Position numbers and translations under genes: made by a program
DNA from: an uncultured Saprospiraceae bacterium
GTDB lineage: Bacteria; Bacteroidota; Bacteroidia; Chitinophagales; Saprospiraceae
DNA length: 64,000 nucleotides
Direction of reading: 5' to 3'
Assembly (NCBI GenBank): GCA_938045585.1
Contig: CALIAU010000001.1
Coordinates: 124,001-188,000, forward strand
The notes under the pieces: generated by a model
Told to the model about the DNA's origin: nothing
The model's database searches: none
The model's input: only the letters and a program-made list of their open reading frames with translations
Shown here: positions 1-64,000 of the stretch, one piece after another
Layout of the letters: each line of letters opens with the position of its first letter
Numbering within the stretch: the stretch's first letter is position 1

Positions 1-16
1 ATTACTTGTTTAATAA

Positions 17-28
17 GGTAAAAATACC
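17..28. promoter_or_regulatory. possible operator palindrome upstream of the toxin-antitoxin pair
   Basis: The sequence GGTA-AAAA-TACC is a perfect but short inverted repeat 11 bases before the antitoxin ATG. Antitoxins of the Xre/RES class commonly repress their own promoter by binding palindromes here, so this is a candidate operator. The arms are only 4 bp and AT-rich, so chance is a real alternative, and the promoter itself may lie outside the window. Confidence 0.2.
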
Positions 29-39
29 TATATTGAACT

Positions 40-462
40 ATGACATCTAGAGAAAAGAAACTATATACCGCAATACCCTCTCAAATAAATCCTGTACAGG
101 TATTGGAATTAGTCCACAAAGGATCTGTGACGTCTAAGTATATGCATATACTTAAGAGTGTTTCTGAGATAGCAGACGATGTTATTTCGCAGTGGCTAAA
201 TATCAATGTCAAGACATTTAGAAGCTACAAGTCTAAGAATGTAAAAATCAAAGAAGACTTGCAAGAACATACCCTGATGTTGTTATCATTAATGCGGCAC
301 GGGGAAGAGGTGTTTGGGGATACAGAGACCTTCAATACTTGGTTAGACACGGACAACTTTTTTTTAAATTGGAAGAAGCCCAATGTCTATCTAAATACTA
401 TTTCAGGTATACAGTTTGTTGACGACCAGTTGACAGGTATGGAGTATGGAGACAACGCATAG
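40..462 (+). CDS. Xre/MbcA/ParS-family antitoxin (DUF2384)
   Basis: A 140-residue protein, predicted to be the antitoxin of a RES-Xre module. The C-terminal half has the toxin-binding pattern of the MbcA/ParS family: a helix with HGEEVFGD (about 89-96), then WL, then KKPN and a G-x-x-x-V-D-D-x-L segment, ending in an E-Y-G-D-N-A tail that in the family plugs the toxin active site. The N-terminal half (about 30-75) would hold the Xre-like helix-turn-helix. It is followed after 5 bases by the RES toxin, which is the expected order and supports co-translation. Family antitoxins autoregulate the operon. The 39 bases upstream may not include the whole promoter. Confidence 0.85.
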   Translation: MTSREKKLYTAIPSQINPVQVLELVHKGSVTSKYMHILKSVSEIADDVISQWLNINVKTFRSYKSKNVKIKEDLQEHTLMLLSLMRHGEEVFGDTETFNTWLDTDNFFLNWKKPNVYLNTISGIQFVDDQLTGMEYGDNA

Positions 463-467
463 CAAGG

Positions 468-929
468 ATGGAAGTGTATCGCATTGCAGCAGAGAAATTT
501 GCTAATAATTTATTTGCTTCTGGAAGACCTGCACGTTGGAATGCTAAAAATCAATTTGTTCTCTATACAGGAAGTTCGCGATCTCTTTGCGCCCTAGAAT
601 TACTTGTCCGGCGGGCAGCAATCAAAACTAAGATTCCTTACAAGATCATGTGCATAGAACTTAGTATTACAAAGAAACAGATCCAGCAAATACGATTAGA
701 GGATCTAGGTAATAATTGGAGGACTACAGGTGCCTACGCAGACCTGCGAAAACGTGGTTCGGATTGGTATCTACGTGCAGATAAAATGGTACTCAGTGTG
801 CCCTCAGCTGTGATTCCACAAGAGCAAAATTATATTATTAATACCCAACATAGAGACTATAGTAAGGCAGCTAAACTTATTAAGGCTGAAGAGTTCCTTT
901 GGGACGAACGATTATTACTTAATGATTAA
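468..929 (+). CDS. RES-domain toxin (NAD+-degrading)
   Basis: A 153-residue RES-domain protein, a usual length for the family. RES toxins degrade NAD+ and arrest growth when not bound by their Xre partner. Active-site residues seen are R23 in the ARWN motif, Y33 in VLYTG, E44 in CALE and S113 in the VPSAVIP segment; the spacings R-Y of 10 and Y-E of 11 agree with what I recall for the characterised family. The typical C-terminal block N-Y-I-I-N-x-x-H-x-D-Y follows. The ATG lies 5 bases after the antitoxin stop with AAGG just before it, so the pair is translationally linked. The reading frame is intact and no key residue is lost, so the toxin is probably functional. Confidence 0.88.
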   Translation: MEVYRIAAEKFANNLFASGRPARWNAKNQFVLYTGSSRSLCALELLVRRAAIKTKIPYKIMCIELSITKKQIQQIRLEDLGNNWRTTGAYADLRKRGSDWYLRADKMVLSVPSAVIPQEQNYIINTQHRDYSKAAKLIKAEEFLWDERLLLND

Positions 930-1122
930 AAAAGCGTCCTGATTTAGACAATCATTTATCCAAGCCATCTATTTTGATAAAATTCAACCAATATGCTTAT
1001 ACAAATGAACGTTAGAAGCTCTAGAACGTTATACATTAGTTAAATGGCCATTAAGGACAATCTATTGAAAACTTTTATCGTCCAAAAACTATATATTTAT
1101 AAAGACTATTTTCTAATAAAAA

Positions 1123-3255
1123 TTGAAGAAGTTGAGAAGTTATATAATCGTAGCACTAGCAGCCCTCCTGATTGGATTTGGGGCATTTTATCCAAGTGAT
1201 GATTTTAAAGAGAAAGAAGGAATGATCCTCCATGCGGTCATGAACTATTTGAAGGTTCTCCATTTTGCGCCCCAAGATATTAATGATGAATTTTCTAAGA
1301 AAGCTTATGATAATTATCTAAAGAGTCTAGATGGGAATAAACGATTTTTGATCCAATCAGAAATTGACTCGCTTAAATTATATGAAACGGAGATAGATGA
1401 CCAGGTACATTTACGTACGTTCGAGTTTTTTGGAAAGTCTGTAGATATAATTGAAAATAGCTATGATCGTGCAGAACGCTTGTACAAAGAATTAATAGAT
1501 CAATCCTTTGACTTTAACGAGAAAGAATACATTGAGTTTGATAGTGAGAAAAAGGATTATGCAGAGAATGAAGACGCATTAAAAGAAGTGTGGAGAAAAT
1601 ATCTAAAGTATGAGGTGCTGACTAAGTTACAGTCTAAATTAGAAATACAAGAAAAGCAAGAAAAAGAGGGAGTAGCAGAAGGAGAAGAAGCGGTGGAGAT
1701 AAAGACGATGAAGGAACTGGAAGTAGAATCAAGAGAGGAAGTGAAAGAGACCTTCGATGACTGGTTTGTTAGACTAGAAAAGATTCGACGTTCTGATAGA
1801 TTTGAATCTTATATAAATGCAATAGTACATGTCTATGATCCGCACACAGATTATTTGAATCCGAAGGAAAAGCAAGACTTTGATATTCGTATGGGAGGAA
1901 AGTTAGAAGGGATAGGAGCGAGACTATCTCCAGAAGGTGAGTATACGCGTGTTGTGAGTATAGTGCCCGGAGGACCAGCGTATAAGGCGGGCGATCTAGA
2001 GGTGGATGATTTGATTATGGTCGTGACACAAGAAGATGGTGAACCTATCGATATAAAAGGTATGCGTTTGGATGATGTTGTTCAACATATTCGTGGAGAC
2101 AAAGGAACAGTAGTAACGCTGCAAATTAAAAAGGCATCTGACAAAAGTATTGTGGATATACAGATCGAGAGAGACGAGGTGATAATTGATGAAGGATTTG
2201 CTCGATCTCTACTGCTAGAGACGGATGATTCAGAAGAAAAAATTGGATATATTAAGTTGCCTAAGTTCTATTCTTCTTTCGAAAGAAAAGGAGGGAATAG
2301 CTGTTCAGAAGATGTGAAAAAAGAATTAGAGAAGCTAAAGGAGAACAATGTATCTGGTGTTATTCTTGATCTTAGAAATAATGGGGGAGGGTCTCTTAGA
2401 GATGTGGTTTCTATGACAGGACTATTTATTGAAGATGGTCCAATCGTTCAGGTAAAGCCTAGAGATAAGAAAGCAACAATTTATGAAGATACGGATGATG
2501 GTGTTGTATATGATGGCCCTCTTGTAGTTATGGTAAATCAATACAGTGCATCTGCATCAGAAATACTAGCTGCTGCCTTGCAAGATTATAATAGAGCTAT
2601 TATTGTAGGTTCTAATTCCACCTTTGGTAAAGGAACAGTACAGCGTTTCTTTGATTTAGATGAGGCGTACAAAGGAAAGGGTCCTGAATATTCAAACTTA
2701 GGAAACTTGAAAGTTACTATGCAGAAGTTCTATAGAGTGAATGGTGGTTCTACACAATTAAAAGGTGTTATTCCAGACATCGTTCTTCCTGATAACTACC
2801 ACTACTTGGATATTGGAGAAAAGGACTATGATTATGCAATGGATTGGTCAGTGATTGATCCGGTTGAATATGAGCAGAACGTGCTTACCTTCCCTAATAT
2901 TGATGAATTAGCAGAGAAAAGTGAGAAGCGCATTGAAATGCATCCAGAATTTGCTCTGATTATGGAAAACGCGAAACGTCTTAAAGCAAATAGAGATGTC
3001 ACAGCCTATCCACTAAGCCTTAATGATTATGAGGAATTTCTTGATAAAAGAGAACAGGAGGCAGAACAGTTTAAAGACTTGCTGGACAAAAATGTTGAAA
3101 ATCTTATGATTAAGAATCTAGAGACAGATATCAGTTATATTAATTCAGACGAATCACGAATTGCAAGAAATGAGGACTGGATTAAGAATTTAAGTAAGGA
3201 TATCTATGTAGAAGAAGTGCTTAAGATCATGCAGGACGGTAAGTTAAATAACTAA
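1123..3255 (+). CDS. prc: C-terminal processing protease, Tsp/Prc type (S41A)
   Basis: A 710-residue periplasmic serine protease that trims or degrades envelope proteins from their C-termini. A signal-anchor lies at about residues 5-23. Then come the N-terminal Tsp domain, a PDZ domain near 250-345 (G-G-K-L-E-G-I-G, V-x-G-G-P-A), and the S41 core. The catalytic serine is in the SASASE motif at 475-480 and the catalytic lysine is K503 in FGKGTVQ. A charged C-terminal Tsp domain follows (about 560-700). The start is TTG; it places the signal peptide correctly and no better start is near. A Lys/Glu-rich stretch around 180-210 looks like a family-variable insertion. It appears to be a single-gene transcript. 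Confidence 0.93.
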   Translation: MKKLRSYIIVALAALLIGFGAFYPSDDFKEKEGMILHAVMNYLKVLHFAPQDINDEFSKKAYDNYLKSLDGNKRFLIQSEIDSLKLYETEIDDQVHLRTFEFFGKSVDIIENSYDRAERLYKELIDQSFDFNEKEYIEFDSEKKDYAENEDALKEVWRKYLKYEVLTKLQSKLEIQEKQEKEGVAEGEEAVEIKTMKELEVESREEVKETFDDWFVRLEKIRRSDRFESYINAIVHVYDPHTDYLNPKEKQDFDIRMGGKLEGIGARLSPEGEYTRVVSIVPGGPAYKAGDLEVDDLIMVVTQEDGEPIDIKGMRLDDVVQHIRGDKGTVVTLQIKKASDKSIVDIQIERDEVIIDEGFARSLLLETDDSEEKIGYIKLPKFYSSFERKGGNSCSEDVKKELEKLKENNVSGVILDLRNNGGGSLRDVVSMTGLFIEDGPIVQVKPRDKKATIYEDTDDGVVYDGPLVVMVNQYSASASEILAAALQDYNRAIIVGSNSTFGKGTVQRFFDLDEAYKGKGPEYSNLGNLKVTMQKFYRVNGGSTQLKGVIPDIVLPDNYHYLDIGEKDYDYAMDWSVIDPVEYEQNVLTFPNIDELAEKSEKRIEMHPEFALIMENAKRLKANRDVTAYPLSLNDYEEFLDKREQEAEQFKDLLDKNVENLMIKNLETDISYINSDESRIARNEDWIKNLSKDIYVEEVLKIMQDGKLNN

Positions 3256-3331
3256 AAAAGCCAATATTTAGCTTGAAAGAGCTGAGTGTGAACGATTAGC
3301 TAATACTACAATGCACTTATTCTAGACAAAT

Positions 3332-3367
3332 TTTTGAAAATGCCAATAAGGCGACAAATTTTCAAAA
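3332..3367. repeat. imperfect hairpin between prc and the histidine kinase
   Basis: Ten-base arms TTTTGAAAAT and ATTTTCAAAA pair perfectly, with a possible inner GCC/GGC pair. There is no clean T-tract directly after it on either strand, so it may be a weak terminator for prc, a processing site, or a regulator site. The rest of the 197-base gap shows nothing recognisable. Confidence 0.35.
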
Positions 3368-3452
3368 GGATAACTTTCTTTTTCACCTATTAAATTGTGT
3401 CTTAGTTAAGAAGGTTATGGGTTAATCCCCTTTCCTTTAGAGGTAATCATAA

Positions 3453-5546
3453 ATGCAAAGGGTAACATTTCTAATCATAGCAGTTTTCTTAGTCGCTAAC
3501 TTTAGCAGTTTGGCACAATCAGTGGAATACTTTGAGAGAAGTTTTACTGAAACCACTTCCGAGCGGGAAAAATTTTCCATGTACCTAGACTCCATAAATG
3601 TTTATTTACTTAAGGATGTTGATGTAGCAGAATTTGCAGCTGAGCAATGTGAGAAGATAATAGAAAATAAAGAAGACTTAGGTGACTCCTTGATTTTCGA
3701 GTTAATAATTCAAAAAATTTGTATTAAACAAACAAAGAGTAGGCCGCTTGAGGCATATAAATTGATTTTGGATACGGATAGGGCAATTGCTAATGGGGAA
3801 ATTGTAGTCAGCGATCCGGGTTACTACAATTACTTAAAAAGTTTTACCTATATGACTATAGGAGACATTGAAGAAGCACAAAAATCATACTATAAGAACT
3901 TAGATTTAGCGGAAGAAAATAAAGATACAACAGCACTAATTTCAAATTATTTTTCTCTAGGTCAGCTCTACAATGATGAAGGAGAATATCAATCTTCAAT
4001 AAATTCATTGAATATAATTCTGGAATCATCTGACGACTATGAAGTCAGGAGTTCTACCAAAGCGCAGGCATATTATGAGCTCGCGTATGCATATAAAAAT
4101 TTGGAGCTATACGATAAGGCAATTGAGGTATTAAAATTGGGTTCAGAAATTACCGAAAAAGAAGACATGCGTTTGCTTTACGTTGATTTTTTAATTTTTA
4201 TGGGTGATGTACACATACTAAGAGGTGATATTGCTGCAGCTCAAGAAATATATCAAGATCTAAAACTTTACAAAAAATCAATAGATCAGGGTGCATTTTA
4301 TGCCTATGAATTTTTCAAAGCCGAACTATTCAGAAAACAAAAAATGTATTCTAAAGCCTTGCAGACCTATGAAGGTATGCTGGATTCAATAGATAGAGTT
4401 AATGAAAATACTGTTCTTGAACTTTTAAAAAACACAGAGGAGCTATGCCAAGAAATGGGGAATTATTCCTTAGCACATAAATATCTTTCCGAATATACTG
4501 ACGTAAAACAAAGGCGAGATTCAGACGCATCCAAACAAAAGACTAGTTTTTTGAAAATTAAATATGATTCAGAAAAGAAAGAAAGAGAGAACAAATTATT
4601 AAATGCGCAAGTCTTCCAATACAAGGCCGAAAAACGTTTGATGTATTTGGGTCTGATACTAGCTCTTTTTATTTTGTCATTTTTGGCATACATATATTAC
4701 CAAAGTAAAAGACATAGTAGAGGCTTAGAGAGAAAAGTCTTAGATAGAACTCAGAATCTTAAGACATCCAATGATCTACTGGACAAATCAAATTCAGAAC
4801 TAAGGGAATTTAATAGAATACTCTCACACGATTTGAAAGAACCACTTAGGAATATTATTGCCTTTAGTCAGTTAGCAAACAAGAAGCTTGATAATAATGA
4901 GGAGGCAGAAAAATACCTAAAATATGTCTTAGCGGGTGGCAAACAATTAGATAGTTTAATTAAAGGAATAAGCGTTTACCAAAACGTATGTACATTGGAA
5001 GTGGGAGAATTGGAGTCATTTGAACCCAAGTTATTAATTGAAGAATTATTGAAGCAGTTAGAAGATAGCTATCCGAATAAAATAATAAATCTGGACTACC
5101 GAGGTGATTACAGTGCGATAGGTTCAAAACACTTAGTGCATTCTATTCTCTACGTTCTGCTGGACAATGCTGTGAAGTTTAATGAAAATAATCAGGTATT
5201 TATTAAGGTCCGGCATTATACAGAAGAAGGTATGTATAATATTGAAATAGAGGATAATGGGATAGGAATAGCTGAGAGATACCAAGAACACGTCTTTGAG
5301 ATGTTTAAGAGATTACATGGTAGAAAAAAATATAAGGGGGCAGGACTAGGTCTTAGCCTCGCGAAAAAGCTAACTGAGAAAATCGATGGAAATATTTCTA
5401 TTCTAAAATCGAAAGAAAAGCAAGGATCCACCTACTTGTTCAGCTTTCCAAAACAGGATATTGATGAAAACTTAGAAGAACAGAACTACACTTCAACCCG
5501 CTCAATATCCGCACCCAAGGCCTTTAGTCTACCATCAATATTCTGA
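3453..5546 (+). CDS. TPR-containing membrane sensor histidine kinase
   Basis: A 697-residue sensor kinase. A signal peptide (1-21) leads to a periplasmic stretch of TPR-like helices (about 25-350), a coiled segment, one membrane helix (about 396-417), and a cytoplasmic HisKA domain with the phospho-acceptor H459 in LSHDLKEPLRN. The HATPase_c domain shows the N-box (LLDNAVKFNE), G1 (DNGIGIAE), the F-box region (EMFKRLH) and G2 (GAGLGLSLAKKL). This TPR-TM-kinase architecture is common in Bacteroidota. No response regulator is adjacent; the nearest in the window is at 50.2 kb. Its last 61 bases overlap the 3' end of convergent murA, so the final 20 or so residues (after a Q-D-I-D-E-N segment) may be a run-on tail. 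The sensed signal is unknown. Confidence 0.88.
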   Translation: MQRVTFLIIAVFLVANFSSLAQSVEYFERSFTETTSEREKFSMYLDSINVYLLKDVDVAEFAAEQCEKIIENKEDLGDSLIFELIIQKICIKQTKSRPLEAYKLILDTDRAIANGEIVVSDPGYYNYLKSFTYMTIGDIEEAQKSYYKNLDLAEENKDTTALISNYFSLGQLYNDEGEYQSSINSLNIILESSDDYEVRSSTKAQAYYELAYAYKNLELYDKAIEVLKLGSEITEKEDMRLLYVDFLIFMGDVHILRGDIAAAQEIYQDLKLYKKSIDQGAFYAYEFFKAELFRKQKMYSKALQTYEGMLDSIDRVNENTVLELLKNTEELCQEMGNYSLAHKYLSEYTDVKQRRDSDASKQKTSFLKIKYDSEKKERENKLLNAQVFQYKAEKRLMYLGLILALFILSFLAYIYYQSKRHSRGLERKVLDRTQNLKTSNDLLDKSNSELREFNRILSHDLKEPLRNIIAFSQLANKKLDNNEEAEKYLKYVLAGGKQLDSLIKGISVYQNVCTLEVGELESFEPKLLIEELLKQLEDSYPNKIINLDYRGDYSAIGSKHLVHSILYVLLDNAVKFNENNQVFIKVRHYTEEGMYNIEIEDNGIGIAERYQEHVFEMFKRLHGRKKYKGAGLGLSLAKKLTEKIDGNISILKSKEKQGSTYLFSFPKQDIDENLEEQNYTSTRSISAPKAFSLPSIF

Positions 5547-6802
5547 TAGCCTCTGTCTATCTGGTGAATGTTATTGATAATACTTTTCCCTTCAGCACTT
5601 AATGCTGCAATTAATAAAGAGACACCCGCTCTAATATCTGGTGAACTCATCGTTATCCCCTTCAGCGCATGCTTTCTGTCTAAGCCAATCACAGTAGCTC
5701 TATGTGGATCACAGAGTATAATTTGTGCTCCCATATCTATGAGTTTGTCCACAAAAAATAATCTACTTTCAAACATTTTTTGATGAATAAGTATGCTTCC
5801 CTTTGCCTGAATAGCAGTTGTTAGTAATATACTCATGAGGTCAGGAGTAAAACCTGGCCAGGGCGCATCATAGACCGTCATGATACTACCGTCGATGAAG
5901 GATTGGATTTCATAATTTGATTGACTTGGAATAATAATGTCATCCTTGTCAAACTCCATTTGTATGCCTAGCTTTTGAAAGGTCTTGGGAATAATACCTA
6001 ATTCCGGAATCTGACAATCTTTAATGCGTATATTAGATTGTGTCATGGCTGCTAGACCAATGAAAGAACCTATTTCGATCATGTCTGGTAAAATGGTATG
6101 TGTAGTGCCCCCAAGAGAACTAACGCCTTCTATTTTCAAAAAGTTAGAACCTATTCCTTCAATCTTTGCTCCCATGCGCACAAGCATCTTTGTAAGTTGC
6201 TGCAAGTAGGGTTCGCATGCTGCATTATAGATACTCGTAATACCTGGAGTAAGAACAGCTGCCATTACCATATTTGCAGTTCCTGTTACTGATATCTCAT
6301 CCATATGCACATAGGCACCCTTCAGATTTTCTCCTTCTAAGAAGTAGGTATCTTCTTTTTCATCAAAGACAAATTTTGCACCCAATTCGATAAACCCATT
6401 GAAGTGTGTATCCAATCTTCGTCGTCCAATCTTATCGCCTCCGGGCTTAGGTAAAAACGCTTTTTTAAATCTCGCTAATAGTGGCCCAAGCAACATTACC
6501 GACCCGCGAATCTTTCTTGCTTCTGTTTGATACTCAGGTGAGGCAAAATAAACTAAATCAATATCTTTTGCTTCAAAGGTATAACTGCTGTCGTTTAATT
6601 TAGTTACCACTACACCTAATCCCTTGATCAAACTAATCAACTTCCGTACATCAATAATGTCAGGAACATTATGAATGGTAATTTTTTCCTCACTTAGCAG
6701 TGTTGCTGAGATGATTTGTAAACATTCATTTTTGGCACCCTGCGGTTGTAACACTCCATCTAATCTATTTCCTCCGGTTACATGAAAAGCTTGATTACTC
6801 AT
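5486..6802 (-). CDS. murA: UDP-N-acetylglucosamine 1-carboxyvinyltransferase MurA
   Basis: A 438-residue enzyme that catalyses the first committed step of peptidoglycan synthesis, adding enolpyruvyl from phosphoenolpyruvate to UDP-GlcNAc. The N-terminal K24-N25 pair in QGAKNE matches the substrate-binding K22-N23 of E. coli MurA. In the flexible loop the usual PGGC reads PGGD: Asp123 replaces the catalytic/fosfomycin-target cysteine (Cys115 in E. coli). Asp at this place is known in mycobacterial and chlamydial MurA and gives intrinsic fosfomycin insensitivity. It lies downstream of the DUF4290 gene in the glmS cluster, but a 445-base gap suggests it may also have its own promoter. Its 3' end overlaps the histidine kinase by 61 bp. 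Confidence 0.95.
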   Translation of the reverse strand: MSNQAFHVTGGNRLDGVLQPQGAKNECLQIISATLLSEEKITIHNVPDIIDVRKLISLIKGLGVVVTKLNDSSYTFEAKDIDLVYFASPEYQTEARKIRGSVMLLGPLLARFKKAFLPKPGGDKIGRRRLDTHFNGFIELGAKFVFDEKEDTYFLEGENLKGAYVHMDEISVTGTANMVMAAVLTPGITSIYNAACEPYLQQLTKMLVRMGAKIEGIGSNFLKIEGVSSLGGTTHTILPDMIEIGSFIGLAAMTQSNIRIKDCQIPELGIIPKTFQKLGIQMEFDKDDIIIPSQSNYEIQSFIDGSIMTVYDAPWPGFTPDLMSILLTTAIQAKGSILIHQKMFESRLFFVDKLIDMGAQIILCDPHRATVIGLDRKHALKGITMSSPDIRAGVSLLIAALSAEGKSIINNIHQIDRGYQNIDGRLKALGADIERVEV

Positions 6803-7247
6803 ATCTTATTTCGTTTCGTTTATTGAGCCATATAGATGAGCCCAAATATATTAAATATATTTCTAATATGTTATTAGCTCTTGTTAAGGCTTTCAACTTT
6901 TTATATATCTAATATCGAAGGATACATGCAAAGGTGAGCTATGAAACTAGGATTTGATAGGAAAATATGAGGATGCGGGAAAATTTAAGATTCTTTTTAA
7001 TCGACAGGCAAGACGGAGAGATAAAAGCATAAAGGGACGGAGAGCTTGCCTACCTCTGGTAGGAGAACGACATGTTCGTGAAATAGTCTTTAAAGAATTG
7101 CATAATTCTAAAAATTCTTTTGATTCCAATAATTCTGATTTAAAAAATAACTGCCTATTTACCTTTCGAATAAAGAAACGCAAACCGTGTAAGCAGGGCG
7201 CAGCCCAGAAACCGTGAAGCCGCGATACCCGTGAGCCTTAGGCTCAC
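6803..7247. other. non-coding gap with short hairpins and an octamer array
   Basis: This 445-base gap separates murA from the DUF4290 gene. Open frames exist on both strands but none resembles a protein. Seen are: a 7-bp stem AGGCAAG/CTTGCCT (7006-7012 with 7045-7051) enclosing two copies of ACGGAGAG (7013-7020 and 7037-7044); a hairpin CTACC-TCT-GGTAG at 7050-7062; three octamers CCGTGAAG, CCGCGATA and CCCGTGAG at 7212-7235; and a stem GTGAGCC-TTA-GGCTCAC at 7231-7247 that abuts the stop codon of the DUF4290 gene. The murA promoter is probably within 6803-6900, which is AT-rich, but no box is clear. Confidence 0.5.
7231..7247 (-). terminator. hairpin directly after the DUF4290 gene
   Basis: A 7-bp perfect stem with a 3-base loop (GTGAGCC-TTA-GGCTCAC) begins at the base after the stop codon of the DUF4290 gene on the minus strand. 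There is no T-run after it, so intrinsic termination would be weak; it may instead protect the 3' end or belong to the octamer repeat that overlaps it. Confidence 0.35.
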
Positions 7248-7922
7248 CTACCTCCTTCTCTTGTAATTGCTATTTCTTCCGTTATTTTTTCTGCCTCCAG
7301 ACTTTCCTCTTGAGTGTGATCTACGGTTGTTATTTTGTTGAGGTTTTGGTTGGCTATTTAGAAGAATATCCAAATGGGTGCTTGCATCCAGGTTTATCTG
7401 TCCCTTCGTCATCACTTTAAGATCCTCTTTGATAATTTCATCACTTACATAATGCTCTCTATTCCAGTTCTTATAAGCTAACTTCATGTAGGATCCAATG
7501 ACTCGGATATACATTTCTTTTTTCTCTCCGTCTTCCATGGCCAAAGCTGTATCGATCATCTTCTTTACGTTGATACCATAATGTCTAAATGTGGAAGATC
7601 GCTCTGGATATTCTAATGAGGGTGGCTTTGCAGTGGCTTCTTCACGTGTAGTAATAGTTCCTTCTGGAGAATCTACATCGAGATCATAATCTGCAATTCT
7701 AAATACATGAGACCAAAATTTTTGGTTGGCTTCTATAAGCGACCCACTTATTGGATTCATTTGTTTCATGAGCTTTACAATTTGCTCAACAAACCTTTGT
7801 CTCTCTGTCTTATCCTCTATTGTCTTTGCGTGGTTTATCAGATTTTGTACGTTTCTTCCATACTCTGGAATAATAAGTAAATCTGTTGTGGAGTTATACT
7901 CCATATTTAATTGCTTGCTCAT
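7248..7922 (-). CDS. DUF4290 family protein
   Basis: A 224-residue cytoplasmic protein of the DUF4290 family, which I know only from Bacteroidota and whose function is unknown. The conserved block at the N-terminus (Y-N-S-T-T-D-L-L-I-I-P-E-Y-G-R-N, about 9-24) is followed by a helical domain. The last 30 residues are a basic Arg/Asn/Gly/Ser-rich tail that looks suited to RNA or acidic-partner binding; that is inference. It lies 6 bases after glmS and upstream of murA. This neighbourhood with cell-wall precursor genes is recurrent in the phylum as I recall it, so a role in growth or cell-wall synthesis is possible but unproven. Confidence 0.8.
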   Translation of the reverse strand: MSKQLNMEYNSTTDLLIIPEYGRNVQNLINHAKTIEDKTERQRFVEQIVKLMKQMNPISGSLIEANQKFWSHVFRIADYDLDVDSPEGTITTREEATAKPPSLEYPERSSTFRHYGINVKKMIDTALAMEDGEKKEMYIRVIGSYMKLAYKNWNREHYVSDEIIKEDLKVMTKGQINLDASTHLDILLNSQPKPQQNNNRRSHSRGKSGGRKNNGRNSNYKRRR

Positions 7923-7928
7923 AATTCT

Positions 7929-9773
7929 TTATTCTACTGTTACCGATTTTGCTAAATTTCTTGGTTGATCCACATTACATCCACGCATCACTGCAATGTG
8001 ATATGCAAGAAGCTGTAATGGAATCACTGATAATAATGGTGTCAAAGGATCTGAAGTTTCAGGAATTTCAATCGTGAAGTCCGCAATTTCTGTAATAGCT
8101 GTATCGCCCTCACTCACAATCGCAATCACAATTCCTTTTCTAGCTTTGACTTCTTGTATGTTACTTACGATCTTCTCATAAGAACTCAAGTTATTGGCAA
8201 TTACAATTACTGGCATATACATGTCAATAAGTGCAATAGGACCATGTTTCATTTCCGCTGCCGGATAGCCTTCAGCGTGAATGTAAGATATTTCTTTTAG
8301 TTTTAATGCACCTTCAAGAGCAATCGGAAAGTTATATCCTCTTCCTAGATACAAGGCATTATGCGCATTACGGATCTCACCCGCTATAAATTTAATCTTT
8401 TCATTCAATTCTAAGATACGCGCAACCTTAGTTGGAATGTCTGCTAACTCATTCAGAAGTTGATTGTAATAGCTAGCAGATATCGTTCCGCGTTCATGCC
8501 CTAAATAAAGTGCCATTAGAGTAAGCACAGTTACCTGACTTGTAAAGGCTTTCGTAGAGGCAACACCAATCTCAGGTCCAGCATGTGTGTATGAACCACT
8601 ATCTGTGATACGCGCTATAGAAGATCCTACCACATTCACTATCCCATACAACAAGCTTCCCTTTTCCTTTGCCATCTTCAATGCAGCTAAGGTATCTGCA
8701 GTCTCACCTGACTGCGAAATAGCCACAATTAAATCGTCCTCATTTATGATAGGATTTCTATATCTAAACTCAGAAGCATATTCTACCTCCGTGGGGATAC
8801 GTGCTAATTCTTCGATAAGATATTCTCCTATTAAAGCAGCATGCCATGAGGTTCCACAGGCAAGTAAGGTGATTTTTTTAGAATTCACCATGCGTTTTAG
8901 ATGCTGTTGCATTCCTCCAAGAACAGCCCAACCCTCTTCCACATTTAAACGGCCCTTCATACTATCAGAGATCGTTACTGGCTGCTGGTATATCTCCTTG
9001 AGCATATAATGATCATAGCCCGCTTTTTCTATTTCTTCTAACTTTAAGTCTAACTCCTTGATATCATGATTAAGAATTTCGTTTTCAATATTCTTAATCA
9101 CATAATTACCATCTCTTTTTACAGTAACTATCTCTTCATCATCCAGGTATACAACTTTGTTTGTGTATTTTATAATGGGACTTGCATCCGAAGCAAGAAA
9201 ATACTCACCATCATTTATTCCTAAGACTAATGGGCTTGACTTACGCGCTCCTACTAATTTATCAGGATCATCCTTGTCAAAAACAACAATTGCATATGCA
9301 CCCACTACCTTTGTCAATGCTTGGCGCACAGCTTCTTCTAGGTCTAAATTATCTCTGTTCTGTAACTCTTCTATAAGGTGCACAAGTACTTCTGTATCGG
9401 TATCACTTTGGAAGCTATGTCCCAATTCTACAAGAGCCTTTTTTATAGTATCATAGTTTTCGATAATCCCATTATGCACTAGGCTGAGTCTACCATTCCC
9501 TGATACATGTGGATGGGCATTTTCATCATTTGGTTTACCATGTGTAGCCCATCGCGTATGACCTATGCCTAGCGTACCATCTAGACTTTTTTCAGAGGCA
9601 TCCGCATAGTCTACAAGCTCCTGCACCTTACCCTTCTTTTTGAAAGTAAGTATTTCACCGTTTAATAAAGATACCCCAGCACTATCATAGCCACGGTATT
9701 CTAGTCTACGTAATCCCTCAATAATAATTGGATAAGCCTCCTTGTTTCCTAAGTATGCTACTATGCCACACAT
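7929..9773 (-). CDS. glmS: glutamine-fructose-6-phosphate aminotransferase (isomerizing)
   Basis: A 614-residue enzyme making glucosamine-6-phosphate from fructose-6-phosphate and glutamine, the entry to UDP-GlcNAc and so to MurA. The N-terminal glutaminase domain begins MCGIVAYLG with the nucleophile Cys2 and the R-G-Y-D-S-A-G motif. Two SIS sugar-isomerase domains follow (ACGTSWHA near 300 and the second from about 450), and the C-terminus ends L-A-K-S-V-T-V-E as in the family, with the conserved lysine. The start is 5 bases after the upstream lipoprotein gene, which leaves no room for a glmS ribozyme. Length and motifs are complete. Confidence 0.97.
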   Translation of the reverse strand: MCGIVAYLGNKEAYPIIIEGLRRLEYRGYDSAGVSLLNGEILTFKKKGKVQELVDYADASEKSLDGTLGIGHTRWATHGKPNDENAHPHVSGNGRLSLVHNGIIENYDTIKKALVELGHSFQSDTDTEVLVHLIEELQNRDNLDLEEAVRQALTKVVGAYAIVVFDKDDPDKLVGARKSSPLVLGINDGEYFLASDASPIIKYTNKVVYLDDEEIVTVKRDGNYVIKNIENEILNHDIKELDLKLEEIEKAGYDHYMLKEIYQQPVTISDSMKGRLNVEEGWAVLGGMQQHLKRMVNSKKITLLACGTSWHAALIGEYLIEELARIPTEVEYASEFRYRNPIINEDDLIVAISQSGETADTLAALKMAKEKGSLLYGIVNVVGSSIARITDSGSYTHAGPEIGVASTKAFTSQVTVLTLMALYLGHERGTISASYYNQLLNELADIPTKVARILELNEKIKFIAGEIRNAHNALYLGRGYNFPIALEGALKLKEISYIHAEGYPAAEMKHGPIALIDMYMPVIVIANNLSSYEKIVSNIQEVKARKGIVIAIVSEGDTAITEIADFTIEIPETSDPLTPLLSVIPLQLLAYHIAVMRGCNVDQPRNLAKSVTVE

Positions 9774-9778
9774 AAAAA

Positions 9779-11107
9779 TTAATTTGTTGTAATTACTAAT
9801 CTAAGTTTCGCAGGATATTGGCTGTGGTTTGGTCCGTAAAGTATCGTTCTGTTTACCTCTTGCTCTCTGCGCACTGGAACTAAGAATAGCTCTTTTGAAG
9901 CTATTTCTCCGCTGATAATATCTAAAACGTGGGAAGTTACTCCTAAAGTATATTTTTTCAAGCCATTTGTATCATCTTCTAAGGTTCCTCCAAAGAAATT
10001 TGAGATAGAAAGACTTTCTACATAGTCTTCAATAAACACTCTATCGCCATCTTCATCCTCATAAGCCAGATAAAACGCATCTATTGGAGGATACAAATCA
10101 AGGTTATCTTCACCAAGTTCAGCAACAAAGAACTCCAACTCCGCTACATTTAATGATACATCACTTAGGTCATCTAGCGCACTTAGATCAATCTTTATAT
10201 TCACACCTTCCATGCCCTGAACATATAACAAGCTATCACCAATTGCAGGATCAGTTAGGGCAGTCTCGATATCACTACCACTGTAGTCAATATCAGCAAA
10301 ATAAGATCTATTTACAGCAACAGGAAAATCATAACGGATTGCAGAATCAACTTCTGAGTAATACACTGCTAATTCACGTTGATTTAGGCTTGAGTTAGCC
10401 AGATTTAAACCAAAAAATGAGTTATCGCTAGGTGTTGAACGTATTGCGAAACCAAAATTCTCTTTGATAAACGTCGTATCATCCACCACACCATCATTTT
10501 CTTCGAAAAAAGCCATTGCAAATGCATCATCAAGCTTAATTCTCAAATGGGGTAGGTAGCCAATAATACTATCTTCCGTAGGTGCATAGGCAAAAACAGA
10601 ATCACGTGTATTCGGCACTAGATCGACGCTCCCTATCGCCACAGGCTCATAAGCAAAACTGGTATTTGAAAAGAATGTATCTACATCCTCTTCAAATCCT
10701 TCTGTTAATTCGAATACCTCAATCAAATGACTAGCATCTAAGTTTCCGTACGTTCCCAAGGTGTCATATGGTAAGAGTAAAACTATGGAATCTAAAGTTT
10801 TACCATCAAACTCAGGAGTACCTACACTCTTGTGTATATCCATAAAAATTGTAGTCTGATTAGAACCAAAAATGGGTTCATCTACGCTGCCCAGTGGGTA
10901 GGTGCTAAGATCTGACGTACCAAAATCACCAATAATAAATAAAGGGACAGGATCTTCTGTAACGGTTGACATAGGGAGCGGACTGATGTCAACAAATTCT
11001 AAGTTTAAGCTCTCATTATTGAGTAGTTCCGACCCTATATTAGAGTCATCACTACATGCAAACATTACACTTGCAACTATTAGGAATAGAAAAATATTTC
11101 TTGTCAT
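9779..11107 (-). CDS. DUF4270 family lipoprotein
   Basis: A 442-residue predicted outer-surface or periplasmic lipoprotein. The signal peptide ends in a lipobox with the acceptor Cys at about residue 18 (V-M-F-A-C), followed by S-D-D, a charge pattern common for exported Bacteroidota lipoproteins. The mature part is acidic and beta-rich, as in the DUF4270 family, which is almost confined to Bacteroidota and has no established function. It sits between glgA and glmS, an order I recall from other genomes of the phylum, so it is probably co-transcribed with them. Confidence 0.82.
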   Translation of the reverse strand: MTRNIFLFLIVASVMFACSDDSNIGSELLNNESLNLEFVDISPLPMSTVTEDPVPLFIIGDFGTSDLSTYPLGSVDEPIFGSNQTTIFMDIHKSVGTPEFDGKTLDSIVLLLPYDTLGTYGNLDASHLIEVFELTEGFEEDVDTFFSNTSFAYEPVAIGSVDLVPNTRDSVFAYAPTEDSIIGYLPHLRIKLDDAFAMAFFEENDGVVDDTTFIKENFGFAIRSTPSDNSFFGLNLANSSLNQRELAVYYSEVDSAIRYDFPVAVNRSYFADIDYSGSDIETALTDPAIGDSLLYVQGMEGVNIKIDLSALDDLSDVSLNVAELEFFVAELGEDNLDLYPPIDAFYLAYEDEDGDRVFIEDYVESLSISNFFGGTLEDDTNGLKKYTLGVTSHVLDIISGEIASKELFLVPVRREQEVNRTILYGPNHSQYPAKLRLVITTN

Positions 11108-11125
11108 TCTGACTGCGGAAATTAG

Positions 11126-11932
11126 TTATTTAAGGAGCTCCTTATAGAACTCTAAGCAGGCTGCAGGCATTTCTGCTTCCTCTTCAAACTCAAGTTTTGG
11201 AGCATCATATTTGGATACCACAGTAGAAACGTTTTTAGAGAGCTCTTTGCTTCCTATTGTAATGGCATCACTATGTGCTATACCTCCCTCGTGCAAGGTG
11301 ATTTTACTCCCTTTTTTGAAGTTTGATAAATCTTTTACCTCCAAATTATTAATTGCTGCAAGCTCTAAAAACTTTTTATCAAAAGAAGACTCATAACTGT
11401 CAGCATAGGGCGTATATATTACCTTTGATTCCTTGAAAATAGGATCTTCATTATATACATTTTTAAGGTAAAGTGGAATCAAACTCGTCATCCAACCATG
11501 ACAATGCACGATATCTGGAGCCCAACCAAACTTTTTCACTGTTTCTAATGCACTTTTACAGAAAAAGACCATTCTTTCTTGATTGTCTTCAAATGCTTTC
11601 CCATCCTCATCATCAAAAACCTGCTTTCTCTTGAAAAATTCCTCATTATCTAAAAAATAGACCTGCATACGTGCGCCTGGCAAGGAAGCTACTTTGATTA
11701 TTAATGGATAATCGTCGTCATCAACGATAATATTCATACCAGAAAGACGTACAACTTCATGTAATCTGTGTCTTCTTTCGTTAATTAGACCATATTTAGG
11801 CATTAAAACACGTATTTCCATGCCTTTATTCTGAATATAGGGGGTAAGCTTCCTTACTAATTCTGAAACCTCTGATACAGCTGTATACGGATTCATCTCC
11901 TGAGTTACAAATAGTACTCTTTTTTTACTCAT
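11126..11932 (-). CDS. glgA: glycogen/starch synthase, catalytic N-terminal domain only
   Basis: A 268-residue protein matching only the N-terminal GT5 half of glycogen synthase. It opens V-L-F-V-T-Q-E-M-N-P-Y, and has A-P-D-I-V-H-C-H-G-W-M near 145-155. Full bacterial GlgA is about 470-530 residues, so the C-terminal nucleotide-sugar half is absent; a short form of this kind is widespread in Bacteroidota and is not a local truncation. Whether it makes glucan by itself is uncertain. It is the first gene of the glgA-DUF4270-glmS-DUF4290 run, with an 18-base gap to the next. Confidence 0.85.
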   Translation of the reverse strand: MSKKRVLFVTQEMNPYTAVSEVSELVRKLTPYIQNKGMEIRVLMPKYGLINERRHRLHEVVRLSGMNIIVDDDDYPLIIKVASLPGARMQVYFLDNEEFFKRKQVFDDEDGKAFEDNQERMVFFCKSALETVKKFGWAPDIVHCHGWMTSLIPLYLKNVYNEDPIFKESKVIYTPYADSYESSFDKKFLELAAINNLEVKDLSNFKKGSKITLHEGGIAHSDAITIGSKELSKNVSTVVSKYDAPKLEFEEEAEMPAACLEFYKELLK

Positions 11933-12000
11933 AAAACTTTTTCTACTTGAGCGTTTTTCAAATGGAGTGCAAAGATAAGGAAAATATATGATTTTAAGGT

Positions 12001-12023
12001 CTAACTAGTTGACTATTAGTTAG
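12001..12023. terminator. weak terminator-like hairpin between the DUF819 gene and glgA
   Basis: Arms CTAACTA (12001-12007) and TAGTTAG (12017-12023) form a 7-bp stem followed by TTTT on the plus strand. It lies after the minus-strand DUF819 gene and upstream of glgA. On the minus strand it has only a poor T-run, so termination would be weak. Confidence 0.3.
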
Positions 12024-12037
12024 TTTTAAAGCGGAAA

Positions 12038-13423
12038 TTAGCCACTTACATATTGCATCAATGTAGCGCATATAATAGCTCCATAGGTTCCTAAGGCATA
12101 ACCTAATACTGCCATCAATACACCTACTGGGGCTAAACTTGGATTAAAGGCGGAAGCAACAATGGGAGCGGATGCCGCACCTCCAATATTTGCCTGTGAA
12201 CCCACAGCAACAAAAAAGAAAGGCGCCTTAATGAGCTTGGCAACTGTCAAGAGTAGAATGACATGCACCGCCATCCAAACAAGTCCTATCGAAAATAATC
12301 CAAGGTTTTGAAGAACCTCACCTAGATTCATCTTCATTCCAATCGTAGCCACCAAGATGTAAATAAAGATGGAACCCCAACGGGATGCCCCTATACCTTC
12401 CAGTTTTCTAAATCGCGTAAAGGAAATAGCTAGACCAAAGGTAGTTGCAATTACGACCAACCAAAAGAAGGATGAGGTAAGTGAATTTAAATTATAGGCT
12501 GTCAAAGTTTCTTTATAATTCGACATCCAAGGCGCAATAATATCTTTACCAAAATGTGCCAAGGCAACACCGCCAAAGGCCACGGCTAACATCACAAACA
12601 AACTCGTCGTGTCTGGCATACGCTTAATACTCTCTCTATAATCACTGACCTGATTTTTAAGGCGCGTGATCGAACTGTTATCTGCCTTTAAATACCTATC
12701 GATTTTATCACTCCTACTAGCACCAAACAATAAGAAACCCATCCATATATTCGCAACAACAACATCCACAACTATCATCGTCCCAAATAGGTTATCACTC
12801 ACCTGATATACCTCCTTCATAGCCGTCTGATTCGCACCTCCGCCTATCCAACTTCCAGCCACAGTAGAAAGTCCCTGCCAAACTTCCGTAGGATTTGCAC
12901 CTAACATATCAGGAGCTACAGCGGAAACAATTAGCAAAGCAATAGGACCACCGATGATGATTCCCACCGTCGCAGTAAAAAACATGATCAAAGCCTTAGG
13001 ACCCAGTCCCATCAGCGATTTCAAATCAATACTTAAACACAATAGAATTAAACTAGCAGGAAGTAAATACCTTGATGCCACATAATACAATTGAGAATGG
13101 TGCTGAAACTTCCCATAATCTGACTTAGTAAAACCACTATCATTTAGAAAGGCCGTTATCTGATCATAACTCATCCCATCCTTAATACTCAGATTATTGT
13201 TAGATAGAAACTGCAAAAGCCCATCGTCATACCAGTGCGGAGCAATCAATCCAGTAGGCCAGTTTAATAATGCCGGCAAAAAATAACAGAGCAATAACCC
13301 AGGCACATACGTATAGAATTTTTTCCAACCCGGACTTTCCAAAGACTCCGTATAAAAAATTAAAGCTAAAACGAGGAGCAATAGTCCTAAAACAACAGCA
13401 TCATTTGTAAACTGTGGTGACAT
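12038..13423 (-). CDS. DUF819 family multi-pass membrane protein
   Basis: A 461-residue inner-membrane protein of the DUF819 (YjcL-like) family with about ten or more hydrophobic segments. Typical family features are a first helix at the very N-terminus, glycine-rich paired segments such as A-G-S-W-I-G-G-G-A-N-Q and V-G-S-Q-A-N-I-G-G-A-A-S-A-P (around 190 and 405), and the small-residue ends of helices. The two related N-G-G/A motifs resemble the inverted-repeat cores of transporters such as the glutamate/bile acid class, so a transporter role is likely, but the substrate is unknown. It appears to be a single gene with its own promoter. Confidence 0.8.
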   Translation of the reverse strand: MSPQFTNDAVVLGLLLLVLALIFYTESLESPGWKKFYTYVPGLLLCYFLPALLNWPTGLIAPHWYDDGLLQFLSNNNLSIKDGMSYDQITAFLNDSGFTKSDYGKFQHHSQLYYVASRYLLPASLILLCLSIDLKSLMGLGPKALIMFFTATVGIIIGGPIALLIVSAVAPDMLGANPTEVWQGLSTVAGSWIGGGANQTAMKEVYQVSDNLFGTMIVVDVVVANIWMGFLLFGASRSDKIDRYLKADNSSITRLKNQVSDYRESIKRMPDTTSLFVMLAVAFGGVALAHFGKDIIAPWMSNYKETLTAYNLNSLTSSFFWLVVIATTFGLAISFTRFRKLEGIGASRWGSIFIYILVATIGMKMNLGEVLQNLGLFSIGLVWMAVHVILLLTVAKLIKAPFFFVAVGSQANIGGAASAPIVASAFNPSLAPVGVLMAVLGYALGTYGAIICATLMQYVSG

Positions 13424-13475
13424 AGAAGCAAAATAGAAAATTAATTTAATAATCCAGTATTGCTATTCTCTATTT

Positions 13476-13590
13476 GGGCATCCCCCTCACCTTGTTCCAC
13501 AAGCCTCAGGTCGTGCCATACATGACTCCACATACGTTTGGTCCCTACGGGACTAGCTTTCAGCTATCATTCCTACCACTGATGCGGATC
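13476..13590 (+). repeat. degenerate copy C of the GGGCGTGCCCC-type element
   Basis: It starts GGGCATCCCCC, where the better copies have GGGCGTGCCCC. It then shares AGGTCGTG, a hairpin GTCCC-TAC-GGGAC at 13541-13553 preceded by TTTG, and a CTTTCAGCT stretch in the same order as copy A at 29,985-30,168 (GGGTCGTG, TTGGTCCTTCGGAC, CTTTCGCT). Conservation of order with changes in the stems suggests a common origin and a folded form. The right boundary is approximate. Confidence 0.45.
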
Positions 13591-13602
13591 CACCACTTCG
13601 TT

Positions 13603-13625
13603 ATTCGTAGGTTGCACCTACGAAT
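13603..13625. repeat. palindromic repeat GTAGGT/ACCTAC, copy 1
   Basis: A perfect hairpin with 10-bp arms ATTCGTAGGT and ACCTACGAAT around TGC. The whole 23-base palindrome plus the next six bases CCATAT is identical to the copy at 18,986-19,008, downstream of uvrC, which chance cannot explain. It lies downstream of recX on the minus strand. Confidence 0.7.
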
Positions 13626-13668
13626 CCATATCTTACATTTTCTGTCAATTGAATCTATCCTAGTTATA

Positions 13669-13685
13669 CGTAGGTTGTACCTACG
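13669..13685. repeat. palindromic repeat GTAGGT/ACCTAC, copy 2 (diverged)
   Basis: A 7-bp stem CGTAGGT/ACCTACG with loop TGT, a diverged copy of the palindrome at 13,603. It is followed five bases later by the 9-base tandem array at the end of recX. Confidence 0.6.
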
Positions 13686-13695
13686 AACCCGTTCC

Positions 13696-13740
13696 ATCCT
13701 TTCCGTCCGCCCTGTCCGTTGCGTCCTTTCCGTCCGCTCC
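13696..13740. repeat. 9-base tandem array abutting recX
   Basis: Five 9-base units: ATCCTTTCC, GTCCGCCCT, GTCCGTTGC, GTCCTTTCC and GTCCGCTCC. The GTCC core recurs exactly every 9 bases (13705, 13714, 13723, 13732). The array ends at the base before the recX stop codon on the minus strand. A comparable 8-base array sits at the 3' end of uvrC. Confidence 0.55.
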
Positions 13741-14223
13741 TTAATTTAAAACAGCCAAAACCTCCTCATTCGTATATCCCTTCCTTCTTAGCGCTGCATA
13801 GATCTTTTGCCGCTTCACGTAGCCCTCATGCTTATCATATTGCAATACGTATTTTTCTAATAGGCTCTCTAAATTTTCTAAATACTCTCCTTCTTCTATC
13901 TCAGTAAAACCTTTTTTAATACAGTAATCACTGATCTGCTTTTGCTTAAGCTCCATTCTTATTTTTTCACGACCCCATTTCTTCATGCGATACTTACCGC
14001 GCACATAGGAGCGTGCATAGCGTTCCTCGTTTAGATAGTCTTCTTGAATAAGATCTGACATGATGTTTTCTAAGTCTTCACCATATACTTTTAATTGCAA
14101 CAGTTTGGTACGCACCTCCTTGTGACAGCGGTCCTGATAGGCACAGTACTTTTGTAATTTTGCAAGAGCATGGTCATAGCCAGTAGCAATACCTCCTTGC
14201 TCAGATCTTTCCTTCTTGGGCAT
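13741..14223 (-). CDS. recX: RecX-family regulatory protein
   Basis: A 160-residue all-helical RecX, the usual size for Bacteroidota. RecX binds RecA filaments and modulates their activity. The three tandem three-helix repeats can be followed: A-L-A-K-L-Q-K-Y-C-A-Y-Q-D-R-C-x-x-E-V at 18-36, then Y-L-N-E-E-R-Y-A-R-S-Y-V-R-G-K at about 63-77, and Y-A-A-L-R-R-K-G-Y near 145. recA is not in the window. Its 3' end abuts a GTCC tandem array. Confidence 0.85.
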   Translation of the reverse strand: MPKKERSEQGGIATGYDHALAKLQKYCAYQDRCHKEVRTKLLQLKVYGEDLENIMSDLIQEDYLNEERYARSYVRGKYRMKKWGREKIRMELKQKQISDYCIKKGFTEIEEGEYLENLESLLEKYVLQYDKHEGYVKRQKIYAALRRKGYTNEEVLAVLN

Positions 14224-14286
14224 AACGTTCTAATTGAAACAAACGCAAGATATGGAAATGAATGTTAGTGCTTAGACACATAGGAG

Positions 14287-14946
14287 CTACACAACTTGAA
14301 AGGAAGAATCAAACTGTTGCTCTAAGCCTTCCTTTGGATCATGTAATCTAGCCTGCCAGCCAAAACTACGTGCAGCCTCTACATTGTCAAATAAGTCATC
14401 AAAAAACAAAATATCAGATGGAGCACATCCAATCTGCTGTGTAACATATGCATAGATATTTTCGTTTGGCTTTACCATGCCAATCTCATGACTATAAAAC
14501 GTCTGATTAAAATACTTGGTATCGAAATCTTCACAGTCATATTCTCTTTTTAAGTAGCGTCTAATCCAGCCTAAATGAATACTGTTCGTATTACTTAGCA
14601 AATACGTATCATATTGTGTAGCAATGCCAGCCAGTAATTCTAAACGTCCTTTTGGGATACCAGTCAGCATAGAATTCCAGCAGTCTATTATGTCTCTAGG
14701 GTTGAGCTGTGCATTATACTTGGATTGAAATTTCCATAAAAACGTCTCTTCAGAAATTTCTCCTGTTTCTAGAAGCACTATCCATTCTTGCATTTCTATA
14801 GGAATCTTCTCCTCCCATTGGACATCCAATAGGGTTTGAAAATTATTATGACATTGCTGATAATCTATGTCAATAATAACATTCCCAAAATCAAAAACGA
14901 GTATGGGTTTTTCTGGCGAATCAGAATTTGCTGTCATCTTTTCCAA
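14287..14946 (-). CDS. HAD superfamily hydrolase (subclass IA phosphatase)
   Basis: A 219-residue soluble phosphatase-like enzyme. Motif I is F-D-F-G-N-V-I-I-D (about 19-27), with the nucleophile Asp in the expected place; motif II is L-L-S-N-T-N at about 117-122; motif III is a Lys in G-M-V-K-P, and motif IV is F-F-D-D. A small helical cap lies between motifs I and II, as in the YihX/alpha-D-glucose-1-phosphatase-like branch. The substrate cannot be told from sequence. The gene lies five bases after the pirin gene and is probably co-transcribed with it. A second in-frame ATG three codons in is an equally good start. Confidence 0.85.
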   Translation of the reverse strand: MEKMTANSDSPEKPILVFDFGNVIIDIDYQQCHNNFQTLLDVQWEEKIPIEMQEWIVLLETGEISEETFLWKFQSKYNAQLNPRDIIDCWNSMLTGIPKGRLELLAGIATQYDTYLLSNTNSIHLGWIRRYLKREYDCEDFDTKYFNQTFYSHEIGMVKPNENIYAYVTQQIGCAPSDILFFDDLFDNVEAARSFGWQARLHDPKEGLEQQFDSSFQVV

Positions 14947-14951
14947 GTTTT

Positions 14952-15692
14952 CTAATGCACCATCTGCGAGGCATAGGTTCTGTAGCTAGGCTGCTTTGGC
15001 GAGATAAGAAAAAATACTTCGCCCTGACCTTTGATTTCAATGCTATCATTTTCTATTTGCACTAAACTATCAATAGCTAGATTGCCAGCAGCACTGCTGA
15101 GGCCAGTGCTTAGGATGTAGACAGAAGCAACACTTTGGGCATCTACCTCTACTGTGTATTTACCATTGATTTTGATGCGCTTACATACTATCCCAGATGT
15201 GTCCAGTTCAAAAGGGCTATCTCCGCCAATAATGGTTTTTATTGTGTTTCCTTCCACTTCTTCAACAGGAAACTGAGCATCTTTATAATCACTATAACTA
15301 GCAGCCTGCTGCAAAGTTTTTGATAAATCTGGATCTACCCATATTTGAAACATACGAGCATCCTTGTTCATATGTTCTGCGTGACTAATACCACTGCCTG
15401 ATCGAATGATCTGCACGTCACCGGCCTCTAAATCTTTCCAAGCATTCATCTTGGTGTCAAAGTGTCGAATACTGCCTTCTAAAACAAAGGAAATAATTTC
15501 AAATCCCTTATGTGGATGTAAGCCTATAGTGCTATCTACTTTCGCAATCGCATTTGCCCAATAAAATATATTTGAAAATGCACGTAATTTTCCTCCATCT
15601 TGTGGAAAACCAACGGGTTTGTTTTCTACAATTTCACCGCCATTGAATGCACCATATCCCTGCTCTTCTTTGAGCACATATTGTATTGCCAT
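14952..15692 (-). CDS. pirin family protein (YhhW-like bicupin)
   Basis: A 246-residue bicupin. The pirin signature is present: L-H-P-H-K-G-F-E-I-I-S-F-V-L-E-G-S-I-R-H-F-D at about 58-79 and S-G-S-G-I-S-H-A-E-H-M at about 99-109; the histidines and the glutamate are the metal ligands. Some members (E. coli YhhW) oxidise quercetin, but the natural substrate is usually unknown. The second cupin lacks metal ligands, as is normal. It is followed by the HAD hydrolase gene after 5 bases. Confidence 0.87.
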   Translation of the reverse strand: MAIQYVLKEEQGYGAFNGGEIVENKPVGFPQDGGKLRAFSNIFYWANAIAKVDSTIGLHPHKGFEIISFVLEGSIRHFDTKMNAWKDLEAGDVQIIRSGSGISHAEHMNKDARMFQIWVDPDLSKTLQQAASYSDYKDAQFPVEEVEGNTIKTIIGGDSPFELDTSGIVCKRIKINGKYTVEVDAQSVASVYILSTGLSSAAGNLAIDSLVQIENDSIEIKGQGEVFFLISPKQPSYRTYASQMVH

Positions 15693-15708
15693 GGTCTAAA
15701 CTTGTTTT

Positions 15709-16245
15709 TTATTTTTCGAAAACTGAAAACTCCATGTTTAATCTGAGATCCATATTTGTTGGAGTAATGGATCTGTAATTCAAACGAATTTCGACTATCA
15801 TTCTGTCTTCAGTAATTATATCGTTTAGAACAGTCAGATTCCCAAAAAGTTGTATCTCCTGCTTTGCTCTGATTTCAGCAAAATCTAGAAAGAAAATTTC
15901 AGTACCTACTAGGCTGCCATTTGTATATGCAATAGGATCGTTAGGGTAGGCCCAGACGGATACTTTTTCAATGTAATTTAGATCTTCACCAAAAAGGGAC
16001 ACGAGTGTTGCCCTATTTGCCAAAACATCTCCAAGTGCGTTTACATCAAGTCCACTATTACCTAAATGACTACCCCAGAGAGTAGGTACATCAAAGTTTG
16101 TGTAGTAATGGGTAGCTATAACACCCTGTCCGGCAAGAACCTGTATGTCGGTTTGGTTTTTTACCTCCAAAAGGCTCTCATTGCTTTCACCGCAGGCGCT
16201 CAAGAACAAGAGCAAGCAGAGAATTGGATATATAGAAAGTCTCAT
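15709..16245 (-). CDS. small lipoprotein of unknown function
   Basis: A 178-residue predicted lipoprotein. The signal peptide ends in L-L-F-L-S-A-C, with the lipid-modified Cys at about residue 18 followed by G-E-S-N. The mature part has a beta-rich pattern of alternating hydrophobic residues and no motif I recognise. It lies 16 bases upstream of the pirin gene on the same strand and may be co-transcribed with it, but no functional link is evident. It could be specific to a narrow group. Confidence 0.65.
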   Translation of the reverse strand: MRLSIYPILCLLLFLSACGESNESLLEVKNQTDIQVLAGQGVIATHYYTNFDVPTLWGSHLGNSGLDVNALGDVLANRATLVSLFGEDLNYIEKVSVWAYPNDPIAYTNGSLVGTEIFFLDFAEIRAKQEIQLFGNLTVLNDIITEDRMIVEIRLNYRSITPTNMDLRLNMEFSVFEK

Positions 16246-16371
16246 ATGTAAACAAACGTATAAATGGCAATAAATATCTTAACAATTCTTATTTTTTTCA
16301 AGAATCCTATTCACAAGACATTTTTTACCCAATCTGAAGCAGATTTTATATCTTTTGACAAAATTGTAATC

Positions 16372-18273
16372 ATGGGCGAACAACGGGTTTCCTCTCTTAG
16401 AAGTAAAAAGAATATGCAGCTCTTTGTATCTTCTTTATTGTCTGATGTCCAGGCTTTAGAGCATATGTTGGAACGAGATATGTTTGAGAAAGGGATAACA
16501 CGCATTGGTGCAGAACAGGAAATGGTAATGGTCAAATCGGATAACTTTAAACCTGCTACAATAGCCATGGAAGCCCTAGATGCAATGAAGAATTATGACT
16601 GGGTTGAAACAGAAATAGCACGGTTCAATTTAGAAACAAACCTTACACCTGCAGAGTTAAAAGGGACATGTTTTTCAAACTTAGAAAAAGAAAATCAAAA
16701 GAAGCTAGACCTTATCCAAGAGAAGCTAGATAAAATGGACACGAAATATGTTCTAACAGGCATCCTTCCCACGCTTAGAAAGTATCATCTACACTTAAAA
16801 AATCTTACACCAAAAAAAAGATATAAAGCCTTATTAGATTCTATTAAAGCACAACAACTTGGTAGCTCATTTGAACTAAAGCTAGTAGGAATAGATGAGT
16901 TGCTCGTTAAACATGATTCTGCTCTTTTAGAAGCGTGCAATACTAGCTTTCAGATTCATCTTCAAATAGAAGCTAAAGACTTTGTGCAATATTATAATAT
17001 AGCACAAGCCTTAGCAGGGCCCGTAATGGCTATTTCCGCGAATTCGCCCTTAGTCTTTGGAAAAAGGCTCTGGCACGAAAGTAGAATTGCCTTGTTTCAA
17101 CAATCTCTAGATACAAGATCTACACACGAACATATGCGAGAAAGAAGTGCTAGAGTTACATTCGGAAATGATTGGATTCACGATTCTATACTAGATATTT
17201 ATAAGGAAGATATTACACGTTTTAGAGCCTTGATTAGTTCGGATGTAAAAGAAGATTCTCTTAGGACTTTGAAGAAAGGAAAGGTGCCAAAATTGCGTTC
17301 ACTCCAAGTCCATAACTCGACTATTTATAGATGGAATCGACCCTGTTATGGTATCAGCGAAAATGGCCAACCCCACCTGCGTATAGAAAATAGGGTAATT
17401 CCTTCTGGACCTACTGTAATTGATGAGGTAGCGAATGCCGTCTTCTGGATTGGTATTATGATTCATTTTGGAAACACAATACCAGACATTAGAAAGAAGT
17501 TAAGCTTTGCAGATGTACGAGATAATTTTGGGAAGGCTGCAAGATTTGGAATAGATACGCAGTTTAATTGGTTTAAGGACAAAAAGATTGGCGCCTGTGA
17601 TCTAGTGCTTAAACATTTACTTCCTGCTGCACGAAAGGGTTTAGAAAGTAGAAAGGTGAGCAAGAGAGATATCAATAAATATTTGGGTGTCATTGAAGGC
17701 AGAGCTAAAACACATATGAATGGTGCGCGATGGATACTGCGTTCATACACAGAATTGCGTTCCAAAATGAATGAAGATAAAGCACTCTCTATACTTACAT
17801 CTGCCATTATCGAAAATCAACGAAAAAATAAACCAGTGCATACCTGGCCTGCAATTTCTCAAGCCACCTTTGCAGAATACAATCCTTCCGAATTGCTGGT
17901 GTCTGACTTTATGATTACGGATCTATTCACTGTGCAAAAAGATGATATCATAGAATTAGTAGCCAAAATGATGGAATGGAAAGGAATCAAATTTACACCT
18001 GTTGAAGATGTAAAAGGAAATCTAATGGGACTCGTGACCTCTGCCGAATTAATTAAGAACTTATTAAAGCAGAAAAAAACAAAGAAAACCCTTACTGTCA
18101 AAGACATTATGATAAAGGAGTTTGACAAAGTAGGTCCTAAAACGACAATCAAAAAAGCAATGAAGCTTATGCGCAACAGTAAAATTGGTTGTTTACCTGT
18201 GGTCCAAGGCAAAGAACTCATCGGTTTAATTACAGAAAAGGAGTTTTTAGACATTACGGGAAGAATACTCTAA
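16372..18273 (+). CDS. GCS2-type carboxylate-amine ligase-like protein with C-terminal CBS pair
   Basis: About 633 residues. The first 450 or so are a glutamate-cysteine ligase family 2 (YbdK-like) domain: I-G-A-E-Q-E near the N-terminus, A-N-S-P-L-V-F-G-K, and R-I-E-N-R near the middle. The C-terminus (from about residue 515) has two CBS motifs (V-S-D-F-M-I-T-D-L-F-T-V and V-K-D-I-M-I-K-E-F-D), which usually bind adenosyl nucleotides and regulate activity. The fusion suggests energy-state control of an ATP-dependent ligase; the product is unknown. An upstream in-frame ATG at 16264 would add 36 residues unlike the family, so the ATG at 16372 (M-G-E-Q-R) is preferred. Confidence 0.85.
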   Translation: MGEQRVSSLRSKKNMQLFVSSLLSDVQALEHMLERDMFEKGITRIGAEQEMVMVKSDNFKPATIAMEALDAMKNYDWVETEIARFNLETNLTPAELKGTCFSNLEKENQKKLDLIQEKLDKMDTKYVLTGILPTLRKYHLHLKNLTPKKRYKALLDSIKAQQLGSSFELKLVGIDELLVKHDSALLEACNTSFQIHLQIEAKDFVQYYNIAQALAGPVMAISANSPLVFGKRLWHESRIALFQQSLDTRSTHEHMRERSARVTFGNDWIHDSILDIYKEDITRFRALISSDVKEDSLRTLKKGKVPKLRSLQVHNSTIYRWNRPCYGISENGQPHLRIENRVIPSGPTVIDEVANAVFWIGIMIHFGNTIPDIRKKLSFADVRDNFGKAARFGIDTQFNWFKDKKIGACDLVLKHLLPAARKGLESRKVSKRDINKYLGVIEGRAKTHMNGARWILRSYTELRSKMNEDKALSILTSAIIENQRKNKPVHTWPAISQATFAEYNPSELLVSDFMITDLFTVQKDDIIELVAKMMEWKGIKFTPVEDVKGNLMGLVTSAELIKNLLKQKKTKKTLTVKDIMIKEFDKVGPKTTIKKAMKLMRNSKIGCLPVVQGKELIGLITEKEFLDITGRIL

Positions 18274-18320
18274 CTGTTCTCCATTTAAATCTTTATTTTC
18301 GCACATCTTAAACAGAAAGC

Positions 18321-18944
18321 ATGTTCACTATAAATATATATTTAAAGTTCGCTCTAATTGCCGCTACACTAGGCCTTGCATTTTTATTTATGTTCTTAGA
18401 AGGCTTTGGTCCGGGATATTATGTTCCCTTCCTGATCATTGGTTTGATACTATTGGGTAGCTATATATTTTTAGGTACCGTAGGTTCTGCAGCGCAAATG
18501 GTACAGAAAATGGATTTTGACGGAGCAGAGAAACGTCTAGGTTTAACCATGAATCCTAAGTTTCTTTATGTAACAAACAGAGCCTTTTACTATATTCTCA
18601 AAGGATCCATTTTTGCAAATAGACAGGACAATAACGAGGCAGAAGAATTATTTGAAAAAGCACTGGCGCTAAAACTCCCAAGCGATAATGAAAAAGCGAT
18701 GGTATTACTCCAATTAGCAAACATCAACGGAAGTAAAAACAAATGGACTGCTGCAAAAAAATATTTCAGAGACGCCGAAAAACTAAAAGTAACGGAGCCA
18801 CAAATCAAGGAACAAATTGACATGTTCAAAAAAGCAATTAACAATAGTGGTCAGATGAAGTCCCAGGGTATGCGTGGTGGTAAACGCGGAACAAACATGA
18901 TGCAACCAGGCAGCCGTAAAAGAAGACGCCCAAAAATGCGCTAG
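18321..18944 (+). CDS. small TPR-like membrane protein of unknown function
   Basis: A 207-residue protein with two closely spaced hydrophobic helices at the N-terminus (about 8-28 and 34-54), then TPR-like helices (about 65-165, including A-E-E-L-F-E-K-A-L-A-L-K). A very basic tail ends in R-K-R-R-R-P-K-M-R. The tail probably faces the cytoplasm and could touch nucleic acid or the lipid surface; that is inference. It follows the GCS2-CBS gene by 47 bases on the same strand. I do not recognise a named family. Confidence 0.7.
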   Translation: MFTINIYLKFALIAATLGLAFLFMFLEGFGPGYYVPFLIIGLILLGSYIFLGTVGSAAQMVQKMDFDGAEKRLGLTMNPKFLYVTNRAFYYILKGSIFANRQDNNEAEELFEKALALKLPSDNEKAMVLLQLANINGSKNKWTAAKKYFRDAEKLKVTEPQIKEQIDMFKKAINNSGQMKSQGMRGGKRGTNMMQPGSRKRRRPKMR

Positions 18945-18985
18945 AAGTCTGATACCTCATTGAATTCCCTTAAAAGCACCCAGCT

Positions 18986-19008
18986 ATTCGTAGGTTGCAC
19001 CTACGAAT
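18986..19008. repeat. palindromic repeat GTAGGT/ACCTAC, copy 3
   Basis: A perfect hairpin with 10-bp arms ATTCGTAGGT and ACCTACGAAT, identical over 29 bases (with CCATAT after it) to copy 1 near recX. It lies downstream of the convergent genes at 18.9 kb (plus) and uvrC (minus), and 37 bases from the 8-base tandem array. Confidence 0.7.
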
Positions 19009-19044
19009 CCATATTATGCCCTCGCAAACACCTTACTCTTCTTT

Positions 19045-19084
19045 AAGTCCGTTAGTCCGTTAGTCCGTTCGTCTGTTCGTCCGT
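19045..19084. repeat. 8-base tandem array crossing the end of uvrC
   Basis: Five 8-base units: AAGTCCGT, TAGTCCGT, TAGTCCGT, TCGTCTGT and TCGTCCGT. The first unit ends in the uvrC stop region (19052-19054), and the other four encode the last ten or so residues of UvrC, giving its T-D-E-Q-T-N-G-L-T-D tail. The array is therefore partly coding. Confidence 0.65.
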
Positions 19085-20914
19085 TCCATCCATTAATCCC
19101 TCTACGTCCCCCGGCTCTCCCAAAAAATAACTAATTATCTTCTTAGCATGAGCAGGCCCAATAAGTTCTTGCAACTCGGCCTCACTCGCTTCTTTAACCC
19201 GTTTTACTGATCCAAATTCTACCAATAATTTATTTGCAGTCTTTTCACCAATGCCAGGAATCTTTGTGAGCTCTGTCCCCAAGAAATTTATCGAGCGCTT
19301 ATCTCTATGGAAGTTGATCGCAAATCGATGCGCCTCATTTCTCAATTGCTGAATGAGTTTTAAGGATTCAGATTTCTTATTAATATAAAGAGGAATCGGA
19401 TCTTCTGGGAAATAGATTTCTTCAAGGCGTTTAGCGATACCTATTAGAGTGATTTTCTTTTCGATGCCCAGCTCCTTAAAAATTTCAAACGCTGCGCTCA
19501 GTTGTCCCTTGCCACCATCTATGACAACTAACTGAGGAAGAGGCTGATTTTCCTTAAGGAGTCGCGTATATCTACGAGTTACTACCTCCTTCATGGATGC
19601 AAAATCATCAGGGCCAATTACAGTTTTAATGTTGAATTTCCTGTAATCTTTTTTCGATGGCCTTGCATTCTTGAAAACAACACAACTCGATGTCGGATTT
19701 GTTCCTTGAATATTGGAGTTGTCAAAGCACTCGATGTGCAGGGCAAGCTGATCCATTTGTAAGTCCTCCTTTAGAGTATTCAATATGCGCTCAGCAGGGG
19801 TGATTTTCTTTATCTTATTAATTGCCTCTTTCTTTTTCTGTAACATGAAATACTTCATGTTTTTTTCGGCAAGTGCGAGTAGTTTGCGTTTGTCACCTAT
19901 CTGGGGAATCGTAGTAGTAATATCCACCTCAATGGTTTCGATAGGGAAGGGGACTATAATTTCTGGCGCGATACTATTAAACTTCTCTCTTAGCCTATTT
20001 ATACCAAAGGCAAGTAATTGCTCCTTATCTTCATTTAGGTTTTTTTTCATCTCAACTGTGTCCGTATTGATAAGTGCACCGTTTATAATTTTTAGATAAT
20101 TCACATAGGCATGTGTCTCGTCATCAATAAATGAAAACACATCTACATCACGAATGGTTGTACTTACCACCATAGACTTTGCTTGGTAGTCCTGTAAGAC
20201 TTCTAGCTTTTCTTTTATGCGTTGAGCTTCTTCAAACTGCATATTTCCTGCATAAAAATCCATCATGTCATTGATGTAGTCTTTCACTGGCCTAAAGTTG
20301 CCTTTTAAAATATTTTTAACCTGATCAATTTTTTTTAGATAGTCTTCTTCTGATTCTTCACCTACGCAGGGTCCTTTACAATTTTTAATATGGTATTCTA
20401 AACACACACTAAATTTACCAGCGGAAATATTTTTTTCAGATAGATTGAGAGTACAGGTACGTAAAGGAAATAAGCGCTTTATTAGCTCCAATAAAATTTT
20501 GACCTGGTACTTTGAAGTATAGGGCCCTAAATAAGTAGATCCATCACGTATTACTCTGCGCGTAAAAAAGACGCGAGGGAAGGGTTCTTTTTTTATGCAT
20601 ATATAGGTATAGGATTTACCATCCTTAAGCATAACATTATACCTAGGCTGCAGTCTTTTTATAAGTGTGTTCTCTAGTAAAAGTGCATCCTGCTCTGTAT
20701 CTACTACGGTAAATTCTAAGTTATGTGCATTTTTTACCAGCGTTTTAGTTTTAAACGCTTGATGTTTTTTTGAGCCAAAATAGGAAGCAGTACGGCTGCG
20801 TAAATCCTTCGCCTTGCCTACATAAAGGACGATTCCGTGCTTGTCCAAGAATCTGTAAATTCCAGGTTCGCGTGGTATATTATCCGCTATCTTTTTATAA
20901 TCCTCGGTTAGCAA
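19052..20914 (-). CDS. uvrC: excinuclease ABC subunit C
   Basis: A 620-residue UvrC, which makes both incisions in nucleotide excision repair. In order: a GIY-YIG nuclease domain (G-I-Y-R-F about 18-22, L-Y-V-G-K-A about 30-35), the UVR motif for UvrB (about 205-240), an RNase H-like second nuclease with D-N-S-N-I-Q-G near 395, and C-terminal helix-hairpin-helix motifs (I-P-G-I-G-E-K-T-A-N near 555). Its last residues are encoded by an 8-base tandem array and have no family counterpart. It starts 2 bases after mgsA and so shares its transcript. Confidence 0.96.
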   Translation of the reverse strand: MLTEDYKKIADNIPREPGIYRFLDKHGIVLYVGKAKDLRSRTASYFGSKKHQAFKTKTLVKNAHNLEFTVVDTEQDALLLENTLIKRLQPRYNVMLKDGKSYTYICIKKEPFPRVFFTRRVIRDGSTYLGPYTSKYQVKILLELIKRLFPLRTCTLNLSEKNISAGKFSVCLEYHIKNCKGPCVGEESEEDYLKKIDQVKNILKGNFRPVKDYINDMMDFYAGNMQFEEAQRIKEKLEVLQDYQAKSMVVSTTIRDVDVFSFIDDETHAYVNYLKIINGALINTDTVEMKKNLNEDKEQLLAFGINRLREKFNSIAPEIIVPFPIETIEVDITTTIPQIGDKRKLLALAEKNMKYFMLQKKKEAINKIKKITPAERILNTLKEDLQMDQLALHIECFDNSNIQGTNPTSSCVVFKNARPSKKDYRKFNIKTVIGPDDFASMKEVVTRRYTRLLKENQPLPQLVVIDGGKGQLSAAFEIFKELGIEKKITLIGIAKRLEEIYFPEDPIPLYINKKSESLKLIQQLRNEAHRFAINFHRDKRSINFLGTELTKIPGIGEKTANKLLVEFGSVKRVKEASEAELQELIGPAHAKKIISYFLGEPGDVEGLMDGTDEQTNGLTD

Positions 20915-20916
20915 TT

Positions 20917-21297
20917 TTATTTTTTGAAGTGATATTCTATGCCGCGTAATAAGTAAAAGGCTGCCTTGGGATTTGTTGCCAGTGGTACATTATGCACATC
21001 ACATTGTCTCATCAACATTTGCACGTCGGGTTCATGTGGATGTTTGTCTAAAGGATCTCTAAAAAAAATAACCATATCAATCTTACCGGTGGCAACCAAG
21101 GTGGCAATCTGAGCATCCCCTCCAAGAGGTCCTGAAAGTAGGGGAGTAACTTCAAAGCCTTCGTTTGCTATGTGCTTGCCTGTTGTGCCTGTTGCATACA
21201 GATTTGCATCATCTAAAAACTTCTTGTTTGACATGATAAAAGAAACCATTTCAGCTTTTTTCCCATCATGAGCGATTAATGCCAGGTTTATACTCAT
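20917..21297 (-). CDS. mgsA: methylglyoxal synthase
   Basis: A 126-residue enzyme converting dihydroxyacetone phosphate to methylglyoxal, the phosphate-starvation bypass of glycolysis. Family motifs are A-L-I-A-H-D-x-K-K, T-G-T-T-G, S-G-P-L-G-G-D and F-F-R-D-P-L; the aspartate in G-G-D-A-Q and the histidine in K-H-P-H correspond to catalytic and binding positions. It is about 25 residues shorter than the E. coli enzyme because the C-terminal extension is absent. It forms a two-gene unit with uvrC (2-base gap), a pairing with no obvious biochemical reason unless repair of methylglyoxal damage to DNA is involved, which is speculation. Confidence 0.92.
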   Translation of the reverse strand: MSINLALIAHDGKKAEMVSFIMSNKKFLDDANLYATGTTGKHIANEGFEVTPLLSGPLGGDAQIATLVATGKIDMVIFFRDPLDKHPHEPDVQMLMRQCDVHNVPLATNPKAAFYLLRGIEYHFKK

Positions 21298-21390
21298 ATT
21301 TTCATTTATTTTCCAAAGTTACGCATCAATACTTGTCTTTTAGTAAAAGCTTCTATAGCTTTTCACTAAATTTATTACAAAGCTAGAATT

Positions 21391-24141
21391 ATGAGACTAT
21401 TTGCCTTTTTCAGTGCCTTCTTCTTTTGTGCAGGATTATTTGCGCAAGGAAATAAAATCATGGATCCCTCAGTCTATGAATCATGGAATAGAATAGCAGA
21501 TGAACAAATTTCTGATAATGGAGATTGGATTAGTTATAATCTTACACCGGGTAAAGGAGATAAGACTCTGGTAATATATAATAATAGAAATCAAGAAGAG
21601 TATACTTACCCCAGATCTGCTTCTACAAAAATAGATCGATCAAATAATTTCCTTTCATTTCTGACTAGTCCTCCCGAAAAGAAGATCAAAGAAATGAAAA
21701 GAAAAAAGGTGAAGAAGAAAAAAATGCCCAAGGACACCTTAAAGATTTTTAAGACGAAGACCTTAGATGTAGAGAATTTAGGGGCAGTAAAATCCTATAA
21801 GCTTCCTAAAGATTGGGGTAATTTCATAGCCTATCATTTAGCAGACAAACGGGATACAAGTAAGACAGTAAAAAAGCAATCTAAAAAGAATGGATCTACA
21901 CTCGTCTTATATAATGTGTATACAGGATGGAGAGATAGTTTGCATTATATTACAGAATACGCCATTGCAGATAAAGGCAAATTTGTAACAGCTATAAGCA
22001 CAGGAAAAGACAGTACGGAGGAAGAGCATCTTGTTGTATATGATCTTATAGCAAAATCTTCAGATAAGATAAAAGGACAACATCATGGATTCCATAATAT
22101 GGTAATTAGCCCTCAGGGGAATTATGTGTCTTATATGGAAAATAGAGATAGCAGTGAGAAAGCGCAGATCCCTAATTATTCATTTAATCTATATGATATT
22201 AAGGCAAAAACATCCAAGAGAATACGGAATCCTCGATCAACCAATCTAATTCTAAGTAAAGATAGAAAACCCGTATTTTCTGAGGACGAAACACGTATGT
22301 ATTTTGGAATGGCTCCTCAGCCAGTTGTGCAGGATACAAATTTATTGGAAGAAGAAATCGTAAATGTTGAAGTGTGGACAAGCAATGATAAGATATTGTA
22401 CACCCAAAAGGAAGTTAGATTAAAAGACGAAAAAAAGAAATCATATTTATATGCCTATGACATCATTTTTGGAAAATCCTTGCCACTAGGTTCTGAGGAA
22501 ATTCCAAATGTGCAATTGTCTGAAAAAAAGAACAGTAAATATGCCTTTGGAATCCATAATGAATCCTACTCTGAAACTATTTCATGGAAAGGCTACCCCT
22601 ACAATGATCTCTACATTATAAACGTGGAAACGGGTGAACGGAAAAAAGTCCTAAGTAAAGAAGAAGGAAGAATGCGCATCTCTCCAAATGGAACGCATGC
22701 TTACTGGTATAATGGGGAAGAGAAAAAACACAAGAGTGTTGATCTTGCTACAGGTCAAATCCATGAGCTAACAAACACTTCCATTGGTACATTTTATAAT
22801 GAACGCCATGATGCACCGAGTAATCCAAGATCGTACGGCGTTGCAGCCTGGTCCAAAGATGAAAAGTTTGTCTATGTATACGATCGTTTTGATATCTGGA
22901 AAATCGCTGCAGATGGTAGCACACGGGAAAAAATAACAGATGGTAGAACAGACAAACTTGTACACAGATATATTTCGCTCGACAAAGAAGACAGCGCTAT
23001 TAAACAGGATAGTTCTATAATGATCTATCTATTTAATGAGACAGATAAGTCCAGTGGCTATGGTATGCTTGATCTTAATACCAATGTGATGACCGAATTG
23101 CGTACGGGTAATTTTAGATATGATTCGAGCCCTTTAAAAGCGAGAAAATCGAATGATTTCGTGTATACACGAGAAGACTTTGACGAGTTTCCAAACCTAA
23201 TAGCTACAGATATGGGAATGGAAGAAGCGCAAATTGTGAGTGATGCGAATCCGCAACAAAAGGACTATCTCTGGGGTGATGCCGAATTGTATACTTGGAC
23301 AAATGAAAAAGGAGAAAAGCTAGAAGGGTTATTGATTAAACCTGATAATTTTAATCCTGCTGCCAAATACCCTATGATAGTAAATTTCTACGAACGATCA
23401 TCGGATAGACTATACAGACACAGAGCACCGGAACCGCATCGATCTACTATAAACTATAGTTACTATGTAAATAAGGGCTTTGTCATTTTTAATCCGGATG
23501 TTACTTATAATATCGGTTATCCAGGAGAGAGTTGTTACGAGGATGTTATTTCAGGTGTAGAAAGTCTTATGGAAAATCCTTGGGTTGATAAGAAAAATAT
23601 TGGTGTCCAAGGGCATAGCTGGGGAGGTTACCAAATCGCCCATTTGCTTACAAAAACAGACATCTTTAAATGTGCAGAAGCAGGTGCTCCTGTAGTAAAT
23701 ATGATTAGTGCCTACGGGGGAATTCGTTGGAGGTCTGGAATGAGTAGAATGTTCCAATACGAAAAAACGCAAAGTAGATTGGGAGCAACTCTTTGGGAAA
23801 ACCCTGATCTCTATCTGGAAAACTCACCCATATTTAATATTGACAAAGTAAACACACCTGTCTTAATCTTACACAATGATAAAGACGGTGCAGTGCCTTG
23901 GTACCAGGGAATCGAATATTTCGTAGCTCTAAGAAGACTGGGTAAGCCTGCATGGTTATTAAATTATAATGGAGAACCGCATTGGCCGGTAAAGTGGCAA
24001 AATAGAATGGACTTTAATAAACGTATGGAACAGTTTTTTAGTCATTATCTCCTAGGTGAACCTATGCCAGAATGGATGCGTTCAGGTGTTGCTCCTATTG
24101 ATAAAGGAATTAACCAAGGCTTTGAACCTGCACGCAATTAA
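21391..24141 (+). CDS. S9 family serine peptidase (prolyl oligopeptidase fold), secreted
   Basis: A 916-residue exported peptidase. The signal peptide (1-18) ends F-A-Q. A long beta-propeller region (about 25-640, with WD/PD40-like strands and a Lys-rich insert around 95-115) leads to an alpha/beta-hydrolase domain with the nucleophile S743 in G-H-S-W-G-G-Y, the aspartate in H-N-D-K-D-G, and the histidine in G-E-P-H-W-P near the end. Such proteins cleave short peptides, often after proline or as dipeptidyl peptidases. Its last four bases overlap the end of the convergent hupE gene. Confidence 0.9.
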   Translation: MRLFAFFSAFFFCAGLFAQGNKIMDPSVYESWNRIADEQISDNGDWISYNLTPGKGDKTLVIYNNRNQEEYTYPRSASTKIDRSNNFLSFLTSPPEKKIKEMKRKKVKKKKMPKDTLKIFKTKTLDVENLGAVKSYKLPKDWGNFIAYHLADKRDTSKTVKKQSKKNGSTLVLYNVYTGWRDSLHYITEYAIADKGKFVTAISTGKDSTEEEHLVVYDLIAKSSDKIKGQHHGFHNMVISPQGNYVSYMENRDSSEKAQIPNYSFNLYDIKAKTSKRIRNPRSTNLILSKDRKPVFSEDETRMYFGMAPQPVVQDTNLLEEEIVNVEVWTSNDKILYTQKEVRLKDEKKKSYLYAYDIIFGKSLPLGSEEIPNVQLSEKKNSKYAFGIHNESYSETISWKGYPYNDLYIINVETGERKKVLSKEEGRMRISPNGTHAYWYNGEEKKHKSVDLATGQIHELTNTSIGTFYNERHDAPSNPRSYGVAAWSKDEKFVYVYDRFDIWKIAADGSTREKITDGRTDKLVHRYISLDKEDSAIKQDSSIMIYLFNETDKSSGYGMLDLNTNVMTELRTGNFRYDSSPLKARKSNDFVYTREDFDEFPNLIATDMGMEEAQIVSDANPQQKDYLWGDAELYTWTNEKGEKLEGLLIKPDNFNPAAKYPMIVNFYERSSDRLYRHRAPEPHRSTINYSYYVNKGFVIFNPDVTYNIGYPGESCYEDVISGVESLMENPWVDKKNIGVQGHSWGGYQIAHLLTKTDIFKCAEAGAPVVNMISAYGGIRWRSGMSRMFQYEKTQSRLGATLWENPDLYLENSPIFNIDKVNTPVLILHNDKDGAVPWYQGIEYFVALRRLGKPAWLLNYNGEPHWPVKWQNRMDFNKRMEQFFSHYLLGEPMPEWMRSGVAPIDKGINQGFEPARN

Positions 24142-24695
24142 AAAAGTAGAGAAGCAGCAATTAGGATAATAAGTATCGACATACCAAGCACATATATACG
24201 CGCAGGTATTTTAAATAGCTGAGTTAAGATATAGGTGAATAGGAGTGTAACAAGAACGATACACACCTGTCCTGCTTCAACTCCTAGATTGAATGAGAAA
24301 AGTGGACCCACTACGCTATCTTCTCTCCCTAGAATTGCAGATAAATAGTTGGAAAATCCAAGTCCATGGATGAAGCCAAAAACAAGAGCAAGGACATAGT
24401 TAAAGCTATGATTCCTATTTTGTTTTCCATAGCTTAGTATATTACTCAGCGCAGTAAGGATAATAGTCACAGGAATTAAAAATTCTATAATATCCATGTT
24501 TACTTGCACGATGTTAAATACAGAAAGAGCAAGCGTCAATGAATGACCAATTGTAAACGCGGTTACTAATATTAGAACCCGCTTCCATTCTTTAAAAGGA
24601 TAGATTATTGTCAAGGCCAATACAAAGAGGATATGATCGTAGGCCTGCGGGTCTAGAATATGTTCAAGCCCTAATTCAAAATACGTAGAAAACAT
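24138..24695 (-). CDS. HupE/UreJ-family membrane protein
   Basis: A 185-residue inner-membrane protein with about six helices. The family pattern is clear: G-L-E-H-I-L-D-P-x-A-Y-D-H-I-L-F at about 9-24, the helix G-H-S-L-T-L-A-L, and G-F-I-H-G-L-G-F-S-N near 112-120. Conserved histidines in these motifs are thought to bind metal; family members have been tied to nickel or cobalt uptake, but many lie away from hydrogenase or urease genes, as here. It sits 7 bases after merC on the same strand, suggesting a shared metal-related role. Confidence 0.85.
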   Translation of the reverse strand: MFSTYFELGLEHILDPQAYDHILFVLALTIIYPFKEWKRVLILVTAFTIGHSLTLALSVFNIVQVNMDIIEFLIPVTIILTALSNILSYGKQNRNHSFNYVLALVFGFIHGLGFSNYLSAILGREDSVVGPLFSFNLGVEAGQVCIVLVTLLFTYILTQLFKIPARIYVLGMSILIILIAASLLF

Positions 24696-24702
24696 GTTCT
24701 TG

Positions 24703-25086
24703 TTATTTGTGGCTTATCCTCCAATTAATAAAGTGAGATAAGGCAATGAGAAGTCCACCTGCTGTTGTCATAATAATATGTCCTCCCACAAAATTTGCCA
24801 ATCCTAAAAGAAAGATAAAAAATCCTAAAGAAGCAATCAAAAGTGGTTTGCTATTGTTATGCTTTTTCTTGTACGAATACCAAAGCGAGATAAACGCAAT
24901 TGAAAAACTAACTAATAGAAAAAGAACTTCAACAAAGGTGTGATCTAAGTTACTAGAAGAAGAAATTACGCCAAAGGTAATAGCGATGGGAAGGATAGAG
25001 CAATGCAAGGCGCATAGCAGCGCAACCGCCATACCTATAATATCTGCCTTTGTTCTATATTTTTCTTCCATTCCTAAATGCAACAT
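24703..25086 (-). CDS. MerC-domain membrane protein
   Basis: A 127-residue membrane protein with four helices. The MerC signature is C-A-L-H-C at about residues 25-29, in the first helix, which provides the metal-binding cysteine pair. MerC proteins transport mercury in resistance operons, but chromosomal Bacteroidota forms with no other mer genes, as here, are more likely concerned with zinc or another essential metal. Start choice: the ATG at 25086 lies within a TGCAAC-ATG-GTTGCA palindrome; a second ATG at 25071 (M-E-E-K-Y) would put that palindrome just upstream and may be the true start. Confidence 0.8.
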   Translation of the reverse strand: MLHLGMEEKYRTKADIIGMAVALLCALHCSILPIAITFGVISSSSNLDHTFVEVLFLLVSFSIAFISLWYSYKKKHNNSKPLLIASLGFFIFLLGLANFVGGHIIMTTAGGLLIALSHFINWRISHK

Positions 25087-25093
25087 GGTTGCA
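25079..25093. promoter_or_regulatory. candidate Fur/Zur-type operator over the merC start
   Basis: A perfect inverted repeat TGCAAC-N3-GTTGCA, with the spacer on the minus strand being the CAT of CAACCATG, covers the upstream merC start codon. Fur-superfamily repressors bind AT-rich palindromes of this sort and often control metal membrane proteins. No regulator gene is near, so the assignment rests on position and symmetry only. Confidence 0.4.
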
Positions 25094-25193
25094 AATATAG
25101 TTTTTGTTTGAAATAGTAAAGGAAATTGGGTCTCTTTTGTTCAATTTATGACACAAAGAAATCGCTAAAGTAGCTTTTACAGGATAGAAAAAA

Positions 25194-25235
25194 GGAAGCA
25201 CGCAGAGTCTTTTGGGGTTATCTAATCGTGCTTCC
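25194..25235 (-). terminator. intrinsic terminator upstream of merC
   Basis: Nine-base arms GGAAGCACG (25194-25202) and CGTGCTTCC (25227-25235) pair perfectly. Read on the minus strand the stem is followed at once by TTTTTTC, the form of a rho-independent terminator. It lies about 110 bases upstream of merC with no gene before it on that strand, so it ends either a small unannotated RNA or acts in the merC leader as an attenuator. Confidence 0.55.
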
Positions 25236-25237
25236 AG

Positions 25238-25261
25238 CTTGTAAATAATGAACTTTACAAG
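25238..25261. repeat. hairpin next to the merC-side terminator
   Basis: Perfect 8-bp arms CTTGTAAA and TTTACAAG around an 8-base loop, 3 bases from the terminator stem. The two stems would stack in one RNA if transcribed from the minus strand. Confidence 0.45.
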
Positions 25262-25419
25262 GCAAAATTACGAATAATCAATGGATACAACTTAATTTTT
25301 GCAAAACAATTTAACTCAGAGTATACTCTTTTAACAGCCTAGACTAGTCATTCCATTAAGTCATACTAGGAATGGTTTAAACATTATGAATAGATGTATA
25401 TTTAGACAAAATAGAACGA

Positions 25420-26196
25420 GTGGAAGCCAAAACCTTTGCAGACCAACTTAGAGAAGCCAGTGAAAGTAAACAAGCTATCTCTCCCTTAAGCGAACACATA
25501 GGAGTAGATAATATCCTACTAGCATACCAAATTCAGAATCATAATACACAACACAAAGTTGCACAGGGTGCTAGAATAGTAGGGAAGAAAATAGGTCTAA
25601 CCTCACACGCCGTGCAAAAACAACTTGGTGTAAACCAACCAGATTTTGGAATTCTATTTAATGACATGGAACTACTTAATGGTGGCTTTATTTCTATGTC
25701 TCAACTCATGCAACCCAAAGTTGAAGCTGAAATAGCCTTCGTCCTTGGTGCAGATATCGTACAAGAAAATCTTACGGTTGTAGACATAATTAATTCTATT
25801 GATTACGCACTCCCTGCCATAGAAATTGTAGGCAGTCGAATAGCCAATTGGAATATTAAAATTACGGATACCATAGCGGATAATGCCTCCGCTTCGCATT
25901 TTGTAGTAGGACACACACCCAAAATGATAGATGAATTTGATATGGTAAACACCAAAATGCAAATGACCTCTAATGGTGCTCTTGTTTCTGAAGGATCCGG
26001 CAAAGATTGCCTAGGTTCACCCTTGAATGCTGTTCTCTGGTTAGCCCGTGTGATGCAAGAAATGGGTCAGCCTCTGCGTGCAGGCGAACTCATTTTCTCA
26101 GGTGCTTTAGGGCCCATGGTACAGGTGAAAGCAGGGGATGTGGTTTCAGCAAAATTTGAAGGTTTAGGGGAAGTCTCCCTAGAATTTACGGAATAA
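25420..26196 (+). CDS. mhpD: 2-oxopent-4-enoate hydratase / 4-oxalocrotonate decarboxylase family
   Basis: A 258-residue member of the FAH-type hydratase/decarboxylase family of catechol meta-cleavage. It matches E. coli MhpD closely over G-x-K-I-G-L-T, L-G-V-x-Q-P-D-F-G, Q-P-K-V-E-A-E-I-A-F-V-L (metal ligands E), and G-A-L-G-P-M-V near the end. MhpD adds water to 2-hydroxypenta-2,4-dienoate to give 4-hydroxy-2-oxovalerate; the sister decarboxylases feeding that step share the fold, so either activity is possible. The start is GTG. It leads an operon with the dehydrogenase (6-base gap) and aldolase, consistent with the lower meta pathway. Confidence 0.88.
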   Translation: MEAKTFADQLREASESKQAISPLSEHIGVDNILLAYQIQNHNTQHKVAQGARIVGKKIGLTSHAVQKQLGVNQPDFGILFNDMELLNGGFISMSQLMQPKVEAEIAFVLGADIVQENLTVVDIINSIDYALPAIEIVGSRIANWNIKITDTIADNASASHFVVGHTPKMIDEFDMVNTKMQMTSNGALVSEGSGKDCLGSPLNAVLWLARVMQEMGQPLRAGELIFSGALGPMVQVKAGDVVSAKFEGLGEVSLEFTE

Positions 26197-26202
26197 AAAC
26201 AT

Positions 26203-27138
26203 ATGAAAATTAAGGTAGCAATTATAGGTTCTGGAAATATCGGTACAGACCTCATGATTAAAATAATACGACTTTCTTCATCACTAGAAATGTCCGTGTT
26301 AGTAGGAATTAATACAAACTCTGATGGTCTTGCACGTGCTGCAAGACTGGGAATTGAAACCTGCGCAACAGGAATAGATGGTCTTGTTAAAATGCCGATA
26401 TGGAAGGAAATTAAAATCATATTTGATGCTACCTCTGCAAAAGCACATGCATATAATTGGGAAATTATTAAACAGTTTCCTAACAAGAAAATGATTGATC
26501 TCACACCGGCAGCCATCGGCCCCTACCTAGTGCCACCAGTTAATTTTTTAGAAAATTTGGATGTACCCAATTTAAATATGGTAACCTGTGGAGGACAGGC
26601 TACAATTCCTATTGTTGCTGCTGTACATCAAGTTGCTAAAGTACATTATGGAGAAATCGTAGCATCCATTGCGAGTAAGTCAGCAGGCCCTGGGACTAGA
26701 GCAAACATTGACGAATTTACAGAAACAACATCCGCAGCAATAGAACAGGTTGGAGGAGCTGATAGGGGGAAGGCTATTATAATTTTAAACCCAGCGGAAC
26801 CCCCACTTGTAATGCGGGATACAGTATTTACACTTTCCGAACCCGCAGATAAAGAACGCATTCGGCAAAGTATTCATGACATGGTGAAGGCCGTACAAAG
26901 CTATGTGCCTGGCTACCAACTCCATCAAGAAGTCCAGTTTGAAGATATTCCAGAATCTGCACCCGTGTTTATTGAAGGCCTAGGGCATAGACACGGATTA
27001 AAAACGACAGTCTTGTTACAGGTGCGAGGCGCTGGACATTATCTCCCGGAATATGCAGGGAATTTGGACATTATGACTTCAGCTGCACGTGCAACTGCTG
27101 AACGTATTGTAGCAGAGGGTCTTTGTAATCCCAATTAA
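26203..27138 (+). CDS. mhpF: acetaldehyde dehydrogenase (acetylating)
   Basis: A 311-residue enzyme oxidising acetaldehyde with CoA and NAD+ to acetyl-CoA. The N-terminal Rossmann motif is [10 protein letters not shown] (about 6-15) and the catalytic cysteine is C129 in M-V-T-C-G-G-Q-A. Characterised members (DmpF, BphJ, MhpF) form a channelling complex with the aldolase, and its gene is next (11-base gap), so the two probably form that complex here. It lies between mhpD and mhpE. Confidence 0.95.
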
Positions 27139-27149
27139 ACAAGAACACT

Positions 27150-28160
27150 ATGAAAGAAATTAAAATAGTTGATGTGACACTGCGCGATGGTATGCATGCA
27201 ATTCGGCACCAATACGCAAATGAGAAAATTAAAGAAATAGCGATAGCATTGGATAAGGCAGGGGTAGATGCAATTGAAGTGTCCCACGGAGACGGCCTGG
27301 CAGGAGGAAGTTTTAATTATGGTTTTGGTGCACATACAGATTGGGATTGGATCGCGGGTATCAAAGATGAACTGAAACACGCAAAACTTACAACTCTTGT
27401 CATTCCTGGTATAGCCACAATTGATGATCTTAAGAAGGCACATGAGCTAGGTGTAGAGTCTGTCCGTATAGCAACGCATTGTACGGAAGCAGATATAGCA
27501 CCCCAACATATTGCCGCAGCAAAGGAACTCGGTATGGACGTAGGTGGCTTTCTTATGATGGCACATATGAACCCACCTAAGGAACTTGCACAACAGGCTC
27601 TTTTGATGGAAGCAGCAGGTGCGGACTGCGTCTATGTTACAGATTCCGCTGGTGCACTTTTAATGGATGGAGTCGTAGACAGGATCAAAGCCTTCAAAGA
27701 TGTGTTGAAGCCTGAAACAGAGATAGGAATCCATTGTCACCATAATTTATCCTTGGGTGTCGCGAATACCATAGTTGCCATGCAACATGGAGCGAACAGA
27801 TTGGATGCTTCCTTGACAGGCATGGGGGCTGGCGCAGGGAATGCGCCCCTTGAGGTTCTCGTCGCTGTACTAAATAAAATGGAAGTCAAACATAATGCAG
27901 ATGTATACCAGTTAATGGATGCAGCAGAAGATCTCGTAAGACCTCTACAAGAAAGACCTGTCCGCGTGGATAGAGAAACACTTTCCCTTGGTTACGCCGG
28001 AGTCTATTCCAGTTTTCTGTTACATGCAGAGCGTGCCGCAAAAAAGTATGGCCTAGATACAAGGGCTATTCTTGAAGAGCTAGGCAAGCGCAATATGGTT
28101 GGAGGGCAGGAGGATATGATAGTGGATGTGGCGCTGGATATGGCAGGAGCTAATAAGTAG
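27150..28160 (+). CDS. mhpE: 4-hydroxy-2-oxovalerate aldolase
   Basis: A 336-residue class II aldolase of the DmpG/BphI/MhpE type, splitting 4-hydroxy-2-oxovalerate into pyruvate and acetaldehyde. The TIM-barrel starts with [10 protein letters not shown] (about 6-15), containing the catalytic R and D; the metal ligands are in G-I-H-C-H-H-N (about 190-196). The C-terminal helical domain that docks the dehydrogenase is present. It ends the three-gene operon. The isopropylmalate synthase relatives are longer and lack this start motif context. Confidence 0.95.
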
Positions 28161-28248
28161 AAATCAATCACCTAAATTGCTATTCATATTATTTATTTGA
28201 GTTATAGAATTCCTCTATCAAAAAAATGACTAAAATTTACCCCCAAAA

Positions 28249-28281
28249 CTTGTAATAGTTAGTAAATGCTTGTTACTTTTG
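28249..28281 (+). promoter_or_regulatory. promoter of tRNA-Asp
   Basis: CTTG at 28249-28252 and TACTTTTG at 28274-28281, spaced by 21 bases, match the Bacteroidota consensus (-33 TTTG, -7 TAnnTTTG) and lie about 20 bases before the mature tRNA. The -7 box is exact; the -33 box has one change. Confidence 0.55.
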
Positions 28282-28301
28282 CCGTCGCTGTTTACAGTAA
28301 C

Positions 28302-28375
28302 GGTCTGGTAGTTCAGTTGGTTAGAATACCTGCCTGTCACGCAGGGGGTCGCGGGTTCGAGTCCCGTCCAGACCG
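28302..28375 (+). tRNA. tRNA-Asp (anticodon GTC)
   Basis: A 74-base cloverleaf. The acceptor arm GGTCTGG (28302-28308) pairs with CCAGACC (28368-28374), with discriminator G at 28375. The anticodon stem is CCTGC/GCAGG with loop CTGTCAC, giving anticodon GTC (28336-28338). The T-loop has the usual GTTCGAGTC. CCA is not encoded. It stands alone, with its own promoter and terminator. Confidence 0.97.
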
Positions 28376-28380
28376 CTTAA

Positions 28381-28414
28381 TCCTCTCAAGTCATTGATTT
28401 GAGGGGATTTTTAA
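28381..28414 (+). terminator. terminator after tRNA-Asp
   Basis: Arms TCCTCTCAA and TTTGAGGGGA form a stem with G-T or one-base mismatches, followed by TTTTTAAT. It starts 6 bases after the tRNA. Confidence 0.65.
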
Positions 28415-28723
28415 TATTACAACAGCTTATTATACAAGATTTACTTGGAGATTCCTTTTTACAACTTTCTAACTTCCCCTTCAGGATTCCTAGGCCGTGA
28501 AACCAGTCCGTAGGACGGAAACCATGAAACCGTGAAACCCTTTACGCAATCATCGATTATACACATTCTATAAAACAAGGCCTTTCTAATTCACAAATCG
28601 TAAAATATTTCTTCCTTTTTTCTCTTTTTTCCCTTAATTCCAAAAAACAAAACCCCCGTTTTACAAATAATTCCCCCTTGGCCCCCTACTTAGCCCCAAA
28701 TTGGAGGTATAAATAATACTACT
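28415..28723. other. non-coding gap with a CCGTGAAA octamer array
   Basis: No gene is seen in this 309-base gap. Octamers CCGTGAAA (28495-28502), CCATGAAA (28522-28529) and CCGTGAAA (28530-28537) flank a small hairpin GTCC-GTA-GGAC (28506-28516). A related array, with a hairpin beside it, stands after the DUF4290 gene at 7212-7247. The right part is AT-rich and should contain the promoter of the next gene. Confidence 0.4.
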
Positions 28724-29410
28724 ATGCGTACTACAAATGAATCTAAAAAAGCAAGTATCACAAGTGAGAGAAAACGAACAAACATTCTCATGGATGCGGA
28801 ACACAAAACTATTAGCTTTCTGTGCAAACACATGCCTAACTGGATAAAACCAGATATGTTAACAGCCCTTGGGGTCCTAGGTGCCATTATCGTATTCATT
28901 GGCCTACAACTCGCACTAACAGATAAATTATTTTTACTCCTTTCTGTTTTTGGCCTTGGCCTCCATTGGTTCGGTGATTCCCTCGATGGAAGAATAGCCT
29001 ATTATAGAAATACACCGCGTAAATGGTACGGCTGGGCATTAGATATAAATGCGGACTGGCTAGCGACAATTATCATTGGTTTGGGATTCTACTTTTACTT
29101 TCCCTTTTATAGATGGATCGCTTTTATTTTTGTTGCTGCCTATGGAGGTTCTATGATTATCGCCTTGCTCAGGTACAAGATTGCTGACAAATATCAGATT
29201 GATTCCAATGCCCTAGGGCCTACAGAATTACGCCTCATTCTAGCGACTGTACTTATCATTGAAATGTTCGTCCCCTATGCCTTAATAAGTTTTGGAGCAA
29301 TTGGTTCTGTCTTGCTTATTCTCATAAATATGAAAGATGCATTCGGTGTCCTTCAGTCTGGTGACGAACGCGATTTTCTAGAGAAACAGGCTAAGCTAAA
29401 AGCAGTATAA
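28724..29410 (+). CDS. CDP-alcohol phosphatidyltransferase family protein
   Basis: A 228-residue membrane enzyme with about five or six helices. The active-site motif is L-D-G-R-I-A-Y-Y-R ... Y-G-x-x-x-D-x-x-x-D (about 88-112): both aspartate pairs that bind the metal and the CDP-linked donor are present, but the usual Arg after Ala is Tyr and the gap to Gly is one residue longer than in the textbook motif. Such variants exist in the family. The acceptor alcohol cannot be told. It precedes a GtrA gene by 14 bases, suggesting a glycolipid or polyprenyl-lipid setting. Confidence 0.82.
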   Translation: MRTTNESKKASITSERKRTNILMDAEHKTISFLCKHMPNWIKPDMLTALGVLGAIIVFIGLQLALTDKLFLLLSVFGLGLHWFGDSLDGRIAYYRNTPRKWYGWALDINADWLATIIIGLGFYFYFPFYRWIAFIFVAAYGGSMIIALLRYKIADKYQIDSNALGPTELRLILATVLIIEMFVPYALISFGAIGSVLLILINMKDAFGVLQSGDERDFLEKQAKLKAV

Positions 29411-29424
29411 ACAAATTGATTGCA

Positions 29425-29808
29425 ATGGTATTTCTAAGAGCACAAGTATCTGCATTTTTTGGTGGCATAATAGACTACCTCGTCATGCTGTATTGCGTAG
29501 AGTTCCTGCACATACACTATATCCCGGCCATCGCGGTCGGAGGTTTAGTAGGGGCAGTCGTAAATTATACTATCAGCAGATACTGGGCTTTTAATAGCAA
29601 AAACGAAAGCATTGCAAAACAATTTTTAAAATATGCAGTTGTTTCTATAGGTAGCATAATTTTAAAGTCCACCGGTACGTTTATACTTACAGAAACTACC
29701 AATTTGGATTACAAATTAACACGATTAGTAATAGATGGGATTGTAGCATTCGGCTTCAATTTCACGCTACAAAAATTCTGGGTTTTCAAAAAAGTAAAAC
29801 ACATATAA
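29425..29808 (+). CDS. GtrA-family membrane protein
   Basis: About 127 residues with four helices. The family pattern is visible: F-F-G-G-I-I-D-Y-L-V near the start, N-Y-T-I-S-R-Y-W-A-F and F-N-F-T-L-Q-K-F-W-V-F near the ends of the second and fourth helices. GtrA-type proteins are thought to flip polyprenyl-phosphate-linked sugars. A TTG at 29416 would add 3 residues; the ATG at 29425 gives the better start. It follows the phosphatidyltransferase gene closely. Confidence 0.82.
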   Translation: MVFLRAQVSAFFGGIIDYLVMLYCVEFLHIHYIPAIAVGGLVGAVVNYTISRYWAFNSKNESIAKQFLKYAVVSIGSIILKSTGTFILTETTNLDYKLTRLVIDGIVAFGFNFTLQKFWVFKKVKHI

Positions 29809-29814
29809 GATATG

Positions 29815-29901
29815 ACGGGTGTAGACCCTGTCCAAGGCTTCGGTGAAATAAACTATTGCAATTCGCAGTTTATTGAGCTTTTGCGCAGGGACTACATCCG
29901 T
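29815..29901. repeat. long two-level hairpin, possible structured RNA
   Basis: Outer arms ACGGGTGTAGACCCTG (29815-29830) and CAGGGACTACATCCGT (29886-29901) pair over 16 positions with one G-T pair and one A-A mismatch. Inside, AATAAACT (29847-29854) pairs perfectly with AGTTTATT (29867-29874). TTTTT follows seven bases after on the plus strand (about 29,906-29,910), so it could also end the GtrA transcript. The length is unusual for a simple terminator. Confidence 0.5.
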
Positions 29902-29984
29902 ACATATTTTTATTCTCCATTTTACCCATTCCCTTTATCTTTTATTAACACCAAGTAAGATCATTTAAATTTTAATGTTTTATT

Positions 29985-30168
29985 GGGCGTGCCCCTAGTC
30001 CTTCGTTCTACTCAGGATATAATTCAGTACAAGTACTTCATTATAACCTACTTGCATCCGCAAGCAGGCCGGGTCGTGTCGTCCGCAGCTTGGTCCTTCG
30101 GACTCCTTTCGCTCTACCTACCTGCATACGCAGGCAGATAGGCTCGGGACTGCTCCCACCACTCACGC
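29985..30168 (+). repeat. copy A of the GGGCGTGCCCC-type element
   Basis: It begins GGGCGTGCCCC and ends CTCACGC, as does copy B at 59,203-59,311. Between are GGGTCGTG, TTGGTCCTTCGGAC, and CTTTCGCT, with two hairpins at variable positions: CCTACTTGC-ATCC-GCAAGCAGG (30048-30069) and CCTGC-ATAC-GCAGG (30121-30134). Shared ends and internal blocks with changed stems suggest a folding, mobile or repeated element. Confidence 0.55.
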
Positions 30169-30282
30169 GAAGCTTTTTACCACTTTTAATACTCAATTCC
30201 ACCCTTTTTCGCCCATTACTTGCCCTTATAAATGCTATTTTTACCCACACAATAAGACTACTTACACCACAAAAGCTATTGC

Positions 30283-31254
30283 ATGGTTTTTTTAGAATTC
30301 GAAAAACCCTTAGAAAATCTTTATGATCAACTCGAGAAAATACGCCAGATCTCTGAAGAAGGCGATATCGATGTAACAGATAAGATCAAAGAACTAGAAA
30401 CTAAAATTAAGGCCAAACAAAAAGAGATTTATTCTAATCTCACGGGCTGGCAAAAAGTACAACTTTCCCGTCATCCTGAACGTCCATATACGCTACACTA
30501 CATCCAACAGATGTGCAAGAAATTTGTAGAACTGCATGGCGATAGAAAATTTAAGGACGATAAAGCCATTGTAGGTGGAATTGGAAAAATTAATGGACAA
30601 CCACTCGTATTCATTGGCCACCAGAAAGGGGTAAATACCAAGATGCGGCAGTACCGAAATTTTGGAATGGCAAATCCTGAGGGCTATAGAAAAGCGCTGC
30701 GACTTATGAAAATGGCTGAACGCTTTGGGATGCCAGTCATATGTCTAATTGATACACCGGGTGCCTTCCCAGGTTTGGAAGCAGAGGAGCGTGGACAGGC
30801 AGAAGCAATTGCAAGAAACTTATTTGAGATGGCCCAACTCAAGGTACCCATCCTTTGCTATATCATTGGAGAGGGTGCAAGCGGAGGAGCGCTAGGTATA
30901 GGACTAGGTGATCGCATTTTTATGCTGGAAAATACCTGGTACTCTGTCATCTCACCGGAGTCTTGCTCTTCTATACTTTGGAGATCTTGGGACTATAAAG
31001 AACAAGCTGCAGATGCACTTAAGTTGACTGCAGACCATATGTTAGAATTTGGACTGATAGATGATATCGTTAAAGAGCCGGCTGGCGGTGCACATATGGA
31101 GCCTGATAAAATGGTGAAAACGCTCAAAGCACATATCAAGAAAAATGTAGCTGAACTCATGGCACTAGGAGAAGAAGAAAGAATACAACACAGACTTGAA
31201 AAGTATTCTAAAATGGGTCAATTTGATATCGCGAAAGCAAAAAATAAAAAATAA
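30283..31254 (+). CDS. accA: acetyl-CoA carboxylase carboxyltransferase subunit alpha
   Basis: A 323-residue AccA, which with AccD moves the carboxyl group from biotin to acetyl-CoA to give malonyl-CoA. The family's opening F-L-E-F-E-K-P and the coiled N-terminal region are present, then the crotonase-fold core with I-D-T-P-G-A-F-P-G and [12 protein letters not shown] (about 165-220). Full length for the family. Its stop overlaps the dapA start by one base (TAATG), so both are translated from one transcript. accD is not in the window. Confidence 0.96.
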
Positions 31255-32174
31255 TGCAGCTATTAAACAAACCTCTGTTTGGAGGGACTGGTGTAGCTTT
31301 GATTACTCCTTTTAAGGATGGTGTAATCGACTTTGATGCCTATGGTAGAGTCATTGAACACGTCATTCAGGGCGAGGTTGATTTTTTAGTGCCACTTGGT
31401 TCTACGGGAGAATCTGCAACACTTAATGAAGACGAACAACGTCGAGCCTTAGATTTTGTTATAGAAAAAAATAACGGACGCAAAGCGATAGTCGCTGGAA
31501 ACTTTGGCGGTAAAAATACGCGCGAACTCAGTAAGAAAATAGCTAACTATAATTTTGATGGTATAGACGGGATACTATCTTCTAGCCCTGAGTATAGTAA
31601 ACCAAATCAAGAAGGGATTTACCAGCATTACATGCAGTTAGCAGAGAGTTCTTCTGTACCCATAATTATTTACAATGTTCCTAGTAGAACGAAGTCTAAC
31701 ATAGAATGGCACACCACTGTACGGCTTGCAGAGGCAAGCAAAACATTTGCTGGAATTAAAGAAGCATCTGGAGACCTTATCCAAGCCACACGGATAATTA
31801 AAAATCGACCAGAAGGATTTATTGTTACTTCAGGAGATGATGAAGTTGCCCTTCCCATGGTAGCAGTAGGAGGGGAGGGAGTCATATCCGTTATTGCAAA
31901 TGCCTTCCCAAGAGAATTTTCAGGCATGATAAATTTTGCGCTGCAAGAAGATTACGTTTCTGCGCGTAACTGGAATTATAAAACCTATGATCTACACAAA
32001 TGGTTGTACATAGAAGGGAATCCAGTCGGGATTAAGTCCGCATTGCAAATCCTAGGGATTTCTGGAAACGATGTGCGTCTTCCACTTTGTCAGATGTCGG
32101 ATGCAAACTATAAGCGGCTAGAAGAAGTGATGCTTTCTATACGAACAAAACAAAATGGAACAGCTACAATTTGA
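31254..32174 (+). CDS. dapA: 4-hydroxy-tetrahydrodipicolinate synthase
   Basis: A 306-residue TIM-barrel aldolase condensing pyruvate and aspartate semialdehyde, the first lysine/diaminopimelate step. Seen are G-S-T-G-E-S-A-T-L near 48-56, the tyrosine in I-I-I-Y-N-V-P-S-R-T, and the Schiff-base lysine in F-A-G-I-K-E-A-S-G-D at about 163. It overlaps accA by one base and the next gene by 20 bases. It serves peptidoglycan cross-link precursors as well as lysine. Confidence 0.94.
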   Translation: MQLLNKPLFGGTGVALITPFKDGVIDFDAYGRVIEHVIQGEVDFLVPLGSTGESATLNEDEQRRALDFVIEKNNGRKAIVAGNFGGKNTRELSKKIANYNFDGIDGILSSSPEYSKPNQEGIYQHYMQLAESSSVPIIIYNVPSRTKSNIEWHTTVRLAEASKTFAGIKEASGDLIQATRIIKNRPEGFIVTSGDDEVALPMVAVGGEGVISVIANAFPREFSGMINFALQEDYVSARNWNYKTYDLHKWLYIEGNPVGIKSALQILGISGNDVRLPLCQMSDANYKRLEEVMLSIRTKQNGTATI

Positions 32175-32667
32175 AAAATTTGCCATTGAAGAAGAGGGGG
32201 TCTTCGTAAGTGATTACAAAATATGGGACGAAAAAAGAACCCTTATTGCTGAAGCAAAAGGCAAACTCTTTTCCAAAGTCAAACAAGTCTATTTTTATAA
32301 CAACAAGAGTAAAGACGTAAGCAATACTTTCCAGATTATAAAAACGGGTATTCTTGCACCAGAGTATCATGTTGTCAAAGACAATCGTACACTAGCCGTA
32401 CTTGCCAAACAGTTCAAAATATTTGAGAAAGAATTTACAGTTGAAATTGCAGGGCAGGGAACCATGACGCTTCGAGGAAATCTAAGGAAGAACAATTTTG
32501 TCATGATTCATAATGGCGTAGAAATAGCAAAGATTTCGAGACAAAGAACCCTGTTTACGAAAGATATTTATGGCACCGCTATACGCGCTGATTACGACTA
32601 CAGGATTACTCTCTGTTTGATTATCATCTTAGATATTATCATTGATATTGAAAGGCAAAGTAAGTAG
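32155..32667 (+). CDS. LURP-one-related (Tubby-like) family protein
   Basis: A 170-residue protein with the alternating strand pattern of the LURP-one/scramblase-like beta-barrel wrapped around one C-terminal hydrophobic helix (L-C-L-I-I-I-L-D-I-I-I-D-I near 152-164). The repeated F-x-I/G-x-x-x-A-x-I blocks and the final I-L-D-I motif are typical. No active site is known; the fold binds lipids in relatives. The first 20 bases overlap dapA, so it is co-translated. The call is from pattern, with moderate certainty. Confidence 0.6.
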   Translation: MEQLQFEKFAIEEEGVFVSDYKIWDEKRTLIAEAKGKLFSKVKQVYFYNNKSKDVSNTFQIIKTGILAPEYHVVKDNRTLAVLAKQFKIFEKEFTVEIAGQGTMTLRGNLRKNNFVMIHNGVEIAKISRQRTLFTKDIYGTAIRADYDYRITLCLIIILDIIIDIERQSK

Positions 32668-32678
32668 CAGCTCTCTAT

Positions 32679-33896
32679 CTATATCCCTTTTATACGGTTC
32701 CAAAGTTCACTTGCCATTGCCTCCTGGTCCATGTCCTCCGGCGGGCCACCCTCAGCATCTAACATCTGATAGTATCCGTCTTCACCCTTTTCTAAAATAA
32801 AACGGAATATGAAATCATTCTCTCCGTAGGAATCCCCTCTAAAGGTACCATAGCGCATGTCATTAAATTGGATGTTCCCATCCTTGCGTTTAAGTAACAT
32901 GTAATACTCCTTAGAAAACCATTTCAGAATGTTGAGCGTTTTGTCATCCGCTTTGGCATCAGCTAAGAGATCGTGGTTCTTTGGTACCTTACTCAACTTA
33001 AATACTTTCTCTTTATCAAGCAATGAATATTGCCCCTGATAGAAAAAGCTATCTGTTTCTGTTGTCCCAGTCCATAGCACATTATTCAAAATGCTAGGGC
33101 TCGTCATGTAGCGTTCAGCGACTAGATTTTTAGATGCAATGGTAGCTTCCATTACCGTATCTACTTTGAGTTTATTGTACACCGTAAACAACATATAGCC
33201 ACTGCTGAGTGCTATACCTAGATAATTCCAAAATCTACGTTTGTTATCTGTCCGTCTATAAAAAGAGGCAGTAATAAGGCCTATTAAAAACAGGCCAGTA
33301 TAGATTGGATCGGCTACAGAGATATTATTGAAAGCAACTCGGTAATTGCTGAAGGGGGCAAACAACTGCGTGCCATAGGCGGTAAATGAATCTAAAATGG
33401 GATGGGTAAATAGTCCCCAAAACATCATGTTTTGCCAAGCAAGCCGACTGGGTCTATCATATCTATCCTTTCTTACAAACAGATCTTCACGTATTCGCCA
33501 AATCCCAAAACCTGTAACTGCAAGCATGATTGGTATTATAATCCATTTCATACTGGCACCTACGGCGAGGAGTATTCCAGAGGCAAACAAAATTCCAAAA
33601 CAATAAAAGCCAATTCCTAAGACAGTCTCCGTCCAATGCCGTGCCTTTGTATTATATAATTTGTCTATTAGCCATCCAAACAAAACAGCACCAAAAACAG
33701 CAAAGGTGATGGAATGAGATATACCTCTATGAAAGGCCAAGGCTTCTGCCTCACCCAAGAATAAATTGCCTATAATATCTAAATCTGGAATAGTCCCTGC
33801 AACACCACCCCAAAGCATGGCTCGGTTACCAATCTTTTTGCCTAGGCACACTTCTCCCACTGCGGCACCTAATACAATTTGCGTAAGTGAATCCAT
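32679..33896 (-). CDS. membrane metal-dependent hydrolase (YdjM/DUF457 type)
   Basis: A 405-residue protein. The N-terminus has M-D-S-L-T-Q-I-V-L-G-A-A-V-G-E and then G-T-I-P-D-L-D and F-H-R-G-I-S-H-S, the metal-ligand signatures of the family, followed by several membrane helices (to about residue 245) and a soluble C-terminal domain. Family members are called membrane-bound metal-dependent hydrolases; the natural substrate is unknown. Its start codon abuts the rnc stop, so it shares the rnc transcript. Confidence 0.85.
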   Translation of the reverse strand: MDSLTQIVLGAAVGEVCLGKKIGNRAMLWGGVAGTIPDLDIIGNLFLGEAEALAFHRGISHSITFAVFGAVLFGWLIDKLYNTKARHWTETVLGIGFYCFGILFASGILLAVGASMKWIIIPIMLAVTGFGIWRIREDLFVRKDRYDRPSRLAWQNMMFWGLFTHPILDSFTAYGTQLFAPFSNYRVAFNNISVADPIYTGLFLIGLITASFYRRTDNKRRFWNYLGIALSSGYMLFTVYNKLKVDTVMEATIASKNLVAERYMTSPSILNNVLWTGTTETDSFFYQGQYSLLDKEKVFKLSKVPKNHDLLADAKADDKTLNILKWFSKEYYMLLKRKDGNIQFNDMRYGTFRGDSYGENDFIFRFILEKGEDGYYQMLDAEGGPPEDMDQEAMASELWNRIKGI

Positions 33897-34616
33897 TTAC
33901 TGGGAAACGATATTTAAGGATTGAATAGCTGTGTTAGAAGCGTGTTGTTCAGCCGCTTTTTTATTAAAGTCTTCAGCTGTTGAAATTTCTTTTCCGTCTA
34001 CAAGCACAGCCACTTGGAATCTATCACGTTTATCGAATTTGTATTTTTTCAGTAATTTGAAGTTCACTTCTTTGTCATTTTTTTGGCACCACTCTAATAG
34101 ACGACTCTTATAATTATCATCTTTATTTTCTAATTCATGAATGTCTAAATACTTCATTAAAATATTAGAAATAAAATAGTCGCGTGTGCGTGCATAACCT
34201 AACTCTAAATATAAAGCGCCCACTAAGGCCTCTAGAGCGTTACCTAACATAGAATGACTCATCTTTCCGCTCATGTATTTAGCGAGAACAATATCCAGTC
34301 CCATTTTATCAGCTATAGAATTGAGGGTATGTCGTTTTACAATCTTAGATCGCATCTTGGTTAAGAAGCCCTCGTTTTGATTTGGATACTTTTTATATAG
34401 ATATTCGGCTACTATGGTAGAGAGGATAGAATCACCTAGGTATTCCAGACGTTCATTGTTTCCTTTATTCATCTCGTTGTCAATGTTATTCATTGACTTG
34501 TGATAAAAGGCCTTTTTGAAAAGTTTTAGATTAGACGGCGTAAACCCTAATATGGAATTAAGGCTACGTGCTAGATCCTTTTCAGGACTGAAATAGTAGT
34601 TGTATATTTTTTTCAC
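33897..34616 (-). CDS. rnc: ribonuclease III
   Basis: A 239-residue double-strand-specific endoribonuclease for rRNA and mRNA processing. The signature N-E-R-L-E-Y-L-G-D-S (about 54-63) holds the metal ligands, and a second conserved acidic run is A-L-E-A-L-V-G-A-L-Y (about 128-137). A dsRNA-binding domain follows (about 165-235). acpP-fabF-rnc is a classic gene order in bacteria and is kept here. Confidence 0.95.
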   Translation of the reverse strand: MKKIYNYYFSPEKDLARSLNSILGFTPSNLKLFKKAFYHKSMNNIDNEMNKGNNERLEYLGDSILSTIVAEYLYKKYPNQNEGFLTKMRSKIVKRHTLNSIADKMGLDIVLAKYMSGKMSHSMLGNALEALVGALYLELGYARTRDYFISNILMKYLDIHELENKDDNYKSRLLEWCQKNDKEVNFKLLKKYKFDKRDRFQVAVLVDGKEISTAEDFNKKAAEQHASNTAIQSLNIVSQ

Positions 34617-34628
34617 TTAAAGTTACAC

Positions 34629-35879
34629 TCAGCTAATAAACCGTTTAAAAATTACAGTTGTATTATGTCCCCCGAAACCGAATGTATTGCTAGCAACGTA
34701 ATTAATTTTACGTTCCTGCGCTGTATTAAAGGTAAAATTTAATTTGTTATCAATCGCCTCATCATCAGTAAAATGATTAATTGTTGGCGGAATTGCGTTT
34801 TCTTGGACCGCTACCAAGCCCGCAATTGCCTCTACAGCCCCAGCAGCACCTAATAAATGGCCTGTCATAGATTTAGTAGAGCTTATATTTAATTTATAGG
34901 CATGATCTCCAAAAACGCGTTTTATTGCTGTTTGCTCCGCGATATCTCCTAAAGGAGTAGAGGTGCCATGCACATTTATATAATCTATCTTATCTGGAGA
35001 TATCTTAGCATCTTTTAGTGCAGCCTCCATAACATTTTTTGCTCCTAGACCTTCTGGATGCGGTGCTGTAATATGATGTGCATCTGCCGTCATTCCTACT
35101 CCAACTATCTCTGCATAAATTTTAGCACCACGTGCTTTTGCATGTTCGTACTCTTCAAGTATAAGTCCTCCTGCACCCTCACCTAAAACAAAACCATCGC
35201 GTTCTGCATCAAAGGGTCTAGAAGCCGTAAGTGGATCATCGTTTCTTTCAGATAGAGCTTTCATGGAAGAGAAGCCTCCTATGCCCGCTTTTGTAATTGC
35301 CGCTTCACTACCTCCACAAATGATAATCTTCGCACGACCAAGACGTATGTAATCCGTTGCATTGATAATGGCATGCGAAGCAGAGGCACAGGCTGATACA
35401 GTTGCATAGTTTAATCCCCTGAAACCAAATTTCATAGAGATATGCCCTGGGGCAATATCCGCTATCAGTTTAGGTATTAAAAAAGGAGAATATCTAGGCG
35501 TATCGCTTGTACTTGTTGCTGCAGCAGCTACTTCATTTTCAATGGTAAGGAATCCACCTATCCCACTTCCCCAGATGACTCCAGAAGTATCTAGGTCGAT
35601 ACTATCTAAATCAAGACCACTGTCCTGCATCGCTTCTTCTGCAACCACTAAAGCATATTGAGAAAATGGATCTAATCTTCTTGCTTCTCGCTTATGCATA
35701 AATTCTTCCACTTGGAAATCTTTAAGCTCACAGGCAAATCGTGTTTTAAAATGCGAGGCATCAAACTTTGTTATAGGTCCAGCTCCACTTTTCCCTTTGA
35801 GTAAGTTCTCACTATATGCAGCATAGGTGTTCCCAATGGGAGTAAGTGCACCAATACCGGTTACTACAACTCTATTCAT
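34629..35879 (-). CDS. fabF: 3-oxoacyl-ACP synthase II
   Basis: A 416-residue condensing enzyme of fatty acid elongation. Catalytic residues: Cys in V-S-A-C-A-S-A-S (about 162), His in H-G-T-S-T-P-L-G-D (about 302) and His in G-H-L-L-G-A-A-G (about 339). It lies between acpP (98-base gap with a terminator-like hairpin) and rnc (12-base gap). Confidence 0.97.
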   Translation of the reverse strand: MNRVVVTGIGALTPIGNTYAAYSENLLKGKSGAGPITKFDASHFKTRFACELKDFQVEEFMHKREARRLDPFSQYALVVAEEAMQDSGLDLDSIDLDTSGVIWGSGIGGFLTIENEVAAAATSTSDTPRYSPFLIPKLIADIAPGHISMKFGFRGLNYATVSACASASHAIINATDYIRLGRAKIIICGGSEAAITKAGIGGFSSMKALSERNDDPLTASRPFDAERDGFVLGEGAGGLILEEYEHAKARGAKIYAEIVGVGMTADAHHITAPHPEGLGAKNVMEAALKDAKISPDKIDYINVHGTSTPLGDIAEQTAIKRVFGDHAYKLNISSTKSMTGHLLGAAGAVEAIAGLVAVQENAIPPTINHFTDDEAIDNKLNFTFNTAQERKINYVASNTFGFGGHNTTVIFKRFIS

Positions 35880-35910
35880 AAAGTAAATTTATCCTTTTAA
35901 TAAAGGTACA

Positions 35911-35949
35911 AAGAAAAAAAATCCACAAACCCGTACAGGCTTGTGGATT
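35911..35949 (-). terminator. terminator/attenuator between acpP and fabF
   Basis: On the minus strand AATCCACAA and TTGTGGATT (35949-35941 and 35928-35920) form a 9-bp stem followed by a run of Ts. It stands after acpP and before fabF, so it would end part of the acpP message and lower fabF expression relative to the abundant carrier protein. Confidence 0.65.
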
Positions 35950-35977
35950 TACAAATATCGTTAAAGATGTAATTATC

Positions 35978-36214
35978 TTATTTACCTTGACTTTCTAGGT
36001 ATGTAACAGCCTGACCAACAGTTAAGATAGTTTCAGCTTGTTCATCCGGAATAGAAATATCAAATTCTTTTTCAAATTCCATAATCAACTCAACGGTATC
36101 CAATGAGTCTGCTCCAAGATCATTTGTGAAGCTAGCTTCATTCGTTACTTCTGACTCGTCCACTCCTAGCTTGTCGATAATGATTTGTTTTACTTTTTCA
36201 GCAATGCTTGACAT
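35978..36214 (-). CDS. acpP: acyl carrier protein
   Basis: A 78-residue acyl carrier protein. The phosphopantetheine is attached at S37 in [11 protein letters not shown]. The ATG at 36214 (M-S-S-I-A-E-K-V) gives the normal size; an upstream in-frame ATG at 36280 would add 22 residues unlike any ACP and is rejected. It is strongly acidic and helical. Transcribed ahead of fabF and rnc, with a hairpin-terminator in between. Confidence 0.96.
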
Positions 36215-36461
36215 AATAAATAGTTTGTTTAAAGTGCCGCAAATTAACCTAATAGGCAGCGATAAACCAAAAAAATACACACTTTTTTGGTATTGTTAAA
36301 AATATAGGAATCATCGTTTCACATCTATTAAAACATATTATTGCAAAATAATTCACTCATTCCCTTTATTTTTCCGAGAATTGCAGTTCCAACCCTTCAT
36401 GAGGCCTTTTTTTTAGCCTCATTAATAATTAATTTAACGCAAAGTTTAAAATTCAAATATT

Positions 36462-37904
36462 TTGAAGAAATTAAAGATAGATAACTCCCAAAAGACGAAA
36501 ATTGTAGCGACTATAGGACCAGCGAGCAGTAGTTATGAAACCCTCCTAAGACTTGTAAAAGCAGGAGTGGATGTCTTTAGGCTCAACTTTTCACATGGTG
36601 CACATAAGGATCACAAAGATGTAATAGATAGGATAATAAAAATTAACCAGGAGTATGATATTCATATTGGAATTCTTGCCGATCTGCAAGGTCCAAAGCT
36701 TAGAGTCGGTAAAATCGAGAACAACGCCTTAAATCTTAAAAAGAATGATGTCATTCATCTTGTGAATAAAAAGTGCATCGGGACTATGAAGAAAATTTAC
36801 ATGAGCTACGAAAGAATGGCTAAGGATGTAAAAGTGGGTGAACGTGTATTAGTAGATGATGGTAAAATTGTGCTCGAAGTTGTAAAAACAGATAGACGAT
36901 CCAAGGTGTCCCTAAAGGTAATCCATGGTGGAATACTCTCTTCTAACAAAGGAGTAAATCTGCCAGATACCGAGATAAAGCTACCTGCCATGACACCTAA
37001 GGATATAAAGGACCTTAATTTTATTCTCAAGCAACCGGTAAATTGGATTGCCTTATCTTTTGTTCAAACAGCCGAAGATATTTTAGATCTCAAGAGAAGA
37101 ATAAGAAGAAAAAAACATCTGGCTAAAGTGATTGCAAAGGTTGAAAAGCCGCTAGCAATTGTGAATAGAAAGGAAATTATTGATGCTACTGATGCCATCA
37201 TGATTGCAAGAGGAGATTTGGGAGTGGAGATGCCTATGGAAAAACTTCCAGCGATTCAGAAAGACATTATTAAGCGATGTATCCAAAAGTCTAAACCTGT
37301 CATTGTAGCAACGCAGATGATGGAAAGTATGATAAATAATCCAAGTCCTACAAGAGCGGAAATAACAGATGTAGCAAACGCCGTTCTGGATGGTACAGAT
37401 GCTGTTATGTTGAGTGGCGAAACTGCAGTTGGGAAGCATCCTGTAAAAGTGGTGGAGGCGATGAATAAGATCATCTTTGAAGCAGAAAAACATTATGAAC
37501 TGCAAAGTAAACGCCCTAAACCAAACCGTAAATCAGACACGTATTTTTCTGATACAGTCTGTATAGGTGCGGCAAAACTAGCTGAAGATATAAGAGCAAA
37601 AGCTATCATAGGAATTACAGTCTCAGGTTACACAGCCTTTAAAGTGAGTAGCTATAGGCCCAAAAATCACATTTATATCTTCTCACATGTTAAAACTATG
37701 TTGGCGACTATGAATCTAATATGGGGTGTCCGTTGTTTTCATTACGACAAGTTTTCCACTACAGATGAAACAATTTCTGACTTTTCTGAAATTTTAAAAT
37801 CGAAAAAACTGTTGAAAAAGGGCGATGTGGTGGTAAATACAGCTAGTATGCCTATTCAGAAGAGGTTTAGAACCAATACCATGAAGATTACGATAATAGA
37901 GTAA
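36462..37904 (+). CDS. pyk: pyruvate kinase
   Basis: A 480-residue glycolytic enzyme making ATP and pyruvate from phosphoenolpyruvate. Motifs: A-T-I-G-P-A near 17-22, N-F-S-H-G (about 45), the catalytic-lysine region V-I-A-K-V-E-K (about 227-233) and M-I-A-R-G-D-L-G-V-E (about 247-256). The C-terminal domain (from about 350) is present. The start is TTG, immediately matching the family's K-K-L-K-I-D opening. It lies divergent to acpP. Confidence 0.95.
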   Translation: MKKLKIDNSQKTKIVATIGPASSSYETLLRLVKAGVDVFRLNFSHGAHKDHKDVIDRIIKINQEYDIHIGILADLQGPKLRVGKIENNALNLKKNDVIHLVNKKCIGTMKKIYMSYERMAKDVKVGERVLVDDGKIVLEVVKTDRRSKVSLKVIHGGILSSNKGVNLPDTEIKLPAMTPKDIKDLNFILKQPVNWIALSFVQTAEDILDLKRRIRRKKHLAKVIAKVEKPLAIVNRKEIIDATDAIMIARGDLGVEMPMEKLPAIQKDIIKRCIQKSKPVIVATQMMESMINNPSPTRAEITDVANAVLDGTDAVMLSGETAVGKHPVKVVEAMNKIIFEAEKHYELQSKRPKPNRKSDTYFSDTVCIGAAKLAEDIRAKAIIGITVSGYTAFKVSSYRPKNHIYIFSHVKTMLATMNLIWGVRCFHYDKFSTTDETISDFSEILKSKKLLKKGDVVVNTASMPIQKRFRTNTMKITIIE

Positions 37905-37964
37905 TCTGTGTTTGGCAATCAATTTCCCATCTATTTCGTTTATTTTTACAGCTTGTAAACACAT

Positions 37965-39458
37965 ATGAGAAATTTATTTATTGGCCTATTATCTATTCTA
38001 TTCATATCTACTGCAGCCCAGGGACAGCCAGGATTGTATACAGAGATGGATATAGCTACTCAAACAGAATTTATTGAAGCAATTTCAATGAAGATGAGTG
38101 GCAAGTTTGAGAAGGAAATAGAATTGCTAGAAAAGATCCTAGTAGCGCAATCAAATAATGATGTCATATACTATGAATTAGCTATCGCATATTGGAACTT
38201 AGAAAAGCTGGACCTAGCTGCCAAGAATATAGAAAAGGCGCTCAAATTTAATTCTAGTCAAATTTCTTATTGGCAATTGAAAGCGGACATTGAAGAAGAT
38301 AGTGAGAACTTTGAACAAAGATCTGCTAGCTTAGAAAAACTGATTACACTAGATCCAGGCAATAGAGAACATTACAAGAAATTATTTGACAATACAGTAT
38401 ACCTCCAAGATGCAGAAAAGGCTTTACGTGTACTTGAACGTGAAGAGAAAAATTTTGGCTTTAATAAGGATCTTGCGAATAGACGGATCGAAATTCTTAA
38501 GCTAACTCGTGATGTATATGGTATTGAAGAAACCTTAGTAGCTTTAAGTGACTCCGAGCCAAATAATATAGAATATCTTTTACGTGTTGCCTCATTCTAT
38601 AAAAAGGCTGATGATAAAAAAGCAGCAGATACATATTATGCTCGCGTTCTAGTTCTGGATCCAGATAATCCTGTCGCAAATCTTGCAAATGTAGGCGGCG
38701 ATATTGAAAAGATTGATGAGAGTTCTTACTTCCGAGCAATCAAACCTCTTATTGAAAATGAGAATATTGATCTTGATGTTAAAATAAAAGAGCTGATTCC
38801 TTATATAGCAAAAATGCCTCTGGATAAAAACGATAACTATAATGTTTCCCTATTCGAAATATTAAGTTCTCTGAAGAATTTATATCCGCAAGATGCCAAA
38901 GTATATTCCATCCTAGGAGATTATTACTTTAATTCAAGGCAGCTATTAGAAGCCAAAAAGGAGTACAACACCACGATTGGCCTGCGCGATAATGTATTCC
39001 CAGTATGGGAGCAACTTATGCGTACCTTATATTATACAGAGGACTATGCGCAATTGGCCATAGTGTCTGAGGAGTGTATTGATCTTTTCCCAAATCAATC
39101 TTCTGCGTTTTATTACAGTAGTCTAGCTGCTATCTATGGTAAGAACATAACTGCATTAGCAGACCTAATGGAAGAAGGCATGCTGGTTTCAACAGGTGCG
39201 CCAGATAAGCAACAACAAATTAAATCCTTGGAAGCGCATAAGTTCTTCATGGAAAATAAGGCCGATGCTGCCATAACGAAAGTTGAAGAGATCTATGGGA
39301 AAGATAAACTTACGGATCCTGAAACTCTCAAACTCTTAGGGGATATTATGGAAAGTAAAAAGGAGTTCGATAAGGCAGTCGAATACTGGAATTCTGCATT
39401 TCAAAATGGCTTTTATTCTTCTCAGATCAAAGAGAAAATGGATGTCCTTAAATCTTAA
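37965..39458 (+). CDS. exported tetratricopeptide repeat protein
   Basis: A 497-residue protein with a signal peptide (about 1-21, ending A-A-Q-G-Q) and many TPR-like helical pairs, for example F-E-K-E-I-E-L-L-E-K-I-L near 52-63 and L-E-A-K-K-E-Y-N-T-T-I-G near 327. No catalytic motif. It is followed, with a 17-base overlap, by a DUF4292 lipoprotein and then an EnvC-like protein. This TPR-DUF4292-M23 order is recurrent in Bacteroidota as I recall, suggesting an envelope assembly role. Confidence 0.8.
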   Translation: MRNLFIGLLSILFISTAAQGQPGLYTEMDIATQTEFIEAISMKMSGKFEKEIELLEKILVAQSNNDVIYYELAIAYWNLEKLDLAAKNIEKALKFNSSQISYWQLKADIEEDSENFEQRSASLEKLITLDPGNREHYKKLFDNTVYLQDAEKALRVLEREEKNFGFNKDLANRRIEILKLTRDVYGIEETLVALSDSEPNNIEYLLRVASFYKKADDKKAADTYYARVLVLDPDNPVANLANVGGDIEKIDESSYFRAIKPLIENENIDLDVKIKELIPYIAKMPLDKNDNYNVSLFEILSSLKNLYPQDAKVYSILGDYYFNSRQLLEAKKEYNTTIGLRDNVFPVWEQLMRTLYYTEDYAQLAIVSEECIDLFPNQSSAFYYSSLAAIYGKNITALADLMEEGMLVSTGAPDKQQQIKSLEAHKFFMENKADAAITKVEEIYGKDKLTDPETLKLLGDIMESKKEFDKAVEYWNSAFQNGFYSSQIKEKMDVLKS

Positions 39459-40200
39459 GTATGTTACCCTTTCTTTGAGTCTCTGCATTCTACTTGCATG
39501 CAAGAGTAAAAAACTTGCACAAGATGTACGCCTCGAGGAAAACACAGAACAAACAGCATTAGAAATATTACAAAACCATAATGTAGACTATACATGGTTT
39601 TCTGCTAAGGCAAAATTAAAATATTCGGATCCACAAGATTCTGAATCTGGTACTGCCTTCATTCGCATAAAGAAAGATAGTACTATCTGGATGACCCTAA
39701 AAAAATATAGTATCGAAGGATTTCGCTTATCGATGAACCCTGATAGCATAGTAATTCTAGATAGACTAAATAAAACCTATAGCATTTCATACTGGGATGA
39801 TATGTCACTTAGATATGATACAGATTTAAATTATGAACGCTTACAGAATTGGTTAGTAGGCAATGTAACCCTTCCAGCAGATTCTACGGACCTTGTCATG
39901 CAGTCTGATAGTGCAGCCTTTGTTTTCCATTTTTTACAAGACGAACTGACACATACATATCGTGTGCCGCTCTTTTTAAATACGATTTCAGATTATAGTA
40001 TTCAAGACCACAGAGGAAGGAAAGTGAATCTGTATTTCGATGATTGTAGAAAAGAAGATGACTTTTGTTATTTTAGAGAATATTCCATCCCTTTATCTAG
40101 TGAAGAGGAAGTATTTCTTCGATTGGAAATTTCAGAATTAGAAATTGATATACCTAAAAAAACAACGTTTGCAATACCTACGCGATATACGCGCATATAA
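39442..40200 (+). CDS. DUF4292 family lipoprotein
   Basis: About 252 residues. The ATG at 39442 gives a signal peptide with lipobox L-L-A-C-K (Cys near residue 20), so it is an outer-membrane or periplasmic lipoprotein; an ATG 12 codons upstream (39406) adds a charged stretch and looks wrong. The mature part is beta-rich, with I-R-I-K-K-D-S-T-I-W-M and similar strands resembling the LolA/LolB-like half-barrel of DUF4292. It may handle lipids or lipoproteins, an inference from fold. It overlaps the genes on both sides (17 and 56 bases). Confidence 0.8.
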   Translation: MSLNLKYVTLSLSLCILLACKSKKLAQDVRLEENTEQTALEILQNHNVDYTWFSAKAKLKYSDPQDSESGTAFIRIKKDSTIWMTLKKYSIEGFRLSMNPDSIVILDRLNKTYSISYWDDMSLRYDTDLNYERLQNWLVGNVTLPADSTDLVMQSDSAAFVFHFLQDELTHTYRVPLFLNTISDYSIQDHRGRKVNLYFDDCRKEDDFCYFREYSIPLSSEEEVFLRLEISELEIDIPKKTTFAIPTRYTRI

Positions 40201-41323
40201 ATGCACGCTCATTTTCATCTGTATGATGTTTACTGGTATTCTAGCTGCACAGCAATTAGATGCAAAAACAGAATTAGTAAATAACATAACGCAGATAAGC
40301 TCGCTTATTGATTCTAAGAGCAAAGAAGTCGATGCCACTATTAAAAATTATAACTTATTACAATCAAAAATTGATTCACGTAACTCTCTTGTAGGTAACT
40401 TAAGTAAAGAGAAGAAGAGGATGGAATCGACTATAGACTCTTTGACTCAAAAGGCCAAGGATATAAACCTAAAGTTGGGAGACTTAAGAAAAGAATATGG
40501 GAGGATGTTAAAAATGCATTATACACAGTCCTTGATCGAACAGCGATGGGCATACATCTTATCGTCAAGTACCTTGTTAGAAGGATATAAGAAATGGATA
40601 TTTTCTAAGCAGTACAGAGACATGCTGAACAAGCAAAAAGAAGATCTATATGGAAACATGACTGCCTTGGATCAGACTATGGCAATGATGCAAAATAAAA
40701 TTGACCAAAAAGAAAAACTAATTCAAGAACAAACTGCTCAAAAGGGACAGATTCAACAAGAGGAGGAACAGAAGAAGGCGATTGTTGCAGATCTTAAAAG
40801 AAAAGAGTCTGAGGTGCGTATAGCAGCTGAACAAAAACAAAAGCAGAAGAAACAACTCAATAAGGAAATAGAAACAATGATCGTTGCACAAGGGAGTAAT
40901 GTTTCAGTTACGCCAAGTGCCAACTTTAACCCTAATCTGACTAAATCAGCTAAGGGGACTCTTCTGTGGCCAATAGAAAATGCAGTTGTCACAGGGCGAT
41001 ATGGAAAGCACCCTCATCCTTCATTAAAACATGTAGAAGTATTGAATAATGGAATAGACTTAGATGGAGGGCAAAACAAAGATGTACGATTAGTATATGA
41101 TGGAGAAGTAGTGGGTAGGAAAAAATTAGGGGACAAAGGCATTATGATTATTGTAAAACATGGGGATTATTATTCTGTGTATTCTCAAATTGTGATTGCG
41201 AATGTGCGAGCAGGAGATAAGATAAGCCAGGGGACTATTATAGGTTCTGTGCAAGATGAACTACATTTCGAAATATGGCAGGGGAAGGAAAAGTTGAACC
41301 CAATTCATTGGCTAATAAAATAA
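40145..41323 (+). CDS. EnvC-like murein hydrolase activator (degenerate M23 domain)
   Basis: About 392 residues: signal peptide within residues 1-36 (hydrophobic T-L-I-F-I-C-M-M-F, then A-A-Q), a long coiled coil (about 40-245) and a C-terminal LytM/M23 domain (about 280-392). The zinc ligands are mostly lost: the usual H-x-G-x-D reads N-N-G-I-D, the Y-x-H-L reads Y-S-Q-I, and H-L-H-F-E reads E-L-H-F-E. This is the pattern of EnvC/NlpD proteins, which activate amidases instead of cutting peptidoglycan. TTG at 40145 or 40169 is the start; both lie inside the DUF4292 gene. Confidence 0.85.
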   Translation: MIYLKKQRLQYLRDIRAYKCTLIFICMMFTGILAAQQLDAKTELVNNITQISSLIDSKSKEVDATIKNYNLLQSKIDSRNSLVGNLSKEKKRMESTIDSLTQKAKDINLKLGDLRKEYGRMLKMHYTQSLIEQRWAYILSSSTLLEGYKKWIFSKQYRDMLNKQKEDLYGNMTALDQTMAMMQNKIDQKEKLIQEQTAQKGQIQQEEEQKKAIVADLKRKESEVRIAAEQKQKQKKQLNKEIETMIVAQGSNVSVTPSANFNPNLTKSAKGTLLWPIENAVVTGRYGKHPHPSLKHVEVLNNGIDLDGGQNKDVRLVYDGEVVGRKKLGDKGIMIIVKHGDYYSVYSQIVIANVRAGDKISQGTIIGSVQDELHFEIWQGKEKLNPIHWLIK

Positions 41324-41329
41324 GGATAT

Positions 41330-42541
41330 ATGAGTGATAACTGGAAAGTAGGTAAACATAAAGGGCCCTCTATACAGAAGGGTGTTGAAAAAGCTGTAAT
41401 CATTGGCGTAATAAAACGAGAGCAAAAAGAAGAACAGGTTATAGAGTTTTTGGATGAATTGGAATTTCTTGCAAAAACAGCTGGTGCCAAAACCATGAAA
41501 CGGTTTATGCAAAAGCTGGATCATCCAAATAAAAAGACCTTTGTAGGCAAGGGGAAGATGGAAGAAATAGGAGAATACATTGAACAGAATGACATTGCCA
41601 TGGCAATCTTTGATGATGACTTGTCTCCTTCCCAGACGAACGTTCTAGAAAAAGAGTGGACAATTAAAATTATTGATAGGTCCTCTTTGATTCTTGATAT
41701 CTTTGCAAGTAGGGCGCAGACAGCACAATCTCGGACACAGGTAGAATTAGCGCAAATGCAATATTTACTTCCTCGACTACGGGGTTTATGGACACACCTC
41801 GAAAGGCAAAAAGGGGGAATTGGTATGCGTGGCCCGGGTGAGATGGAAATAGAAACAGATAGAAGGATAGTGCGAGATAAGATTGCCTTGTTGAAAAAGA
41901 AGTTGATTAAGATTGATCAACAAAACACAACGCAAAGAAAAAATAGAGGGCAGCAGATACGTGTTTCCTTGGTTGGGTATACCAATGCAGGGAAATCTAC
42001 TTTGATGAATGTCTTAAGTAAGTCTGAGGTCTTTGCTGAAAATAAATTATTTGCAACCTTGGACACTACGGTTAGAAAGGTAGTCTTGGATAGGATGCCT
42101 TTTTTAATGTCGGATACAGTTGGGTTTATTCGTAAGCTACCGCATCATTTAATAGAGAGTTTTAAATCTACCTTGGACGAGGTACGAGAAAGTGACATTC
42201 TATTACATGTTGTCGATATCTCACATGTGGCTTATGAAGACCATATCTCTACCGTTAATAAAACCCTCTTGTCCTTGGAGGTAGGGGAAAAACCAACTCT
42301 CTTAGTATTTAATAAAATGGATGCCTATCGAGAGCGCTATTTTGACAGTTATTTAGACCAAACCGTAAAAGACGAAATATTATCTGAGTTGGCGGAGAAC
42401 TTGAAGAATAATTATAATGCGGATGTTATCTTTATTAGTGCAGCCACAGGGGAAAATATGAATGCACTGAGATCTAGATTAAAAGCCTTAGTGGCAAAAG
42501 AATACGATGTTCGTTATCCATATATTTCAAAACATTGGTAA
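41330..42541 (+). CDS. hflX: ribosome-associated GTPase HflX
   Basis: A 403-residue GTPase that splits and rescues stalled ribosomes. N-terminal nucleotide-binding domain, a coiled linker, then the G domain with G1 G-Y-T-N-A-G-K-S-T (about 213-221), G3 in D-T-V-G-F, and G4 N-K-M-D. The signature G-I-G-M-R-G-P-G-E is present near 165. It is 6 bases after the EnvC-like gene and 26 before the aminopeptidase, so part of a long plus-strand run. Confidence 0.95.
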   Translation: MSDNWKVGKHKGPSIQKGVEKAVIIGVIKREQKEEQVIEFLDELEFLAKTAGAKTMKRFMQKLDHPNKKTFVGKGKMEEIGEYIEQNDIAMAIFDDDLSPSQTNVLEKEWTIKIIDRSSLILDIFASRAQTAQSRTQVELAQMQYLLPRLRGLWTHLERQKGGIGMRGPGEMEIETDRRIVRDKIALLKKKLIKIDQQNTTQRKNRGQQIRVSLVGYTNAGKSTLMNVLSKSEVFAENKLFATLDTTVRKVVLDRMPFLMSDTVGFIRKLPHHLIESFKSTLDEVRESDILLHVVDISHVAYEDHISTVNKTLLSLEVGEKPTLLVFNKMDAYRERYFDSYLDQTVKDEILSELAENLKNNYNADVIFISAATGENMNALRSRLKALVAKEYDVRYPYISKHW

Positions 42542-42567
42542 TTTAAGTCCTAGTTCAAATAACGGAA

Positions 42568-43662
42568 ATGAATCTTGTAGAAAAATACGCAAAGCTCTTA
42601 GTTCATTATAGCCTTGACCTCAAGAAAGGAGAAAAACTCCTAGTTAGGTCAAGTACCTTAGCAGAGCCTTTGGTAAGAGAAGTATTTAGAGAAGCCACTA
42701 AAATTGGGGTTGAAGTAGATGTAGATATCGATTTTAGAGAACGATATAAAATCTTCATGAGTGAAGCGTCCGATGCGCTGCTAAAAAAACCCTCCTATCT
42801 GTATGAGATTGCGGTTAAGAATTTTGATGCGATGCTGACCATTCGGGCACCGTATAACCTTATGGAAAATATTGGAATTGATCAAGAAAAGCTAAAGAAA
42901 AGGAAAGATGCACTACGTCCCATTCAAAGTCATTATAATAAACGCACTTCTGAAGGATCCTTGAAGCGATCTCTATGCCAATGGCCTACCCAAGCATCCG
43001 CTCAAATGGCAAAGATGTCCTTAGAAGATTATCAAAAATTTGTCTTTAATGCCTGTCACTTATATGCAGATGACCCTGCGAAGGAATGGGAAAAGATTAG
43101 AGAGAAACAACAAAAAATTGTGGATCTTCTTAATCAAAAGGATAAGATTCAGTATAAGTCAAATAAAACAGATATTTCATTTTCAGTAAAAGATAGAATC
43201 TGGATAAACTCTGACGGAAGAAATAATATGCCCTCGGGCGAAGTGTTTACGGGTCCCATTGAAACCAGTGTAAACGGCGTAGTCCATTTTGATTACCCAT
43301 CGGTATTTATGGGCCATCCAGTAGAGGGTATTACGCTCTGGGTAGAAAAGGGCATCGTGCAAAAATGGGAAGCGAAGAAGGGCTCTGAATTGTTAGATAG
43401 AATTATGCAGATTGAGGGAGCCAGAATGTTTGGTGAGGTGGCTATAGGAACAAATTACAATATTCAAGAACCTACAGGGAATATTCTTTTCGATGAAAAG
43501 ATTGGGGGAACAATCCATATGGCATTAGGCCAATCGTATTTTAATACGGGTGGACGCAACGAATCGTCTATTCATTGGGATATGATATCAAGTATGCGCC
43601 AGGGTCAAATTTATGCGGACGGTGAAATGATTTATGAGAATGGACAGTTTCTACAAGTCTAA
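42568..43662 (+). CDS. M29 family aminopeptidase
   Basis: A 364-residue metal-dependent cytoplasmic aminopeptidase. Features of the M29 (AmpS/aminopeptidase T) family: Y-A-K-L-L-V near the start, I-N-S-D-G-R-N-N-M-P-S-G-E-V-F-T-G-P (about 211-228) with the metal-binding glutamate, and H-M-A-L-G-Q-S-Y and S-S-I-H-W-D-M near the end. It is slightly shorter than Thermus aminopeptidase T. The last 4 bases overlap the end of the convergent M16 peptidase. Confidence 0.9.
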   Translation: MNLVEKYAKLLVHYSLDLKKGEKLLVRSSTLAEPLVREVFREATKIGVEVDVDIDFRERYKIFMSEASDALLKKPSYLYEIAVKNFDAMLTIRAPYNLMENIGIDQEKLKKRKDALRPIQSHYNKRTSEGSLKRSLCQWPTQASAQMAKMSLEDYQKFVFNACHLYADDPAKEWEKIREKQQKIVDLLNQKDKIQYKSNKTDISFSVKDRIWINSDGRNNMPSGEVFTGPIETSVNGVVHFDYPSVFMGHPVEGITLWVEKGIVQKWEAKKGSELLDRIMQIEGARMFGEVAIGTNYNIQEPTGNILFDEKIGGTIHMALGQSYFNTGGRNESSIHWDMISSMRQGQIYADGEMIYENGQFLQV

Positions 43663-44900
43663 TCTTGTGCAGGCCCGTAGGATAAGATAGAACAGTTTTC
43701 CTTGCGCAATACTTCTTGCGCAACTCTATGGATGTCATCCAAACTAACCGAATTGTAAAATTCTTCTTGCTGGTTTATCATCTCTGCATCACCACAGTGT
43801 TCAAAGTAGGCAAGACTGATGGCTCTATTAAGGACAGACATGTCTGAAAAAGCCATAGAACTGATTGCCTTATTTTTTACCTTTTGAAGTTCTTCGTGAC
43901 TAACTCCCTGATTTAGCAGTAAATGAATTTGATCCCAGATGCTTTCTTTCGCCTCCTCTAAGAGTTTATTTTGTAGAAGCTTGGAATCAATTACTAATAA
44001 ACCTGGATCCATATTGCCAGTTATATATGCATCAATACTTTGGAAATATTTGTTTTGTCTATATAGATTCTTGTAGAGTCTGGAAGATCTACCATGACTC
44101 AATATATCAGAAACTAAGTCTGTTGCATAGTAATCTGGGTCCAACCTTCCTACTGTATGAAAACTAAAGAACAGGGCAGTGTTTGGTACCTTTGAAACGT
44201 GATCTAAGCTGCGCAGTGTGTTCTGTTTTTTTTCAGTAGGGATATCTATTTTATGCAAACTCTGAGCTGGTATCTGTCCAAACCACTTTTCTACTTTTTC
44301 TAAGGTTGTTGTATAGTCAATGTTCCCAGCAATGCTAAGTATCGCATTGGATGGATTGTAATAGTTTTTATAAAACTGCATTACCTGAGCGTGCGTTGTC
44401 TTTGCAATATGTGCAGGCTCCTTGCCAATTGTAGGCCAGTTATAATGGTGCTGTTTATAACTGAGAGCAGATAGATGATGCCATAGATCTCCATAGGGTT
44501 CGTTTAAACAGGTTTCGTTAAACTCTTCTACAACAACACTTTTTTGGGTTTCAAGACTATCTTCCGTTATGACAAGTTCAGACATTCTATCTGATTCTAA
44601 CCAGAGCAGGGTGTCCAGATTATTGGCAGGAACTATAGAGTAGTAATTTGTAATATCTGCATTTGTAAAGGCATTATTTTCTCCGCCTGCATTCTGTATA
44701 GGTGTGTCAAAGTCATCAGCATTACGTGAACCACTAAACATAAGATGTTCAAATAGGTGGGCTAGGCCTGTATGATCTGGGTCTTCATGTTTGGAGCCAA
44801 TATTATAGAGCATATTCAGAGCAACAAGTGGTGTGCTTTTGTCACAGTGTAAGAGGACTGTAAGTCCATTAGATAATACAGTTTTCTTTATCTCAATCAT
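43659..44900 (-). CDS. M16 family zinc peptidase
   Basis: About 413 residues, one M16 protein with active N-half. The inverted zinc motif H-L-F-E-H appears in G-L-A-H-L-F-E-H-L-M-F, near residue 50, with a downstream glutamate in the E-E-F-N-E region. M16 enzymes clear peptides and may work as two-subunit pairs; no second subunit is adjacent. The upstream ATG at 44930 adds ten residues before the family's I-K-K-T-V-L-S-N-G start, so the ATG at 44900 is preferred. Confidence 0.9.
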   Translation of the reverse strand: MIEIKKTVLSNGLTVLLHCDKSTPLVALNMLYNIGSKHEDPDHTGLAHLFEHLMFSGSRNADDFDTPIQNAGGENNAFTNADITNYYSIVPANNLDTLLWLESDRMSELVITEDSLETQKSVVVEEFNETCLNEPYGDLWHHLSALSYKQHHYNWPTIGKEPAHIAKTTHAQVMQFYKNYYNPSNAILSIAGNIDYTTTLEKVEKWFGQIPAQSLHKIDIPTEKKQNTLRSLDHVSKVPNTALFFSFHTVGRLDPDYYATDLVSDILSHGRSSRLYKNLYRQNKYFQSIDAYITGNMDPGLLVIDSKLLQNKLLEEAKESIWDQIHLLLNQGVSHEELQKVKNKAISSMAFSDMSVLNRAISLAYFEHCGDAEMINQQEEFYNSVSLDDIHRVAQEVLRKENCSILSYGPAQD

Positions 44901-44980
44901 TTCACTAAAAATGCGCCTGCAAACATACAAATTCTTGTTCTAAGAAAGCAAGCGGAAAAGTTCTTGTACGAAGGGTATTT

Positions 44981-45709
44981 CTAGTCAAGTTCTAAAATAT
45001 CTCTATTAGGCTGGTCTAGTAGTTCTACCCATTTAGTCCACTTGTGATCATGTGTTTCTTCAAACATATTCGTTTTTAAAATGGATAGGAATGATTCCTT
45101 AGGGATAGTCTGGGCACCCATGCTGAGTATATGATTTGTTTCTTGCTGGCAGTCTATCAATGTAAAATCTTTTTGAACGAGTATTTTACATAGGCTTATG
45201 AGTCCAAATTTTGAGGCGTTCGCTTTAAGGGCGAACATAGATTCCCCATAAAATATCTTACCAATTGCAATGCCATACAAACCACCTACTAAGGAGTCGC
45301 CCTCCCAAACTTCAACGGAGTGCGCATATCCGCGGGTGTGCAATTCTTCTAGAGACTCTATGAGTTCCTTAGTCAACCAAGTATCATATTGTCCCTGTCT
45401 TGGAATATTTTTGCAGGCATATAATACTTCAGAAAAAGCAGTATCTAAGCTTACTGTAAATTTGTTTTGATTGAAATAGGAGCGCATGCTCTTTGAGATT
45501 TTTATCTCCTGAGGTTTCAATACGCAGCGCGGGTTTGTAAAATACCAATAAATAGGATTGCCTTCAGAATACCAAGGAAAGATTCCAAATTGGTAGGCCA
45601 TTAACATTCGTTCTGGATTTAGATCATTGCATATGGCTAGGAAGCCTGTCTCGTCAGCAAGGTAGGGATGTGGAAATGCATTGATATGGCTAGAAACAAA
45701 AAAAGGCAT
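44981..45709 (-). CDS. aat: leucyl/phenylalanyl-tRNA-protein transferase
   Basis: A 242-residue enzyme that adds Leu or Phe to N-terminal Lys/Arg, making N-degrons for ClpS. Family motifs: Y-Q-x-G-I-F-P-W-Y (about 39-47), P-R-C-V-L, and G-G-L-Y-G-I-A-I-G-K-I-F-Y-G-E-S-M-F (about 146-163). The ATG at 45709 is the only start before the conserved A-F-P block, with length like E. coli Aat. That start codon is in the 3' arm of an intrinsic-terminator-like hairpin placed 22 bases after the clpS stop. clpS lies directly upstream on the same strand. Confidence 0.95.
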   Translation of the reverse strand: MPFFVSSHINAFPHPYLADETGFLAICNDLNPERMLMAYQFGIFPWYSEGNPIYWYFTNPRCVLKPQEIKISKSMRSYFNQNKFTVSLDTAFSEVLYACKNIPRQGQYDTWLTKELIESLEELHTRGYAHSVEVWEGDSLVGGLYGIAIGKIFYGESMFALKANASKFGLISLCKILVQKDFTLIDCQQETNHILSMGAQTIPKESFLSILKTNMFEETHDHKWTKWVELLDQPNRDILELD

Positions 45710-45727
45710 AACGTCTGTTATGCCTTT
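45702..45727 (-). terminator. terminator-like hairpin covering the aat start codon
   Basis: On the minus strand AAAGGCATAA, loop CAGACG, and TTATGCCTTT form a perfect 10-bp stem, extended by four more Ts and a G. The ATG of aat (45709-45707) sits in the 3' arm and the T-tract encodes its first Phe residues. It begins 22 bases after clpS. It may both terminate the clpS message and block aat translation. Confidence 0.75.
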
Positions 45728-45748
45728 AAACTAAATAATATTTTTTGA

Positions 45749-46054
45749 TTAATCCTCAACTAAGGTCTCTATCACTGCAGATAGTCCTCTGTCAATCAGT
45801 TCATCTTTCATTTTTTTCAGTTCTTGAACAGAACCACATTTTACAGAAGCTTTGCCTTTGAAGTGAACAATCAGTGATAATTGTTCAGCTTGTTCATAAC
45901 TATGATTGCATACCTCTATAAAACACTGTATAACCCAATCGAAGGTATTGAAGTCATCGTTAAATACAATTAACTGTGCTGTCTGATTACCTACATGAAT
46001 CTCTTCCTCTAGAAGAAGTTCATTTGAGTCAAGGATGGTAGATAGTTTACTCAT
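45749..46054 (-). CDS. clpS: ATP-dependent Clp protease adaptor ClpS
   Basis: A 101-residue adaptor delivering N-degron proteins to ClpA-type unfoldases. The family core is V-F-N-D-D-F-N-T-F-D-W-V (about 31-42), with the N-degron-binding D and the hydrophobic pocket, and a histidine in V-H-F-K-G-K-A (about 64-70). The N-terminal extension is short. It lies upstream of aat, whose product makes the substrates. A peroxiredoxin gene precedes it by 29 bases on the same strand. Confidence 0.93.
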   Translation of the reverse strand: MSKLSTILDSNELLLEEEIHVGNQTAQLIVFNDDFNTFDWVIQCFIEVCNHSYEQAEQLSLIVHFKGKASVKCGSVQELKKMKDELIDRGLSAVIETLVED

Positions 46055-46083
46055 TTCTAAAATTTACAAGGTGTTTTAAAATA

Positions 46084-46551
46084 TCAAATTTGAGCTAATG
46101 CCTCTTTGATGGCGGTAAAGTTCGGTAATTCTCCTGCATTTTCCAAGATTTCTTCATATCTAACTTTGCCGTCTTTGTCAATAATAAAGGCAGCCCTTTT
46201 AGAGACGCCCTTCATATCTAATACAAAAGTCTCATATAAGGTTCCGTAAGAACGACAAACATCTTTGTTAAAGTCTGATAAGAGCGGGAAATCGTATTTC
46301 TGTTCTGCCTTGAATTTTTCCAAACTAAAGAGAGAATCTACAGAAATAGCAAGTACATCGACGTCTAAGTCTTTGTAAAATTTAGCGTCATCTCTGATCC
46401 CGCAGAGTTCGTCCGTACAAACAGAGGTAAAGGCTAGAGGGAAAAATAAGAGAAGCACCTTCCTGCCTGAATAATCAGTTAAGCTCACTTCTTTTTTTTC
46501 AGTATCCCTTAACGTAAAATTTGGGGCTTTGTCTCCCTTAGATAGTACCAT
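46084..46551 (-). CDS. peroxiredoxin (AhpC/TSA family, BCP/AhpE-like)
   Basis: A 155-residue thiol peroxidase that reduces H2O2 or organic peroxides. The peroxidatic Cys is C45 in F-T-S-V-C-T-D-E-L-C, and a second Cys, C50, is placed as the resolving Cys of E. coli BCP. The fold elements F-F-P-L-A-F and the arginine-containing segment near 123 are present. It is the first gene of the Prx-clpS-aat run on the minus strand. Confidence 0.9.
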   Translation of the reverse strand: MVLSKGDKAPNFTLRDTEKKEVSLTDYSGRKVLLLFFPLAFTSVCTDELCGIRDDAKFYKDLDVDVLAISVDSLFSLEKFKAEQKYDFPLLSDFNKDVCRSYGTLYETFVLDMKGVSKRAAFIIDKDGKVRYEEILENAGELPNFTAIKEALAQI

Positions 46552-46617
46552 ATTTGCTTTTTAATTCGACTTAAAAGTAAGATAAAAATTAGTTTAGGCA
46601 ATGATTTTATTCTAACT

Positions 46618-47550
46618 ATGCAAAATACTTATCACAGTTCCGTGTCCTTATATAAACAATCCGACAAATTTTTGGCATATGCACAGTTGCATTTCTCTGT
46701 ATTCCTATGGGGATTTACTGCAATATTAGGGGAATTGATAGAAATGCCAGCAGTGATTCTAGTGTGGTGGCGGGTCCTCATAACAGTGCTTAGTTTGTTT
46801 TTTTTACTGCAATATTCTAAAACATTTAGCACGGATTTAAAGCATCGCAAAGTGTATTTTTTGATCGGCGTTTGTATAGCGATTCATTGGATTTGTTTTT
46901 ATGGTTCTATTAAATATGCAAATGCATCCATTGCCTTAATTTGTATGGCAACGAGTTCGTTTTTTACCTCACTTATTGAACCAGTTGTGGTTTCAAAACG
47001 ATTTTCGATAAAAGAAATCGTGTTTGGTTTGCTGGTCTTACCGGGTATGTATTTTGTAGTAGACAGTACAGAGCTTGCCATGCAAAAGGGAATATGGGTT
47101 GGTCTTGCCGCCTCTTTTCTGGCTGCCTTATTTACATCTTATAATAAGAAATACATTGTAGAGGGTAAAGAAATGGAAATATCCTATGTAGAACTATTGG
47201 GTGCACTCGCATTCCTTACACTCCTAATGCCCATCCTCATTATACAAACAGATATTTCTCTTTTACCATCCGCTATGGATAGCTTTTATCTCATAATCTT
47301 AGCATTATTGTGTACAACCCTTCCCTTTGTACTGTCTATGAAAGCCTTAAATCAACTCTCAGCATTCAGCTCTACGCTTATTGTCAATCTAGAGCCTGTG
47401 TATGGGATAGCTCTGGCAGCCTTGTTACTGGGGCAGCATAAGGAACTTGATCCCCGCTTTTATCTTGGCGTTATACTCATTCTGACTGTTGTACTTATAT
47501 TTCCATTAGTATCTTCGCGTAATAAACAGGAAGTAGATGTTGCTAAATAA
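46618..47550 (+). CDS. EamA-family (DMT) transporter
   Basis: A 310-residue inner-membrane protein with ten predicted helices made of two five-helix EamA repeats, the first ending near S-I-K-Y-A-N-A-S (about 99-106) and the second near L-E-P-V-Y-G (about 261-266). The drug/metabolite transporter family exports amino acids or other small metabolites; the substrate here is unknown. It is followed after one base by the O-methyltransferase gene and is probably co-transcribed with it. Confidence 0.88.
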   Translation: MQNTYHSSVSLYKQSDKFLAYAQLHFSVFLWGFTAILGELIEMPAVILVWWRVLITVLSLFFLLQYSKTFSTDLKHRKVYFLIGVCIAIHWICFYGSIKYANASIALICMATSSFFTSLIEPVVVSKRFSIKEIVFGLLVLPGMYFVVDSTELAMQKGIWVGLAASFLAALFTSYNKKYIVEGKEMEISYVELLGALAFLTLLMPILIIQTDISLLPSAMDSFYLIILALLCTTLPFVLSMKALNQLSAFSSTLIVNLEPVYGIALAALLLGQHKELDPRFYLGVILILTVVLIFPLVSSRNKQEVDVAK

Positions 47551-47551
47551 T

Positions 47552-48169
47552 ATGATCTGGAAATATGCAAGTGCAATGAGCACTCCGGAGTCTCCTCTTT
47601 TATTAGAATTAGAAAGGCAAACGCATCTTAAAACAAGAGACCCTGAAATGATTTCAGGAAAAATGCAGGGGAGAATATTGTCCTTTTTATCTAAATTGAT
47701 AGCACCAAAACATATTCTTGAGATAGGAACATTTACTGGCTATGCAACACTTTGCTTGGCAGAGGGTTTAGTGCAGGATGGAAGAATTTACACCCTAGAG
47801 AAGGATCCAGAGTATCTACATATTGCAAAGCAGTTTTTTAAACAATCCGAATTTCACGATCGCATAGAACTTCTTGAAGGAGATGCACTGGAAATTATTC
47901 CTGGACTAGATGTTGATTTCCAGCTTGTATTTATAGATGCGGGTAAGAAGGAATATGTGGACTATTATGATTTGCTGTTACCAAGATTAAAACAGGGTAG
48001 TATCATTCTTGCAGATAATGTCTTATGGAGAGGAAAGGTCTTAGAAGACAAAAAGGATGAACGCACCCAGATTATAGATGATTTTAATAGGCGAGCAAGT
48101 GAGGATGTACGTGTAGAAAACTTTATTCTTCCCATCCGAGATGGTATTCATGTAATACGTATTCTATGA
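47552..48169 (+). CDS. class I SAM-dependent O-methyltransferase
   Basis: About 205 residues, of the caffeoyl-CoA/catechol O-methyltransferase family. Motif I is I-L-E-I-G-T-F-T-G-Y-A-T (about 56-67), then D in Y-T-L-E-K-D, metal-ligand segments F-I-D-A-G-K-K-E-Y (about 129-137) and L-A-D-N-V-L-W-R-G (about 157-165). These motifs keep the divalent-metal and SAM sites. The ATG at 47552 (M-I-W-K-Y) avoids overlap; an ATG at 47537 adds 5 residues. The methyl acceptor is unknown. It overlaps the next gene by 4 bases. Confidence 0.88.
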   Translation: MIWKYASAMSTPESPLLLELERQTHLKTRDPEMISGKMQGRILSFLSKLIAPKHILEIGTFTGYATLCLAEGLVQDGRIYTLEKDPEYLHIAKQFFKQSEFHDRIELLEGDALEIIPGLDVDFQLVFIDAGKKEYVDYYDLLLPRLKQGSIILADNVLWRGKVLEDKKDERTQIIDDFNRRASEDVRVENFILPIRDGIHVIRIL

Positions 48170-49098
48170 GTCATGATGGATTAGAAGACTATAGAAAATT
48201 TGAGAGGGAAAATTATGTTCCATTCCATCAAAAGCTAATGGTGCTAGAACCTGTATGTAGTGCTGGTAAGCTTTGTGTAGTATCTAGCTATGAAGGAGAT
48301 GTATTAGCAGGGATTTTACCTTACTATCTTAAAAAGAAATTGACATATAGCTATATCACCCATCCACCCATGATAAAATGGATGGGGCCTATGATCTCTG
48401 AAAATTGTAGCAACAAAACTGAGGTCCTTTTAGATTTGTTAAGGCAACTACCTAATGCAGCCTACTTTGAACAAAATTTTTCATATGATATCGCTAAAGA
48501 AGAGTTACCGCAGACCTGGGCAAATGATTTTCATGAACAATATAGTTACAGAATAGATGGATTACAGGATTTAGAAAGGCTGTTTAAAGCGATATATCCA
48601 GATTATAGAAATAACAAAATAAAAAAGGCGAAGGAAATATTACATGTTTCGAGAGAGGGAACCATTGATGAATTTCTAGCAGTACATCACCAATCCTTCA
48701 CTCGTCAGGGGATCGAATTTCCTGTATCTGAGCAAGCGTTAAAAAAGCATATTGAGAATATTTTAGAGCAAAAAATGGCTACCTTCCTTTTTGCCAGGGA
48801 CAATTCAAGCAACATACACAGTGTAGCCTTAGTCACATGGGATGAAAAAGTAGCCTACTTGCATATGGCAGGCGATGATATAGACCTTCGGAAAAGTGGA
48901 TCAGGGATATTCATCACATGGGAGGCAATTAAATTTGCCTCGGAACAATTAGGCTTAAGTTCCTTTGATTTTGAAGGATCTATGCTACCCAATGTGGAGC
49001 GTGTTCGTAAACGTTTTGGAGCTGAGAGAAAGTACTATGGCAAAATAAAACAGTATAATTCCAGGAGTTTTAAGCTATTACAAACGCTCAAGAAATAA
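48166..49098 (+). CDS. GNAT/FemAB-like acyltransferase
   Basis: A 310-residue protein with two GNAT-like lobes of the BioF2/FemAB-type acetyltransferase group. The C-terminal lobe has F-L-A-V-H-H-Q-S-F near 182, then V-A-Y-L-H-M-A-G, and the characteristic F-D-F-E-G-S-M-L-P-N-V-E-R near 265-277 followed by K-R-F-G-A. Substrates are unknown; relatives transfer acyl or aminoacyl groups to sugars or peptides. It overlaps the methyltransferase by 4 bases and precedes hemW by 3. Confidence 0.75.
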   Translation: MSHDGLEDYRKFERENYVPFHQKLMVLEPVCSAGKLCVVSSYEGDVLAGILPYYLKKKLTYSYITHPPMIKWMGPMISENCSNKTEVLLDLLRQLPNAAYFEQNFSYDIAKEELPQTWANDFHEQYSYRIDGLQDLERLFKAIYPDYRNNKIKKAKEILHVSREGTIDEFLAVHHQSFTRQGIEFPVSEQALKKHIENILEQKMATFLFARDNSSNIHSVALVTWDEKVAYLHMAGDDIDLRKSGSGIFITWEAIKFASEQLGLSSFDFEGSMLPNVERVRKRFGAERKYYGKIKQYNSRSFKLLQTLKK

Positions 49099-49101
49099 TT
49101 T

Positions 49102-50226
49102 ATGTCAGGTATTTACCTACACATTCCTTTTTGCAAGCAAGCATGTCACTATTGTAATTTTCATTTCTCTACTAATCTAGATAGAGAGTCTGCAGTTATA
49201 GATGCCATCTGCCGAGAGATTCAGATGAGAAAGGACTTTCTACCTACAAAAAAGATAGAGACTCTATATTTAGGTGGAGGAACACCTTCTGTAATCTCAG
49301 AGGAAAGTTTAAAAAACTTAATTGCGGAGCTATCAGAGGTCTATGATCTTTCTTCTTTAAGAGAGTTTACACTTGAAGCTAATCCGGATGATATTACTGT
49401 GGAGAATCTGGAAATGTGGAAGGAAGTAGGTGTTAATAGATTTAGTTTAGGAGTGCAGTCCTTTTTTGATGAAGAATTAGAGTATATGAATAGGGCGCAT
49501 AGTAGTTCTCAGTCTTATAAAAGTATAGACCTTATTCGTAAAGCACGCTTTGCAAATTTTTCAATAGATCTGATTTATGGAGGACACTTGACATCCTCCG
49601 GCATGATGTTGATGAATATACATGAAGCAGTCCAACTCAAGATTCCCCATTTATCAATCTATGGAATGACAGTTGAAGAAAAGACTGCCTTGCATTCCTT
49701 TATTCAAACTGGTAAGATGGATCCCATTCCAGAGACTAAGCAAGCAGAACAATTTTCCTTAGTGATGGAACAAATGGCAGAAGATGGCTATGAGCAATAT
49801 GAGATTTCTAATTATTGTAAGTCAAAGAAATATGCATTGCATAATACCAATTATTGGAAAGGGGCGTCTTATGTAGGTTTTGGTCCCTCTGCGCATTCCT
49901 TTAATGGTGAAATGCGCGCGTGGAACATTTCTGATAATAACGCTTATGTTAAGGCAATTGATGGTGGAGCTTCTTATTCAAAGGAAGAGCGTCTGAGCGA
50001 TAAAGATAAGTACAATGAATATATCATGACAGGCTTGCGGACAAAGTGGGGCGTAAATAGGGCAATAGTCACAAATGAATTTGCAGCATTTGCAGATACA
50101 TTTGAAGCAGGCTTAGCGCAGCAGTTAGAATCGAAGTGTATAGAAGAGAAGGAAGAATCTTTTGTACTTACTCAGACGGGTAAGCTGATAGCTGACAATG
50201 TAATCTCTGAATTATTTGCTACCTAG
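49102..50226 (+). CDS. hemW: radical SAM family heme chaperone HemW
   Basis: A 374-residue protein. The 4Fe-4S/SAM cluster cysteines are C11, C15 and C18 in F-C-K-Q-A-C-H-Y-C-N-F, with the G-G-G-T-P-S SAM motif near 72-77 and the HemW C-terminal domain. HemW binds heme and delivers it to respiratory proteins; it was formerly annotated as a coproporphyrinogen dehydrogenase. It closes the plus-strand run and is 8 bases from the convergent response regulator. Confidence 0.93.
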   Translation: MSGIYLHIPFCKQACHYCNFHFSTNLDRESAVIDAICREIQMRKDFLPTKKIETLYLGGGTPSVISEESLKNLIAELSEVYDLSSLREFTLEANPDDITVENLEMWKEVGVNRFSLGVQSFFDEELEYMNRAHSSSQSYKSIDLIRKARFANFSIDLIYGGHLTSSGMMLMNIHEAVQLKIPHLSIYGMTVEEKTALHSFIQTGKMDPIPETKQAEQFSLVMEQMAEDGYEQYEISNYCKSKKYALHNTNYWKGASYVGFGPSAHSFNGEMRAWNISDNNAYVKAIDGGASYSKEERLSDKDKYNEYIMTGLRTKWGVNRAIVTNEFAAFADTFEAGLAQQLESKCIEEKEESFVLTQTGKLIADNVISELFAT

Positions 50227-50234
50227 GGGCAATA

Positions 50235-50861
50235 CTATTTAAGTAATTTAAACAGTTGGCTTTTAGAATTTACTTCTAGGATCTCATAGATTTTTTTGAT
50301 ATGATGGCGAACGGTGTTTATAGAAATAAACTGGCTTTCTGCAATCTTACTGTAGCTCATCCCATCTGAAAGGCTCTCCACAATTTTGTATTGTTTCTCA
50401 GTAAGCTTTTCTTTAATTTTTTGTTTTGGATCAGCAGTTTTTCCAAAATAGCCAACAATTTTTCTTGCAATGGAAGGAGACATATAGGATCCTCCTTTGG
50501 ACACCGTATGCACCGTTTCTAAAATTTCTTTTAGAGAAGTTCTCTTGGACAAATAAGAGCAAGCACCATTACATAGAGCAGTGAAAATCTTTTCGTTTTC
50601 TTCGTAGGTGGTTAGCATTATGATGTCGAGTTCAGGAAGTAATTCTTTAAACTTAACTATGCCTTCAATTCCTGACATTCCGGGAAGACCAATGTCAAGA
50701 AGCATAACACTCGGTTTTTTACCGGATTGAATTTGTTTAATCCCCTCTTCAACTGAAAAAGCAGAGAATTCTATGTCCATCATGACTTGATAATCAATTG
50801 CCTGTCTGAGACTAGCATTCAGACTTTTGTTGTCTTCTACGATTGCTACTTGTATTTTCAT
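50235..50861 (-). CDS. response regulator, NarL/LuxR family
   Basis: A 208-residue response regulator. The receiver domain has D9-D/E acidic pair (V-E-D near 8-10), phospho-acceptor D56 in V-M-L-L-D-I-G-L-P-G-M-S-G, T in L-T-T-Y-E-E and K near 104. A linker leads to a LuxR-type HTH (about 145-205: L-T-E-K-Q-Y-K-I-V-E, I-S-I-N-T-V-R-H-H-I-K-K-I-Y-E). No kinase gene is next to it. A 514-base gap upstream holds several hairpins. Confidence 0.92.
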   Translation of the reverse strand: MKIQVAIVEDNKSLNASLRQAIDYQVMMDIEFSAFSVEEGIKQIQSGKKPSVMLLDIGLPGMSGIEGIVKFKELLPELDIIMLTTYEENEKIFTALCNGACSYLSKRTSLKEILETVHTVSKGGSYMSPSIARKIVGYFGKTADPKQKIKEKLTEKQYKIVESLSDGMSYSKIAESQFISINTVRHHIKKIYEILEVNSKSQLFKLLK

Positions 50862-50995
50862 CAGTCTGCGTTCTAAAATGAATAATAAGCAACTCGGCTT
50901 TTCTTTGGCCTAAGTAAGTATTAATTCTAAGATAGTTATTTCTAATTAGGAATATGACTAATTAAATAGACAAGATCTAATACTTAGAAATAATA

Positions 50996-51040
50996 CAGGA
51001 GATCCAATAGATCTCCTGCTAAAATACTGTGACAGTATTT
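50996..51040. repeat. pair of adjacent perfect hairpins
   Basis: CAGGAGATC with GATCTCCTG (9 bp, loop CAATA) and, three bases on, AAATACTG with CAGTATTT (8 bp, loop TGA). Both are perfect. They lie about 135 bases upstream of the response regulator gene (leader side) and may be regulator sites or an RNA structure. Confidence 0.5.
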
Positions 51041-51196
51041 GGAAGTTGTTCGCTTTTTAAGTCTCCTTAATTTTTAAATATCTTACGTGCTATAGTAAAA
51101 GCTCACATAATTTGCGAGCCTCTACTTTTAGCTCTTTGGAATTGTTGTTCTATTCTATAATGATAATGTAAATATCGAACTGTTGATTTGATTTTT

Positions 51197-51219
51197 AACC
51201 ACATGAAAATGTGGTTTTT
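51197..51219 (+). terminator. plus-strand intrinsic terminator with no known gene
   Basis: Arms AACCACAT and ATGTGGTT with a GAAA tetraloop are followed by TTT-G-ATTT-C-TTTTT on the plus strand. It is a good intrinsic terminator, but no plus-strand gene precedes it within the gap, which suggests a small unannotated transcript. Confidence 0.6.
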
Positions 51220-51335
51220 GATTTCTTTTTGTAATTCCTATAGAAAGGAGAATTGAACTTGATGTGACACTAGTTTGCTGATAATCAATTAATTATGTTG
51301 TAAAACTAGTCGAAAGGGTGCGTTTTTAATAAAAT

Positions 51336-51362
51336 AGGGAGTTAGAACTGGCCTAACTCCCT
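51336..51362 (-). terminator. terminator of ssb
   Basis: Arms AGGGAGTTAG and CTAACTCCCT pair perfectly over 10 bp around a short loop, 13 bases after the ssb stop on the minus strand, and are followed there by ATTTTATT. The T-run is interrupted, so termination is probable rather than sure. Confidence 0.6.
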
Positions 51363-51375
51363 TGGATGCATAATT

Positions 51376-51726
51376 CTAAAGAGGAGATTCATCCTTTTTA
51401 GAAAGAGTCATAAAATCTTGTACGACGATTTCAGAGTTGTATCTTTTGATGCCCTCCTTGTCCACATAGTTTGTATAGGTAAGCTTACCATGCACGATGA
51501 CTTCAGATCCCTTACGGAGCATCTGTTCCATTGTTTCGGCTTTTTTACCCCAAACTGTGCAGTTATGCCACTGCGTTTCTTGCACTTTTTCTCCCTCTTT
51601 GTTTTTATAGAAGGAGTTAGTTGCTAAGGTAAATTTCGCAAGCTTCCTACCCCCATCTAATGATAGGAGTTGGACATCTTTACCAAGATTTCCGATGAGT
51701 TGTACTTGATTTTTAATTGCATTCAT
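51376..51726 (-). CDS. ssb: single-stranded DNA-binding protein
   Basis: About 116 residues, one OB-fold: Q-L-I-G-N-L-G (about 8-14), K-F-T-L-A-T-N, and W-H-N-C-T-V-W-G-K (about 49-57). The ATG at 51726 (M-N-A-I-K-N-Q-V-Q-L) fits the family; the upstream ATG at 51786 adds 20 residues and is rejected. It is shorter than E. coli SSB and lacks the long Gly/Pro tail with the D-D-I-P-F tip, ending instead D-E-S-P-L. That is typical of a second, shorter SSB of Bacteroidota; a longer SSB may exist elsewhere. Confidence 0.88.
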   Translation of the reverse strand: MNAIKNQVQLIGNLGKDVQLLSLDGGRKLAKFTLATNSFYKNKEGEKVQETQWHNCTVWGKKAETMEQMLRKGSEVIVHGKLTYTNYVDKEGIKRYNSEIVVQDFMTLSKKDESPL

Positions 51727-51938
51727 AACGTAAAATTTGTATCCCAAAAGGGACGAGTAAACAAAATTTAGATCCTCTTGGATCAATTATCAAGATAAAT
51801 ATCAGTAGGTGATAGGTTAGTTTTAGTAAGTTAATCGTGTACTTACGTTTTAATCGTTTAAATGCGAATATTTTTTAATCCATGTTAATTAAGCAAGGCT
51901 TTATGTTGAATTAATAAAGATGATTTATCTTAAGGAAT

Positions 51939-52694
51939 ATGAAAAGCAAAACGAAACGTATACTAAGTTTTAATCTCAATATTGCTATAATTATGCTCTT
52001 GGGCTGTGCTGGAACTACTAAGGTGAATACGCATGGAGACAGGGGCAAACAGGTTTTAATTTTTACTAAAACTATGGGCTATAGACATAGTTCTATAGAA
52101 CCGGGGACACAGGCGATACAACGCATGGGCAAGGAGCAAGGAATTGTGATGGATGCTACAGAAAATGCTGCAGATTTCAATGCTGCGAATTTAGCAAAGT
52201 ATGATGCCGTCCTTTTTATGAATACCACGGGTGATGTTCTCAATCCAACGCAGGAAGCCGCCTTCAAATCTTATATACAAGCGGGAGGAGGTTTTGTGGG
52301 AGTGCATGCAGCAACAGATACGGAATATGATTGGCCTTGGTATAATAAGTTAGTAGGTGCATATTTTTTAAGCCATCCGAAAATTCAAGAAGCAGAAATG
52401 GAAGTCTTAAATGTTACACATCCAGCTACAAGAGGATTTGATAAAACATGGGTAAAAACAGAGGAGTGGTATAATTTTAAAAACATAAGTCCAGATATTG
52501 ATGTACTAATTCGAGTAGACGAATCAAGCTATGAGGGAGGAACAAACGGAGAGAACCATCCAATTGCATGGTTTCATAATTTTGATGGAGGTCGTTCGTT
52601 TTATACTGCGATGGGTCATGGTGCAGAGACCTTTCAAGATGCTAAGTTTATGCAGCACTTGTTTGGAGGTATTGCCTATGCGATAGGAGAGTAG
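51939..52694 (+). CDS. ThuA-domain lipoprotein
   Basis: A 251-residue protein with a lipobox L-L-G-C-A (Cys near residue 23) and a ThuA/GATase-like alpha/beta domain: V-L-I-F-T-K-T-M-G-Y-R-H-S-S at about 40-53, G-G-G-F-V-G-V-H-A-A near 116-125, E-W-Y-N-F and H-P-I-A-W. ThuA-like enzymes act in sugar metabolism, and exported Bacteroidota versions are often fused to or near glycoside-related genes, which are not seen here. Substrate unknown. Confidence 0.87.
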   Translation: MKSKTKRILSFNLNIAIIMLLGCAGTTKVNTHGDRGKQVLIFTKTMGYRHSSIEPGTQAIQRMGKEQGIVMDATENAADFNAANLAKYDAVLFMNTTGDVLNPTQEAAFKSYIQAGGGFVGVHAATDTEYDWPWYNKLVGAYFLSHPKIQEAEMEVLNVTHPATRGFDKTWVKTEEWYNFKNISPDIDVLIRVDESSYEGGTNGENHPIAWFHNFDGGRSFYTAMGHGAETFQDAKFMQHLFGGIAYAIGE

Positions 52695-52723
52695 TGGCTT
52701 CTGATTATATAATTCAGAAAAGA

Positions 52724-52766
52724 AAAGCCAAGCAAATCTGTTTATTAGATTTACTTGGCTTTTTTA
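52724..52766. terminator. bidirectional terminator between thuA-like and M4 genes
   Basis: Arms AAAGCCAAG-C-AAATCT and AGATTT-A-CTTGGCTTT form a long stem with one mismatch, followed by TTTTAATTTT on the plus strand and preceded by an A-run, so it serves both convergent genes. Confidence 0.75.
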
Positions 52767-52769
52767 ATT

Positions 52770-55700
52770 TTAATTTCCTAAGACAAATTTTCCATTCGTA
52801 AATCTTCCATCTTCGAATTCCATTTTATACATAAATAAACCATTTAGAGTTTGATCTGGATTCCATCTATATCTACCATTGGATACTGCTTGTGTATGCA
52901 CCTTTCTGCCATCAATACTGTAAACACTTAAATTGTATGGACGTTGTTTTGCGTCTTCAAAATTAATTTCAGCATGTGCTGGGTTAGGATATACGGTGAT
53001 GTCCTGTGCGATAGATTCGTCTTTAGTAGATGTAGTGCCACGTTCTTCAATACGAATGTTGTCAAAAAGTTGGTAGTCACCATTGGAGAAGTCGCCATTA
53101 ACAATATCAAATTCGTTTCCATAGTTACAAAGAACAGAAATGTTTAATTCACCACTTCCCATAGGCAGGTCATAGGTTAATGTTTGTTCAACACCTTCTG
53201 GGAAACCCGTTTGCATAGGTAAAATTTCATCCGTACTAGGCAGATAAACCTGATGAAGTGAAGTAAACTCAGGTGTCAAACCCTCTACTTGTTCTGAATA
53301 AAATGGTATGTATTCAAAGCGTAAAACTGGGTCTTCCATATCGGCTGTGGAATAACAAATATCTAAGTTTGTTTTAGTAATAAATGATTGACTCAAGAAG
53401 AAATCCTCTGGTGTTTCACATTTTTGAGGCTGATTAAATTCAAAAAAGCTTTGTGCACTTCCAACGATGAGCTTTTGATTGGATAAATACTCAACAGATC
53501 CAGAGAATAAAAAGAAGGCATCATTTACAAATACCCATTTACTTAGATCGGATTCATAATTTGTAAATCGCTCCACATTGTCTTCTTCCATTATTTCGAA
53601 TGTTTGGAATACTCCAGATTGCGTATTGTTACTAAGATTTGGGTCATCGTCAAATCGTAATTCTACAGTGTAGTTATTAACAAAATCAAGAGGAACATCT
53701 AGGTTTAAATTGGTTAGAAAAATTTGCCCTACACTGGGTCTAGCATCCGCATTGAGCGTACGGGTTTCTATTTGTTCGTTCCCATCGACATTAATTATAA
53801 GCTCGTAGGGTGTTCCTACAGGAATGATTTCGCAACCTTCATTTTCAAAGCGATATTGAAGGCTGAAAAAATCAGAATTACATACATTGTTAGTAAGTTC
53901 AAAACGAGTAAAATTTATATCCTTGGGGGCTCCATCATTTAAATTTACAAAGTCAAAGCCTATTTCTTTAAAAGTATCTCCGTCATCCACTGAGATCTCT
54001 GCTTGCACAAAATCTTGGCCACCACTAATATCAGACCAGCAAAGTTGACGGTCAAATGTGAACTCCAAAGTATCTCCTACATTTAAGTCTTGGTCTAATA
54101 CTAATACTTCTGTTGCAGTAATATCTCCATCTAATAAATACCTTAGAATAAAACTGGTAGAGGCTTCTACTGGGCTATTGCTTAAATTTACTAGGTCAAG
54201 CGTAATATTCATACATTCATCCGTACAAATTGTAGTTGTAATTCCGTCTGCCTGAACTGCGCCACCGATTGTTGGTCCAGAATCTCCACCTGTAACTCCA
54301 ACAGCTCTCCATGCTTCCTTCACGGCATCATATTGTGTACTGTTTGCCCCAAATACATCTTCCACATATTCAAGGGTGAATCTGTATGCATCCCTATAGC
54401 CGGTGCTAGGCTGATAATAACCTACCTGCGCTCCAAAGACTATGTCCGTTGCATCTTCCCAACCAATAGCGGGCACATTGAAGGTATATCCTCCTTCATT
54501 TGTGTCTGTACCACCTTCTACTAAAAGATAGTACCAATAATTATAAACACCACTATTTGTATGTACTGCACCAAATGGGGACCAATTTTCTCCCTGATAA
54601 TATTTGGGATGTCCTTTATCATTCGGGTCCGACATGTTTCTAAATGCTTCACCCTCATCCACAGTAAATCTATCTCCGATTAGCCAGTTAAAGTTATCTG
54701 GGTCATAGGCATACTCCACCGCTTTTCCAATAATATCACTAGTGCCTTCGTTCAGAGCTCCAGATTCATTACTATAAATTAAGCCAGAAGAAAACTGGGT
54801 AAAAGCATGTGCAAATTCGTGTGCAACTACATCTAGAGTTGTTAGAGGACCATAATCTGCACAGAGGCCATTGCCGTAGTGGGTGGCAACGCCATTCCAA
54901 AATGCATTTAGATAAAATCTTCCATTTATATGAACGATAGAAACCAAGTCGCTTTCTTCTGTTCCTAGTCCATCTACTCCTTTCCAACCAAACCTGTCAT
55001 TCATGAAATCATGATAGGCAGCAGTACAATAATGGGCATCGCCTGCCACCTCATCTAGGTCCTCATTTGCATTATCCCAAAAGTTGTCAGAATCTTCAAA
55101 GTGTCCATAATTGAATTCTTCTGAAAATTGTCGATCGTTTGCATTTAAAGTTCTAATATTTCTTCCTTCATCAAACATTTGAAATCTATTTGGCGCAATA
55201 GAATCTGTAATTATCTTCTGAACTCCATAGTATCGAGTGTTTGCTTCTCCTTCTACACTAATCTCGCATACATGTGAGATTTCATGGAATACCTCTCCTG
55301 TATGTGCATCTACAAAGTAGCTTAGTCTGTCATAAGTAGGTATGTTGCGTTCAGCTATCAGTTCGTATACTAAATTATAAGCTCCTGAAAAATTTGGATA
55401 GGCTTTATCCATAATTTTCAAGTCCATACTTTCCATTCGGAAATCTTCTTTTATTGCGATAAGCTCTTCAGTAGATTCAGGAGATGAATTGAGTATCGTA
55501 TTGATTACACTATGTTCAATCGCTGATTTACTTTGGGAAGGTTGGGTGCTTATGTCCAAGTCTGGAAATACATTCCCCGTTAACTTCTTCACCATCCCAT
55601 GCTGCTCATGAATGACAAATGAAGATCCAACTACTTCTAATCCTTTATATTCTTGCTTATACCTATTCCGTACCCATCCATTTCTAGAAACAAACTGCCG

Positions 55701-55886
55701 TCCAGCAGTCAGGTCAGTAGGTTTTTCTAAACCGAGTTCATCAAAATAATTTTGGATAAACTCTTCTTTATTTAACTCTTGTGCAGGCTCAAAATATTTA
55801 GCCTTGTGATGCTTGCTTACCCTATTGGTTTGAGCAATGCTAAGTGCTGGTAGCAATAGGAAGATAAGTAGGATTAATTTGTTCAT
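52770..55886 (-). CDS. secreted M4 (thermolysin-type) metalloprotease with T9SS sorting domain, copy 1
   Basis: About 1,038 residues from the ATG at 55886 (M-N-K-L-I-L-L). Signal peptide, FTP-like and PepSY-like pro-region (to about 220), then the M4 catalytic domain with zinc motif H-E-F-A-H at about 356-360 and the third ligand E in G-A-L-N-E-G-T-S-D. Two beta-rich regions follow (about 550-790 and 790-960), and the C-terminal 75 residues are a T9SS type A sorting domain (V-Y-P-N-P-A, G-R-K-V, G-L-F-M-Y-K). It should be exported and released or anchored by the T9SS. It lies 17 bases after a close paralogue. Confidence 0.93.
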   Translation of the reverse strand: MNKLILLIFLLLPALSIAQTNRVSKHHKAKYFEPAQELNKEEFIQNYFDELGLEKPTDLTAGRQFVSRNGWVRNRYKQEYKGLEVVGSSFVIHEQHGMVKKLTGNVFPDLDISTQPSQSKSAIEHSVINTILNSSPESTEELIAIKEDFRMESMDLKIMDKAYPNFSGAYNLVYELIAERNIPTYDRLSYFVDAHTGEVFHEISHVCEISVEGEANTRYYGVQKIITDSIAPNRFQMFDEGRNIRTLNANDRQFSEEFNYGHFEDSDNFWDNANEDLDEVAGDAHYCTAAYHDFMNDRFGWKGVDGLGTEESDLVSIVHINGRFYLNAFWNGVATHYGNGLCADYGPLTTLDVVAHEFAHAFTQFSSGLIYSNESGALNEGTSDIIGKAVEYAYDPDNFNWLIGDRFTVDEGEAFRNMSDPNDKGHPKYYQGENWSPFGAVHTNSGVYNYWYYLLVEGGTDTNEGGYTFNVPAIGWEDATDIVFGAQVGYYQPSTGYRDAYRFTLEYVEDVFGANSTQYDAVKEAWRAVGVTGGDSGPTIGGAVQADGITTTICTDECMNITLDLVNLSNSPVEASTSFILRYLLDGDITATEVLVLDQDLNVGDTLEFTFDRQLCWSDISGGQDFVQAEISVDDGDTFKEIGFDFVNLNDGAPKDINFTRFELTNNVCNSDFFSLQYRFENEGCEIIPVGTPYELIINVDGNEQIETRTLNADARPSVGQIFLTNLNLDVPLDFVNNYTVELRFDDDPNLSNNTQSGVFQTFEIMEEDNVERFTNYESDLSKWVFVNDAFFLFSGSVEYLSNQKLIVGSAQSFFEFNQPQKCETPEDFFLSQSFITKTNLDICYSTADMEDPVLRFEYIPFYSEQVEGLTPEFTSLHQVYLPSTDEILPMQTGFPEGVEQTLTYDLPMGSGELNISVLCNYGNEFDIVNGDFSNGDYQLFDNIRIEERGTTSTKDESIAQDITVYPNPAHAEINFEDAKQRPYNLSVYSIDGRKVHTQAVSNGRYRWNPDQTLNGLFMYKMEFEDGRFTNGKFVLGN

Positions 55887-55903
55887 ATGCATAATTTTTG
55901 TTG

Positions 55904-58900
55904 TTAGTTCATAATTAGTTTGCCTCTAGTTGTTTCGCCACCTTCAAATTTTACTTGATAAAATAGAATGCCAGAGAACGGTTCACTAGGAGTCCATGTG
56001 TAATTTGATCGTATGTTGTCTTGGTTTAAAATTTCCTTACCATCAAGAGTGAATATTTTTAAAGTGAATGCATCTTGTGCTTCATGTGTAAAATTTACTC
56101 TTCCGTTTGAAGGATTTGGGTAAACATGCATGCCGGCATGAAGTATTTCTTCTTCTACAGCGACCATGCCTTTTTCTTCTATACGAATATTATCAAAGAT
56201 CTGATAATCGCCTTCATTGAGGTTGCCGCTTAATGCGTCATTTTGATTTCCTTGCATACTTATTACTGCAATTGTTAACTCTCCTGTTGTTACAGGTAAG
56301 TCAAACATGATGGTACTTTCTTCTCCCTCTGGTAAACCCAGGATAGGATCATATAACACTGGATCGGCACTGAAATCATCAGAAACACTTAATTGCGTCA
56401 TAGACCCAAATTCTTCAGGAACATCGTCTACACCTCCGCTGTAGTAGGGTGTATATTCATATCGTAGAACTGGATTAGTCATTCCTTCTGTATCGAAGCA
56501 AATATTCATTTCTGTTTCCGCACCTGAGTCTGCAAAGAGATCTTCCGCTTCAGGACAGGGTCTAAAAAAGTTGAAATTACTAGACCCCCCGATAATTAAT
56601 TTTTGATCACCGTCTACATCCAAAGTACTGACAAAATTTCTGAAGTTAGGCACGACTTGAATCCATTCACTATTTTGATCTTGGTAATTCGTAAACTCTT
56701 CTACATTTTGACCCATCGTCTTATGCGATGTGAAGGTGCCTGTTGCTGAATTATTTACTGAGTTACTGTCATCTGGAATATCAATTGTGAGAGAATATTC
56801 ATTCACTGTATTGACTAAACTTGGCAGGTTTGGGAATAAAAAAGAAATCTCGTTAGCTCCAGGTAGAATGTCGTCGAAAAAAAATATAGATTCTGGATAA
56901 ACGGTACCGTTGATTTCCAATGCTACATCATAAGAGCCTGATATAACTGATTTACAACCTGTGTTTCTTAAAAACAAGAAAAAGTCTGCAAACTCTGGAT
57001 TACATATGTTGTAATTAAGATCGGCTGATACCAATTCAAGATCTATACCACTTGCATCACTTTCTTCAAATCTTGTTTCGAATAAACTGAGCTTTTCATC
57101 AACAGCATTTACTGCATATTTTACTTCAAACGATACATTGTTTAGACTTAAAAAATCAGAGGTACAAACAGGTCTATCAAAAATGTATGGTACACTATTT
57201 CCAGATTCCAAATCTTGATTAAGAGTTAAAATTTCTTCAGCAAGAAGGACACCATTTACTTCGTAGGATAAAAATATTTCTTGTCCCGTTTGTAATGTTT
57301 CTATAGATAGGTTTGTAAGATCAATGTCAATAAATTGGCAGTCATCTTCACAGAATATTTCTACGGTGGTGGTATTATCTATACCACCTGCCAAGCTTAC
57401 TTCACCATTTAGAGTGTCATCGATGCCAACAGCTCTCCATGCTTCCTCAACGGATCTGTATTGCATGCTTTGTTCTCCGTACGCATCTCTTGTGTACTCC
57501 AGAGTATGTGCGTAAGCTTGAAAGTAATTGGTGCTTGGCCCAAAATATGCCATCTGTACTCCTACAACAATGTCAAGTGCATCTTCCCATCCAATGGCTG
57601 CAACATCAAAATCAACATTCGCTTCATTTGTGCCTGCTCCGCCCTCTACCAAAAGGTGAAACCAGTAGTTATACAAACCACTATTTATGTGCACGCCACC
57701 GCGGTCAAAGTTTGGGTCGGTTACCCAGAATTGTCCGCGATAAAATTTTGGGTCGTTGAATTCATTTGGATCTGCCATATTTCTGAAACTGTTCACACCT
57801 TCATCGGTAAAACGATCTCCAATGTACCAGTTAAAGTTTGCCTGATCGTATTCGTATTCTAGTGCTTTTCCCAAGATATCACTGATGCTTTCATTTAAAG
57901 CACCAGACTCATCTTGATAAATAAGGTCCGAGGTAAAGTCAGTGAAGCCATGTGCATATTCATGACCTACTACATCTAAAGTTGTTAAAGGGCCATAGTC
58001 CACGCAACGGCCATTTCCATAAAAGGTTGCGACTCCATTCCAAAAGGCATTTAGAAAATACTTTCCACCTACGTGCGCAATTCCCACTAAGTCTCCTCCA
58101 AGTCCATCGATACCCTTCCAGCCAAATTTGTCCAACATAAAATCGTGATAAGCAGAACTACAGTAATGCAAGTCGCCAGCTACCTCGTCTAGGTCCTCGT
58201 TCGCATTATCCCAGTAATTATCTTCATCTTCAAAAAATGCATATCCATAAGGAGCTGATAAATCTTCTTCATTCCAATTCAGAGTGTGTACAGCTCGTTC
58301 TTCGTCAAACATCACATATCTATCTGGACTCAATGAGTCTACAGTTATAGTCTGCTCACCATAGTATCTTGTTTTCGCAACGCCTTCTACACTGGACGAA
58401 CATACATGTGAATTTGTAAAGATTAACTTTCCCGTAGAAGCATCTAATATGTAATCTGCTCTATCGTATCCTGGATGTATATTGCTTGCTACTACCTTAT
58501 ATGCCAGTCGATAATTTCCAGAAAAGTTTGGGTAGGCAGAATCGATAATGCAGAGTGTGTGATTTTCTATACTTAGATCTTCTAGAAAGGCCTTGATATT
58601 TTGTGATTCTATTTTCTTTTTCTTTAATAGTTGGATGCGTAGGGCATTGTAAATTTCATTAACAGATTTACCTGCTTCTGTATCAAGATCGATATTGGGT
58701 AGTAGAGTGCCAGTAGATTTTTTGACAATATTATTTTGTGCATGCACTACATAGGTCCCACCTATAACTTCTAAACCTTTGTACTCCTGTGAGTACCTGG
58801 TCCGTGTCCAATTATTTTTAGTTTTGTTCTGAACTTTTTGTTTTAGGTCTTCAGGTTTTTCTAGCCCAAGTTCTTGATAGTAATTCGAGACAAACTCTTC

Positions 58901-59020
58901 TGTTTGTAACTTTTGGGTAGGTTCAAAATGTTTTGTTTGTTGATGTTTTTTTAATTTTTCTGACTGGGCATCAGAAAGGATTGGGATTAGAAGGAATACA
59001 ATTGCTAATATTCTTTTCAT
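55904..59020 (-). CDS. secreted M4 (thermolysin-type) metalloprotease with T9SS sorting domain, copy 2
   Basis: About 1,038 residues from the ATG at 59020 (M-K-R-I-L-A-I). Same architecture as its neighbour: signal, pro-region, M4 domain with H-E-Y-A-H (about 353-357), E in G-A-L-N-E-S-I-S-D, paired beta-rich regions, and the T9SS tail (V-Y-P-N-P-S, G-K-E-I, G-I-L-F-Y-Q-V-K). The two share motifs and length throughout, so a tandem duplication followed by divergence is the simplest explanation. It precedes copy 1 on the same strand and probably shares its transcript. Confidence 0.93.
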   Translation of the reverse strand: MKRILAIVFLLIPILSDAQSEKLKKHQQTKHFEPTQKLQTEEFVSNYYQELGLEKPEDLKQKVQNKTKNNWTRTRYSQEYKGLEVIGGTYVVHAQNNIVKKSTGTLLPNIDLDTEAGKSVNEIYNALRIQLLKKKKIESQNIKAFLEDLSIENHTLCIIDSAYPNFSGNYRLAYKVVASNIHPGYDRADYILDASTGKLIFTNSHVCSSSVEGVAKTRYYGEQTITVDSLSPDRYVMFDEERAVHTLNWNEEDLSAPYGYAFFEDEDNYWDNANEDLDEVAGDLHYCSSAYHDFMLDKFGWKGIDGLGGDLVGIAHVGGKYFLNAFWNGVATFYGNGRCVDYGPLTTLDVVGHEYAHGFTDFTSDLIYQDESGALNESISDILGKALEYEYDQANFNWYIGDRFTDEGVNSFRNMADPNEFNDPKFYRGQFWVTDPNFDRGGVHINSGLYNYWFHLLVEGGAGTNEANVDFDVAAIGWEDALDIVVGVQMAYFGPSTNYFQAYAHTLEYTRDAYGEQSMQYRSVEEAWRAVGIDDTLNGEVSLAGGIDNTTTVEIFCEDDCQFIDIDLTNLSIETLQTGQEIFLSYEVNGVLLAEEILTLNQDLESGNSVPYIFDRPVCTSDFLSLNNVSFEVKYAVNAVDEKLSLFETRFEESDASGIDLELVSADLNYNICNPEFADFFLFLRNTGCKSVISGSYDVALEINGTVYPESIFFFDDILPGANEISFLFPNLPSLVNTVNEYSLTIDIPDDSNSVNNSATGTFTSHKTMGQNVEEFTNYQDQNSEWIQVVPNFRNFVSTLDVDGDQKLIIGGSSNFNFFRPCPEAEDLFADSGAETEMNICFDTEGMTNPVLRYEYTPYYSGGVDDVPEEFGSMTQLSVSDDFSADPVLYDPILGLPEGEESTIMFDLPVTTGELTIAVISMQGNQNDALSGNLNEGDYQIFDNIRIEEKGMVAVEEEILHAGMHVYPNPSNGRVNFTHEAQDAFTLKIFTLDGKEILNQDNIRSNYTWTPSEPFSGILFYQVKFEGGETTRGKLIMN

Positions 59021-59202
59021 AATACACATTGGTTAGTTTACAAATAGAGCTTAGAAGTTACACAAAAAAGCCCTAAATAATGAACTAGGAATCTCAGTTT
59101 TTGGCAGATTTCGTTAAAATGTCCTGATTATTAACATTAGCTTAAGAGAGATTGATGATATGCAAAGCTTTGGAGCTTGGCTTTTTTCAAGTTTAACAGT
59201 TT

Positions 59203-59311
59203 GCGTGAGCTACATGGAGTGCATAATCAGTGAGATTTTCTCACTGATTATGGTCCGAAGGACCGAGCCGAATGGCGAGTACGGAATACAGCGACCCGAA
59301 GGGGCACGCCC
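59203..59311 (-). repeat. copy B of the GGGCGTGCCCC-type element
   Basis: On the minus strand it begins GGGCGTGCCCC (59311-59301) and ends CTCACGC (59209-59203), as copy A does. It contains GGGTCGCTG, GGTCC-TTC-GGACC (59264-59252), and an insert-like perfect 13-bp hairpin CATAATCAGTGAG/CTCACTGATTATG (59222-59252) that is absent from copy A. It lies in the 299-base gap between kmo and the M4 pair, and no gene is seen there. Confidence 0.6.
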
Positions 59312-59328
59312 AAATCCTTATCCTAGAA

Positions 59329-60672
59329 TTATGCCTCCCTCTTGAGTAAGTTATATACCTCCTGAAGAGGCAGCTGCTCATAGTCGTCCTTTGCGCAAAT
59401 ATCGAGAAGTATCTTATCCTGTTTTCTTCCCAGTTGCATAGCGGTTTGATAATCCAATTCCGGCTTGAAGGTCACCAAGGAATACTTAGAATAATATTCT
59501 GGAAATGCTTGCTCTAGTTGCATCTCTAATTGGCGTTTGCGCATAAAGGGTACGTCGTCTACCTTGTCGCGCATCTCATAAAAATTATCTATTGCTAGGT
59601 CGGCAATCGCATTTGCATTGTGTACACGCTGTTCTTGAAACGTGTTGAATATAAGTTCCCAGTTGTCTCCATGCTCTTCTAGTAAATCATCAAAAACGCG
59701 CACATCTTCAAAGGAGGCATTCATACCCTGACCGTAAAAAGGGACAATGGCATGCGAAGCATCTCCCATAATCAGTGCCTTCCCATATGCCTGCCAAGGA
59801 TAACACTTGATTGTGCCGAGTGTGCCCACCGGATTCTCAAAATATTCTTCTTGGTAGTGGGGTATGTAGGGTAGAAGGCTCGGAAAATATGTTTCAAAAA
59901 ATGACTGCACGTGCTCCTTTGTTTTGAGTGCGTCAAATCCTATCTCTGATCCATAGGGATGAAACATAGTAAGTGTAAAGCTACCATCTAAATTGGGTAG
60001 GGCGATAATCATAAAATGTCCTCTTGGCCATATATGCAACGCTTCTTTATGAATCTTCCAAGCACCAGAGTCTGTAGGAAGAATACTTAGCTCCTTATAT
60101 CCGTGGCGAAGGAAATCTTGGGAATAATTAAAAAGCAATTTGGTGGTCTTTGCCATCATGCTTTTTCTGACAATAGATCCTGCTCCATCTGTTCCTATAA
60201 CTATCTGTCCACTATCACTATGGGAATTCCCTTCCGCATCTTTATACTGGATGCTGGCCTTTTCTAGATTAACATCTTGTACTTTGCAATCAAACTTAAT
60301 CTGAATCTTATCTAGTTTGTCTGCTTCATTGAGCAAGCGCACATTCAGCCCAGTTCTGGAAACCGAATTTATATAATCTTCTGACCTTCCACTATAGGGA
60401 GAAAGAAATGCTTCTCCGCCCAAGGGATGTATCATACGCCCCTTCATAGGAATGCACTCCTCTAAAATCTCTTGTTTAATTCCTACACGTTCAAGTGCAA
60501 GTAGGCCTCTTGCAGAGAGTGCAAGGTTTATGGATTTTCCTGCGTCCATATCTTCCCGTCGCATGTCGCCACGCTTCTCATACAAGACAACCTCAAAGCC
60601 TCGCTGCGCTAAACGTAGGGCAAGTAGAGAGCCACAAAGACCAGCGCCAACAATAATTATTTTCTTATCCAT
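59329..60672 (-). CDS. kmo: kynurenine 3-monooxygenase
   Basis: A 447-residue FAD enzyme hydroxylating L-kynurenine to 3-hydroxykynurenine. The N-terminal FAD motif is I-I-V-G-A-G-L-C-G-S (about 5-14); the D-A-G-K-S-I-N-L-A-L-S-A-R-G motif (about 44-57) is a kmo hallmark, and G-D-A-S-H-A-I-V-P-F-Y-G-Q-G-M-N is the second FAD motif (about 304-319). Two C-terminal helices are shorter than in eukaryotic membrane-bound KMO, as in bacterial forms. It is the last gene of the tryptophan-degradation operon and overlaps kynU by 8 bases. Confidence 0.95.
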   Translation of the reverse strand: MDKKIIIVGAGLCGSLLALRLAQRGFEVVLYEKRGDMRREDMDAGKSINLALSARGLLALERVGIKQEILEECIPMKGRMIHPLGGEAFLSPYSGRSEDYINSVSRTGLNVRLLNEADKLDKIQIKFDCKVQDVNLEKASIQYKDAEGNSHSDSGQIVIGTDGAGSIVRKSMMAKTTKLLFNYSQDFLRHGYKELSILPTDSGAWKIHKEALHIWPRGHFMIIALPNLDGSFTLTMFHPYGSEIGFDALKTKEHVQSFFETYFPSLLPYIPHYQEEYFENPVGTLGTIKCYPWQAYGKALIMGDASHAIVPFYGQGMNASFEDVRVFDDLLEEHGDNWELIFNTFQEQRVHNANAIADLAIDNFYEMRDKVDDVPFMRKRQLEMQLEQAFPEYYSKYSLVTFKPELDYQTAMQLGRKQDKILLDICAKDDYEQLPLQEVYNLLKREA

Positions 60673-61942
60673 GTGACATTCTCTTAATTTCTTCTTCTAA
60701 TATGCGCGCAAAACTATGTGCGTCCTGGAAACTATTATACAAGGGTACAGGTGCCACCCGTATCACATCAGGCTCTCTCCAGTCAGCAATAACGCCACGC
60801 GCTGATATGTTTTCATACAGAGTTTTGTCAGCGTTTTTAACCTGAATAGAAAGTTGGCAGCCACGATGTTCTGGATTCTTTGGTGTGATAATCTGCATAT
60901 GTGCGTCACCTATTTTATTTACGAGAAATTCGAGGTAGCCTGTAAGTTTAATGGCTTTCTCCCGCAGTCTTTGCATGCCCGCTTCTTCAAATATTTTTAA
61001 AGAAGACCATATGGCTGCCATAGACAAAATCGGGGGATTACTTAGCTGCCAGGCTTCCACGCCCGGAATAGGTTCAAAGGCATCCCGCATCTTAAAGCGC
61101 GTTTCTTTTTTATGTCCCCACCAGCCTTCAAAGCGGGGCAGGGTAGCAGTGGCATGGCGTTCGTGTACAAAAACACCACCCAAACTTCCTGGTCCTGCAT
61201 TGAGGTATTTATAGGTGCACCATACCGCAAAATCACAAGCGGAGTCATGGAGTTCTAAGGGGTAGTTTCCTGCCCCGTGTGCACAGTCAAAGCCTACCAA
61301 AGCTCCCTGGGCATGTCCCCAGGCACTAATCTTTTTCATGTCATAATACTGACCAGTGTAGTAGTTAGTATTACCAAGTAATACCAATGCAAGTTCATCT
61401 CCTAATGCTTCTATCTGTGCTTGGATGTCTTCTTCCTGTAGGCATACTTCGCCCGCTCTTGCTTTCAGCTCTACCATACATTCTGCAGGATCAAGACCAT
61501 GGAAGCGAATCTGTGATTCTACCGCATATTTATCAGAAGGAAATGCATCTGCTTCTATGACTATCTTATTTCTTTTGCCCTGGGGTCTGTAGAAAGAGAC
61601 CATCATCAGATGCAGGTTTACAGTAAGGGTATTCATGACCACTACCTCTGATGGTTTTGCTCCTACGACCTTGGCCATTGCCTCTGTTAGAAATTCATGG
61701 TAGGGCATCCATGGGTTTTTTGCATGGAAGTGGCCTTCTACACCATAGTTTTTCCAATCGGTGAGTTCTTGCTCCAAGGCCTCTTTTGTTTGTTTGGGTT
61801 GTAGGCCAAGAGAGTTGCCACAGAGGTAGATACAGCTATCTCCGTTTGCTTGTTTGGGTATGTGAAATTTCTCTCTAAAGGAACGGAGTGGATCTTCTTG
61901 ATCCAATTGCTTTGCATATTCTAAATCACTGGAATAGTTCAT
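60665..61942 (-). CDS. kynU: kynureninase
   Basis: A 425-residue PLP enzyme cleaving 3-hydroxykynurenine to 3-hydroxyanthranilate and alanine. The PLP lysine is K245 in V-W-C-T-Y-K-Y-L-N-A-G-P-G, and G-F-D-C-A-H-G-A-G-N (about 217-226) holds the pyridine-ring aspartate. Family-typical opening with C-G-N-S-L-G-L-Q-P. It is translationally linked to kmo (8-base overlap) and preceded by the ACMSD gene (16-base gap). Confidence 0.96.
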   Translation of the reverse strand: MNYSSDLEYAKQLDQEDPLRSFREKFHIPKQANGDSCIYLCGNSLGLQPKQTKEALEQELTDWKNYGVEGHFHAKNPWMPYHEFLTEAMAKVVGAKPSEVVVMNTLTVNLHLMMVSFYRPQGKRNKIVIEADAFPSDKYAVESQIRFHGLDPAECMVELKARAGEVCLQEEDIQAQIEALGDELALVLLGNTNYYTGQYYDMKKISAWGHAQGALVGFDCAHGAGNYPLELHDSACDFAVWCTYKYLNAGPGSLGGVFVHERHATATLPRFEGWWGHKKETRFKMRDAFEPIPGVEAWQLSNPPILSMAAIWSSLKIFEEAGMQRLREKAIKLTGYLEFLVNKIGDAHMQIITPKNPEHRGCQLSIQVKNADKTLYENISARGVIADWREPDVIRVAPVPLYNSFQDAHSFARILEEEIKRMSHG

Positions 61943-61958
61943 TCTTATTTAAGTCTTT

Positions 61959-62987
61959 TTATTTGCCTAACCAACGTAATACATTTTGTTCCCACATTTG
62001 TCCTTTCTGCTCTTCGTTGATGATGTCTTCATCTAGGGCAAGGTCTAGAATTTTTCCTGGATAGGAAGATTGTGCTTCACTCTCCATCTCACCAAGCGGG
62101 TAGGGATCATCCAAACCCATGAGGATTTGGTCTGTTCCTCCCAGGCGTTTTACCATAAGGTCTAGAGAGAGGGTGTCATGCACTAGGGTGTCAAAGAAGA
62201 TATTTTTATGGCCAACAGATTTTCTTGGATGTAATTGATTTTCAAACAGATCTGGTCTGCCGTCAAAACCTTGGATACGTCGACCGAGATTCACCTGTGT
62301 GAGTTGGCCTCCATGTGCAAAACAGCTGCGAATATCTGGAAATCGTTCTGCGTAGCCATTGAGTGTATAGAAATGATAGGCATCTGCACATTGGGCGAGC
62401 ATCCATACAAGATGAAAGCGCCAAGATTTATTTTCTAACTGTATGAATTTTTCGCCATCATAGGGATGCACCTCTACTGCTAGTTTATAGGTATTTGCGA
62501 GCTCTAGTATAGGATCTGTTTCTTCTGAAAAAACAGTCTTCCATTGTCCTGCATCATTCATATAATGTGTAGGGAGACAGAGTACTTTTAATCCCAGCGT
62601 TTCCACGCAGCGTTCCATTTCTTTCAACGCAACATTGGTGTCGCGTGGATGTACCACAAAGCCACAGGTAAAACGATCGGGATGATCAGCCTGCACCTTC
62701 GCATTAAAATCATTTTGGAAAGCTAAGACATCTTTCATGAGATCTAGCGGAAGACAATTTCCATACAATTGGGAAAGATTGAGAATCACTGCATGATCAA
62801 TTTTATTTCTGTCCATCCATTCTAGTTTTTCATTGAGGAAAAAACTAGAATCGGTAATCGGGCGTTTCCATCCTTTTTGCAGCATATGTTTGCGTGCAGA
62901 GTCCACCCAGAAAATTTCTTTTTCCTTCATGAAGGAAGGAATTTCTTCTGGATAAGGAAGTAAATGAGAATGCCCGTTAATTCGCAT
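61959..62987 (-). CDS. 2-amino-3-carboxymuconate-6-semialdehyde decarboxylase (amidohydrolase family)
   Basis: A 342-residue zinc amidohydrolase. Metal ligands and catalytic residues align with Pseudomonas ACMSD: H6-x-H8 in N-G-H-S-H, H174 in V-E-V-H-P-Y, H225 in C-F-A-H-G-G, and D293 in M-G-L-D-D-P-Y-P-L-G. The reaction removes CO2 from the unstable HAAO product and prevents spontaneous quinolinate formation, so the route runs to energy metabolism rather than NAD. Position between haao and kynU supports the role. Confidence 0.93.
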   Translation of the reverse strand: MRINGHSHLLPYPEEIPSFMKEKEIFWVDSARKHMLQKGWKRPITDSSFFLNEKLEWMDRNKIDHAVILNLSQLYGNCLPLDLMKDVLAFQNDFNAKVQADHPDRFTCGFVVHPRDTNVALKEMERCVETLGLKVLCLPTHYMNDAGQWKTVFSEETDPILELANTYKLAVEVHPYDGEKFIQLENKSWRFHLVWMLAQCADAYHFYTLNGYAERFPDIRSCFAHGGQLTQVNLGRRIQGFDGRPDLFENQLHPRKSVGHKNIFFDTLVHDTLSLDLMVKRLGGTDQILMGLDDPYPLGEMESEAQSSYPGKILDLALDEDIINEEQKGQMWEQNVLRWLGK

Positions 62988-62992
62988 AGTTA

Positions 62993-63508
62993 TTATTTAG
63001 GAGGCTCCATGACAGTCGAACATTTATCGCATGTTCGTTTGCTGTCGTCGTTATAAAATTTGTCAAAAATAACAGGTAGGTCCGTTTCAATATTTGTTAG
63101 GGCAAAGGGCTCCCTGTACAATTCGTTATGGCAGGATTCACAAAACCATGCAAGACCATCATCCATATCCTCATCTCTTTTTTGTTCGATCACTAAGCCG
63201 ATAGTATTGGGTCCTCTTTGCGGTGAATGTGGAATGTTTGGAGGTAGATAGAAGACCTCTCCTTCTCTTATGTGAATGTCCTTTTGTTCACCATCTTCAA
63301 TTACTTTCAAGACAATATCCCCTTCTACCTGATAGAAGAATTCAGGAGTTTGATTAAGATGATAATCCTTTCTAGAATTAGGGCCACCTACTACCATGAC
63401 GATATAGTCTTCATTATAAATTGCTTTATTTCCTACAGGTGGCTTTAAAAGTTCCCGATTGTCATCAATCCATTTTTTAAAATTAATTGCTGGTCCTAAT
63501 GCTCCCAT
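62993..63508 (-). CDS. 3-hydroxyanthranilate 3,4-dioxygenase
   Basis: A 171-residue cupin. Fe(II) ligands H50, E56 and H94 lie in D-Y-H-L-N-Q-T-P-E and N-I-P-H-S-P-Q-R, with R46, R98 and E110 for substrate. The C-terminal rubredoxin-like site has C123-x-x-C126 and C160-x-x-C163, as in the bacterial enzymes. It opens the ring of 3-hydroxyanthranilate to ACMS. It lies 5 bases before the ACMSD gene and 19 after the dehydrogenase, all on the minus strand. Confidence 0.96.
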   Translation of the reverse strand: MGALGPAINFKKWIDDNRELLKPPVGNKAIYNEDYIVMVVGGPNSRKDYHLNQTPEFFYQVEGDIVLKVIEDGEQKDIHIREGEVFYLPPNIPHSPQRGPNTIGLVIEQKRDEDMDDGLAWFCESCHNELYREPFALTNIETDLPVIFDKFYNDDSKRTCDKCSTVMEPPK

Positions 63509-63527
63509 GATGTAATTATTTTAGTTC

Positions 63528-64000
63528 TTAATATTTTATGCAAATGTTTTTAGCTTCCGTGAAAAAGCGCAGTGCGTCTAGGCCACCCTCTCTTCCTACA
63601 CCCGAATTTTTAACACCGCCAAAGGGCGTGCGTAAATCTCTATGCAACCAAGTGTTGACCCAAACAATACCAGCGTGTATTGCCTTTGATAAAGTATGTG
63701 CTCTTGTCAGGTCGCTCGTCCACAACGTACAAGATAATCCATAATCTGTACTATTTGCGTACTGTAATACTTCTTCTTCTGTGTCAAACGGCATAATACT
63801 TACCACTGGGCCAAAAATCTCCTCTGTGTTTGTTCTACAATCAGCAGCTAAGCCTTCAATAATGGTAGGTGTAATGTACCAGCCATTTTCTTTTCCCTTG
63901 GGCTGTATTACCTTTCCACCTGCTAGAATCGTTCCGCCTTCTTCCTGTGCAAGTTGTATATAAGAATGTATTTTATCAAAGTGCAGCTTAGAAACGATAG
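63528..64000 (-). CDS. aldehyde dehydrogenase, likely 2-aminomuconate-semialdehyde dehydrogenase (partial)
   Basis: The last 157 or so codons of an aldehyde dehydrogenase; the gene runs off the right edge, so the catalytic Cys and cofactor site are not in view. Visible are E-E-I-F-G-P-V (with the NAD-interacting Glu) and the C-terminal W-V-N-T-W-L-H-R-D-L, P-F-G-G-V-K-N-S-G-V-G-R-E-G-G signature, which resembles human ALDH8A1 and AmnC-type enzymes. It precedes haao by 19 bases in the operon. It would oxidise 2-aminomuconate semialdehyde to 2-aminomuconate. Confidence 0.85.
   Translation of the reverse strand, partial: IVSKLHFDKIHSYIQLAQEEGGTILAGGKVIQPKGKENGWYITPTIIEGLAADCRTNTEEIFGPVVSIMPFDTEEEVLQYANSTDYGLSCTLWTSDLTRAHTLSKAIHAGIVWVNTWLHRDLRTPFGGVKNSGVGREGGLDALRFFTEAKNICIKY

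Follow-up and report, generated by a model that had tools for sequence, protein, structure and literature searches.

Terminators and translation start sites are usually viewed as separate parts of a transcript. At the junction of clpS, which encodes the N-degron reader, with aat, which encodes the N-degron writer, in a Saprospiraceae bacterium, one hairpin is read here as terminator, start codon and coding sequence. A likeness exists at frdD-ampC of Escherichia coli, where the terminator of one operon is the attenuator of the next gene; the difference is that the ampC start codon lies downstream of the hairpin and that ampC has its own promoter in frdD.

The repC attenuator of pT181, as set out in passages of PMC5435934, comes near in another respect, because the 3′ half of its terminator holds the AGGAG ribosome binding site of repC and one fold acts on both transcription and translation, as proposed here for clpS/aat. 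In the same passages, however, what is hidden is the ribosome binding site, 12 nt ahead of the start codon, and the choice between two folds is made by an antisense RNA (PMC5435934), whereas at clpS/aat the start codon itself is hidden and no alternative fold was found. In addition, the hairpin follows an upstream gene and the first aat codons form its 3′ arm and T tract, whereas that of pT181 lies in a leader. Since no antiterminator shared by both genomes was found, the clpS/aat hairpin is not classed as pT181-like. Intra-operon terminators with partial read-through share the stem, the T tract and the position near the upstream stop codon (PMC4824070 for the dependence on distance from the stop), and in them the level of the downstream gene is set by read-through. 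The downstream start codon normally lies outside such a terminator, whereas that of aat lies inside. The vmlR leader of Bacillus subtilis, in the sections of PMC9226507 that describe it, likewise couples attenuation with a hairpin by which the start region is concealed on transcripts that read through, but it uses two hairpins (the SL-3 terminator and the Shine-Dalgarno-sequestering SL-4) and an antibiotic-sensing uORF; at clpS/aat there is one hairpin and no sensor was found. Among the papers listed, judged by title or the opening of the abstract, we found neither an intrinsic terminator that encloses the start codon of the next gene nor the clpS-aat junction of this phylum.

As read from the sequence, the stop signal of clpS and the start signal of aat are the same few bases, both in the genome studied and in its congener. 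The arrangement illustrates the degree of gene packing that is possible when a phylum does not use Shine-Dalgarno signals, offers a compact natural test case for the trade-off between termination, read-through and start accessibility, and is relevant to the way in which bacteria adjust the amount of the writer Aat to that of the reader ClpS. The reading that we favour, with somewhat better than even confidence, is that the hairpin is the intrinsic terminator of clpS, that aat begins inside it, and that it would act as a fixed two-step brake on aat.

A terminator-like hairpin around the aat start codon

The window (the whole 64-kb stretch of DNA analysed) comes from the draft genome (4.3 Mb, 44 contigs) of a member of the Saprospiraceae. 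The features around the junction are as follows.

46618-47550, plus strand: ORF whose start partly overlaps the bcp upstream region (ORF search)
46551-46084, minus strand: bcp, peroxiredoxin (AhpC-TSA) (ORF and Pfam search)
45749-46054, minus strand: clpS, ClpS adaptor (N-degron reader), 101 aa (ORF; PF02617, E 7.5e-17)
45728-45748, minus strand: A/T-rich leader from the clpS stop codon to the stem, 21 nt (sequence and congener comparison)
45717-45727, minus strand: 5′ arm AAAGGCATAAC, non-coding (stem search)
45713-45716, minus strand: loop AGAC (stem search)
45702-45712, minus strand: 3′ arm GTTATGCCTTT, holding the aat ATG (45709-45707) and the Pro2 codon (stem search)
45698-45704, minus strand: T7 tract, encoding Phe3 and Phe4 of Aat (sequence)
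44981-45709, minus strand: aat, leucyl/phenylalanyl-tRNA--protein transferase (N-degron writer), 242 aa (ORF; PF03588, E 1.8e-67)
44930-43659, minus strand: M16 peptidase gene (ORF and Pfam search)

The hairpin, AAAGGCATAAC-AGAC-GTTATGCCTTT followed by TTTTGTTTCT, occupies positions 45727-45702 of the minus strand, or 45727-45698 with the T run, and has 11 perfect pairs, four of them G-C, a loop of 4 nt and then T7 (-13.6 kcal/mol). The first-pass annotation had described a perfect 10-bp stem with a T tract, beginning 22 bases after the clpS stop codon; its position and T tract hold, and the stem measures 11 bp. The same annotation had correctly placed the aat ATG inside the 3′ arm and the first Phe codons in the T tract, where the run 45704-45698 comprises the last base of the Pro codon and two Phe codons. 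Termination would be expected just 3′ of this tract. A perfect stem of at least 10 bp with a loop of 3-8 nt and a T6 run at its end occurs only once in the window, both strands included, and stems of that class were not found in 50 dinucleotide shuffles, again on both strands. The fold of the 131-nt region around the hairpin is only mildly unusual (z -1.86).

In the features that can be tested on sequence, namely a stable, short-loop stem directly before a T-rich tract and placed shortly after clpS, the hairpin is of intrinsic-terminator form, in an unusual place, and it probably ends the clpS message. The earlier proposal of a clpS terminator is thus supported for form, for position and for the habit of the family of placing a terminator after clpS.

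The start codon of aat is well supported, since the PF03588 match covers Aat residues 32-203 and all 171 of the 171 profile positions, so that the domain is complete, since neither the open frame upstream nor the first 20 codons contain another in-frame ATG, GTG or TTG, and since M-P-x-F/Y is the commonest Aat N-terminus among the loci compared. The congener uses the same ATG. A different start of Aat, which the first-pass annotation had named as a finding that would count against it, was sought in the sequence and did not appear. The Phe3 codon, which extends the T tract, was considered as a sign of selection for that tract and rejected, because it is also present in relatives without a terminator (L063 and L099, and with Ala2 L004, L055 and L151).

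Conservation of the hairpin in a congener

Conservation was assessed between the window genome and its congener, the only other genome of the genus that was available (G001; locus L002). Aat is 74% identical between the two and ClpS 93%, and the third codon positions of clpS are 52% identical. The hairpin arms are identical throughout (5′ arm 11/11, 3′ arm 11/11, 22/22 in total), whereas the loop is identical at 1/4 positions and measures 3 nt in the congener. The leader from the clpS stop codon to the stem is 86% identical and 20 nt long there. That the arms are kept while the loop and the third positions diverge favours selection acting on the hairpin, but the arms would equally be kept if clpS simply required a terminator. 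Only two genomes carry the overlap, and with the same stem in both they show no covariation; the compensatory changes at the junction that the first-pass annotation had proposed to look for in relatives are accordingly absent from the congener.

Over whole gaps, the identity to the congener is 0.85 for clpS-aat, 0.72 for bcp-clpS and 0.28 for aat-M16. The value for clpS-aat is not far above that of bcp-clpS or of the region upstream of bcp (0.80), which counts against the proposed brake. The latter region (window positions 46552-46651) is 80% identical to the congener, more than the bcp-clpS and aat-M16 gaps.

Terminator form on the contigs and in the family

Two contigs, C1 (403 kb, 311 ORFs) and C2 (240 kb scanned, 197 ORFs), were searched with longest-ORF starts from a simple caller. 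C1 carries 38 hairpins with a T-rich tail after ORF stop codons, and 25 of these 38, the clpS hairpin included, lie 13-45 nt past the stop. With 29 of the 38 lower in energy and one other equal, the clpS hairpin (-13.6 kcal/mol) is among the weaker ones, a further point against the brake. The pattern GGCAT-N3-28-ATGCC-T6 was found in 203/298 family genomes, with few matches for a reversed-pattern control, and the stem is therefore a generic terminator form of the family. Across 33 sites of this pattern at 30 loci, a count in which the aat site of the congener is not included though the pattern matches there, only the ATG of aat opens a long ORF within the site (242 aa; the next is 67 aa).

The only other longest-ORF start of C1 inside a terminator-like hairpin is that of a CHAT/TPR gene outside the window, where a strong hairpin of -24 kcal/mol at 287940-287982 (G000, minus strand) lies 1 nt after the stop codon of a subtilase-like gene and inside the longest ORF of the CHAT/TPR gene (gene kinds judged by eye). 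It was rejected as a second case of a start within a terminator on C1 because a better ATG, with a signal peptide and likely to be the true start, is located just downstream. On C2, four ORFs have a terminator-like hairpin near the start. In one of them (L211, ~529-569, plus strand), a 467-aa ORF, the ATG falls within the loop of a 12-bp hairpin whose T tail is weak; its N-terminus is signal-peptide-like and no other start occurs within 150 nt. In two others a TTG lies within the hairpin and an ATG follows downstream of it; the hairpin of the fourth ORF comes after the start. An Rfam search of 45400-46700 gave only a sub-threshold match to DapZ (22.7 bits against a threshold of 56); this identity was rejected and the match taken as generic terminator resemblance.

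clpS-aat layouts among relatives

The aat gene is present in 276/298 family genomes, and the junctions compared are a subset of these. From 192 aat loci (L001-L132 and L151-L210), 41 belonged to other families or were distant, which left 151, a few of them from records not labelled Saprospiraceae. After removal of 33 loci without clpS in the piece, 15 duplicates, three with clpS 441-665 nt away and one without a start codon, 99 distinct loci with clpS directly before aat remained. Their aat starts were chosen by rule, and a few are doubtful (e.g. L037, L051 and L171).

A terminator between clpS and aat was called in 34/99 of these loci. Where the gap is at most 20 nt (36/99), the count is 0/36, partly by construction since such a gap hardly fits a terminator. 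The 23 loci with a gap of 21-60 nt include three with a terminator (the window genome, the congener and L059), and for gaps above 60 nt the proportion is 31/40. With 36 tight pairs, 34 loci with a terminator and 29/99 with a longer gap that lacks one, the family has no fixed layout rule; the overlap is a rare fourth layout beside the tight pair, the terminator-split pair and the longer gap without a terminator. On a quick tree of the 99 rows, the three layout states need 31 changes against a shuffled mean of 47, so that by this measure the layout is clustered but labile. The genus of the window falls within a mixed group of 18 rows, weakly supported (SH-aLRT 84), together with the terminator-bearing L011 and L059 and several tight pairs.

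The end of the stem ranges from 195 nt upstream of aat to 8 nt inside it over the 34 terminator loci, lies 12-28 nt upstream in 16/34 and at least 6 nt before aat in 32/34; the start is inside the stem only in the window genome and the one congener. The spacer from clpS to the stem, 21 nt in the window, is 19-26 nt in 15/34. At L059 (G094), 6 nt separate the end of the terminator AGAGGCATTGATCGTTCAATGCCTCT-TTTTTT from the ATG of aat, and among the layouts without overlap none came closer. At L066 (G193), a hairpin of -14.4 kcal/mol with a T-rich tail spans the clpS stop codon and the aat ATG. It begins before the stop and ends 10 nt inside aat, and it stands outside the terminator count because the filter excludes hairpins that begin before the clpS stop; L053, the tree neighbour of L066, is without it. 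At L003 (G020), the GTG that starts aat belongs to the 3′ arm of a hairpin with a bulge, GCACATATTAGTTGACTGAATAACTAATGTGC, which has no T tract; this locus is a start mask without a terminator.

Predicted pairing of the aat start codon

When clpS, the junction and the first 60 nt of aat were folded together, the inner pairs of the stem had a probability of ~1 in both genomes, and in a 100-nt fold the probability that the AUG is unpaired was 0.00. The start window of aat (-30 to +20) ranks fifth in energy among the 99 loci (z -5.0), with the congener sixth (z -6.3). Among 256 start windows on C1 only one is more stable than that of aat, and it probably belongs to a wrongly assigned start. On C2, 2/154 start windows come near (-13.4 and -13.0, against -14.1 for aat). 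The probability of an unpaired start also rounds to 0.00 at L195, L003, L054 and L028 and is 0.01 at L197 among the 99 loci, and none of these five has a terminator call.

In Flavobacterium johnsoniae, translation is lowered by structure near the start codon, and the phylum Bacteroidota is without Shine-Dalgarno signals, as stated in the parts of PMC6847099 that bear on this. Given this effect and the pairing of the AUG in the folds, masking of the aat AUG by the hairpin is likely, though not unique among the loci. The masking of aat initiation proposed in the first-pass annotation thus agrees with the modelled pairing of the AUG, from which a lowered level of Aat would follow.

A proposed two-step brake and its alternatives

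In the proposed brake, polymerase leaving clpS would form the hairpin and mostly stop in the T7 tract, that is, in the Phe codons of aat. On the RNA that is read through, the hairpin would form again and pair the AUG, and initiation would fall, in a phylum without help from Shine-Dalgarno signals. A possible side effect is that futile initiation would be avoided on terminated clpS mRNAs, whose AUG has no stop codon. The setting of the brake is probably constant, with little Aat relative to ClpS, rather than that of a sensor. Most likely, the overlap arose from a terminator and an aat start that are at least 6 nt apart in the other terminator loci; the sequence that encodes M-P-F-F, ATGCCTTTTTTT, in itself resembles a 3′ arm with a T tract. 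The anatomy of the hairpin, its rarity, the family habit of a terminator at this place and its conservation in the congener are observed; from them we infer that transcripts end there in vivo, that aat mRNA is supplied by read-through, that the level of Aat is lower and that there is any benefit.

A plain clpS terminator with an accidental overlap is an unlikely but serious contender. The gap would have shrunk in a compact genome until the aat start fell into the stem; termination would serve clpS, the masking of aat would have no selected role, and enough Aat would be made anyway. This fits the generic form of the terminator in the family, the lability of the layout, with its 31 changes on the quick tree, and the mere 12-28 nt that separate the stem end from aat in 16/34 terminator loci. 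It fits less well with the persistence of the overlap and of both arms in two genomes that differ widely at third codon positions, although a mere requirement for a terminator would account for the arms. Improbable, by our estimate, is that aat has its own promoter and that its transcript starts inside or after the 5′ arm (a leader of at most 12 nt), in which case the hairpin would never mask the AUG since the mRNA would be without most of that arm. An AT-rich block ahead of the stem, ATATTATTTAG, which the congener shares, is in line with such a promoter, as is a weak match there in the window, TTG-N18-TTATTTAG (7/9). Flavobacterium psychrophilum, according to the sections of PMC9723704 on promoters and leaders, has a median 5′ leader of 24 nt and carries the -7 box TAnnTTTG at -12 to -5, and both the leader length and the box position would suit this reading. 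Nevertheless, the best match within 150 nt is 7/9 in the window and 6/9 in the congener, where the TTG is lost, and in a scan of low power it is no better than in 370 shuffles (best 7 in 226, best 8 in 71).

We give very little credence to the hairpin being mainly a translational or stability element of a clpS-aat mRNA and no terminator. Hairpins that pair the start do occur at aat without a clpS terminator, as at L003, with no T tract, and at L066, where the hairpin spans the clpS stop; the perfect stem, the T7 tract, the A residues before the stem and the distance of 21 nt past the stop are nonetheless those of the terminators of this genome. That Aat starts elsewhere or that the gene is non-functional, which would turn the overlap into an annotation effect, is scarcely credible in view of the complete Pfam domain, the want of any in-frame alternative start and the ATG shared with the congener.

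Possible translation coupling and searches for regulatory sequences

In the first-pass annotation, Aat production was also suggested to depend on translation-coupled unfolding. The sections of PMC4824070 that deal with E. coli report that termination is weakened when a terminator is close to a translated stop codon, amounts to ~0.12 or 0.8, depending on sequence, at 17-18 nt from the stop, and is maximal beyond ~27-30 nt. In the model fitted there for E. coli, ribosomes within 27 nt of the stem hinder termination. According to the same paper, hairpin folding needs no more than 10-15 nt of free RNA beyond the ribosome, and a terminator located within the first 100 bp of a coding region can be efficient in that organism (PMC4824070). 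When this E. coli geometry is applied to a Bacteroidota ribosome, the 21-nt spacer after clpS is below 27 nt and above 10-15 nt. Because it is below the E. coli limit, read-through aided by the translation of clpS is possible by analogy. Conversely, a ribosome at the clpS stop codon is unlikely to open the AUG on finished RNA, since 10-15 nt of free RNA are enough for folding. A strict form, in which read-through needs a ribosome finishing clpS and Aat is made only when clpS translation is closely behind RNA polymerase, strikes us as quite improbable. If it were true, the output of the N-degron writer would be proportional to the synthesis of its reader, and one hairpin would be the terminator of the reader, the start codon of the writer and the first codons of the writer. 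The tie between degron writer and degron reader, as a regulatory link, is speculation.

An antiterminator fold that opens the hairpin was considered and rejected, as the 450 nt upstream held no pairing partner of either arm that the two genomes have in common. A stretch ~390 nt upstream of the stem, containing GAGGCATTAGC, at the 3′ end of bcp, could pair with the aat start (-14.7 kcal/mol); the congener has no counterpart there (its best is -9.2, elsewhere), and the pairing is probably due to chance. The promoter scan (TTG-N17-23-TAnnTTTG) separated real from shuffled sequences poorly, with a best match of 8/9 in 31/74 divergent starts and 71/370 shuffles. Within clpS, ~236-238 nt before the aat ATG, TTG-N19-TACATTTG matches 9/9 in the congener (L002) and 8/9 in the window. 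A promoter inside clpS, as these promoter-like matches may suggest, would be a point against the proposed brake, although both matches lie in conserved codons and upstream of the hairpin.
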